From positions 19,486,974 through 19,550,973 of the forward strand of contig NC_089724.1 in assembly GCF_035083965.1 (NCBI RefSeq): a stretch of 64,000 nt of DNA, in the 5' to 3' direction. The DNA is from Branchiostoma lanceolatum. Its lineage: Eukaryota > Chordata > Leptocardii > Amphioxiformes > Branchiostomatidae. The translations under genes and the position numbers were made by a program. A model generated the notes under the pieces. That model was not told the origin of the DNA, searched no databases, and saw only the letters and a list, made by a program, of their open reading frames with translations. Below are positions 1-64,000 of the stretch, one piece after another (positions within the stretch are counted from its first letter, which is position 1; every line of letters begins with the position of its first letter).

Positions 1-83
1 CAAAATGCAACAAAAAACAAATCTAAAACAGACCTTACTGCATATAGCAATATAACATTGTTTTGCCATGCTCTGTTTTTCAG

Positions 84-2871
84 GAACAGGCAGCTTACAA
101 AATCAGTCCAGTCTGATATCTTTCAATGAAGCCCTGGCCTTTTTCCAGACCAAGGATCTCAGTGAATATATGGTAAGGAGAAATGCATATCTGTTTTGTA
201 GTATGTTTTCATAACTTTTGTATGGTATTAGGAAGTCTTTTGAAATGCACATATCTGTTTAAAGGATAAAGACATTGAAGCACATTGTTTCTTGTCCACA
301 TAGATGAAGATCAAGCCCTCAGTACCGAGATCAGGGTTTTCTGCCCTATGCCACTGGTTGTTTGGTCCACCCAGATTACAGCACAGTCTACATGAGGAGA
401 GGAACCTAGTTTTTGCCATGGGACTCTGTGAGTAACAATAATTTTGGACAGGTTGCAGTCTTCATATTAAAAAGTGCAGCACTTAATTTTGTGTAATTAC
501 CTTTTTTTCTACAGAGACTACTCCTTTATTTCACTCAGTTCAGATAGATGTTCAGTGGTACCCTTTTATTACAGCCTTCCCGGGTATATACCATAGACAT
601 GGTTGGAAGTTCTTAGAATGTGTACACATTGAACGTTTTTAGCCCAGGATGCAATGTGAATCTTAAGTTTTCATGTCTGGGCAACTGTTTATTTGAGGTT
701 CTCTTCCATCTTCATTTATTTCACAGGCTTTCCAGTGTAAAGTGCTTTGACACTCATTTAATGTTAATGTAACGAAATGATTCTAAACATTTTGAATTAC
801 ACTTTTGCTACCCTTGTGTAGACCCCTTTGATAACACAGAGGAGACCCACATGCGTGTGCTACAGACGGTTTACAAGAGACTAACTGGGACCAAGTTAGA
901 CTGCCCCAGATTTGGTGGGCACTGGGAGCAGATTGGATTCCAAGGTGATATACATGTACATGTATATGTTACTGCTCAGAATTACATGCTATCTATTTTC
1001 TTCATCATAAGTAGATGTGATAACAAGATCTAAGCCATACTTTTTAGATCGAGAAATTCATTGTTTTCCAAAACATAGAGCCTACAAAGACAGGAAATAG
1101 GGACATTTCAAAGATTTTATTTGTACTTCTTATCATTATTCTTTTTACACTTAGTATTGCTACTGTGTGAAATTTTGTGATGTATTAGACCAATAGATAA
1201 ACACTGCATCATGCATTGCGGTGTTGATACTTTTTCAGCACACTGACTATAACTTCATTTTAGGATCTGACCCAGCCACGGACCTACGAGGTACAGGCTT
1301 CCTGGGCCTGATGCAGGTCCTGTACTTTGTCATGGAACCAAGAACCTTGTCTCTGGCTAGGGATATCTACAAGCTGTCCCTCCACGAGACTCAGGTAAGC
1401 TCCTGCAGAGGACACCAGCCAATTAGTGCAATTGTAGTGACATTTGGCATTTTATTTTAGCAGTTCTGTTCTGTTATTTATGTCCAGTTGTTGCTGAAAG
1501 GCTAGTTGTCCTGTCCCATGCAAGTAGGTGTTATAGGTACATGTAGTTGAGTCTGTGGATGTGCTCACTGAACATCTTTGTTTATTCCAGAACTTTCCCT
1601 TTTGTGTGATGTCCATCAACATAACCAGAATTGCCCTGCAGGCACTGAGGGAGGGCAACTTATCCAAGTAAGAAAAATTAATGAACTAAGATTCCTGAAC
1701 CCATTTTTGGCTGAATTCTTTTTATCCCAACTACTACTTAGAGAGCCTAGGCTATTTGTAGGCCCTGCCATAGTGGTGTTAACCAGACCTGAAATAAAAA
1801 CCCCTTTTGCATTACTATGTTCCACAGAGAGTGTAATAGAAGGCAGCAGATCATTGCAGTCATCAATGACTTCTATGTAGCCACCTTTTACCACCTCTAC
1901 CAGATCTGGAAGTCACAACACAAGACAATAGCTGACTCTGGATATGTTATTCAAGGTGACTTTTACAGTTCCTTTTGATAGGGACAAATGATTGTCTCAT
2001 AGTTGTGAATGTGAATCAGCACCAAGGACATGGCTTGTAGGGTCAGTGTGAATGTGAATCAGCACCAAGGACATGGGTTGTAGGGTCAGTGTGAATGTGA
2101 ATCAGCACCAAGGACATGAGTTGTAGGGTCAATGTGAATGTGAATCAGCACCAAGGACATGAGTTGTAGGGTCAATGTGAATGTGAATCAGCACCAAGGA
2201 CATGAGTTGTAGGGTCAGTGTAAATTTGGACTCAGCACCAAGGACATGGGTTGTAGGGTCAGTGTGAATTGGACTCAGCACCAAGGACATGGGTTGTAGG
2301 GTCAGTGTGAATTGGAATCAGCACCAAGGACATGGGTTGTAACTTGTAGGGTCAGTGTGAATGTGAATCAGCACCAAGGACATGAGTTGTAGGGTCAATG
2401 TGAATTGGACTCAGCACCAGGGACATGGGTTGTAGGGTCAGTGTGAATTGGACTCAGCACCAGGGACATGGGTTGTAGGGTCATCAGTGTGAATGTGGAT
2501 CAGCACCAGTAATACTATCAGTGTAAATGTGAATGTAGATCAGTGCCAGGTTTGTATGTAATAGAAACTTTGTCTGTAATGAAGACCAACCCCAGAGAAA
2601 GCTACAATATCAGTGTCTTTATGTTATGTAGCTTAGTATGACTGTAATAAATGATACCAACACTGAAGCTTGACTAAATTTTCCAGACGTAACAACATAT
2701 GTGAACAAGAACCCCCGAGCTGTGATCCGAGAGCTGGAACGTTACCTGAGTGAGAAGCGAGCCAATGCCATTGGTCAGATGGATTCTCCAAGAGGAGGGA
2801 ACGCAGGGAAGGACAGTTTTGTGGGTGTCTGTGATCTGGAACCTGAGGAAGAGGAGGTTGATTTGGTGTAG
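84..2871 (+). CDS. ELMOD3: ELMO domain-containing protein 3, 3' part (5' end outside window)
   Basis: Seven exons are visible: 84-172, 304-427, 822-944, 1264-1394, 1591-1667, 1828-1955 and 2687-2871, with stop TAG at 2869-2871. All have AG/GT borders and phases that join without a break, giving 284 residues; the first two bases finish a codon from an upstream exon. The product carries the ELMO/CED-12 domain. Its most telling stretch is HWEQIGFQ followed by [13 protein letters not shown], the ELMOD GAP signature with the conserved arginine of the WxxxGFQ...P..D.RG.G motif. The segments [18 protein letters not shown] and ECNRRQQ agree with vertebrate ELMOD3 rather than ELMOD1/2. ELMOD proteins act as GTPase-activating proteins for ARF and ARL2-type GTPases, and ELMOD3 is linked to actin-rich stereocilia in vertebrates. 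The acidic C-terminal tail ([10 protein letters not shown]) is short. Orthology is confident; the missing N-terminus cannot be judged. Confidence 0.93.
2005..2510. repeat. Minisatellite, about 43-bp unit, about 11 copies plus a degenerate one
   Basis: This lies in the last intron of the ELMOD3 gene. The unit contains CAGCACCAAGGACATG followed by TTGTAGGGTCA. Two subtypes alternate: one reads AATGTGAATC before CAGCACC, the other AATTGGACTC. The copies are nearly identical, as expected for an array homogenised by unequal exchange or slippage. No open frame or gene-like structure is present. Confidence 0.95.
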
Positions 2872-5505
2872 TCACACCCACTTACTTTGTAAATATTTCT
2901 ATTCTTTTAGTTGAAATTTGTATTTTTTAGTTAAAATTTATTTGTGTTTTGGTATGTTTTTGCATTTGTGATTCACAACTTCTCAAGATGGCTTCTTGAT
3001 AACAGTAACTAAAACGTTTACATTCAAACAAGATTCCCATTCATAATGTACCATAAATTTCTGCAGCAGCTGTAGCAAAATTTAAGAAAACAGTCTTTAT
3101 TTTTTGACCTCATTTCTTATCTAACATATATTATTGTGCAAATGGTTGTAAAGAAAGAGTCCTGTCATTCCCAGATTGGGGGGAGGTGCTTATATTCCTA
3201 CACAGCTTTCAAATACTCTTGGCACATTTATTCAAAAGAAAAGATTTAAAAAGCTGTAGGAAGCCCATGTTCAACAAAAATAACCCCAGCTATTACATAT
3301 CCCAGAATTGATCAATGTTTAAATGGTGCTATTTCTTGTCAATGGTTCAATGTCATTGGTATTATTGTTCAAGAAAGTATATCTTCCTTGTACAAGAAAT
3401 AAAACGTTTTGCCAGAAAGATATGGAAGGATATTTCTCTACAGCCAAAATTTATCTACAAATAATTTAGGATGGTTTCAATTGAATGACAGCAGTGATTT
3501 TCTCACCTTTGTACCTTATGATATTATAAGATAGATACAGGCGAGTGGGTACTTCAAATAGTGTTTCTATGGGTAACGTTCATTTGGGTTTATATGGTTA
3601 TTGTTGTCATATTGGTAAGTGATTCCTGCTGATGTATTTATGTTTTGTACGATTCATGATTATGATATATGATGCCATTATATTTGAGGGGAGGGTCTAG
3701 CACACGCAAGATGGATGTACGAGTCTGGTGTGCATTACTTGCAGATACTGTAACGTCTCCACATTAGTGTTGTACAACTAGTACATAAGTATCTACTATC
3801 ATCCAACCAAATATGTTAGATGTTAGTAAGAGATGATACAACAATAGTAAGAAAGATGGATAGTGTAGGTTGTAAGAGACCATCATTCTGTGATATATGC
3901 GGACCAAGTCAATAGAATATATAGTTCATATAGAATAGTTCATATCAACATGACGGTTAAAAAGTGGAGATTTACCCAAAGTGTCATACAATCTAATGTA
4001 TGTATGCCACAGACAATCAGAGTTCATGAAGTATAGGATTGTGCTTCTTCAAAAGAGTAATGTTGACAAGAACATAGACCATCTGCACAGTCTGCAGTCA
4101 AAAAGGTTAGACTTAGAACAAAAACAATAGATGATGTTTAAAGTGTTAACAGCCCATGGAGGTAAATGTCACTGAACCACACAATGTTAAGTGGCAATAT
4201 TGACTTTTTTTCAATTAAGGTAACTTAACAGGTAAAGAGATCATAAACTTGTAATGGACCAAATGTGTGTACAATAATATAGTAGATAAAGTAGTAGGAA
4301 TGTGTCTGAAATAGGAAAAGCCATCATGATGCTTATATCTACAGTACAAGTCTGAGAGACAAGATCTAGACAGTCTTCATGATCATAGCATCTGCACAAC
4401 CAAATGTGACGGTTGCTGTTGCTGAGTACATATTAGACATCCAAACAACAACTGTAAGTTTAAAGATCAGCTCTTCCTTTATGATGCATACTTGTCCTAG
4501 TCAAGAGTTATATGTATGGATAAGGGAACAAAGAACTAGATTTTGATGTGTGTCTGTTGATAGATGTATTTTTGTAGGCAGTGTTGTATGTTGCATAGAT
4601 ACTACTGGTAGGTATTTCCAAATAGGGTATGAGAATAGAAGGATACTGAGGCTGCAATAATGTGTGACTTGTGTCATGTCACCAAGCACAAACCTGGCAA
4701 GACTGACTACACTTAACATGGCTCTAATCATAAAATTTCTTTGGAAAGCACAAATACAAGAAACGGTTTATAATGTTCAACTTATTTTTAAAAGTTAGAA
4801 TACCAGTACATGTACTGGTATTCCAAAAAGATTTTCTTTCATCACGTTGAATGATAACTTGAACATAGAGAGAAGTTGACTCTTTTTACCCAATGATCGA
4901 TGAACCTTGTTATGTAATCAATCAATCTGAAACTAAAGGTATCTGATACTCACAAAAAATGCATCTCTTCCAGGGATAGCTTCTTGGTAAGAGATTTGTA
5001 ATTGGTGAAAAGATGAAGGGACTGGAAAATATGAAATACAGTGCAATGCCATGCACACACGTTATATCATAAATTGATGCTATACAGGGTGATGGAATGT
5101 ATGATGATGAAGCTGCTTACATAGTAGTCGTCTCTGTAGAAACCATTATTTTTGTCTACCAAAGTTTTACACAAAATAACATCTACCGGTACTCCAAAAT
5201 AAATCTGTAGATGTCCACTATTATGTATCTCTGTGTCTCTTACTCCATCATGTATATTTAGTTACTTACACTACATCAGCAATGGTTCAATGGCTGGAAT
5301 GTTCATTCGTCATATTGAATAGCTGGCAGTATCACTTAAGACTGTGAATGTGAATCCTCTGGTATGTTTGCTAACATTAACATATCATTATAATTAACAT
5401 AGTTGATTATTAAAATAATATGCCTATGTGCATGAGAACTGTCCTAAACTGCACACTAACATGTTTAATGGTACAGTACAAGGCTACATATTCACACAAT
5501 GCTTT
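2872..5505. other. Intergenic region between convergent ELMOD3 and POMK
   Basis: This stretch is AT-rich and has no supportable coding exon. The left part should contain the ELMOD3 3' UTR. The right part should contain the POMK 3' end. No tandem array or inverted repeat stood out. Confidence 0.6.
3398..3403 (+). terminator. Candidate poly(A) signal AATAAA for ELMOD3
   Basis: A canonical AATAAA lies about 530 nt past the ELMOD3 stop codon on the coding strand. Its use is inferred from motif and position only. Confidence 0.4.
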
Positions 5506-7017
5506 TTATTGAGGGAAAAGCATATTCCTAACCCTCTTGTACTCCCCCAATAATACCTTGGCACTTGGCCTTTGCTTGGGGTCCATGTTTTGGCACTGTT
5601 GATGCACTTTGAACAAGTGTAATCTGACAACATCACTTCCATCAACATTTCCCAGTAAGTAGTCAACAACAGTTGGTATTTTCCAAATGTCAGTTTTTTC
5701 ATCATATGAAGGCATCCTCGAATCCTCAAATGGCTCATTTTCAAAAGGCCAAAGCTGTTCAGGTGCAACAAAATCTGACACAATTTCTCTTGTTCCACAC
5801 TTAACAAAAAGCTGTGCTTCTGGATTTACTTCTGGTAAGGCATCCAAATCATTTAAGACAAGTTTAATGTCCTCCGTAATGAGAAACTGGGATAGGGTCT
5901 TAAAGAGGTCGTTTGAGTCGCACATTACTCGTGTGCCAACTGGACTGTTGTGTAGAAAATTTATTGCTTCAAGGTAACTCAGAGCAATGTTTAATCTTAT
6001 CCGGATATTGTTAAACTTGCTGAACTCCTCACTCTCTAAAATGGTCTCAATGTTTTCTGCAGATCCAAGTCTGTAATACTCTGTAAGGAGGGTTGTGTGG
6101 CACGATCCAACCAGCTGCACGGCGTGAGAAGTCTGTTGCATGTTCCTCAGCATCTCTACACCATGTAGGAAGTCCTGGAGGAAAGTCTGCTGAGTCAGGT
6201 TACTGTAAGCCACTGTGTGGCCTCTCCAGGTAGCTTTGTAAACCTACAAAATGCAGAAGGCAAAATATGTTATTGAAAGCATGTAACTTGCCCGCTGTTT
6301 CATCAAATTCATGTCATTGTATGTTGACCTGCAGTGATCTTTGAAAAAATACTTTTCCTCAAGGACATTATATAATTGCGATACTGTATTTCTGGTTAAA
6401 TAAATAAACAAACAATAAACAATAATGTCCTTCTTTTCATCAACTAATGAGGTAGTTTCCACAGTCAACAACCCCTTACAGTAAATCTATCAAAACAGGT
6501 TAAAATAAGGGGAAAGTTGTGATTGAATTAACGTTATGCCCTGGGGATTGAAATGTATTCGTTAATTCATCCTAGCCAATCTTGACGGTTTTACATCTAG
6601 TCACATGTACACCCACACCTCGCCTGGGTTTTACATCGATACGTGCAGAAAAAGTAAGGGTACCGTTACCTGCTTCACGGCGCCCTGCCCGAGCATGTGC
6701 TGAACGGTGACCTCGTTAGATATGTCTTTGCACCCAAGCCATGGCATACAAGTTTCCATCGTGTCAAGTCTAAAACTTTCCGGCGGGCACAACCCCCTCT
6801 CTCCGAGCAAGTCCAACTGCCCCTCGAGCTCCTCAACATCCGGGTTGGAGTCTTTGGCTTTCCCCTGGCTTTCCCGTCCCAACGTATCATCCCCTTCAAA
6901 GTCGAATAGCCCAGGTTGCAGGTCCGGGTCAGAATTCAACCATAACCACAGAAATAAGTAGAAAAGCACCGGAATCATCAGAAGACTGGCCACATCTCGA
7001 ACACTTAGAGGATGCAT
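5506..7017 (-). CDS. POMK: Protein O-mannose kinase (SGK196)
   Basis: There are two coding exons: 7017 down to 6670, then 6243 down to 5506, joined in phase 0 (donor CAG/GTAACG, acceptor TTTTGTAG/GTTTAC). POMK phosphorylates mannose in the core M3 O-glycan of alpha-dystroglycan, working in the ER/Golgi lumen. The start at 7017 is followed by a hydrophobic segment at about residues 9-28, matching the type II membrane topology of the family. Family hallmarks are GQGAVKQVYKATW (glycine-rich loop region), SPVGTRVMCDSNDL with the catalytic-loop aspartate, the DFG-replacing NDLDALP, DFVAPEQLWP, and SYDEKTDIWKIP. As in vertebrate POMK, the canonical HRD and DFG motifs are absent, which is why it was once called a pseudokinase. 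Just 5' of the ATG a TTTTTCAG/GT acceptor-like site suggests an upstream non-coding exon. The downstream neighbour is convergent ELMOD3. Confidence 0.95.
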
Positions 7018-7342
7018 CGATCCGACGTCTGCTAAGTCTGGTGACCTCTGACCTGAAAAATCTTGCAGTAAAAAAGTAGTACTTTATTTGTTTATATCAA
7101 ACCTTGCGTTAAATAGATCTAAAAATAAGGTTTGAATGCCAATTAATGTTTTATTTCTATCTATGATATCTAATTACTAATTTCATGTTTTTAAAGGTCA
7201 TCAATGACAATTTATCGGCCTACGAAATACCACAGGAAACGTTTTGAATTGCGTGCTACTTTTACTGTACAGTCACCTTTGACCTAAAAAATAAAGCTGG
7301 TTTGAACCAAATTTGCACATTAAGGTCGGCATATCTTGCTAA
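7018..7342. promoter_or_regulatory. Divergent POMK/GATD3 intergenic region, putative bidirectional promoter
   Basis: Only 325 bp separate the POMK and GATD3 start codons on opposite strands. I see no TATA box in a clear position for either gene. A possible 3' splice acceptor on the minus strand near 7055 could mean that the POMK transcript starts farther right, overlapping the GATD3 5' side. Promoter function is inferred from arrangement alone. Confidence 0.45.
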
Positions 7343-10300
7343 ATGCTCGCTGCCGCTCATCTTCTTCGGTTTGTAACGGCTCCTCTTGCGCGCCACATCC
7401 ACATGTCTCGCCCAGCAAGCGCCAAAGTTGCTGTGGTAAGTTGGCTTTCTCTGAAAATAATGTAGTAGGTTACAGGGTGAACCTGTCATGTTTGATATGG
7501 GTGGGTGGGGTCACTATGATTGAAGTACATGGTGACTTTTTGATTCAATGCCATTATATTCGTTTAAATTGTAACTACATGTATTTCATTTTTGTTGTTG
7601 ATGACATTGTGTTAATGTCTTTTTCCGCTAGACGTTAATCATAATGTGCTGTCTCTTCCGGGTCATAAATTTAGTTACATGGCCGAGGCTATTGAGAGGA
7701 TAAGAATGATTTTGCTTTATTGACTGGATGCTACTGGATGCTGTTAGTTTGTTTCTGAGAATAAGACTGTTGGTAATATTTACGGGATGTTCCTGTCAGT
7801 AACGTTTTTGCACTATTGACAGGATGTCCCTTTGATAATCTAGTAAATAATTCCTCATGATCCTGTCAACCTTGAGGATAATCCTGTAGAATAGTGATTA
7901 CTGTCAAAAAGGCTTTTTTCAGGATATCCTGTCAATAGGATATCCTGTCAATAGCTATGCTCTTTTTGTTGTTGCTCTGTTTGTTTTGTTGTAATCTTCA
8001 TATGCATGCACTTCCTTCAGGTCTTATCGGGATGTGGTGTATACGATGGCAGTGAGGTCCATGAGGCATCTGCGTAAGTATGATAATTCTCAGAACCAAC
8101 TTGTAACTTGATACCTGTGTTTCACAGGACAGTATAAACTTAAAATACATGATTCCATTGTATGACTACTGTACTACAGAACTATTTCAACCTCGATTCA
8201 AAACACCATGAAAAACTCCTGCCCCCTAACTGGATATTATGTCCTAGGGCGCAAAAGTGAAAAAATGAATTTACAGTGTATGTAATTTGTACACTATATC
8301 ACAATAAACTTTTCAAAAGCCAGCAACTGTCAATGCTTGATAAGAAGTGTAGAGGACTTGATGCATATCAAGTATGGAATTCATGTCAGGATTTAGACCT
8401 TTCTCCACTGCCTAATATATGTCACACCTGATCCTCCTCTTCCTCGCTAGTATATCACATTCTATTCAATAAAAGCTAATGACAATTTGTAGTACAGCTC
8501 TTTATTCCCCTTCCTGCCAGTGTGATGGTGCACCTGAGTCGGGGAGGTGCTGATGTGGCCGTCTTCGCACCAGATGTGGACCAGATGCATGTCATCAACC
8601 ACACCAAGGGAGAGCCGTCGGATGAGAAGAGGTGAGAATACAAGCAGTAGAATTCTTTCTTGCAGTCAACAGGTTGTTCCTTCATTCATGATGACAGCCA
8701 ATGCAAGAAACATAAAATATTGTCATGACTGAATTCTTCTGACTTGGACTATTGGATATCTCTTACTGTATTCTTCTCTTGCTGCTGTGTAAGAGTTGAA
8801 TTATGCTGGTGAAGTTTAAGAGAAATTTACAGGCACAGGACTTCCAGTTGGCCCTGGTGACCCCTAGTCCTCCAACACTGTGATAGTATCATTCCACATC
8901 TTTTTATTATAATGTTTTCACTCCTTGTACAGAAATGTCTTGGTTGAGTCTGCCAGGATTGCCAGAGGGAAGATTGCTGCCCTGTCCACTTTGGATGTAG
9001 GAGGTCATGATGCTGTCATTCTCCCAGGAGGATTTGGAGCAGCAAAGAACCTGTAAGTATGTGATAGAAGTTTGGCAGACAAGTTATCACAATGTGCCTC
9101 CAGTTGTTTGGTGTTGTTTGATAGGTTATAGCAAGCAGACATTATAGATATGCTGCTTCCAGTTTCTGGCCTGAGCACGTAGGCAGGTAGGCAGGCTTCT
9201 TATCTTGTGAGTTGTAATTCAGCTTTATGATGGTCTTGCAGTTGTCTTTTATGATACAGATGTACTGAAAAATCCATGCATCCTGTACAGATGCACCTTT
9301 GCTGTTGATGGGCCTGACTGTAAAGTTAACCCTGAAGTGGAGAAAACTATCAAGTCTTTTCATGAAGCCAAGAAACCTATTGGGTAAGTATTCATCACTT
9401 CTGTGTGTTTATTACCATATACTGTTAATGACAACAGCTCATTATCTCTCTGCATATATAACAGTTTAAGGTTTTGTATTTCACATTAATTTTCCACTTT
9501 TTGATGTTGACCTAGAGACAAGTACCAGTATGCTATGGAATATATACATACATGTATTTAAGTATTGTTGCTGTTCCAGACTCTGCTGTATTGCCCCCGT
9601 GTTGGCAGCCAAGCTGATTCCTGGCTGTTCTGTGACTGTGGGAAATGACCAGGAGGAAGGGGGGAGATGGCCGTATGCTGGAACAGCAGGAGCTGTGGGG
9701 AAGATGGGAGCTACTCACATCAGGAGGGATGTCAATGTATCCTTTTTTATCTCCATGAAAAATGATAAGATATTGTTTTGAGTGTGTTTGCGTGTGTGTA
9801 TGTTTGTGCATCCAGATGCTTAAAGTCAGCATAACTCAAGAAAGTTTGGATGGATTGTAATGATATTTGGTATGTGGGTAGGTGTTGGAAGAACTAAGGT
9901 CAAGGTCGATTTTGGGCCGCCTGGTATGTGACACTGGTACTGCATTGGCGTTTTTGTAAAAATCTTCCAAGGAGAATAACTGAAGAAAGGAACGACAGAT
10001 TTTCATGTTATTTAATATGCAGGTAGCTTAGACAGAGATGTACACAATGAAGTGCAAAATTGGGACTGAATTTGCATAAGTAATGAGGATTATCTATATT
10101 TCCATTCTAGGCATGCTGTGACAGGTGCCACCTGTTGGTTTCGAAACTGGGTCAAATATTCCCCTGGGACCCGACAGCTGGTCAAACCACAGAGGGATAT
10201 ACAACCAAACCTGTATACTTGTTTCCATTATGTGGATAGCTTAAGAGTTACTTGATATGATGAAATGGTGATAATGCAAATCAGAATCAAATTGCATAAT

Positions 10301-10702
10301 CAATGGAAGAGTGTATTGTGATATCAGTAATGTAAGGTTTTGCTTACATTTTGGGGTGTCAGACTACCTTATTTACATTTTCCAGGTGATTCTTTTTCTA
10401 AAAGAAAATGCCCCATTTACAAAGAAATATTAGTATAGTATATTCTTAGCTCTAGCTCTGAGATCATACTGCACAATGATTAAGTAGGAAAATAATGTAT
10501 TTCGTTCTTTTTGTTAGTACATGTACAGAACTTATTACACTGAAAAATGTTGCATTTCAGTCCTTAACTTTGCCTCCAGGAGGTCCATGTGGACACAGAG
10601 AACAAGATTGTCACGACACCGGCCTTCATGTGCGAGACAAAACTGCATGAGATTTACGATGGGGTAGGACATATGGTGAAGGAGGTGCTCGACATGGTTT
10701 AA
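7343..10702 (+). CDS. GATD3: Mitochondrial ES1-like glutamine amidotransferase-like class 1 domain protein
   Basis: Seven coding exons join in phase to 249 residues: 7343-7435, 8021-8073, 8521-8631, 8933-9052, 9291-9383, 9580-9736 and 10580-10702. The first 25 or so residues are rich in Ala, Leu, Arg and His and lack acids, as expected for a mitochondrial targeting peptide. The fold is the DJ-1/PfpI superfamily of the ElbB/ES1 branch. Signatures are [55 protein letters not shown] with the Cys at the nucleophile-elbow position, [12 protein letters not shown], and [14 protein letters not shown]. This is human GATD3 (C21orf33); bacterial ElbB is a glyoxalase-like relative, and the animal substrate is not settled. 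The ATG at 7343 was chosen because it gives the targeting peptide; the second ATG at residue 22 would remove it. Intron 6 holds a repeat-like stretch at about 9820-10210. Confidence 0.95.
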
Positions 10703-11265
10703 AAGCAGCGGCTAGTATGTCTACAATGTAGTACAGGATGTTGGAAAGCTTCATGCTTAGATGTGTCTATTTGTGCCTGCGCATGATGTTGACGTGCAGC
10801 TTTTAGATGTAAGCCACAAGTAGCAGACTGAACTAGTAACATTGAATGACACCATCTGAGTCTGAGATGTCCATTTGGAGAAAATAGCCAGTAAAACCTA
10901 TGTATTAATTAGTGAGTGCCACTGTCTACAGAATGTAGTGAGTAGGGTATGTGACTGGTTTCTGGAAAACATGAGAATGAGAATGACATACCTATTTCTT
11001 ACAGGAAAGTTTGTGAAGAGTAACTATTTGAAGTGCCCCTTATGTGTGTCTAATAGGAAATGGTTGTACTTGTAGAGACTTCTAATGTTGAGAAATGGAC
11101 TGTTTCAGCTATAAAGTCCGCACTGGGCTCAGTTTTTTGTCAACTTTCAATCTATTTGTGTATTGAATCTTATTGGTGTAACCCACTAGCTAGCACATAT
11201 CACCCAGTCACTTTAAATCTAGGGTAGCATTATAAATTTGCTTATCGTTCCTTGAGAAAGCACGA

Positions 11266-11271
11266 AATAAA
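11266..11271 (+). terminator. Candidate poly(A) signal AATAAA for GATD3
   Basis: A canonical AATAAA lies about 560 nt after the GATD3 stop codon. Function is inferred from position. Confidence 0.45.
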
Positions 11272-11995
11272 AGACCTTGAAGCATCTTTAAGCATGTGTC
11301 TGTGTTTTCACAATCACCCCCATTGGCACAATAAAATGATTGAAGTATCCTGTAAACATCTTTATTTTTCCCCATTTATATTGAAGAGAAGACAAAATGG
11401 TGGAAACTGAACCTTGAGATGAAATGTGGATAAAACTGGTGCTAAAAGAATAACAAAGCTGAAGATGACAAGAATGCACAAATTATTGATCTAAATTGGT
11501 ATACAAATGTTTGTTTATAAATATTTTCCCCTACGGTGCTCCATTACAAGAAGAGTTTACGTATTTGAGAATCGTGAAAAGAATGTAGAATGTCAGAAAA
11601 CAATATTGGTACCATCCGTGAAACCCACGTGTCTGGAACCGCGGACGTACGCTTCTCATTGTTTTGTTTTCATGCTGAGACTGAGAGAAACAGTCGTCTG
11701 TTCCGGCCGCTTGTCTGTCAACTTTCGCAACGACATACGATATCCAGCGCCATCTTTGACCCCTGACCAGGTGTGCAAGGTAACACAATTCGTCTCTAAC
11801 ACTTTTATAAACTTCCATGTAAGAGACGTGCTTTTAACAGACATAAGCTAGAACTACTTAGACATAAATCCCAAATATACTACAAACACGAGCGATATAT
11901 CCGGGATTACCTTTCACTTGATGGGCATTGTTTGGGGATCGTTGCCGGGGCAACAGGCATTCTTGTTTTTCCCTCCGGGCTCCACAGAGCAGGTG
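11272..11995. other. Intergenic region left of the foldback element
   Basis: No coding exon is supported. Around 11740-11780 the sequence is richer in CpG and contains CGCCATCTT, the YY1-type motif common near animal start sites. It is followed by a donor-like CAAG/GTAACA at about 11780. A small promoter or 5' non-coding exon is possible but unproven. Confidence 0.3.
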
Positions 11996-12003
11996 GGATC
12001 TGA
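11996..12003. repeat. Left target-site duplication of the foldback element
   Basis: GGATCTGA directly precedes the left arm and recurs in the same orientation at 20676-20683, just outside the right arm. Confidence 0.7.
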
Positions 12004-12732
12004 CGGTCCGTGTATTCACCGAAATACGGGAAATACGCGAAATACACGAAATACACGTCCGAAATACACGAAATACACATGAAGATGGCTGAAATCTACC
12101 GAAATACAGTATGATTTGATGTGTTAACATCACAGGTTGCTATATGCCGTCTTAAAATGATATATTTATAGCCCTGGCGACAAGAAAATGACAGAAAATA
12201 CTTCGCGATCCCGGCCACGTCCGGTCGCCGCCATCTTTCTTACCATACACCATGATGTTTGTTTTTCAGTGGTGTCTTCTTATGTGTCATTTACACAAAA
12301 AGGGTGGTGAAATGTACCGACATACAGTATGATTTGATGAGCAAACATCACAGGTTGCTTTATTTCGGCATAAAATAATATATTTATGGTCCTGGTGACA
12401 AGAAAAGGACAGAAAATACTTCGCGACCCCGGCCGGCCGCCGCGTCATCTTTCTTACCATACGCCATGATGTTTGTTGGGTATCAGGACAACTCGGCCCC
12501 TAGGCCGGGACAACTCGTCACCTTACTTACTGAGCACGTAATATGTGTATGTTTGGAGAAGATTGGTAATGATATCGATCTAGAAGCCTCACTACTATAA
12601 TTTTAACTTCTTTTTTTTTTTTGCTCGGCAGGAAATTCTATAGCGCCGGCGTACTTTGGGGTGCGCCAGCGGGGTCAATCGCCCGTGTCGCCCGCCGAGT
12701 CCGACCGAGTTGCCCCGCTAGTCTAAAGCGAT

Positions 12733-13646
12733 TTGATTTGATTTGATTTTATTTGACTGTAGGAAAGTACAGCCAGGACTACCCAACTAGCCGAAGGCTA
12801 TTACAAAGGGTTAGCCCTGGTAACAGTATATTCAAAGTTCAATACAAACTTTCACAAGGTGCGCATGCGTCAAACACACACATAGCGGCGGACACAGAAC
12901 ACAAAGTAAAATAACATCGAAGAAACAAAATTAGCAAAAACCATCACAGGACTGAAGCGCATATGGAAAAAAATTGCACAAGACTAAGCTATATATAAAT
13001 CGTTAACAATGTCAAGCCAAAACTTAGGTTTATATTACATACTAGTAGGTTAGCAGATTATACAACATGTCATCTAATACTTGTGGTAGGTCAGTCAATT
13101 ATTTACAGAGTATCTGTTGCCGAGTGACGTACAGAGTTTGTTTTTGAAGGAGCTGACAGTGAGGGATGTGCGGATATTACTGGGAAGAGAGTTCCAGAGT
13201 GAGATCGCTCGACTAATGAATGTTCTCTGAGATCTGGTAGTTTTGCACGTTGGAGTAGTCAGGTGTTCACTGTTCCTTAGGGGATAGCGGGAGTTGGTAT
13301 CAGGCGCACGTGTTTGGGGTAGTAAACTCTGGAGATGTGGAGGGCAGCGTCCATTCAAGAGTCTGTAGAGGGTCACAGTTGTGTGGAACTTGCGACGGTA
13401 CTGGAGTGATGGTAGTGATAGTTCGGTGTAGAGACTTTCGTAGGAAGGATACGGTAGCCCGAAGTGTCCACTGATGATTCTGGTAGTCTGGTATTGGACA
13501 GATTCCACAGTCCTTTGGTCGCGTTTGGTAAGACCAGACCAGACAATGTCTGCATACTCGAGGTTTGGCCTTACGTCATGTATAGTCTAAGGAGTAGGTC
13601 CTTTGGAATCTTCTTCCTCATTGCACATAGCAAACCAGAAGATCGT
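12733..13646 (-). mobile_element. 5'-truncated non-LTR retrotransposon (LINE) inserted in the left arm
   Basis: The right arm lacks this 914-bp segment: its sequence passes directly from the equivalent of GTCTAAAGCGAT to CTAAAGACTAC. On the minus strand the segment encodes the C-terminal tail of a LINE reverse-transcriptase ORF and ends at 12733 with a short TCAAA-type tandem tail. Such simple-repeat 3' ends are typical of CR1/L2-group elements. Truncation removed the catalytic part of the reverse transcriptase. Confidence 0.8.
13095..13508 (-). pseudogene. C-terminal remnant of a LINE reverse transcriptase ORF
   Basis: An open frame of 137 codons (open a little farther upstream on the minus strand) contains ISLWNSLPSNIRTS and SSFKNKL. 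This is the conserved LWNSLP...S...FK.. tail that follows the reverse-transcriptase domain in many LINE families. No YADD catalytic motif is present, so it is a non-functional fragment. An upstream in-frame stop lies near the truncation point. Confidence 0.75.
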
Positions 13647-14089
13647 CTAAAGACTACTGGCTTACATTACAATATGAAACTACACGACATTAAACTACAA
13701 GCATATAATAAACTACTTGGTCTTTGTGAACATGATTTGTCTCTAAATAAAGGTCGGTCACAAATCTCATGTTTGCCGACAAACAGTCGTGAACCAACAA
13801 CACAACCGACACTCGCGGTCCGATTCGTAGGCAAACAAAAAATCCAATACAGCGGTGTCCAACGTTCGTTCATGACTAAACAATCGTCAGAAACTTTCCC
13901 TGTATGTGATTTCCTGCTAACTACTGCCCATATGCCATTGTAGAAGCGATAATGTGCAACGGATTGCGCTAACTTTCTCTTCGGGTAGCGTACATTTAGG
14001 AACAAATATGGCGGATCAAGCTATACCATCATCCTTTGCGCGGCAGGAAATACTGTAACCAGTTATGCCAAGGAGGTTATATCAATACC

Positions 14090-14640
14090 AGTGATCTCCA
14101 GCTATATGGTTGACAGCGAATTACACTTTTGTCATACTATTTGAATGAGAAACGTATGAAATTTAGCCCTGCAAATTTGGTACATCTCCAGCGATACTAG
14201 TACAGTAGTTGACAGCGAACTACACTTTTGTCATTCTATTTGAATGCCAAACGTATGAAAATTGGTGACGTCGCATATTAAACCAGTGATCTCCAGCTAT
14301 ATGGTTGACAGCGAACTAACACTTTTTATCATACTATTCGAATGCCAAATGTATGAAATTTGGCCCGACGCATGGAATTTGGTACGTCGCATCTCTTAAC
14401 CAGTGATCTCCAGCTATATACTAGTTGACAGCGAACTACACTTATATCATACTATTCGAATGCCAAACGTATGAAATTTGGCCCCACGTACGAAATTCGG
14501 TTCGTCGCATCTCTTATTAAACCAGTGATCCCCAGCTATATGGTTGACAGCGAACTACACTTCTGTCATACTATTTGAATGCCTAACGTATGAAATTTGG
14601 CCCGACGTATGTTGGTACGTCGCATCTCTTAACGTATGAA
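14090..14640. repeat. Tandem array of units of about 95-120 bp inside the foldback element
   Basis: Five imperfect units contain CCAGCTATATGGTTGACAGC, GAACTACAC, TCATACTATT and CGTATGAAATTTGGC. The first one and a half units belong to the inverted arm and recur inverted at 19334-19490. The later units are unique to the left side, so the array grew or was lost on one side only. Confidence 0.85.
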
Positions 14641-14811
14641 AGTGTGCAAGCCATACAAATGCAACGTGATTTTCAAGCCGATTAACACCTTGACACCTTT
14701 TCATAGCGCGTCAGCAATCAAGGTGATTTTCTGTACTTTAGCAGGAAATCAATTTATCACTTTGCCTTTTATTGCATGGTGTCACCTTTTTTGCCATGTA
14801 AAGACCGATTT

Positions 14812-15155
14812 GTTGCCATTTTTCGTGATATACGTTTTTAATGGATTGTGCCATTTCTGATATAACTTTGTGACTAGGTTTCTTTACCTTCAACAAGAAA
14901 TGTTAAGACCCGATTTGTAAATAGTTGTTGCCATTTTTCGTAATATAATTTTTTCATGGATTGTGCCATTTCTGAAATAACTTTGTGACTAGGTTTCTTT
15001 ACCTTCAACAAGAAATGTTAAGACCCGATTTGTAAATAGTTGTTGCCATTTTTCGTAATATAATTATTTTAATGGATTGTGCCATTTCTGAAATAACTTT
15101 GACTAGGTTTCTTTACCTTCAACAAGAAATGTAAATACCCGATTTGTAAGTAACT
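14812..15155. repeat. Tandem array with 115-bp period, three copies
   Basis: Units begin at 14812, 14927 and 15042 with GTTGCCATTTTTCGT. Each contains GGATTGTGCCATTTCTG, CTAGGTTTCTTTACC and CAACAAGAAATG. A partial fourth start occurs near 15190. The array sits in the centre of the foldback element. Confidence 0.9.
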
Positions 15156-15582
15156 TGCGTACTTTCCATGAATGCTGTTGTAGAACATGCTGTTGCCATT
15201 TTACGTAATACATGTGTATAGATTTGTGACTTATTTTGCTTTTGCTCTTGGTCTAAATGTCTTTCTTAACATTTTGCATTGTAAATACATTTGTTGATGT
15301 TTGCTAATGTACGTTTGCTGTGACTGGACTTCTGTTAGTAACGGTTAGTACGGTATTAACTTAAGTAGGCGAAACAAATGTCTTCGTTCAAAACTTCAAA
15401 CAAAACAAAACGCGTCAGAACCTGAGGTGTTAGAAAAGAACGAAAGTTGACAACAAGTTAAATATCGAATATATAAAGTTGACAATAAGTTTAATAACAA
15501 AAAAAAACAGAAACGCTTGATAACCCAACAACGCATATTTCAACGTGAACGCATTTGGAACAAAGATTATATTAAGTAGGCC

Positions 15583-15799
15583 TGTTGAGTAGGTAAAGGC
15601 ACTAGCTAGGAGAGCAAGGAATGACGTCTTCACTCAGTGCTTGCCTGGTGAGAACTGCTATAGATGGACAGATGTCCATCCCCTTTATTACCAAGTAATC
15701 AGTAACAGATGTCTGGTGTCTCTTGACCACCAGGGATAGACTGCTCGTCTTCCTGTTGTAATTACAGTAACATCTTGCACAGTAAATGTCTCTACTACA
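15583..15799 (-). repeat. LTR (downstream LTR in element orientation)
   Basis: 217 bp, matching 17044-17260 with no difference found by eye. Bounded by the GGCC duplication on its outer side. Confidence 0.9.
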
Positions 15800-15811
15800 A
15801 TACTCCCCCGT
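15800..15811 (-). other. Putative polypurine tract
   Basis: The minus strand reads CGGGGGAGTAT directly before the downstream LTR. This is the expected position for plus-strand priming and supports the minus orientation. Confidence 0.55.
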
Positions 15812-17028
15812 ACACTTAGAAGTGGTCCCCACTTCTTTAAAATTACTCGTAATCAGCAGAAGGCACGATCTAAGTATGACAGTTTAAAACGGAGAGGTCA
15901 GATACAATAATATAAACAGAGATGGTAAGGTAAACATTGCAATGCCATAAACGGGCAGGGGTGTGACAAGTAATTGACTTCTTCCGGATGATGACAAAGC
16001 CTCACAGACGGGCTGCTGCTGTGATGATAGAGACAGAGGCGTCTGGGTACTTCAAAGCACGAACATAAAACAACAAACATAAACAAGCAAAAACAGGCTT
16101 CGCTACTGACATAGCAGTCAAGTACGAGCAAGTTCTACGTTAACGCAGCATGGTCAACGCAGTATCCGACATTACCCAGCTTCAGGGTGGTCGGCAAATA
16201 TCAACTCACAATCATGTCACATCTAGCATAGACCGTCCCGTAGGCAAATCAGTTCTATCTAGGGAAGGCATCATGCAGTCTCAATACAAAACAATACAAT
16301 ATAGCGTCCACCAGGTGGATCCGTTTCCCGTAGGCTTACGAATAGTCCACCTGGCGGGTCCGTCACCCGTAGGCTCACGAACATACAAGAATACAAGACA
16401 TCGTGCAATAATGGTACCTAGCTACAATTAAACCACAAAAGTTCGAGATGTTGCACAAAGTTCAGTGGTCCGGCAGGATACGCGGAGAAGTACTTTTTCA
16501 CAGTTCGGCTAGTTTTCACGGTAGAAGGTCACGTGCACGCTGGTTATCACGGATGGGCAGCGACGGGTTCCGTCGTAGGGGTAGTCGGGCTGGGTCGCGA
16601 TCAAGTCGGCATGGTGGGTCAGGAAGACGGCAGCGTGGTCGGCAGGACAGCGCTGTCTTGCGCACGTGGTCGGCGGCGGGTGGCATCAGGACATCGGCGG
16701 CGTGCTCTGGCCTCAGCGACGGCGAGCAGGGAGTCAGGACGCCTGGGCACATGGCAGACGTGGTCGGCTGGCAGGCTGGCTTGGTTAGAGGGCGGCATGG
16801 AGACACGTCGGGCGAGCTGGGTCTGTGTCGTACGGCAGCAGGCTGGCTAAACGGACGGCGTGGTAGCGTGGCGAGTCGGGGCTGCTGGCACGATGGCAGG
16901 CAGAGCATCGCAGCGCGGGCGGAGCTTGCTTGGGTAGCCGCTGGTCTCGCTGCCGGGCGACTCGGGCGGCATGGTAGCTGGCCAAGGCTTGCGTCGAGGC
17001 GGGTTCGGCCGTTCGAAAACGGCAACCA

Positions 17029-17042
17029 CCGCTATGCCACCA
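17029..17042 (-). other. Putative tRNA primer-binding site
   Basis: The minus strand reads TGGTGGCATAGCGG, one base after the LTR. TGG pairs with the universal CCA end of tRNAs. The implied tRNA 3' end is CCGCTATGCCACCA; I did not identify the tRNA. Confidence 0.65.
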
Positions 17043-17043
17043 G

Positions 17044-17260
17044 TGTTGAGTAGGTAAAGGCACTAGCTAGGAGAGCAAGGAATGACGTCTTCACTCAGTG
17101 CTTGCCTGGTGAGAACTGCTATAGATGGACAGATGTCCATCCCCTTTATTACCAAGTAATCAGTAACAGATGTCTGGTGTCTCTTGACCACCAGGGATAG
17201 ACTGCTCGTCTTCCTGTTGTAATTACAGTAACATCTTGCACAGTAAATGTCTCTACTACA
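17044..17260 (-). repeat. LTR (upstream LTR in element orientation)
   Basis: 217 bp, identical to 15583-15799. Adjacent to the primer-binding site on its inner side. Confidence 0.9.
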
Positions 17261-17683
17261 GGCCTAATGGTCCTTTCTTCCAGTCTCACGGTAAATTTAC
17301 CTGAAAAAAAAAACGTGTAGAAATGTAAGAAAGTGGCAAAGCTAGGAAGTGGCGAAATTGATGATAACAAGGGAGATTATAGGGAGATAACAGCCTATGA
17401 CTTATTCAGACGAAAGGAAAACATAACAAGCCCCACACATTACGGAACAAGTGGGCAGGAACTTCTCAAACCTTTACCAGCCCTTCCTACGAGCGTATGG
17501 GTCGTAGAATTCGGCAAAAAAAGTAATAATTGGCCACGGTAAAGTTGATAATTTGCCCGCAAATGAAACCCCCTCGCGACCAAACTTCCTTGGCAAATAT
17601 CATCCCTTTGACAATATCATCCCTTATAATATCTATTTTGCCGCCGTGCCCGTGTGATCTGCTTGGAGATTAGCTTTAGGTAT

Positions 17684-17713
17684 TACCAAGGAGGTTATAT
17701 AACCTCCTTGGTA
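17684..17713. repeat. Perfect 30-bp palindrome
   Basis: The sequence TACCAAGGAGGTTATATAAC continues as its own complement to 17713 with no spacer or mismatch. The half-site CCAAGGAGGTTATA also occurs singly at about 14069, inverted at about 19496 and near 37131. It looks like two element termini joined head to head. Confidence 0.9.
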
Positions 17714-17775
17714 TTACGTATTTCCTAACTTGTGGTGCATTATGGTATGTTTGTTGTTAATGGTATCCAAACATG

Positions 17776-18039
17776 GTTGTAAAATGTACCGACATACAGT
17801 ACGATTTGATGAGCAAACATCACAGGCTGCTGTATTTAGGCATCGAATAATTAAAGGCAACCTAAGCAATATTAGGGCGCTGAAAGTCATATATTCAAAA
17901 TCAATTTTTTTTCTGATTTCTATCCTTAGTAAGTTTAGATAACACTATCCCATCGCATATCGACCATCATGAAGCAAAAATACTTTGCGCAGAAAATGCT
18001 TTGCGATCCCGGCCGGCCGCCGCGTCCTCTTTCTTACCA
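17776..18039. repeat. Fifth, interrupted copy of the arm module
   Basis: TGTACCGACATACAGT, GATGAGCAAACATCACAGG and later GCGATCCCGGCCGGCCGCCG with TTTCTTACCA match the left-arm module at 12301-12478 in the same orientation. About 130 unrelated bases (about 17860-17990) split it. It lies outside both paired arms. Confidence 0.75.
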
Positions 18040-18099
18040 ATTGACGTGTTGGGACGTTATAGCCTCCTTGGAATGACCGAGCCGAGCGAGTTAATCATG

Positions 18100-18155
18100 T
18101 TGGCTCAACTGATAGGCCGACAGATCGCGAGTTTATAGATCGTGAGTTCAAATCC
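18100..18155 (+). other. tRNA-like segment with A-box and B-box resemblance (possible SINE head)
   Basis: TTGGCTCAACTGATAGG resembles a pol III A box and GAGTTCAAATCC resembles a B box, about 40 nt apart as in tRNAs. I could not fold a convincing acceptor stem. It may be a tRNA-derived SINE head or a decayed tRNA copy. Confidence 0.35.
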
Positions 18156-18397
18156 ATCAATATCCAATTTCTTTTGGCTACCTTTTTGACATCCGTTTTT
18201 CTGAATGAATCATTTATTTAAAGGAATGTCTCCATTTTACAGGATCATCTTCAGGGTTTGGAAGGGATGCGGGTTTTGTGTGATTCACAGGAACATCCCG
18301 TGTGAACACAGGGGAAATGTTATCGTTATCTTGTATATTTAACCTCCTAGGTTATTTATGAACCATGTTTATGGTTATATAAGGGCAAGGGTTAAGG

Positions 18398-18487
18398 TTC
18401 TTATTGACAGGCTTTAACTAGTATATGTCAAGAGCGGGGAAAATCTTACTGACACTGTGACAAGTTAGCTTAGCCTGTCAATAAGAA
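18398..18487. repeat. 16-bp inverted repeat with 58-nt loop
   Basis: TTCTTATTGACAGGCT at 18398-18413 is matched by its exact complement at 18472-18487. No open frame lies in the loop. Confidence 0.7.
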
Positions 18488-19333
18488 CTTGCGGGGGAAA
18501 TCTTATTCACTGGCCTCTGTCTTGTCGCAACGTTAACGTTATATAAAGTGCAAAGTTTGAGTTTGATTGTCTATGCCTTGTGTTCTAATTCTGTGGATCA
18601 GTCGTTGGAAGAACGTTCATTGTGAACGCAAACACAGATGGAACTTCGACGGTCGGACGCCGTTGTAGACGGATTCTTACTTTAATCTTGATTAGTTATA
18701 GTTATATATTACCTTATTGACAAAACGCAAACATAGGATTTTTCCAAGGTATTATATAACTATAAACATATACATAATGGTGATTACAATTAAAAAGTAC
18801 ACTTTGTTGATATCAACATTCGGGTTTAAACTACCGTGGAAAATATAAATAATTTGAAACGTTTATCGCTATATTTTTTCAATATATGATGAAATGACGA
18901 TTTTATTTGAAATTATGATATCAGCGATCTGATTGTTGAATGGACAGAATAAGTGGCCATGAAAAAAAACCGTAATGCTACGTGCCAGTGTTTTCTCATA
19001 ACTTGTATCCCTTCTTCAATCCTACACCGCAACGGTCTCTTCCTCACATAGCTACAGCAACATTTCCAACACATTGTTTATTACGTGTGACAAGTCTTTC
19101 AGTGAAACCTGGCGCATTCCTCCGCGAAGCGTGCTGTTAATTAACCACGCCTCCCATCCTCACAACAGAGCTAACCTGTCGTTACTACAAGTCTTACAAG
19201 ACACGAAGTCGCTTTGATTGAGCCCCTGGCCTTATTGAATTTGGCAGTGCGATCTTGACTGTGAATAACTTTGTTCTATTGTTTTATTCTATCCAATAAA
19301 AATATTCATATTCCATACACCGACATGAGAAGG

Positions 19334-20675
19334 TTCAAATAGAATGACAAAAGTGTAGTTCGCTGTCAACTACTGTACTAGTATCGCTGGAGATGTACCA
19401 AATTTGCAGGGCTAAATTTCATACGTTTCTCATTCAAATAGTATGACAAAAGTGTAATTCGCTGTCAACCATATAGCTGGAGATCACTGGTATTGATATA
19501 ACCTCCTTGGCATAACTGGTTACAGTATTTCCTGCCGCGCAAAGGATGATGGTATAGCTTGATCCGCCATATTTGTTCCTACATGTACGCTACCCGATGG
19601 CCCGAAGAGAAAGTTAGCGCAATCCGTTGCACATTATCGCTTCTACAATGGCATATGGGCAGTAGTTAGCAGGAAATCACATACAGGGAAAGTTTCTGAC
19701 GATTGTTTAGTCATGAACGAACGTTGGACACCGCTGTATTGGATTTTTTGTTTGCCTACGAATCGGACCGCGAGTGTCGGTTGTGTTGTTGGTTCAATCA
19801 CGACTGTTTGTCGGCAAACATGAGATTTGTGACCGACCTTTATTTAGAGACAAATCATGTTCACAAAGACCAAGTAGTCTATTATATGCTTGTAGTTTAA
19901 TGTCGTGTAGTTTCATATTGTAATGTAAGCCAGTAGTCTTTAGTATCGCTTTAGACTAGCGGGGCAACTCGGTCGGACTCGGCGGGCGACACGGGCGATT
20001 GACCCCGCTGGCGCACCCCAAAGTACGCCGGCGCTATAGAATTCCTGCCGAGCAAAAAAAAAAAAAGAAGTTAAAATTATAGTAGTGAGGCTTCTAGATC
20101 GATATCATTACCAATCTTCTCCAAACATACACATATTACGTGCTCAGTAAGTAAGGTGACGAGTTGTCCCGGCCTAGGGGCCGAGTTGTCCTGATACCCA
20201 ACAAACATCATGGCGTAATTGGTAAGAAAGATGACGCGGCGGCCGGCCGGGGTCGCGAAGTATTTTCTGTCCTTTTCTTGTCACCAGGACCATAAAATAT
20301 TATTTTATGCCGAAATAAAGCAACCTGTGATGTTTGCTCATCAAATCATACTGTATGTCGGTACATTTCACCACCCCTTTTGTGTAAATGACACATAAGA
20401 AGACACCACTGAAAAACAAACATCATGGTGTATGGTAAGAAAGATGGCGGCGACCGGACGTGGCCGGGATCGCGAAGTATTTTCTGTCATTTTCTTGTCG
20501 CCAGGGCTATAAGTATATCATCTTGAAGACGGCATATAGCAACCTGTGATGTTAACACATCAAATCATACTGTATTTCGGTAGATTTCAGCCATCTTCAT
20601 GTGTATTTCGTGTATTTCGGACGTGTATTTCGTGTATTTCGCGTATTTCCCGAATTTCGGTGAATACACGGACCC
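19334..20675. repeat. Right inverted arm of foldback element
   Basis: Reverse complement of 12004-14244 without the LINE. It includes both module copies, the long A-run (T-run in the left arm) at about 20054, and the terminal CGAAATAC-type repeats. Scattered single-base differences from the left arm are visible. Confidence 0.85.
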
Positions 20676-20683
20676 GGATCTGA

Positions 20684-22680
20684 TACCGTTCTAACACGTC
20701 GTCCATCCGCGGTCGTTACTTACCGTTTGGGCTGGATTTAGTCTACACGGGCAGTAGATACTAGTACTGTTTAGGCAGCGACAAAGGGAGACAAGAGGAT
20801 TAGTTTATGGTAAAATTGGTTCAATCAGTTACGGGAGCAAGAGAGGGGAGGGACGCGGTCGTGATCAAGTGAATTTTGAACTCAGGTAAGTGTACGGACC
20901 ACCTGCATTTTTGTATTCAACAGTGAGGTTTGTGTATGTTAGATTTCCACATAAAATGTTGGTCATGATGTTTCCACCAGATGATTATGTGTAGATTAGG
21001 GGCTGAGAGGGTAATGACGGAAAACGCAATGTATACTGGTGCTTCAGCGAACAAGCACTGAAGCAGGTCAAGGGCCTGACATTTGACTGTTGTATAGTAG
21101 AACGGCTGCAGAATGAACCAGAAAAATGGGCGACCAACAATTCATTTGTAGATACATGTAGCAAATCAGACTGTACTAAACATTTTACTCACTTCGACAC
21201 ATGTATACAGTTTAATGGTTATATGTGTGCCAACATAATAAAATTCCGTTTACGATGTGGGGTGGCATGGTCACAACAACATTTCTGATTATGTTCTGTT
21301 GGAAGAACTTGGTCGTTTTTATACACCTCATCGGATGCTCATTTGGTCACGATCGTTTCTACGTATTTTAAGTTATGACTGTTCAGATCACGCAAAGTTT
21401 ACACCTAGAGTCTTGTGTAATCCAATGGAGTAGCTGAGCCAACAGACAAGTGTTTTAGGCTTGGCGGTAAACACTAACGTCATGTAACGTAAATGGACTG
21501 GATCAGCATATAGAGTGTATTGTTCAGCCGTCTGCTTTGTGTGTACAGGTCGGATTGATGCCAGGCCACATTCACAGCGCTGAAACCAAGGCAAAGGAAC
21601 ATGTCACGTAAATCTAGGGTGAGTGTGATAAAGAACTCATTTGTATGTATGCATGGCCGTGAACATTCCGTAGGCTTAGGTAGAATACGAACAGGTGCAC
21701 AGAGACGTACCTATGCTCAAGCAGCATGGCTACAGGTCGTGTCTGTGGGCAGGTACAAAGTATGTGAACCTTGCCCAAACTGTGCATACTTGCGATTGTC
21801 CGTACATGATTAGGAAGGGATTCATTATTTTGCTTGTGGGGTTTTACGCTGCTTTTCAATTTGGGATTTACAAGCTTTTATTTCCAAAAGAATGACAAGT
21901 GCACAAATATGACATACTGTCCCAAATAAATCTTAAATGACCATCAACGTTGGTAGCAAACTTGGAGTGTCGTCTGCGTGTGTCACCTAATGAATAACAA
22001 CCTTTAGTTTATTGTTTCACCCTCTCACCTAATTTGCTAGTGACTATGTAAATTTGGAGCAAAAGAATATAAATTCGACAAAAAAGTCTGCCAGTCACCC
22101 AGATCACAGTCAAAAGATCGATCGATGACACCATAATATTTTGCTCCCGTGAGTATCGTTAAGTACACTATTGTAAAGGTCAGTCTGACATGTCATGTAT
22201 TCTGAATGCAAGTCATCGATCATGTCATGACAGCCTATTGCGACGGTTATGTGTGTGCTTATGAATATCAGCATATTTACATTTGCAATTCTAACATTAT
22301 ATCTAAGAATCGAACCTTCCTGTAGCTGTGTTGCTTTTAGCCTTTTGTCACGCTTGGTCAGTGAAGTTCCTGCGTCTACTTGGCAAGGTCAAACATTATG
22401 CGTTAGTGTCAGTGTGTCAACAAACTTGGTAATGTTGTTACAGTTATGGGTTCCTATAATGACACCACAATCCAATTTTCACGGAACTGTTCTAGAATAA
22501 GTTACCTGCCTTCCTTATGGCGCACATAGCAACAGCGAAAAATATAGTGTTTGTTTATGGCCATTCTCCTTATCTTCGAATTCGTTCTTCAGACCGTCCA
22601 TCGGTTGATTGGTAAAATAATTGGCTCTCATAGCTTGGTCGTCAGCGTATTCCTTTTGTTTGTGAAATTAACAGTTTGTT
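20684..22680. other. Region between the foldback element and the CABCOCO1-like gene
   Basis: No long coding exon is supported. Two strong donor-like sites occur: CTCAG/GTAAGTG at about 20886, and an ATG with five more codons ending AGG/GTGAGTG at 21601-21618. They could be alternative 5' exons of the downstream gene. Confidence 0.35.
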
Positions 22681-25600
22681 ATGGCAACTAAAGGCGGATT
22701 GAAGGTAAGGTGAAATAAAAAAAAAGGTCAGCTGGTGACAGTATTAAATATGGTCGTGTTGTTTCACATTTGTTCCAAGACAATTGCAAGTTTGTGTATA
22801 ACGTTAACGTTACATATACTTATGGTGATTTTTTTCCTTATACAGGCGAGCAAAGACTCAAGAAAGAGTCACTCCAGTCTCAATGAGGTAATATTTCTTC
22901 ATCTATACGTAACAAGGTTACTTTTATTATTAGTCACTTTTATATATTTAGCTCCGCGGGGAGCGGACGTTGGGAGCGGACTAAGCTAAGAAGGCTGGAC
23001 TCCAGGCCGGCTAACTATTATCAGCACAAGCGTTACATGATTTATCGTAGAAGATACTTAACTTAGCATACGGGCTTCTTTTGTTTGTTATCTTTTGTTT
23101 GTTACTTTCTTTTAGATGCTGCCATGAGCAATATTCTGATATATAGAGCGCCCGACAGCTAGCCATACTAGATCACAGAAGACGCGAAACTGCGCCTTCG
23201 CTTTCAAGGAAATTCACGATTGCTGACGTGCAGAAGCAAATCGCAATGAGGCGTTGCTACTCAGTAAACAGGTTGTCAGTGATGGAGCGCCTGTAAACAC
23301 TAATGCACAGACGTGGAAATAACTATATATTTCACTACAAATGCAGCCATAACCATCATTTTCCATGTTACTTAATAATGTGAATTTTACAAGCGAGAAA
23401 GACTTGACTTTAAACACATACCTATGGTAAAAGGTGATAGCAAGTTACTTCATTACGTCTTGATGTGGTGCAGTCTTAGAAACCAAAATGGCGACGAAAA
23501 CATCAGGGCATCACGGTGGGAAAAAGACCAAAACGAACATAGCCGCAGCATTTCTGACCCGCTCCAAGACAGGAATAACTTACAACGACGTGGTCGACAA
23601 GCTCCTAACCGTAAATAGTGTATCATTTCCTTACGTATTGTGATGCAGGCAATATTACAGATGTTAGAATTCATCGCGCGCTCTCTGACACCTGTTGGAT
23701 TTTTGTTTAGTTTACCTCAAAATGTTCCTGCCAACTATTCCATTAGGCCACAGCAAGTAAATTTTATGGATGACATCCTCCGCAGACTCCAAAATTAATG
23801 AGATAGGGCGAAAAAAAAACAAGGCGGGCAAAAAAAAACAAGATTCCTATATTTTCAAATTTTGAGATCATAAATCTTGTTAAACAAGAATTGAGGCCAC
23901 GAAATATGATATCGTGACAAACAGGTCTTTTATTGCTGTATTCAACCAATGAGGTTTCATAATAAATATAAAACCTCCTTGATTCAACAGTAAACATGTC
24001 CTTGTAGATGTGTATCCACTCAATAGACTAACTACAACAAATGCAAAAAAGAGCTTGTTGTACCATCATCTGACGCAACTACACTGGGTATTCATATGTG
24101 ATGAAACACCTTGTGTATACAGCTCAATTAACTAGACCCTCCCTCCCATTATTTGTATAATGTCCTTGCTAGAACAAATGCAGAAAACAGCTTGTTATTC
24201 TACCATCATGGGCAGGAACCACACTGGGTATTCATATGCAATGAAACACCTTAGGCTGTCAACGTTTACGACATATTTGCCCATTTTTGGCATGTTGACC
24301 ACCGTCGGAGGGCAATGAAATTTCTTGTTTTTTATTTCGAAATCAGGCGAAAATTAATGAGCGCGCTGATGTCATCCATAAAAATTACTTGCTGTGGCCT
24401 TATGTGTCAAATTAGCAGCATACCAAATTAACAGTAACAACATTTTCATTGTCATTTTTTCACTTGAGCCTGTGTATTTCAGGGACTGATATAAGTGTAA
24501 CGTAAATGTTAAGCTAGTCACAAACCAACAAGGTGCAAACAGAATATCCTGCTGTACCATGAATCTGTCCTGTAGGATGAAGAGGCGATAGCTAATGAGA
24601 AGGAAGGTTCTCTGGCATGGAAAGTGCTGCACATCTCTCAAGTCAGGACGCTGCTGGAGCTGAACGTAGACCAGGTGCATCTGTGAGTCTCAAACTCCGT
24701 ATTAGATGATGCTCGAGGACTTGTTAGATGTAACGTTAACCTTACCACTTAGACTGAGGGTTTTTTATCAAATATTTGAATTCAGACAACAAAGTCTTTG
24801 AAGCCGTTAACTGTATTATGAAATAATTTCTGACTTATTACATATTGTCAATGTACACTCATGAAGTAGATTGAAGTATTTCCTTCTTTACTATGTATTT
24901 ATGGGGATATCCGGGTTACTTAATTGTCACCACACTGCTGGATCACTCGTTGCCTATTGATTAGAAACTTTTAGTGTGAATAAAGCACTACCCAGCCAAG
25001 AGACCGGGGCAGTCTTGAGAGTAACTCAGTGCGTCAGAACCTCTTCAATGCCTGTGTTTGATTCTCGGCTACATACATGTACATAAACTTATAACTAATG
25101 TTCAACTTCCCTGTTGATTATTTTCTGATAGGAAAATGGCTGACTTGTTGAACCTGAAGGACCATGCAGTCAACCTTCAGGATGCGGCTGTTCTGGACTA
25201 CTATGTGGCTGGTTTGTGGTGGGCAAAGGAGCAGAGCTTCACGCTACAGCAGATCTCTGGCTTCATCACAGCTCTCAGCATCCTACTGGAGAATATCAGA
25301 GGTCTGTACAATTTATGTGAGACTACATGTACACACTATGGGTATGCACTACAGATATATACGTAATGGTGCACATTTCTGAAATACTAGTAGGTATTTT
25401 CTCATGACAATCTTTTGCTTCTTATTTGTCTTTTTTCCCCCATCTCTGTATTTTTTTTCTTTTGTTAGGCTCTCCTTTCCATCAAACCTTTTAGTTAAAA
25501 GTTACAAGTGTGACCCAACTGCTGTCATTTTTCCTTTGTCATCATGATATTATCTCTTTAACAAAATATCATCCACTTGCAGAAAAGCAAATGTCCCTTG

Positions 25601-27309
25601 TGGACAACCTTAAGGAGCTTAAGAAGATGTTGGTTGGGATTGGACATGAGAACCCAGAAGTGACCGGAGGCCTGGACTTCTTCAACACAGACCAGGCCAA
25701 ACTCCTGACAGACTACATCACAAAGAGGTAAGGAAGAAATGTAATTGCTGGAACACATGTTGGCAGGTTCCTGTTGTCACTTACAACACATGGCTAAATA
25801 ATGTAGGAAGCTCAGCCTCATGTCCTGATATTCTGTGACTCTCTCGCTTCATCTTATTCCCTCTGGGCAGCTGTATGGCCAAAACCTAAACAAATGTAGT
25901 GTTTAGTATAACTACTGTAGTTCATATATGTTGTTTATATATAGTGTCTCTAGATTACCTCAAGCTCTGGATAGACTGTTACATAAAGTGAAAATCAAAA
26001 GCAAACTAAGGGACACAAAATTATTTCTAATGACTATCATACTTACTGACTTATGTTGTTTTATTCCCAGCCTGTTCCAACACTACAAGTTGTACCAGTA
26101 CATGTTCAGTTTGGAACAAGATGAGATGGTGATTGGTACTGAGGTCAGTAAGAATTATTTCTTTATTCATAATCATCATCATCTACACCTTTTTGGAGAA
26201 GTGGAATTTTAAGTAAATTCTATGTAATTCTAACTGAACAGAAAATTATCACAAGAATAACTCATCATAAATTTTCCCTCCAACTTCACCATGCCAAGTG
26301 ACAGTGTCTGTGAAAAACTCCAGTCTAATTAAAAAAAAGTTTCAGAAGGGTCATGGAAATACTTCAGAATCTGTATTTGCAGCTGTCTGTCGAGGTGGCC
26401 CCCCCTGCAGACATTCCATTCCCACCCCCCCTGGACGAGGGGATGCGGGAGGCAGTTTACCTGGAGCATGTCGCACCTCCTCCACCGCCACCGGAGAAGG
26501 AGGTTTGGAACTCTTTTTTTCTGTTTTTCAGTGTGTAGTGGTAATGTGAATTAGTAAGAGGAAAAACATATTCAAATGATTTGAAACCGTATATGTATCC
26601 ATTATTTTGTATTTTTGTAAAGGTTTAGTCTCAGAAAAAATACATTGATTTGCACTGTGAATTTCAGTTGGAATGCAGTTAGAAAATCATCTTGTGAGCA
26701 TCTATGAAGGTGAAAAGTGTGATGCCAAGTTTTATATCAATGGCACAACTGTTTAACACCTAACTGTGTGGTTTCTGAGCTCACCAATGCCCTGATCACA
26801 GTTTTTTTTCTAAATGTGTGGAGGGGGGTGTGAGGGCTAGCATTTTATATCATTATGTCATGGTATCGTGTCACCACACAGTCCACTGTTACTACCCTCA
26901 CTGTCTGCACAGTCACTAAATTGAAAAGTACCTTGCTGCCAAACAGTTTGGAAGTTTGGAAAGCACCATTATGATAGCCAATATAGAGGGTGAGCAGAGT
27001 CAATAGAAACCAAAGTGAAGCAAAACCAGCAATAGAAAACCATGATAGGAAGGAAAATTGAGCCTGACCAAGTTTTTTTCTACCCAGGAGGAGAAAGAGG
27101 CCCCCTCAGGTGAGGAGGAAAAGGTGTTCACTGAGGAGGAGGTGGAAGACATCTTGGAAGGAGTCACTACAGATGAACTCAAGGAGGTCATCAGTTCTGT
27201 TGTGAATGAGATGCTAGGTTCACTGTCAGCCGATGTAGGGGCAAAATTAAAGGAAAGGGAAGCGCAGTACTTGGCTAAAATTAGCAAGATGCAAAAAATT
27301 GCTGAGTAA
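22681..27309 (+). CDS. CABCOCO1: Ciliary-associated calcium-binding coiled-coil protein 1-like (C10orf107, DUF4464)
   Basis: Eight coding exons join in phase: 22681-22704, 22846-22887, 24576-24682, 25132-25301, 25583-25727, 26071-26143, 26383-26502 and 27088-27309. They give 300 residues. The core reads LAWKVLHISQVRTLLELNVD, AVLDYYVAGLWWAKEQ, GGLDFFNTDQAKLLTDYI, SLFQHYKLYQYMFSLEQDE and PPADIPFPPPLDEG, in the order I recall for the C10orf107 family. The vertebrate protein localises to sperm flagella and other cilia. The C-terminus is glutamate-rich and probably helical; a PPPPPP run precedes it. The first exons are uncertain: this model starts MATKGGLK, but another in-frame start exon lies at 23488. 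The family call is from memory of conserved motifs and is less certain than the others. Confidence 0.8.
23488..23610 (+). CDS. CABCOCO1: Candidate alternative first coding exon of the CABCOCO1-like gene
   Basis: ATG in the context AACCAAAATGGCGACG opens 41 codons ending LLT at a GTAAAT donor. It joins the exon at 24576 in phase 0, just as the 22846-22887 exon does. The peptide starts MATKTSGHHGGKKTK and contains GITYNDVVDKLL. Its first four residues match those of the other start exon (MATK). No transcript evidence is available. Confidence 0.45.
23746..24399. mobile_element. Harbinger-like MITE, 654 bp
   Basis: The termini are inverted repeats of about 32 bp beginning GGCCACAGCAAGTAA and running through ATGGATGACATC, with one visible mismatch. 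TTA flanks both ends (23743-23745 and 24400-24402), as expected for PIF/Harbinger transposases. There is no open transposase frame. It lies in an intron of the CABCOCO1-like gene. Confidence 0.85.
24036..24252. repeat. Internal direct duplication in the MITE
   Basis: Two diverged copies of about 80 bp, about 135 bp apart, share ACAAATGCA, AGCTTGTT, TACCATCAT and ACACTGGGTATTCATATG with GATGAAACACCTT or a close variant. Confidence 0.8.
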
Positions 27310-28781
27310 CTTGTAAAAAGATTTTGCAACATATGTACATAGTTTTTAAGATGTTTATACTCAGTAAAGTGGCCACATATTGTTTATGGCAATTTATTTG
27401 TGCATGTGGCTGTTTGACATGACCTGGTGAGTGTCTTGCAATGAAATTCAACAGACTTGCTGAATATTTTTGTATTTCAAACAGACAATTATGTTTTGTG
27501 ATTTTGAATTCTTTCAAAAGATGTATCGATATTTCTAAGACTCATAAGTTGATCCTCTACACATTCCTGGGTGTATGTTTAACTGACTCGTTCAAACAGG
27601 CAATTTGTTTAATTTCTCTCACCCATAACATTTGCTGTGAATGTGCCTTTTACATTGAAGCCATTCTGAAATATTGTTATTCATATGTTCTAAGAGGTAA
27701 TTACAATCAGATATTTTCTTTTTTTTCCTTGGTTTATCTTCATTTCTTAAGTACTCCTACTTAGATGATGTAGCTTGTTGTACACAATGTTAGGAACAAT
27801 ATTACCTAAATGGTTTGATGTGTACATGCACTGGTGTGTGCAACAATATTTTGTAAATACCACAGACTTATTTTCAATCCAGAGAGAAGGTCATTGGGTC
27901 AAATATAGACCCCAAACCTAATTACAGAACAGAAAAATACCCACGTGTCCTACATTCTGTGTTGCAATGTCTATTTGGGGATACTCGTCTCTGAGTAGTT
28001 GAAATGTTTAAAATGTGTTTTATGATGTTATGTGTGGACAGCTGTTCAGATTTATCTAAAGATGCTGCCACTTGTAGATTCTGGCATTCGCGATTGACAC
28101 ACCCTCCATCAACCACCTTTTATGTTTGAAATGCCACAAATGATTGAGGATTATTGTCAACTGTATAAATGTATCATCTGATGACGACTCTGCCCAGTAT
28201 TGCACGCATCTACTGATGACTATCACCATAGGAACTATCTTAATATGATTTACATATAAGTGACATTTACATACCATAATTACAAGTTAGTTAGTTACAT
28301 GCTCAACCGGGTTTTCCAGTTACATCTCATGGGATCAGTACTGCCAGTTCATTCTAGTGACACTGAAGAGGAGTGATGGATGTCACTCCAAACATCCAGG
28401 TAGAGATTAGTTGTCTTTAAATGCCACAAGGGAGAGTTCATCCTTTTTTCCCATGACTTCCTCGACAATGAAAGATTTCACTCCTTATGTAGATAATGAT
28501 TCTTGTCATACCAGGCATATCTGTTGCCTGTCTTTAACATTCAGCACTTTAACCAACCAGTGCGCCAGTATCGTTTTGGTTTACATAGTGTTCTAAAGGT
28601 TAATATAGCTCCCCGTCTACGAGCGAATTAGGTGTCAGTTATTAGTCATCAGGATGTGCAAGGGTGAATTATTTTCGGAAGAGTGAATCAGTATTCTCAG
28701 AATGGGTTGCAGAAGTCAATGCAGAGAGGGGGTGTGGGGCAGGGACTACTCCGTTAATCAAATGTCCGGAGCTTACAGTCT
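27310..28781. other. 3' flank of the CABCOCO1-like gene, no gene seen
   Basis: AT-rich sequence with short chance frames only. It presumably includes the CABCOCO1 3' UTR. No convincing AATAAA was assigned. Confidence 0.5.
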
Positions 28782-28861
28782 ACGTCAAATGACGGTTACT
28801 CAAGCAACTGGATAAAATTTTGTAATTCTATCCAGTTGCTTGAGTAACTGTTATTTGGCGT
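28782..28861. repeat. Hairpin repeat, two 38-nt arms
   Basis: The left arm contains GTTACTCAAGCAACTGGATA and the right arm its near-complement, with a 4-nt loop. Half copies occur at 42196-42231 and 46967-47007, so this is a dispersed family. Confidence 0.85.
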
Positions 28862-29121
28862 CTAACATTCATCAACAGTTTTCAGATGTACGGCCTTTTG
28901 GCTCGGTTGCGATGGCCTCTTCGGGTGACGGTGGTTTTAAAGTTTCGGCGTTCCGAGGGTAACGTTGTCATCGTTAACCGATACCAGGGTAAGGTGAACG
29001 GCGATCGAGTAAAATAACGTGCGAGAGCAGGCCGGTGACATCGGAGCTCTTTTACGTTACAGACACACAGCCGTTTTGTCGCATTGAAAAAAAAAGCACG
29101 GTTGGTGCCGCGAACTACGTA

Positions 29122-30036
29122 CAATAGAAGCCACTTAATTGCACATCGGATAGACGCACCTTCCATTTAACTGCATCGAATCCCAAACCGGTTCCCATTC
29201 ATTGCATTGTTAGTGACCCCGCATATCTGCACGGCGCATTGTCACCAATGCCGGATAACTGCACCAAAATTTTTCAAAAATCCTCGACAAGTTAACTAAA
29301 AGGTGCGCTAAAAATCGCCATACGCGGTACAAATGAGCCGATAAGTGCCTATGTAGAGGCACAATACCGCCAATATGTCGAAAATTGTTTTCACTAACAA
29401 AAGAAGGTGGTCTCCATTGACAATCACGTTGATAGCGATCGCATGGGAGGTCCTGGGCGGGTCACTGGACGTGTCGTGACCATAAAGAAACGCACGCCTG
29501 CCAGAGATGCGTTTTAAGTTCGCGGGGATTTGCATGTGGTGTTGTCGGAGGTTTTAGGTTCGCGGCAGCGCTATATTCACATATACTGCTGCAATAATAA
29601 AAGACCGGCGTCTCAACCATATCTACCCACTGGATACGTAGTACAGTCCATTGTACAATAATTCACTACCGATGTACACAGTCTAATCTGTACAAACATG
29701 ACAGGGGCCTCTCTGGCGCTTTCTGATTTCACTCACGGTGTCCTGAGATGTCTTTCCTCGGAGAATTTTAAATTTACTGTTTTAATACATAAACGTGGCC
29801 CTAACAAGAGGTGGAACTTACGGTGTTACCGCACTGTACCTGTATAACCAAAGCTTTCTAACATCTAAATGCGTACTAACAAGTTCATACAACACACCGA
29901 GGTTTATAAACTATTCACCTCCTGTATGATACAATGTACTACCGGTCCAGCAGGGCAATTTCGCATAATTGCACCAGCCGGATAATTGCACCAAATACGC
30001 TGGCAAATGAGGTGTGCAGTAAAGCGGATTCTACTG
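29122..30036. mobile_element. Non-autonomous pogo/Tigger-like element, 915 bp
   Basis: The ends read CAATAGAAGCCACTTAATTG (left) and, inverted, CAGTAGAATCCGCTTTACTG (right). TA flanks each end, the target used by Tc1/mariner-superfamily transposases. Internal stretches such as GGATAACTGCACCAAAA and GGATAATTGCACCAAAT repeat in the subterminal region. No transposase frame is present. Confidence 0.75.
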
Positions 30037-30096
30037 TATAAGCCTGAGACATCATGTACCCCGGCGGGACTACCGTATAGTGGCAAGATAGACAAG

Positions 30097-30765
30097 TTTG
30101 ACTTGGACTTGTCAATCGTCAGTTCACACTACAGGTGAACAGATAAACAGACATATATGTTTGTCTGGGAGTAAACCAGTAACGCGTGGGGAAAATACTG
30201 GAGTAAAATGAGTGATGGTTGGCACAGTGCCTGAAAATGAAATTTTGTTCTCGTGTTGTTGATTCGTGTGACCTTTACCAAACAACTCCATGTCCTTGTT
30301 CTGTTTTCAGACTGGCAACTGTGAGAGGGGAATGTCCTCATAAATCATAACTCGGTCATGACGGATGACCTGAGGAACAGAGTTGCCTGCACTGCCCGTC
30401 ACATTTGACTTGGACTTTTCAATCGTGTATCCATGTAATGCTTTTACGGGTGACCAAAGACACTTATCTGGGAGTAACGCGGAAGTCAAACAACAGAGTG
30501 AAATAAGAGGGTGGGTGATGAAGGGACTGATTGTCGGTCTCGCTCATTAACAAAGAATGTTAAGCAATGGATGATTGGCCGTATGGCTATAGCCTTTTAA
30601 GTTTCGTTGTTGATTATGTTGCATTTGCCAAACGACTCCATGTCCTTGTCCTGTTTTCAGACTGACAACTGGGAGAGGGGAATGTTCTCGTCAATCATAA
30701 TTCGGCCATGAAAAATGACCTGATGCACAGGGACATAAACCTGCCTGTCCTGCCCTTCACACAGC
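30097..30765. repeat. Tandem duplication of about 305-360 bp
   Basis: 30097-30401 and 30403-30765 share TTTGACTTGGACTT, TCTGGGAGTAA, ACTCCATGTCCTTGT, CTGTTTTCAGACTG and GAGAGGGGAATGT in the same order. The second copy has gained bases in its middle. No open frame is conserved between copies. Confidence 0.8.
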
Positions 30766-32712
30766 TAGCTTTCTCAGCAGAAATATTTTTATTTACAATT
30801 GCGTTACCTTGTATCGGTCATTTACTGTCATTGACTCTTTAGGCAGCCTTAGCCTGTAGCTCTCAGCGCTCCGATATACAGGGGTTACCTCGAGTGTCGA
30901 TGAACCAAAGCTTACGTGGCAATATAACCTCCATAAAACGTACACTGCTAAATTTAGTTGTAGAAAGCTTAACGGAGCTACGTTAAGATATCACATTCCA
31001 TGGCCTTGAAAGTTAATTAACGTTAAAAGGTAAACCAACTTGCCAAAAATTCGGAAGAAGAGCAGGTGTGGTAATCAGTGTCCCTCTCAGAAGTTGCGGA
31101 CGAACGAAAGCTGTCCTCATTTTCTGTGATCAACATTTCGAAAGAAGTTGTCTTGATTTTTGCATTATTTAATGAAATGTTTTGTTCCTCTTTCGTGGAA
31201 AGCTAGGGGGTTGTGCACATGAAGGAACACGATCAACGAAGAATTTGGAATCATTTCACATAGATTCAATGTCACGTGCTGCGCAACTGGCGCGGCTAAT
31301 CTCTGTCATCAATCAGTTCAGTCATCGTTTTGTATTGTATGTTGAGAAATGACTTAATCATTGTTGACATTAATATTTTGGGTTTTCTAAAAGCAGGCCG
31401 AGGACATGTGAATGGACTGTGTTTCCGGTGTTCCGTCATCGTCAGTCTCTATTCAATTCAAAGACAAGTGAGCATCTCGGAATAAGTTGTTCCATTCACT
31501 TTTGATAACAATCTCCTGGCCATGGTGTTTTAATGTTCTTCGGACTCATCCCATCATCAATATCCTCGCCCCAAATCTCTTCATGACAATGCCTTTTGCC
31601 GAATGGGCTGAGGATTATTTTCATAATACATGTTGTTGAACAAGCTTTTGCTGTCCGTAATTTTAGCTGGCTATATAATCTGTTAATGGAAAACTACTGA
31701 TAGCTGTCCAACGTCCCAATAGCACATGATTTTGAGAACCAGACCGCTACAAATTATGAGATGACTACATATGAATGATGTGAGACCTTGTCCCAGGCGT
31801 CCTGTATAGTGCGCTGACGCAGGCCTGAGTCATGAGGATCCGCTTCACACGCAACATCACGTCAGCACGCCAGCAGATGTCAATGCCGAACACCATAAAA
31901 GCGAAATCCCCAAAAGGCCAGTGTTGAATAGACCGCTTTAACTGAGGTTTATTCCGGTGACATATCCTTGTATGAATTAATTTTGTGAGATATCCTTCTG
32001 GATAAGTGCAACGTATGGGGTCACGTGAGAAGACAATCGGTGGATGTTTGTGAAATTCCAGGAATCCTTATTATCATTCCACGGGTGATCGGCCATTACA
32101 GGGTCCGGGAACGGCGCACCCTCAGATCATGCCGGCCTGAACCACTGCCGTCATTCGGGGTGTAACGTTACATGTTGTACCTCTGATCAGTCTTTACTTC
32201 GTTTGCTTCATTTCCCTTGTTTATGGCAATGGTAGACTGCAAAAGAATCGAAAAGTGTTTGATAATATGTTATAGAATGTGTACGCGGTTGATGTAGAAT
32301 CTGAGTAGTGATTTAGATTAGGTATGAATCAATTCTTATGGAATGTTAGAATGACCGGACACTATCAGACGAGAAGTACCTAACAGATAAGTAACGTTAA
32401 CAATCCAAAAATGTATTAAGAGGTGTTTTGATTGATTGATTTTATATTATATTTTATATTTGGATCGTTTTAAGACTAAAGCTGCGCAAAGAAAGAACTC
32501 GACATTCGACACTCATTTAAAGCATCTCATCTGATACCTTTTTCGTGCAGCTCCGTTGAAAGGTTTGACTTTCATATCGACGTAATGACATGTCCATCAT
32601 ATTGATGTTGCGAAATAGCCCCACCCTTTTTGAACCCCCAGAGTCGGTGCCCTGCTACTCATGTGCGTAATGCCAGCCGATAGATAGCTCTGGTCAGATC
32701 CAGTTTCCTTCG
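30766..32712. other. Gene-free upstream region of the small heat shock gene
   Basis: No coding exon or repeat could be supported. I looked for nGAAnnTTCn heat-shock elements near the TATA box and saw no clean trimer. Confidence 0.5.
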
Positions 32713-32720
32713 TATAAAAG
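32713..32720 (+). promoter_or_regulatory. TATA box of the small heat shock protein gene
   Basis: TATAAAAG lies 516 bp upstream of the start codon. Transcription would begin near 32743 and leave a 5' UTR of about 490 nt. TATA-containing promoters are usual for inducible heat-shock genes. Confidence 0.55.
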
Positions 32721-33235
32721 CGGTCCCGTGTCATCCTGGCGCACTCGGTATTTGTTGTGGACGGATTAACACTCCATCTAGGGTGAGCACAGCGGGCGAC
32801 ACCCAGAACATACTAGAAACGGGCCCCACATTCTGTCTCAACTCACTCTCCCGATAGACTTCTACCAGACCAGACAGACCATCGCGCCAGCAGCTTCTCG
32901 TCAGACGAGCATCTTATCTTGGCGCTCGGTCCATCCTTCCGGCAAGAACTGGTCGGGGAGTATTTCTGACCCACTAAGAGGTTTAAGCCGCCTCCTGCAC
33001 CTGTTCAGTCATACTGTAATCACGGGTGGTATAAACGTCAGCCGTCCTCACGCATACGGGACTGCAGTACTAGAGCTGTCAGCATAGAGCAGGTATTCAC
33101 TGGACTCACCACGACATTTAGTCCGACATCCACGAATCGGCCAGCGCAGAAGATTGTGAGAGGTGACACATCAGCATTTTAACTGCCTCTATAAGATCTA
33201 GTACGTCAGACTTTTGCCGTCGCTCCAGCTAGAAG

Positions 33236-36200
33236 ATGGAGAAAATCATCCACGTTAGTCCGGGCCCGGACGTTCTATCTCCCAGGGCCTTCTTCGAGCA
33301 ACACTTCGGGCAGGGTGCGTGGGAGAAGCAGTTCCTCGGTGCCAACGACGACAAGGCCTGGGACTCCATGTCCAAGAGTCCCCGGAGTCTGTTCCAGTTC
33401 CCCGCACCTTCTACAGCGCCCAGTATCGGACAAGACAGGTAAACACTGCTGTATATATATTCCTTATCATTGCAACATTCACTTTACTCAATGTACGTTT
33501 GGTGCAATTCGGGGCCGATGAAACTGGTTTTTGAACCAATTTGAGCCTTCGTCGCTTTGTCATGAAGCTACTGACTAAGGTAAATACAAAATGTTGAACT
33601 AAGAAGACATCACTCTAAACATATCCAGTCAACCGTTGTTGAACTTGATGACTTGTTAAGTCGCAATGTACAGTTGTGAAGGTGTTGGTGCACAGCTGTC
33701 ATCGATGTTGGCAGTCATACAAATACTCTCAGCATGGACGTTGGAATCCACACGTCACGTGTTGTTATCAGTGCGTTTCTACTCGTAAAATGTTAATGAG
33801 TTAGCGGATATATAGTTACATGACAATCTCCTCGAGGCAAAAACTATCGACGCCTGACAAAGATGTCAAATGGTTGGCGTTTTTTTCACCCAGTTGTTCA
33901 ACGGCCAAAAAGTGACAAATGCATGGTTAGTCATATAAATGTTCTTCACCGCGTTTTTCTCGGCAATAGTGCTTAATGATGTTCATGTTTAGATACGGAC
34001 TGACTTTGAAGAAGAACAACAAAAGAGGGAAGGGTTCTAATGGTGTCGACTGCTATACTCCCTTTTGACGTGCCGGGTAATGTTAATAAAAAGTGACATG
34101 TGGCCTTCCTTGATGATGGCATGTGAGACCTCTCTGACCCATGACATACCTCGCCGGGGTTACAGCAGCAGAGCAGGCGTTCGAACCATCTAAAAACGTT
34201 CCGTAACTCATGGCCGGGTAGACCGCCGGTTCCTTGTAGCAAAGAGACAACTGAGTGAGAGCATGACAACTTCGCTTTGATTAACTATTCGCTATTGTTG
34301 TAGATATTATGAAAATGAGAAATGTAACTTTAAACTGGTATCAGTTTTAGATCTAGCGTCCACTAAGAAAATGTGATATAGAGGAACGATATATATGTAC
34401 TTCAACACTCTCCAAATTCAGCATAACATGCCAATCTAATGATAGATATTCCCGAGTAATGTCGAGCTAGAGCCCCGCTAGTCCAAGTGAACCCCATGTA
34501 GAATTGTTGAGGCGAGCGGGTGGTCTACTCTCTGACCTGGTTCACCTTGGGGACAACCTGGCACGCATCCCCCACGAGCCGGTGCCCATAAATAGTGCTC
34601 TATCACATGTCGTGGGAGAGGAAAACAACCGCCAGTGCTTCCATAGAGAACATCAGCAATGGCAGGCATGGACGGATGAAATATTGGGGCTTAAGTTGGT
34701 AACACGTCATTAGAATGTTTGAGTTATCCCGAATTCCAATGCTGAGTGTACCCCAAATACACAAAGGTATATTCACCATGCAGGATGACATATGGAAAAG
34801 GGAAGACGATGAGACATGAACACAATATAGAATACTTCGTCAATCACAATTCCCCACGACATTATACTAGTTATTTGTCGTTAGGCGGGAATGATAAGAG
34901 GAGTCGACTGGGTTTGTACGTACGCGTTATAACATTACGTTCTATTGTCCAACTCTTCGAATCCCTTGCATTCGGTGATTTTACATCGTCCGACCAAACT
35001 TGGACTACAGAAGGTACTAAAATACTAAGGTAGCAGCTGGGATATCATTTAGGTGTACATAATCTATGACAGCCTGAAAAGGTAGATTTTATAAATCGGT
35101 ATATTAAAAAAAAGGCAACAAACTACCGGAATGACGCCATTCGCGGACATGCTGTAGGCTATCACGAACAGGCGTAAAGATAAGTAAAGATAAGATAAAG
35201 AATTTAAAAGCACCACATGAAAAAATCTGAGCATCAATCTTAATGACTTAAGTACGTTGTCATCTGGAAATGATGGAAGTCACTGAGGCAGAATATATGG
35301 GCCACGCAAATATGGGACCGTTAGCGGTCGAAGTACGATACTAGCCTGATCAAGGGCTTTGATGGTTATTTTCATCATAGATCTCACATATCATTGAGAG
35401 ATAAAGTCACTGAAAATAGGCTAGTCTAAAGCGACTATGATAAGAATCTGAAGACTACGGCGATATTGAGTTATACATTGACGCATTCAACCTCTCTTTG
35501 CTGCATATATGGAGACACACATGTGCAGACCTCTCTGTGAGATACGCCCAAAGTACGTCATAGGATCAGAAAGAAAAGCCAAGCGTCTACTATTATGTAT
35601 CAGGAACTTTCACTTCTTCAAACATTCAATAATTCATATCCAGAAAAGGAAAGTTGCATGGGAAAGGAAGCGCATTAAGTCATCAAATGAATAATTCAAA
35701 CGATAGCGGTAACTCATATATCTAACTTGATGGCAACTTGTCAGTTGGAGGTATGCCAATTACGATGAACAAAAAACAGAGCAAGGAACATCTACTAACA
35801 CAATTCCACCTGGGTACATAATTCCGCCACCCTGAAAAGATACGTCGATACAGATCTCCAACCCAAGTATAATGCACTCCAGGACCTGTATATCTAAACT
35901 GTGCATACCCGGGGGGTGCTGCACTAGAGATCCCTCAAACCCATGGCACTGTTTTGCAAAGCGTCGGGTTTATGTAACCCGGCGGATTAATGTTAATGGA
36001 GGTTACAGGTAACGATAAAAGTAAATAATGCAGCTTTATAAGTTTCCCCCCACGTTACTTAACCATTTAAGTTCTTTTATTCCCGCTTTTCGCAGGTTTT
36101 ACGTGGAGTTAGACATGAAGGATTATGCGCCCGAGCAGATCACAGTGAAGACCATTGACGGGAAGAAGCTCATCATTCATGCCAAGAGGGAGGAGACATT

Positions 36201-36643
36201 GGAGGTCACCGGCCGTAAGGTCACCAAGGAATTCTCACGGTGAGACTATGTTTGAAATACTAAAACTTTAAATAAGATCAGTATCTTATTCATCATCATA
36301 ACCATCTCACTTCGTATCGCTGATAGATATCTTGATACGTATCTGTATGACTTGACATACACATTGAGATTCCAGCGTTGAACAACTTATATTAATTAAC
36401 AACAACGAGGACGATCCTTTACATAATGAAGACCATAGTTGTACGATGTTTCTTTTGTTCTACAGAGAGTACGTCATCCCCTCTCTCGTGGACTACGAGA
36501 CCATCTCGTCCTACATGACGCCGGAGGGCGTCCTGACGGTGCAGTCTGCCGAACAGGTGCCCGTGCAGGCCCCGCCTCCTCCCACCCTGGTCAAGCCGAG
36601 CGGGAGGACCAAAACAAAAACCACCATTGGCTTCAACACGTGA
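33236..36643 (+). CDS. Small heat shock protein (alpha-crystallin/HSP20 family)
   Basis: Three coding exons (33236-33438, 36096-36239, 36466-36643) join in phase to 174 residues. Small heat shock proteins form oligomers in the cytosol that hold unfolding proteins without using ATP. The N-terminal region (about 1-67) includes FFEQHFGQGAWEKQF and SPRSLFQF. The alpha-crystallin domain (about 68-147) shows FYVELDMKDYAPEQITVKT, GKKLIIHAKREE, GRKVTKEFSREYVIP and the family-diagnostic PEGVLTV. A V-P-V in the tail may serve as the I/V-x-I/V docking motif. The first intron is 2.66 kb and precedes the domain; the second lies inside the domain. Orthology to a particular vertebrate HSPB gene cannot be assigned by eye, so no symbol is given. 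Confidence 0.93.
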
Positions 36644-36940
36644 ATGGCCGTTTTCTGCAACGCTGTTGTTGAAGATACACGGAAAGTAGTTAACACGACA
36701 GCTTCATTTGGTAACGTGCAACGATAACACACGTAATTGTATGCCACTGAACGTGTAAACATCTTATGTTCATACCATCAAACTTTTACACTATTGACTC
36801 GTAAGGCGGTTATTAAAGGTTTTCCGATCATGTCATAGATGTACTAGTTTACGTTGAAAGTGATAAACCAGTCACAGCGTCGTTCTCCTGAAAGGTGGTG
36901 GAGAGCACATCCTGGAAAGATCATAGATGTGCTAACCAGG

Positions 36941-36946
36941 AATAAA
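36941..36946 (+). terminator. Candidate poly(A) signal AATAAA for the small heat shock gene
   Basis: Canonical AATAAA about 300 nt after the stop codon. Confidence 0.5.
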
Positions 36947-39900
36947 CTTTCCTAAATCGACAGAAAAGGGAGCAAGTTGTAGGTACCATAATCGTAAAGG
37001 GTCATCTATTTTTTTTCGAATTTGCCCAAGTTGGAGGAGTATATATATTTTTGCAGACAGTAAGAAAAACAATATCAATGTGTTTATTTGCAACTGTATC
37101 GCCAGAGTATGCATGGAGTACTCTGTTCTATCAAGGAGGTTATATCTAAGCATTTGGAGAGACAGTGCCAAGACTGCAATCTATTGCCTAAGCATGTCAG
37201 GACAAGAATACTTTGGATGGGGGAAATGGTGTTTGAAACGAAACAGACGGAAAAGCTTCTGCATATAAATTGGCACGCATTTTATAAGTGTGGTACAAAA
37301 TATCATATGGTGGCAAAACAAGATAGACGTATGTACCTGTGTGTTTTAACAGTAAACTGATTCTTACAAACATGGTTATAAGAAATGTACATATGGATAA
37401 GATGCCTTTTTATGGATAATGTGGTGTTTACATGATGCCCTCTCTATAACCACCTGTTGTATAAGACTTTAAATAGTGCTGTAATGGCCAACATATTTAA
37501 TATGTTGTACTAGTGTGCGGTCATATACAACGGCCATTATGATTGTACAATACTCAATGTATGCATTCACATGAATGAAGTACAAATATACTTATGGATT
37601 GTCACTGATGTCTTCTTCTATGCTTCATTTAAGTTCTTTCAACAAAAGCAAAATTTTCCCAGTTACCAAGTTTCAGCAACTTGTCAGCTACCTTCATCAG
37701 TGCAGCTGACGTAAGGAAGCGAATTCTGAAAACTAAGAAAACAGAAAAGTGCGCAAAGAATACCAGAAGATGTAACTATCTGGTAGCTTTAATCAGTATA
37801 TCTTTTAACATTGCCATCAGTGCCCAATCATCATCATCTACTTGAAACGTATACAGCTCATACTGAGTATATAAATCTGATATCATGATATAATATATCA
37901 TCACACTAATCATAACATTTATAATGGACCTTGATTACATCAACTACTATCAACTATGTGTCCCATACCATCTACATGAACGTATATTTGGCATAATAAC
38001 CATTAAGACCTTTCCTATATGGATGTCTTGTATGTCTCCACAAATCTATCTAAAACATTACAGTGGAGAATCTAAGGTGGTAACAACTCAAAATGACAAA
38101 CATTCAGACCCAACTATAATCTTAACTTTTATCTTAGATTGTATCAAAATTTTCTGAAATCCACTTTTAACATTCTTGTCAACTTCAAATTTGCAATTGA
38201 TGGAGCAAAGTTAACAGTTTCACATCATTTGACATTGCTGCCTCCTCCACTATCCAATATGGGTGATAGAGAGTCATGGAGGGGGCACAGTGTCACCAGA
38301 AATGGGACAAACTGAACTGAACACGATTTCAGACCCAATCTCTACATTGTCTACTTGAGCATTTGCACCTTTTCATTTAAATTTTTAAGATGTGGATATT
38401 TACAACCAGTAAGTATTGATCAAAGATATAAGACATCATCGATTAAAATATGGAACACATTACAGCATAAACCTATATTGCAGTAGAGAAAATTAAGTAA
38501 AATTCAGTTTACATCTTTCAAGAACATAATAACTATCACAATTCTGTTCTGAGAAAGCTCCCAGAAATAAATTCAATAGATTTAGAAAATATACAATACA
38601 AGCTGTCAGGAAGAAAAGTAAGAATTGCACAGGTCTATATATGTTTTGTAAGGTGATCCTGTAAATAGTGCAATTGTAGAAAGAAACATTTCAAAGACCT
38701 CCTAAAGTATCTTACACACATGAAAGATTATCAATGCATGTGCCTTTCATCTAATAGAATACTTTCTTATCGCTTTTAATACACAAATTTGCATCAGCAA
38801 AGACAGCAGCTAGGGCTTTATTAGCAATTACGAATTTTCATTTCTAACACTATAAAACTCTGGAGGGAAATGCCAACAGGCTACTTACTTTTACATTCCA
38901 TGAGAATGTATGGTAAGAACAATGCCCTATTACAACTGTTAAGCAAGAAGACATTACTTAAGCTGAGAGTATCCCCACAAGAGTTACATAAGTAGCAGTC
39001 TATGGTGTCAACTTCAGATTACATGTATCATCATGCTCTTTTAGGCTTCCTTAGAGTTTGGTAACATCACGACTTCATTGAACAGCCCTCTGCACAGCCC
39101 ATAGATTAACCATAATAATCAATTTACTAACCACTATACCATACATTAACTTACCATTAATTACATGGTCCAATTATCTTACTTCATGAGTCAATTCCTT
39201 TACAAGGATTCCCTATGGCCTTAACCACACATTGAAGAAGCCATTTGTAAGATCCTTGCAACCATTTTGTAGTAATTGTGCGTTATAATTTGCTATCAAT
39301 TAAATTGATGGGGAATTGGAGCAGATCCACACCTATGTCAGCATGACACAGACTTTGGTACAGAGCCAGTCATAAGAACATATCAGCATATGTCTACGAA
39401 TAACACACTCTTTAACAGGAATTGCCTTATAAGGCAGAAAAGGCACAAAAATACACAATAATAATACTTTAAGAATACTACAGCTCACAATGTTTCAGCA
39501 GTACAAAGTTCTAGGATCATGCAACAATAGAATGAATTGACACAACACTGGGCATGATTATCATTGGCAAACCATTCTTATCCAATATGGGTCAACATGG
39601 TTAAACTTGCAACATGCAACTAAATATTTTGGATATGCAATCCTTGGGCCTCGGACAAGACTGTGTTAAACTGAAGGTTAGGTTTGTGTTTGCTATTGCA
39701 CAGAAATACAAATCTTATTGATGCCAAAAGGATTAGCTGTCACCAACAGTTTTAATGATCTCTATAGCATTGGCACAGCATGGATTTATAGAAATCTTGT
39801 TTTAACACTGAACTTCAGATTTGGTGAGGATTTAACCCAAACATACTCGTAATAGTGTCCCTTTGGAGCACATTATACAATTTACCCATTCAACAGTTTC

Positions 39901-40886
39901 AGCAGAAAGAGACCATCCCTTCTTTCCCATCAACCAACATGTACAGTACTTCAGAGAAGTATGAGCCAAAGCTTATAAGAAGAGATATTGGAGAATCAGA
40001 CGCTCCATGTCCTGACACCTCATGACAAGATCAAGCCTTCACCAGAATGGTACAGAGGAAGTATAATAGACATACATCACCCTGATGTCCTTCTTTCCCT
40101 TCATGGACCGTTTGTATTTTCTAATCTAATAACAGATGGTTTCATGAGCCTAACATTTACATTTGAATTCAAAACACTTAATAGACATGGCACACATAAA
40201 CGTTCTGTAGTAATGTTTGCATATCTAACATAATTGTTATAGTTGTACTATTACTACCTACTATCTGCACCCCATCTACAGAATACAAAGTGCTAATTCT
40301 TTCCCTTGTCTTTAAAGGAACTATTTCTACTCTTATCAAACAGCCGATACACATGCATTTCCTTACCATGAAGACGTAGCAGCAAAGGGCAGGAGTAACA
40401 GTTACTACTTTCTACACCAATGTCCTCTTGAGAACAAGTAGCGTCATGTCAAAGAGCATAGTTAGAAAAATGTTTAAGATAGTGGTAAGTAATCTGATAA
40501 AGGTAAGGCAGAAGTCCTAATATTCGATAGAGCCATGCTAAACCAAGTTCAAAGGGTCAACCAATGGTTGATAATACCATGAGTTAAACACAAATTCTAA
40601 GCTTTTAGTACATGTACTTATCCTACTAGTATGACAATTATATAATAACAGCTCCAATATAGCATATATCTCCTGTAGTATCTGCCAGTTGAATTGCTTT
40701 TGCTACAATAAACACATGGCCACTAGGAATACTCATAGCTTGTTGAAGTAGTCAACCAACTACATAATACTACATGTAATAGTATTCATCTATCTACCTG
40801 ATAGTCCTTACAGGGGAAGGGACAGCAAGCTGTGTCAGTAGTTATGCAGTACAGTTTGAGGGAGAGGAGCAGCAAAATCTCTGTTG
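36947..40886. other. AT-rich region, probable CCDC149 3' UTR and intergenic DNA
   Basis: No coding exon is supported on either strand. The part nearest 40886 should hold the CCDC149 3' UTR on the minus strand. A single CAAGGAGGTTATAT half-site near 37131 resembles the palindrome half at 17684. Confidence 0.45.
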
Positions 40887-48367
<7,481 letters not shown>

Positions 48368-51300
48368 TGTCCTACATCCATTGATCTTTGTCAACAAGAT
48401 ACAAGAATATGTCCAAGAAAAACAGACCAGAAAGATACCCTCCCCCTTTTCACTGTTGGCGGGGGCCTCGATTAACCCAAATTCAATGGGACTGCCCTAA
48501 AATCTTGTGCCTAATAGATTCAATATTTCCTACAATCTTATGCAGCTGAAACACAAATACAAAAAGATCAATAATAAAACTTCGTTTTAAAGAATGAAAA
48601 ATTATATTCTAGTCCGTTTGATTAGTATTTGATAATAATTTTTGGATTTGTATATGAGTATTGATAGGCACGTAAGAAAGAAAATGTTGAACAGGGTGGG
48701 ATCTAATTGAGGTCAATAGAGGTCAGTAAGATGGCTGTCAGTGGTTTGTAGGTGTTTCGCGTTTGTCTCCACCCTTTCTAAAGCATTTCACGGAGAATTC
48801 GGCCACTCTGAGGTAAGATTTCCCCCTGAAGCATATCTGATATGTAGTTGTCCCTGTAGATTTTGTGTTTAGCGAGAAATTCGACGAAATGCGTCCAAGT
48901 CTGGTGAAGGATTGTGATCCAGGTGTCCAAAATAATTTTTTATCAGGTTGAACGGAAGTGCACAGGTAGGGAGGACGTGAAACCAGGTGTGGTATGACTG
49001 TTAACGACGGGAGGAATTTATTCATATCGATCTGCAGGTACAACTGTCACGTTCACTTTCCTGCCTTGATCCCTACGCAGTGGCACGACACTCACATCGC
49101 CTGCAAACTTTGATCCATGTTTAACGATCTACCAACACGTTGCACTGGCTTTTATTCACAGATTATTCTTCTTCCCCAATTTCGGTTCTTTAGAGTAACT
49201 ACATCTAACGTTATATAAGTAGAATATAATGCTACAACACGACCCTAAGAAGTTAACATATATAACAAATGGTTCTGTGACTAAGAATCTTTCCTAATAA
49301 GGGAATCCTATGGTACATGGTCGTGTGAGTTTGCAAAATTATCCAATTCCTCATTATAGTGTCCATCACTAGCACTGTGTGCATGGCAGACTCCATCCAG
49401 GCACCCCAGGCCATGATAAAAAGATGCCCATTAAGAAGAAAAATTGTCCCAAAATACCCAAATGCTAAATGATGACAACTCACACGGCCATGTACTATAG
49501 GACTCCCTTATTAGGAAAGATTCTTAGTCACAGAACCATTTGTTTGGAGTCCCCAAAGCTCTTCAATAGAGTTGATCTAAATAAGGAAGGGTCAACGAAG
49601 AGGGATCTAGCATGTGTACTGTTGTTAACATGATAATAGCCTTGTAAACATGGCCAATACAGTACAGTACATTGTGAACTGTCAAGTAGTCAGTATGCAG
49701 GATCCCTGCCAACTTGTGCCAACAACAAGTCACATGAAAGACATCATGTAACCAAAATGCTAAAGCTCTATGAAAGACTAGCATAACGCTGCAATTTTTC
49801 ACTTGTTTGAGTGAATTTTAGGGATCTTTATGGGTGATAAACCAGTTACCTCTGACATGCATTTGAAAATATGGCTGATGTCTTTTGGTTAGCATTCATT
49901 TGCTGGCACATACTGCTTGTCAAATACACCAAACACATTTGAATTTTATTCTTGTTCTTGAATGAACCATTCACACTTAAATACATATACTGTACAGGTA
50001 AATAGAACCTGGTACATAGTTGTTATGATATGTCTTATAGATTACAGAATCTCTTGGAATAAGGGTCTCCCAAGATTTTACCTTTAAGTTTGACACATCC
50101 ATGTTTTTCATGGCCATACTTATCAATTAGAGTCAGTGTTTGCCAGAATTTAAGAAGTGTATAGTCAACATCGTCTCTCAAGATAATAGGCGACAAAGCA
50201 GGGGTTCCAGCCAAGGACATGTATACTGCTATCATGTATTCTACATATGGAAGATGTAGTTCAGTTAAGCAGGTATGCGTAGTGATTTCTGTACAAAAGT
50301 TGGTAAGTCTGAAGTACAGACCATGGGTCTTGAATTGATGATCACATGTTGTTTGGTATGTGCCTATCTTATCAAGTGTTGTTTGTCACACAGCTGTCTA
50401 TCAGTAGAGCAAACAGTGATAGCTGCTTTGGGTTGTCATGTGCCTGATTATGATACTTGCAATCCTGTCCAATTTTGAGAATTTCCCTCAAAACATTTTG
50501 GACTACACAATAAAGGACCATTTGTATGAAGCAGAATGCAGTTGATAAAAGTCAAATTTGGAAAATTCTGTAGAACCAAAGAAGAACAAGATACAATAAA
50601 AGTCATTTCAATAATTGATTGGAACAATAGGTCAAAGTTCACAGTTGTTTGCTGTGCTGAAGTAAAGGTGACAATAATATTGATTATATGGGGGCATTGT
50701 CAGGTGAATGTTTCAGGTTCTATTGTCATTCACTTCCAATCAAAAGATGACTATTGTATATGTGTATGATTTGAACTGTTGGAACCATTTGTGCTACACA
50801 AAAGCATCCAGCCGCATGATTTGGTAATGTTTGTGTCAGACGACCCTTTTAAAACAATTTAATAGAACAAGTCAGTTTTACTGAACATATGTTGCTAGGG
50901 TACCATTGACCATGTTTGAAGTATAAAGACATGGATTCCAGATGTACTGTTTGTGAAGTCAATCCAGTCAAATGGTCCCAGCCCCACTGCTTATTGCTTG
51001 AACATTCCAGAAAGAGCAAGCAGATTAGACACGTATGTATATGTGGCATGGCTTAACCCCTGACAATGTGTTTTCTTGTTCTATTTATTCTGACTCTCTT
51101 ACTGGAATGTAACAAACTTGGGACATAAATTTACTGCTAGTATTAATAGTGCTCCAAGTGAAAGTCCACAACCCATATACATCATGTACATACTCTTGTT
51201 ATCCAATGCTTGAAGTCTGTCTGAAGTCCATGGTCAAAGCCACATATGGATTCAATGGGTTACATTTTACTTTTACATGCCCTAGACAAAGCAAGCCATA

Positions 51301-52586
51301 CAAAAGAAATTATTTGTTTGAGTTACAGTGAACAGTGGGACCTTAGTTGTTTGTTCTATGCATGCCAGCAAGAGATCAATTTTTTCTAACTGCTGATAAA
51401 GCTTATACCTTTTTTGGGAGGAGGGTCTTTAAAAAGTTTAATTTAAGTTCATATAGTGTTGTGATCTGTGCCATAGATTTATGTAATGTAGTGATTGGAA
51501 GATCTGAAATACATGTTGCTAAAAAGTACTAGTATGTAGAAAACAGTGGAGGTGTCTGTTTATTTGTTGACCTATTGAAGTTTGATCTCAGAGGGAACAA
51601 TGACTAGATACTACATGTACTGTACATGTTGATCACATCTCACTTTCCCCTTCTGATCGCCCAAACTGACTGGGCTGAGAAACTCAGCCTTTCAAGGCTG
51701 ACTAAGAAATGTTGTGAAAGTTGATACACCCCTGGCCTCCAACCACCCAGACACAAAGCCTCTTGTCACACAGAGCTGGTTCACTGTATTTACCTGGTGC
51801 AGAATGGCAGCTGCATAGTTCTGCCTGTTAGGCACTAAAACACAGTGTATAATGTTTCTCACAAAGAGAATATGTGAAGTAATCTTCATTTGTAAGTTGT
51901 GTTGGAAATATCATTACCTTCTAATCGTCCTATTTTGTATTTCATTAGTAATCTAGAATCATGACAGGTATATCTACTTTTCAAGATAAAGCAGCTTTAC
52001 AGAAGCTACAAACCTAGAGAGTCATTTGATATGATATCTTACATGTGCAGTACTTAAATTAACCTTTTTTGCTATCTAAGGGTCAAATGTTTGATCCATG
52101 TTTTCTGTTACAAAGGATGTGAAAACTTTTATCTGTTTTGGCAAACATTCAAACTGTTGTGTCTTCATCATTGTATCTGTTGATCACCGTTTCCTGTTTT
52201 TCGTGCCGGGATGGACTTGTTCGTTCAAAGGTCTCGTTCAAAGTACATTTCGTCAGCCTTAACATTTGTTCCCTGGACAGGAATTGGAAAACTTTTTTGC
52301 CTATCAGTCTGTTACATTCTGATGCCAGATTAAGGATGTATAATTATGCATGGAATCCTAAGCGTTACTAAGACTGTGCAGTGTTTATTTTTGCTGTCTC
52401 ATTTCATTGTGCCATCTCAAGTGCTTTTCAATTGGTAAATCTGTCTAAACAACAAGGTTCTTGCATACAGGTCTGAATCAAATAGCATGCACAATTTATC
52501 TTACAAAGAGTGCTGGTTAAGCTACTGGACTTAGACACCAGCCATGTGTATGCCTTACGATGTGAAAAATGTTCATTCTTTCCCAG
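48368..52586. other. Divergent intergenic region between CCDC149 and DNMBP
   Basis: No coding exon is supported. It should contain the CCDC149 promoter near 48368, and the promoter and 5' non-coding exon(s) of DNMBP. DNMBP must have at least one of these, because its start codon lies 8 nt inside an exon that begins after an AG acceptor. Confidence 0.5.
49264..49544. mobile_element. Short MITE with 66-bp terminal inverted repeats
   Basis: AACAAATGGTTCTGTGACTA and the next 46 bp, ending GTGTGAG, recur inverted at the right end with about three mismatches. The total is 281 bp and no frame is open. No convincing target-site duplication was seen, so the superfamily is unassigned. Confidence 0.85.
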
Positions 52587-52594
52587 GTTTCAGC

Positions 52595-55500
52595 ATGGAG
52601 CCAGGCAGCTATGTCCGTGTTCTGTTTGATTTTGAGACCTACGAGCCAGGAGAACTGTCCCTCCGGACGGGCGATGTGGTCCGAGTGGTGCGACAGGTCA
52701 ACCAGGACTGGCTGAAAGGGGAACTGGACAACATGTCAGGTAGGAAGACATGTCACATTAGCAGTGTATAAATCATTATCTCCATCCGTTTGCAACTTGT
52801 GTAGTGACCCTCCAAGGATTCTGCACGTCCTCTCTTCTGCAAGAATGGGCCATTGCATTTGTGGTTTAGCCCATCCATATTCAGATGTATGTGCACTTCC
52901 ATCGGAGAGAAATTTGAACTTTAAGGATAGTTTGAGCCTACTGGACACAAGTTGGTTTAACCTTTTAAGCAACATTATTGATTCTGGCCTCAAGCCCAAA
53001 CCTTTCATATTTCTTTTAAAGCCTTGAAGCCATGATTTACAAGTTCTTTCTTGCAGGTAACTTCCCAAGTAACTTTGTGGAACAAGTCCCTGTGCCTGCT
53101 GTCAGACCTGGGCAGAGACTGGCAGTTGGAGTAGAAGACTTCCCTGCTCAACAAGATGGAGACTTAGACATTAGAAAAGGTACATGATAGGTATTTCTGC
53201 CATCTCAGTAAGCATTTTCAGTATGATGATACTGGCTTGTGAGAATTTTCTTCATGCAATTCTACTTTTTGTTCTGTCCAATGTAAAAGCTGATGTGATC
53301 ATAATGATATGACATTCCTGCAAGGCCAAAACATATGGAAATTGCAAATATGTCAAGTTGATCTTTACAGTTTGTTTACATCTGTCCTAAATGGTCCTAG
53401 CATCTTTGTGTACTACATATATGATCCTTTTTACTAAATAGAACCAAGGCATTAATCCACTGATCACTCAAACCTGTGCATAAAACATGTTTCTGTTTTT
53501 TTTTGCAGGGGAAATAATTCTGATAACAGAAGATATAGATGGGAACTGGTATCGAGGGGAGTCTGGAAACAAAACAGGCATCTTTCCTTCTCTCTTCTGC
53601 AAGGACCTCCCTGCCCCCAGATCTCAGGATAGTGCCATCCCTGCAGAAAAGGCAGAAGGCGTCCTTGGTCAGGCAGAGGTTTTACAGGACCTGCAAGCCC
53701 AGTTGGATGAGGAGTTAACACTGTACCAGGGAGACATTGTCAACATCACTAGAGTAGTGGACCAGGACTGGTATGAAGGGGAATTAGCCGGCAGGTCTGG
53801 AATTTTCCCTTCAGCTTTTGTGAAACTTTTAGCACAACTGAAGGGACAGACACAGAGTATAGTAGACAATTTGCCCTCAGATGATTCAGATTCAGAATCT
53901 GAGGATGAGGATGAGATGCCGTGTGCCAGGGCAATCTTCCCATTCCAGGGTAAAGACAGCACAGAACTGACATTCAAGGAGGGTGACAAGATCACATTGT
54001 TGAACAGATATGACGAGGATTGGATAGAGGGGGAGCTTGATGGAGATATAGGAATTTTCCCAGCAACCTTTGTGGAGATAATCATTGATCTGCCTCGATT
54101 TGATGACGATGGGAACGAGATTACCCAGGATGCTCTGCAGGCAGGGCACGCTGGGACATCCCACGGTACATTGCAAACTGGTGATATGAAGAGCCAAAAG
54201 GAAACTGTTAGAATGTCAGAAGGTGGGCAGCCTTCAGTTCATGACCCCTATGCAGGGCAGACAGCACGTGCCTTGTTCAGATTCGATGCTGCAGAAAGGA
54301 CAGACCTCCCTCTGGAGGAGGGAGAAACTGTCACAATCATCAGCAAGGTAGATGCAGACTGGTTTGAAGCCAAGAAGCCAACAGGTGAGAGTGGGCTTGT
54401 GCCTGTTGGCTATCTGGAAGTAGTAAAACCAGCCAGGGAAACAGGAGGGAAAGACGTCAACGACATCTCACAGCAAGACACAAATTCAGGGAAATATGCC
54501 AGGGCTTTGTTTGAGTTTGAAACCAGTGTAGAGGCAGATATCAGACTTGTCCCAGACAAATTGTATAGGATCATACGTGTGGTAGACAAGGATTGGATGG
54601 AGGTCCAAGATGAGGCTGGCCAGGTCGGTGTTTGCCCTGCATCCTACTTACAAATCATGGATGGCAGTGATCAGCAGGATCCTCGTCTGTCAGCCACTGT
54701 GGAAACACAACCAGAAATGGCAAGAACTGTGGAACAATCAAAGCCTGCAATAGAAGAGAGTAGGTCTCAGCTGGACAAGCCTAACAAGCCTGGGGTTAAA
54801 CCTAAACCTGAGGTGAAACCTAAACCCCCTGTAGCATCAGGGAAGCCCACAGTTACGGCTGAAAAACCCTCAGGTAAGGTACTACATTGTAGACCCCCTG
54901 GTGGCAGGACAGGATGCCTGCAAATTGACTTTTCTGCCCTGTTTTTTTAAAATATATGTCTGTCCAGTTGTCTTACCATTCATATTTCTAAGACTTCATC
55001 TAAAACATATTACCACAGGATGCTTCAAATTGCAGATCATACTCATAGATACTGTGAAAAGTTTGTGTCCTTTGGAGTTTCCTTGTGTTACATTTTGAGC
55101 TACACATATGATGGGTTTCAGCATCTATATGAAAAAAAATCATACTCATGCTCACTACTTACGTGATAATGTATATACTGCCTCAGTAGGCATGAATTAA
55201 GTAAGACATTACAATAACATTACTTAAGTAATGGTGTGCTGCTTGGCTCACATCTTCAGGCAGTTGCCAGAGTCTTAGCTTGACAAGGTACTGTTCCGCA
55301 GGGGTGAAGGTGTTGGACCAAAAGCCTATGCGAGCCACCGCTGCTGCTAGTCACGGCCCTTTTGCTGCTGTTCAGGCCAGCCTGGGGCCTTCCCGCATGA
55401 GCCTGGACTCTGACACATCAGGCTACAGCTCAGGGTACAGTCAGGAAGACCTGACAGGGCAGAGGCAGTCTGCCACGCTGCCTGGTACGTCTCGCTGATT

Positions 55501-58500
55501 CACAGCAGGGCTGGGTGTATGCCGCGGCGGGGAGGGGGGGACGCACAAATCATGGTTGTTGAAAATCTAAGAAGAATAGGCCCTCATCATTCATCAATTA
55601 TACTGATGATTTATTCTGTCTTCATTCGTGTAAATAGATTGTCTTCTGACTATTTGACAAATAAGAGTTTGAGAAGTTCTGACCAAACAACCACCTGTTG
55701 TGTCTTGAAGTACTAGTATACATTTTACATTTTTGTCAGACGAAATCGCATTGTAGAAAACTGTTGTCCTGGTATGATAACATTGCTATCAAAGGACTAA
55801 CTTTTTTGTCCTTTCTCTGCATCAATCTGTGCTATTGTGTAACCTGCTAATTCTGTTTTTTGCATGAACACAACCTATACAAGTGCATGCCCTTAACTCT
55901 TGATAACCACCACTTAACATGACATGCCATGATGACTCTAAAATATCTCACCTCTGCCTTGTTCTTCTTCCTCTGTACTGCCAGCTACTTGGAGGTCCAG
56001 ACCTCGGCACACTTATGACTCCTCTGTTGACACTCTTATTAATCTGAACCTCATGCTCTTCTGTGAGTACTGTCGCTAACAACACTGTGGTTTGGCCTAG
56101 GTGTGTGTGTGTTGTCTCTTTCTGTACAGTGATGTGTGCAAGGAGGTGATTGCAAATGTGTAGCATGCTGTATGGTTTCTGGTTAATTTTATGCAACTGG
56201 CCATTGCAAAAAACTGAGCTTCCATCACTAACACCTGTCTTTAACACCATTTGTACCATTTCTGTTAAAAGCTGTTTCAGTCATATTCATGGCATGAAGT
56301 ACATGTGACATGTTGTAGAATTGATCCTACATTGCTGTTTTTTTTATAAGATAGGCCTACACATAATGTTACTTGTAGAGTACATATTTTGCTAGATATT
56401 CTTCAGAACAATGTCAACAATACTGATCAAAGGCATTTTGCACCCAGGATTGAAATATGACAAAGAGGAATTTTTAGAAGTTGATATTTTGATGATGTGT
56501 ACAAAAATCATACCTACTGATGAAGTGGTACTTATTTACTATGTGTCTGGTAAATAACAACTTTATATTTTTTGTTCTGTCTTTCACACAGTTGTACATT
56601 GTAGTTCAGGTAGGTTCTGATATGTTTTCTTTTAAAACCATCCTTTCTATACTTCTCTCAGCGGCCCAGTACACTTCACAACCCCAGGAACAGCACCCAG
56701 CTCCAGCCCCTGCAATACCATTTAGGAAAGCCCCTCCAAGGCCACAGCAGGTGCCACAGCCCCAGAGAAAGGTACCCCCACCCCGACCGGCTCAACCCAA
56801 GAGGCCCCCACCCCCTTCTCACGCCCGAAATGTGCAGAGGCCCCCCTCTCCAATTCTTCCCAGGCAACGCAACACGATATGGTGAGAACTTCAAGTTTAG
56901 TTCAAAATATTTTCTGTCTATGCCATAAAACCAGTCTTGCATTTGTTTTTTATTCCGACTATGCGGAGATTATATATGAACAATAAGTTTCCATTCTGCA
57001 TGTACATCATTGTCAATATTTTGTCAAAGTTGAACTTGAAATGTTACATTTGTACCTGTCAATCCAATCATGTTTAGCATCCTCTCTTGAACCAGGTATG
57101 TGGAACTACCAGGAGGCCTGGCCAGCCCATTGGTGCCGGCCTCCTCTGGTGCAGCACCTGTCAGACCTGCACCCAGGAGGAAGGAACCCACTGGACCTGC
57201 ACCATCAAGGCCAAGGTCATCTGTGGAACCTCAGGGAGGTCAAAGGCCATCAGTACCTCAGAGGCCCCACAGCATGGCAGTGCCTGCAAGAAAGGGGGCT
57301 GACCTGATCGACCTTGGGCAGAGCTTTGATGGGCAGGATGCTGAGGATGGGTTAGAGGTAAAGGTCACAAAGTCTACCTTGTTGTCACCACACCTCCATG
57401 TACATGTATACTGCTAATTAGATTGACGTAGTTACAGACTGAGACTAGTAGGTAGGTTGTCACTTTGGTTGTATGATTTTTGTTTGAGTTTGTAATTTTA
57501 CTTTTGAGTTTCTGTTGTGTTTTTTTACTTTTCCCTTGTACTGTTGACAAGGTTGATGAAGGAATGATACAGAGCCTCCAGGAAAGGATAGCTCAGGTCG
57601 AGGCTGACCTTTTGGCCTACGAGGGCCAGAAACAGGAACTAGAGGTTCAGCTGGCCTCAGCAGAGGGGCCAGAGGTCGAACAGGCTCAGGAAAACATGGA
57701 GTTCTGCGATTCAAACATTGAGGTACAGAACGAGGTGACATTAAGGAGGAGCTGCCTGTTTCTACTGATCCTTCTCAGTCTTACTGACTGTCCTCTGCAT
57801 GCAAACACTGTACTGACATGCATGGAAAATTACAAGAATGATGAAGACTTTGATGCTTAATCACTCTCTGGTTCAACTCCCTCAAGGATGAGCTCATGAT
57901 TCTTTTTACTCTTCATAACTGTCAGAATTTGTCTTTGATTTTTGATTTTCAATAAAGTCTGACTAGTTGTAGTAAGTAGTGTAGCAGCATGCCAAAAATG
58001 TAACTGATTAGCTAGCTAGTGTTAATTTCTTTTTGTGCTAGAGTACTTAATTACAGCACATGTTAAACCTTTTTCTGCCTTCAATCAAAGAGGCCAATCA
58101 TCATTACCCCTTTTGTTCTATTGGGTGCACAGGTACTAAGGTTGGGCTGTTTGAGAAGCCATTTAACAGCGTCAGGGGAGGCTGTCATAAAAAATTTGAA
58201 AAGCAAAACATGGTGTGGGTGTAGGTCTTTAGGACAGTATGATTTTTTCCCTGATGTAGCTGCAGTTTGTGTGTTATGAGGCTAGGCAGTAGGGAAGAGA
58301 TTAATAAACGGGATGTTGGTCTAAAACATCAAAGTGGGAGAAAAGTAAAACAATATCGATTGCCCAACTCCATGATTTTTTATTACAGGAGATCCATTCC
58401 CTGTAACATATCATTTCCATTATGCAGCTTCTTCACTGCAACATCCTTTAAACAAGTACATTGCAGACTTGTAAGCATGTGTGTATCTGCAGGGCCTGAC

Positions 58501-61500
58501 AGCTGAGTTGAATGAGTTGAGAGACAACCTGAGGTTCATCGCCCCGCCTCCCAGGGAACAGACGGAGGCTGGGGTTTCACTGGAGGAGATCAGGAGGAAG
58601 AAAGCAGAGAAGAGGGACAGGGTAAATTCCATAGGATGTAGAATGTCACAAGTTACTGTCCAAAATAGATGAGTGGTCTTCCTGTTGTTGCATTGTTTTA
58701 GATGTAAAATGGAGAATGCACTATAAGATCTGAAGTTTTAAACAAAAGTCTTACCAGTAATATTTGTTGTAATCTTGAACCTTGTTGAAGAAGATAAGAG
58801 GCTAATCCTTTGTTCTCTCTCTCAAGAAAACAAGGTGATTCATCTCAAAATGTAGACATGTAGATTCAGTCAACACTAAAGAACGCTTTTTCACTCATCC
58901 TTTTGTTCCAGGTTGTCCAGGAGATCATCCAGACCGAGCGGGACTATGTGAGAGACCTGCACGTTATCACCCAGGGCATGCTGGTCCCCCTGCGCGAGGA
59001 GAAATTCCAGTCGGCAGAACTGAACGTCCTGTTTGGTAACATCGAGGGTGTCCAACAGCTGGCCCAGCAGTTTCTCCCCGCCCTGGAGCAGAGCGTGGAG
59101 GGGGTCGATCCCGAGGAGCAGACACTCGGCGAGACCTTCCTCGGGTTCTCCCAGGACCTGGAGGAGACGTACAAGCTGTACTGTCGTAACCATGACGATG
59201 CCCTCGCTCTCTTGGAGAAGTACGAGGAGATCGAGGAAATCCAGGAGTCTATCACCAGGTGCCTTGGTGAGTCTGGACTGGGTCTTGTTGATTTTGGACA
59301 GGCCGTTTTTACATTGTAAGACTGAAAAAAATGTTGTCTTTTTGATGAAGTCACTGATTTCACTAAATATGAAATGTACATCAGCTTTCTAATTCAGTTT
59401 GACACATTGCATAAACATAATTGTACTTTATAACAATATTATTGATGATACAATATCTTAATGTGTTGTGTGTTTTTTGTGAAAACTAACTAATCTGACG
59501 CCGTCTTTTCTTGCTTGTTGTGAAATTTTGTACTTTGTGGAGCCAAAGCAAGAACTTGGGGTTATTTTTCTCAGAAAGCAGCCACAACTGCTTGTACTTT
59601 TGTAGCCCAGAGACCCAAGTTCAGCTATTGATTCCGTACTTCCTTGTTTGGTCTATCAAAATGCTCTCCTAGCCTAACCAAGTGTCCACTTTTGTGTATC
59701 TTTCTGCCACTTCCTTTAGAAAACTGCCATATGTATTGAATACTTGTAGTCCATGACTGTGTTTCAAATTATCTCAACTTTCTTCAATTTCTTAAACTTA
59801 AAGCAATACTTAAAATGCTATTTGAAAAAGAAACAAGAAAAAAATGAAACGCTGATCGTGCTTGCTGTGGAATTACAAAAAAAGACTGATAACCCGGTGT
59901 GATCTGCAGTGTCCTAGTGTGAAACTCACCTGTAATGTCAAGGGTAAAAGTTTATTAAAATATTGCGTACAGACAAATGGTTTCACAAGTGTTAGGATGC
60001 AGTCAAACTATCCAATTATAGTTTGTTCAAAGTAGCTACTTTAAAGTAAATAGATTTGATTTGCTGTTTGAAAATCTGATCTAACTTTGCTTGATAGTCG
60101 TCGGCTATTTCGATACCAAAACTATGTTTTTTGCACAGCCTTTAGCTTCTTATAGCTGTTCATGAAAAGTGTTATCTAGACTTTACTCTTCGTCCTACCT
60201 TCCTTTGTGTGTGGCAAGCTAACCAGTCTTGCAAGCGTTGGCTAAATGTGCTAAACGTCTAAAAGTTGTCAAAAGCTTAAAAAGACTGCTGACTCTACAC
60301 ACGTAGGGGCGATGCCTGGAACTGCAGTCAGCATGAGGAATAATAATGCAACATCAGAAGGTCAGGCACTGGACTCTGCCACTCTGGATAAAGGTATCAG
60401 TTTAGCCAACAGGCTGAAACGGTAGTCAAATCTTTTAATCTGTTGAAATCACTATTATAACAAATCCCATGAAATGAGATGTGCTGACTTTGATTATCGG
60501 ATCCTGTGAGAATTGACAAGACAAAATAATTTGATTGCTGAATGGGATGATTGCTGCTGTAGAATCTGATGTAGTTTTTACTCATCTGTTCTGAACACTT
60601 CCACACCACTTTTACATTAGAAGCATTCTAGTTACATTCTACTATTCTAGTTACTGCAGATGCCTTTTTCATGCAACAGCTGAGTCTATGTCTGAGAAGC
60701 AAAGTCCTATCATTTAGCCATACCTGTCAAGCCCAAACCATCACAGGCATATAACTACCCAAGGGACAAGTAAAAGAGATAAGAGCTTTTGTTCAGTATC
60801 AGAACTAATCAATCTTAATGGAATGAATAATGTCATCTGAGCTATCATCAACAATACCTACATTTCCCTCTAATTATGTTACTGAGATCAAAGCATCTAG
60901 TCCCTGAAGGTGACCCTGACAGAAGATACACACCTATGACATCTGTATTTAGCAGGTGTTTTAAAGGATGTGATGTTGTAAAGAAAGAGTTGTGTAGAAT
61001 TAACGGATGGAAACCTTCTGTTTGTAGTCACGCTGAAGGAGAAGTGGAGGATGGCTGTGATTGACCTGAGCTCCCTGCTCATCAAACCTGTGCAGAGAGT
61101 GCTGAAGTATCCACTGCTGCTGAACGAGCTGCTGAGTGTGAGTGCTTTTAGGATTTCTGAATCTGCCATTGTTCAAATCAAATGCTCCTGGTAGTGGTTA
61201 TACCTGATATTTCTTATTAAGATGTTCTGTCAGATGCAAGTACATGTAAGTATCTAAAGTAAGAATGATAAGTACCTTAAGTATCATAGTTAATCTTTTG
61301 CATCATTTACCATAGCGCTAAACTCATTCGATCTCCAAACTACTGCAGCTAACTTGTGCTCCCACAAAATCACACAGTATTTCATTAGTCAAGAGATACA
61401 TGTAGGAAAGATGTCAGGCTTGATAAGCTCTTCCTCCACAGACAACAGAAGACGACCACCAGGACAAAGCCAACATCCTGGCAGCTGTCAACAGGATGAC

Positions 61501-64000
61501 TGATGTTGCCACGGCGATCAACGAGGACAAGAGGCGGAAAGACCTGGTCATGAAGTACCGCAAGGTGGACGACGATGTCACGCTCAGCCAGAAAATCTCC
61601 AAGCTCAGTTTTCATTCCATACGGAAGAAGGGTTCACGATTCACAGGTGGGAAGGGATAGATTTATTTGTAAGTGAAAACTATAGTCTTCTCACAAAATG
61701 TGATGGTTTTAGCTATCAGGACTGGCAAAGACGAATTTGGTAGTTCCCACCACAATCCTGGCAGTTGTGTATACCCCCATACACTACAGTACTGTACATT
61801 CATTTACTTTTATGGTGGTTTTATTTCACGGTAGGAGAGAAAGGAGGTTTTTGCGGTTGATAGTTACGATTCAATAATTGACATATTTGCCTTGTCGTGA
61901 ATTTGCAGTGGAGAGGTCACGGCAAAAACCGTGAAAATGAAACCACCGTGAAAGTTTCAAGATTTACAGTATTAACTAAGATACTGTGGAACAGCAAGTT
62001 GTCTAACATGGGGGGTAAATGCTAGACCATAGTTGCAGCCATTTTGGGATGATTATGGTTTCATATCCATAATTAGGGATACAAAATATAGTATAAGTAA
62101 AGTTGATCTTTAACAAAGAGTGAACAAGTTAGTAGTAATCAAAGTGATGTGAGTTAATCCTTTCTGTCCCCATCCCCAGGTCGTTTGATCCACATGATGG
62201 GTCAGTCAGAGCTCACCATGGATGAGAGGTTCAACGAAGCTGACAGGAAGTTCCACAACATGGAGAAAACCATCAAGGTGTTCATCAGGAACGTCAGTGA
62301 AAACCACAGGCAGATGCAGGTATTCTTACGGCTTCTATTGTACGTGTGATCATACTCATCCCTATACAAAATTTCAGGTCATTTCATTTCAATACCAGAG
62401 CACAGGGGCCCAAAATATAAATTTTTGGTCTGAAAATGGCCAAAAATGCCATAAGATTGATTCTGAGCAGAGTTTGAGATGCCTCCACATCTATATTTGT
62501 TAGGAATACATTCAAATACATGTGTGCCAAATTTGGTGCTTCAAGACAAATTTGCACACTTTTTCAGCTCTGCCGCTGGACTAACAGGACTTCATGTACC
62601 ACAAGCCTGCTGCAATAAAGCTTGATACAGTTAACCTCCTGTGATGAATTACAGTCAAACCTGCTTAGGCGACCACCTTTTCAAGGCGACCACCTGGCCA
62701 TAGCGACCGCTTTTTCTCGGTCCGGAAAACTTTCCCTCATAAGCACAAGCATTAAGTTGCCTGCCCAAGGTGACCACCTGTCCAATGCGACCGCGACCAC
62801 CACAAATCGGGACCGCACAGAGCACAGTCCCTGTACATGACAACCGCCTCATTTTCAAGCATGTGGTGACACCGGATTTTGCTGTCTATGACGGAAAAGT
62901 TTTTAAGACTTTGATGGACAAAAATCCATGGATAACATTGATCTGTTCAATCAAGATAGGCGGACACTGTGTTTTGTCAAAAGTATGACGGGAATTAGTA
63001 CACGATGTTACGGCATACCAAAATCAAAACGATAACGAAAAATGTAAATTTGTAGGATCTTTCTGTCAATAGGAATTAAACCTGGTGGTAGTTATGCTGT
63101 CTAAAATCACATCATGTTCCATCCATGTAATACTGTCATTGATTAACATCTCAACTTGGAAACATGTTGTGAGTCAATCCTCTTCAAGGCGACCACCTGT
63201 CCAACTTAACCTCTTTTCCTCGGTCCCCCCGGGTGGTCGCTTTGGGCAGGTTTGACTGTACTATTAGAACAATCTGAGCTCATGGGGATTATAGTCTTTG
63301 AATCAGTCCCTATAGATCTGGGAAGACTGAGATTACAGTTTTTGCAGACATAGAGGTACTGTATATGAAATGAATTCTATTCCTGAACTGTGGTGTTTTG
63401 TCATGTTGTAGGAGGGTCTTCAGGCACAGCTTTTGGTTGCTGAGGACATCACAGACTTCTATGCTGACAAGGCCAACAGGCAGGATATAGAAAACTACAG
63501 GACAGCCTACAGAACTCTTAACAGCACCCACCTGCCCAAATATGTATGTAATGTGTTATCTTATCATTCATGACGTTGCATGTAGTGTCCTATTAACAGC
63601 TAAAAAAAATCATCATCCAGTGGTATTTTCCTTCCCAGCCTCTAACATGCACATTGTTCACCCCAGAATTGTAAGGTGGTGCCCATATGTAAAATCACAT
63701 AATTGTACAACCTTATGAGCCCAGTTGCACATATTCTGATACTATTGTCCTTACCAAGCAAGGTTAGATTAAAATTTTATGAATAAGCATTATGAGTAGG
63801 ACACATTCACATTCATGTCACCTATGTGTCACCACATGTCACCAATATATTCTATGAACACTTCGATAATGTATTTGACATTGTATTAACTGTACCATCC
63901 AGAAAAGTTTTGTGGAAGAGCGTGTGGTGAGCCCCCTGACAGCGCTGGTGTTGATGTACCCGGCTCCCAACAAGCTGATCCAGAAGAGGTATGATAAGAT
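52595..64000 (+). CDS. DNMBP: Dynamin-binding protein (Tuba), CDC42 guanine nucleotide exchange factor, 3' end outside window
   Basis: Sixteen exons: 52595-52739, 53057-53179, 53509-54873, 55302-55484, 55985-56062, 56662-56881, 57096-57357, 57552-57722, 58493-58621, 58912-59266, 60307-60393, 61028-61137, 61442-61646, 62180-62319, 63412-63543 and 63903-64000 (cut). They give 1,267 full codons in one phase. Tuba links dynamin and actin regulators to CDC42 activation at membranes and junctions. Six SH3 domains lie at about residues 4-60, 70-123, 141-197, 228-281, 340-395 and 418-473, most with a DW/NW tryptophan and a G(I/N)FP or similar end. A proline-rich linker (PPPRPAQPKRPPPP) follows. The DH domain begins at about 893 (EIIQTERDYVRDL) and includes LLIKPVQRVLKYPLLLNELL. 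The BAR domain begins at about 1,140 (MDERFNEADRKFHNMEK). Exons 5 and 11 are in-frame and could be cassettes. Vertebrate DNMBP also has C-terminal SH3 domains, which lie beyond the window. Confidence 0.93.
61792..61969. mobile_element. Small TA-flanked MITE with imperfect inverted repeats of about 45 bp
   Basis: The left end CTGTACATT...TATGGTGGTTTTATTTCACGG matches, inverted, the right end CCGTGAAAATGAAACCACCGTG...GATTTACAG. TA flanks both ends. It lies in a DNMBP intron and resembles a Tc1/mariner-mobilised MITE. Confidence 0.7.
62652..63258. mobile_element. Non-autonomous pogo/Tigger-like element, 607 bp
   Basis: The ends are CAGTCAAACCTGC and its complement GCAGGTTTGACTG, flanked by TA on each side (62650-62651, 63259-63260). 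Subterminal GCGACCACC repeats occur near both ends. No transposase frame is present. It lies in the DNMBP intron between the two exons around the start of the BAR domain. Confidence 0.88.

Follow-up and report, generated by a model that had tools for sequence, protein, structure and literature searches.

Positions 11996-20683 of the 64,000-nucleotide stretch of lancelet (Branchiostoma lanceolatum) DNA analysed here (the window) hold an element that is almost certainly a foldback DNA transposon. Most probably it is a non-autonomous foldback of the Mutator (MULE, Phantom/Muta-like) type, and the system that mobilised it was, with somewhat less assurance, also of Mutator type. Neither a transposase nor a second copy was found, and the assignment to a superfamily is thus based on form and unproven. 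In kind the find is ordinary, and its build is that of a known type of transposon. The features of the region are as follows (position, strand, description).

11996..12003, plus: left target-site duplication (TSD) GGATCTGA, read from the sequence
12004, plus: single unmatched C separating the TSD from the left arm; an 8-bp TSD makes it part of the element
12005..12732, plus: left arm, outer part, 98.6% inverted match to 19945-20674
12020..12078, plus: subterminal array, 7.1 units of CGAAATACA (TRF), with a mirror array at 20601-20649
12074..12477, plus: direct repeat pair offset by 218 bp (first unit 12074-12291, second 12292-12477)
12733..13646, minus: left-arm insertion of 914 bp with a (GATTT)n tail, missing from the right arm
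13647..14244, plus: left arm, inner part, 97.7% inverted match to 19334-19943
14087..14633, plus: five tandem copies, spacing 96-120 bp (direct-repeat search, TRF)
14810..15149, plus: central tandem array of three 115-bp units (TRF, direct-repeat search)
15583..17260, minus: nested non-autonomous LTR retrotransposon in the centre, LTRs 15583-15799 and 17044-17260
17677..17720, no strand: 44-bp palindrome in the centre (self-match; DNA fold of 17670-17730, z-score -6.25)
17768..18042, plus: fifth, degenerate copy of the 218-bp unit, split in two and lying within the centre (match to both arms)
19334..20674, minus: right arm, uninterrupted, 1,341 bp (inverted match and alignment)
20675, plus: single unmatched C separating the right arm from the TSD, read from the sequence
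20676..20683, plus: right TSD GGATCTGA, read from the sequence

The first-pass annotation had described an 8.7-kb foldback with 1.33-kb inverted arms, and the arm alignment and the TSD copies place its coordinates right to the base. The mirror-image arms span 12005-14244, with the 914-bp insert inside, and 19334-20674; the left arm measures 1,326 bp once the insert is removed. In a local alignment of arm against arm, 1,318 of the 1,343 columns are identical (98.1%); 6 are substitutions, and the other 19 are gap columns belonging to 8 gaps, of which one falls at the insert junction. The first-pass annotation followed both arms base by base as reverse complements; an interruption of the left arm at 12733-13646 has to be added to that picture. 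The match starts at 12005/20674 with GGTCCGTGTATTCACC, which occurs at these two places only in the window when up to three mismatches are allowed. The centre, put at 5 kb in that annotation, measures 5,089 bp, and 1,682 bp of this is taken up by the nested LTR element together with one copy of its 4-bp duplication. With the two nested insertions subtracted, the element is about 6.1 kb long and its centre 3.4 kb.

The 8-bp target duplication reported on both flanks was found as exact copies of GGATCTGA, each lying one unmatched base beyond its arm. Of 200,000 position pairs drawn at random from the window, 64 showed an exact 8-mer at a distance of 0-3 bp from each point (pairs less than 1 kb apart were skipped and scored as misses). 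The "exact outer ends" of the first-pass annotation did not hold, given the one unmatched C per side. If the TSD is taken as 8 bp, the element ends read inward are CGGTCC on the left and GGGTCC on the right; the outermost base is C at one end and G at the other, so the ends are not perfectly inverted, which counts against our preferred explanation.

From the outside inward, the arms consist of a terminal motif, a short subterminal array of CGAAATAC with a 9-bp unit, the 218-bp repeat pair and repeats of roughly 100 bp, an order known from foldback elements. Of the 13 exact CGAAATAC copies in the window, six are in the left arm, five in the right arm and two elsewhere. The arms stop inside the 96-120-bp tandem array, of which the left side has five copies and the right side two, and their inner ends are ragged. 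The two arms are copies of each other. Their 218-bp units are closer to the counterparts in the opposite arm (215/218 and 184/188 columns) than to the neighbour within the left arm (160/192), which suggests that the 218-bp tandem duplication is older than the event that doubled the arm in inverted orientation, or than gene conversion that made the arms alike. The fifth copy in the centre matches the left arm at 88% over 84 bp and 92% over 50 bp, and the right arm at 92% over 53 bp.

The 914-bp insertion is presumably a LINE, probably the 3' end of a 5'-truncated non-LTR retrotransposon. It has no clear target duplication around it, and its 163-aa ORF (13095-13586, minus strand) had neither a Pfam match nor a PDB chain; four pattern-matching stretches in viral contigs all failed tblastn, so that this comparison gave no confirmed relative. 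The LTRs of the element in the centre form a 217-bp direct repeat and are 100% identical. GGCC flanks this element at 15579-15582 and 17261-17264, which at only 4 bp is weak by itself. When read on the minus strand, the element shows a purine-rich tract and a TGG-type primer site, from which we infer its orientation; its listed ORFs included no gag, pol or retroviral-type Pfam match. The LTR element and the probable LINE, carried by the centre and by one arm only, are later insertions.

The absence of a recognisable transposase from the element, already noted from the first reading, was upheld, as 0 of the 58 listed ORFs of at least 50 aa overlapping 11996-20683 reached a Pfam cut-off; on this basis, the idea that one of these ORFs encodes a transposase was rejected. 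A MULE transposase domain was sought in these 58 ORFs and in 16 of the 23 ORFs of at least 110 aa elsewhere in the window, and none was found. Sub-threshold matches, all to unrelated families, were weak and were without exception taken as chance; the best were DUF2633 (E 0.0066; 16.7 bits, cut-off 25) and, in an ORF of the LTR element, HVO_2928_N (E 0.0081; 16.1 bits, cut-off 27). The two pieces of the centre outside the LTR element hold no stop-free stretch longer than 79 codons. A badly decayed transposase may nonetheless be present, as the Pfam scan covered ORFs of at least 50 aa. An RNA family match at 15986-16047 (22.2 bits against a gathering score of 38, E 0.35) was likewise attributed to chance, and the window contains no tRNA. 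There were no further copies of the element in the window beyond 11996-20683, and exact patterns of its ends and arms were absent from viral and prokaryote contigs, where none are expected.

Judged by form, animal Mutator-type foldbacks (Muta1, Tm1 and Tetris) appear to be the best match. As in foldbacks generally, this one copy combines very long inverted arms containing internal tandem repeats with a target duplication outside the arms, here one base off each. Its 8-bp TSD falls within the 8-11 bp of MULEs (PMC6446971), and its 9-bp array corresponds to the short subterminal tandem repeats of long MULE terminal inverted repeats (TIRs). The first-pass annotation held that the termini matched no superfamily it could name, which is too strong, because TSD length, G/C ends and subterminal repeats fit Mutator-like foldbacks; in arthropods, MULE TIRs reach 1,193 bp, and most have G/C within the first three bases (PMC13359780).

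Tetris of Drosophila virilis has TIRs of up to 1,735 bp with tandem repeats of about 220 bp, TSDs of 8-10 bp and a variable middle with no apparent coding capacity, and its authors suggest a Mutator affiliation (PMC4079207). The lancelet element shares with it long TIRs arranged in domains, tandem repeats of about 220 bp, a middle without apparent coding capacity and a TSD within its range; it differs, by description, in that its outermost domain is the 9-bp array, with arrays of roughly 100 and 115 bp further inward. The build had been called unusual, whereas foldbacks such as Tetris are known to combine arms of more than 1 kb that contain tandem repeats with a centre that is non-coding (PMC4079207). 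In the Muta families of Aedes aegypti the TSDs measure 8-9 bp, subterminal repeats of 9-15 bp occur in 10 of 12 families with long TIRs, and non-autonomous copies have heterogeneous, unrelated middles (PMC5225508). TSD size and a terminal motif with short tandem repeats just inside it are thus common to both, whereas Muta1 and Muta5 have TIRs of 145 and 151 bp and encode a transposase (PMC5225508). The Tm1 Mutator/Foldback family of Meloidogyne resembles the element in its composite TIRs of short repeat units and in outermost motifs that are unequal between ends; it differs in its 9-bp TSDs, repeats of mostly 14 bp and a putative transposase in some copies (PMC3169594). Most published MULE TIRs are far shorter than these arms, which counts against a Mutator type: typically 20-95 bp in one account (PMC13359780), and 14-500 bp in the text or up to 640 bp in the table of another account (PMC6446971).

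In the literature, the main text of an amphioxus transposable-element paper lacks the words MuDR, Mutator and MULE (PMC5802833), and the sole text match to the element ends was a 13-letter string in an unrelated Bacillus paper. Searches for an amphioxus foldback transposable element and for LanceleTn retrieved no paper. Sea urchin TU elements have 8-bp TSDs and long inverted arms whose outer domain is made up of short tandem repeats; the likeness is one of description, and their outer repeat is 15 bp against 9 bp here. A search for TU elements as foldbacks retrieved no paper either, and a looser one only the Tetris paper, which cites a sea urchin foldback (PMC4079207).

Possibly, the element is instead a foldback of another superfamily with 8-bp duplications (Merlin, P, hAT or Zisupton) whose long arms evolved independently. 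Ends of hAT and P elements usually begin with CA, and this start is absent from CGGTCC and GGGTCC, though the TSD length fits. Galileo of Drosophila provides the precedent, as a P-superfamily element with long foldback-like arms outside Mutator (PMC3688188). It shares TIRs of more than 1 kb with internal tandem repeats, which in Galileo hold extra transposase binding sites, and differs in its P-superfamily transposase (PMC3688188). TSDs of 8 bp are made by P and Zisupton elements and usually by hAT (for Zisupton, an excerpt of PMC12730594). Merlin, according to an excerpt of PMC8101967, has TSDs of 8-9 bp, 5'-GG ends and TIRs of 24-462 bp; the 8-bp TSD and the GG-type start of the right end (GGG) agree with this, whereas the left end reads CGG, given an 8-bp TSD, and the arms exceed the upper limit of that range.

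It is unlikely that an ordinary short-TIR transposon made the TSD and acquired its long arms only later at the site, through template switching or gene conversion, with the long-armed form itself never having jumped. The ragged inner arm ends, the mere 6 substitutions between arms and the better match of the 218-bp units across arms, which conversion also gives, are consistent with it. Each arm, however, contains a full terminal array and internal repeats, as in foldbacks reported mobile as such, and the window holds no short-TIR relative, neither point being decisive. A segmental inverted duplication or assembly artefact, which the 98.1% identity across 1,343 columns might suggest, is highly improbable and was rejected as far as one sequence allows, given the exact 8-bp duplication one base off both arm ends (64/200,000 by chance) and arm differences (substitutions, gaps and the nested 914-bp insert) not expected from a chimeric read. 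Two elements inserted side by side were rejected because a single TSD pair encloses the whole, which is best read as one inserted transposon.

For the Mutator-type foldback favoured here, a transposase encoded elsewhere in the genome would bind at the terminal motif and at the CGAAATAC repeats, pair the element ends and then excise the element. Joining to the target with an 8-bp stagger, followed by repair, would yield the two GGATCTGA copies. Inverted duplication of the arm, or its homogenisation by gene conversion, would have followed the 218-bp tandem duplication, and the probable LINE tail and the small LTR element would have landed in the foldback afterwards.

That the element founds an undescribed foldback lineage is doubtful; if it did, it would be a recently mobile MULE-type element in lancelets, a chordate group for which MULE transposases could not be confirmed (PMC6446971). 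Chromosome inversions have been linked to long-armed and related elements, and the origin of satellite arrays to Tetris (PMC4079207). As a well-bounded, little-diverged copy, the element offers exact ends for tracing relatives, empty alleles and a partner that is autonomous, and the insertions nested in it make relative dating possible.

The long inverted arms proposed in the first-pass annotation for the foldback DNA transposon at 11996-20683, target-site duplications (TSDs) included, are real and lie where it placed them. A BLAST comparison of the element with the window returned inverted matches between 12005-12732 and 20674-19945 (98.6%) and between 13647-14244 and 19943-19334 (97.7%), and in a joint alignment of the arms, made after removal of an insert from the left arm, 1,318 of 1,343 columns were identical, with 6 substitutions and 19 gap columns. 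The 8-bp duplication that had also been claimed was recovered as GGATCTGA, which flanks both arms with a single C in between on each side. As this base is unmatched, the outermost base of the element, given an 8-bp TSD, is non-inverted (C at left, G read inward at right). Tm1 is likewise described as having unequal outermost motifs at its two ends (PMC3169594). An exact 8-mer equally close to both points was found for 64 of 200,000 random position pairs in the same window, pairs less than 1 kb apart being left out and scored as misses.

From the end inward, each arm consists of a 16-base terminal stretch (GGTCCGTGTATTCACC), a CGAAATACA array overlapping it by 1 base, two direct repeats at a spacing of 218 bp, then unique sequence, and lastly the beginning of an array with copies 96-120 bp apart. 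The 218-bp units are far closer across arms (215/218 and 184/188 columns identical) than within one arm (160/192 left, 156/195 right), so duplication or conversion acted on entire arms. The window contains 13 copies of CGAAATAC, with six in the left arm, five in the right, and two elsewhere; it was picked after the arms had been read, which makes the count descriptive and not a test. The 5,089-bp centre between the arms holds further repeats:

14810-15149, three 115-bp repeats
17677-17720, a 44-bp palindrome
17768-18042, a decayed further copy of the 218-bp unit (BLAST)

Two insertions are nested in the element, and without them it totals approximately 6,076 bp with a centre of 3,407 bp. The left arm is interrupted by 914 bp (12733-13646) that have no counterpart in the right arm, include a (GATTT)n tail, and carry a 163-aa ORF on the minus strand. 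We take this ORF to resemble the terminal part of a CR1/L2-type reverse transcriptase, a likeness that drew no support from any library searched. The insert is probably a LINE 3' fragment, and no clear target duplication was found around it. The second, at 15583-17260 in the centre, reads as a non-autonomous, minus-strand LTR element with two identical 217-bp TG...CA repeats, GGCC at either flank, a purine-rich tract ahead of the downstream LTR, a TGG start past the upstream LTR, and a GC-rich interior. Its listed ORFs gave no gag, pol, or retroviral-type Pfam match at any reported score, only chance-level matches to unrelated families including a viral envelope model (E 0.06, far under cut-off). 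This LTR element looks young. The arms differ by 6 substitutions over 1,324 aligned bases, which together with the identical LTRs suggests that the locus is young, barring gene conversion, which would also hold copies alike.

All 58 ORFs of at least 50 aa (stop to stop) overlapping the element were scanned with Pfam, and none reached a curated cut-off. No transposase or reverse transcriptase model appeared among them even below cut-off, and the top scores were chance-like (best DUF2633, E 0.0066). For the rest of the window, Pfam scans covered 16 out of 23 ORFs with at least 110 aa and yielded kinase, SH3, and RhoGEF models above cut-offs and no transposase. The recognized genes, which point to an animal source, are as follows:

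5509-6243, minus strand, protein O-mannose kinase relative (5gz8_A, E 3.8e-81), the nearest recognized gene at ~5.8 kb from the element
53484-54947 and 58864-59316, plus strand, five SH3 stretches and a RhoGEF domain (Pfam), an arrangement presumably as in dynamin-binding protein

The window also contains a minisatellite at 2004-2508 (43 bp, 11.5 copies), an 80-bp palindrome at 28782-28861 with partial copies at 42190-42230 and 46966-46998, and a direct repeat of ~126 bp (30255-30380 and 30606-30730, 84%, BLAST). A 68-bp inverted repeat pair at 49264-49544 (95.6% identity, BLAST) is possibly a MITE of ~280 bp; its flanking sequence showed no clear duplication.

The best reading is that the element is mobilized passively by a transposase supplied in trans. 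Such an enzyme would recognize the ends and repeated subterminal sites, for which CGAAATAC is a candidate from its place in the arms, and would insert the element with an 8-bp stagger. One arm may have become two through inverted duplication or conversion. Extra binding sites in long repetitive terminal inverted repeats (TIRs) are reported as demonstrated for Galileo (PMC3688188).

By form alone, which is no proof of membership, the nearest relatives are the Mutator-type foldbacks Muta (PMC5225508), Tm1 (PMC3169594), and Tetris (PMC4079207) as described. MULE TSDs are given as 8-11 bp (PMC6446971), and arthropod MULE TIRs as up to 1,193 bp, the majority 20-95 bp, with G/C in the first three bases in most (PMC13359780). 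A Merlin type is possible (PMC8101967), and Zisupton as reported has the 8-bp TSD in common with the element, the sole feature compared (PMC12730594). Exact-pattern scans of viral and prokaryote contigs gave no hit, which is what an element of animals should give. The hAT and P types fit less well because their ends are usually CA-type. P elements do have 8-bp TSDs as reported (PMC7776569). Reports of MULE transposases in the Florida lancelet are described as not confirmable (PMC6446971); if the host is a lancelet, as may be the case, finding the partner of this element would gain value from that.
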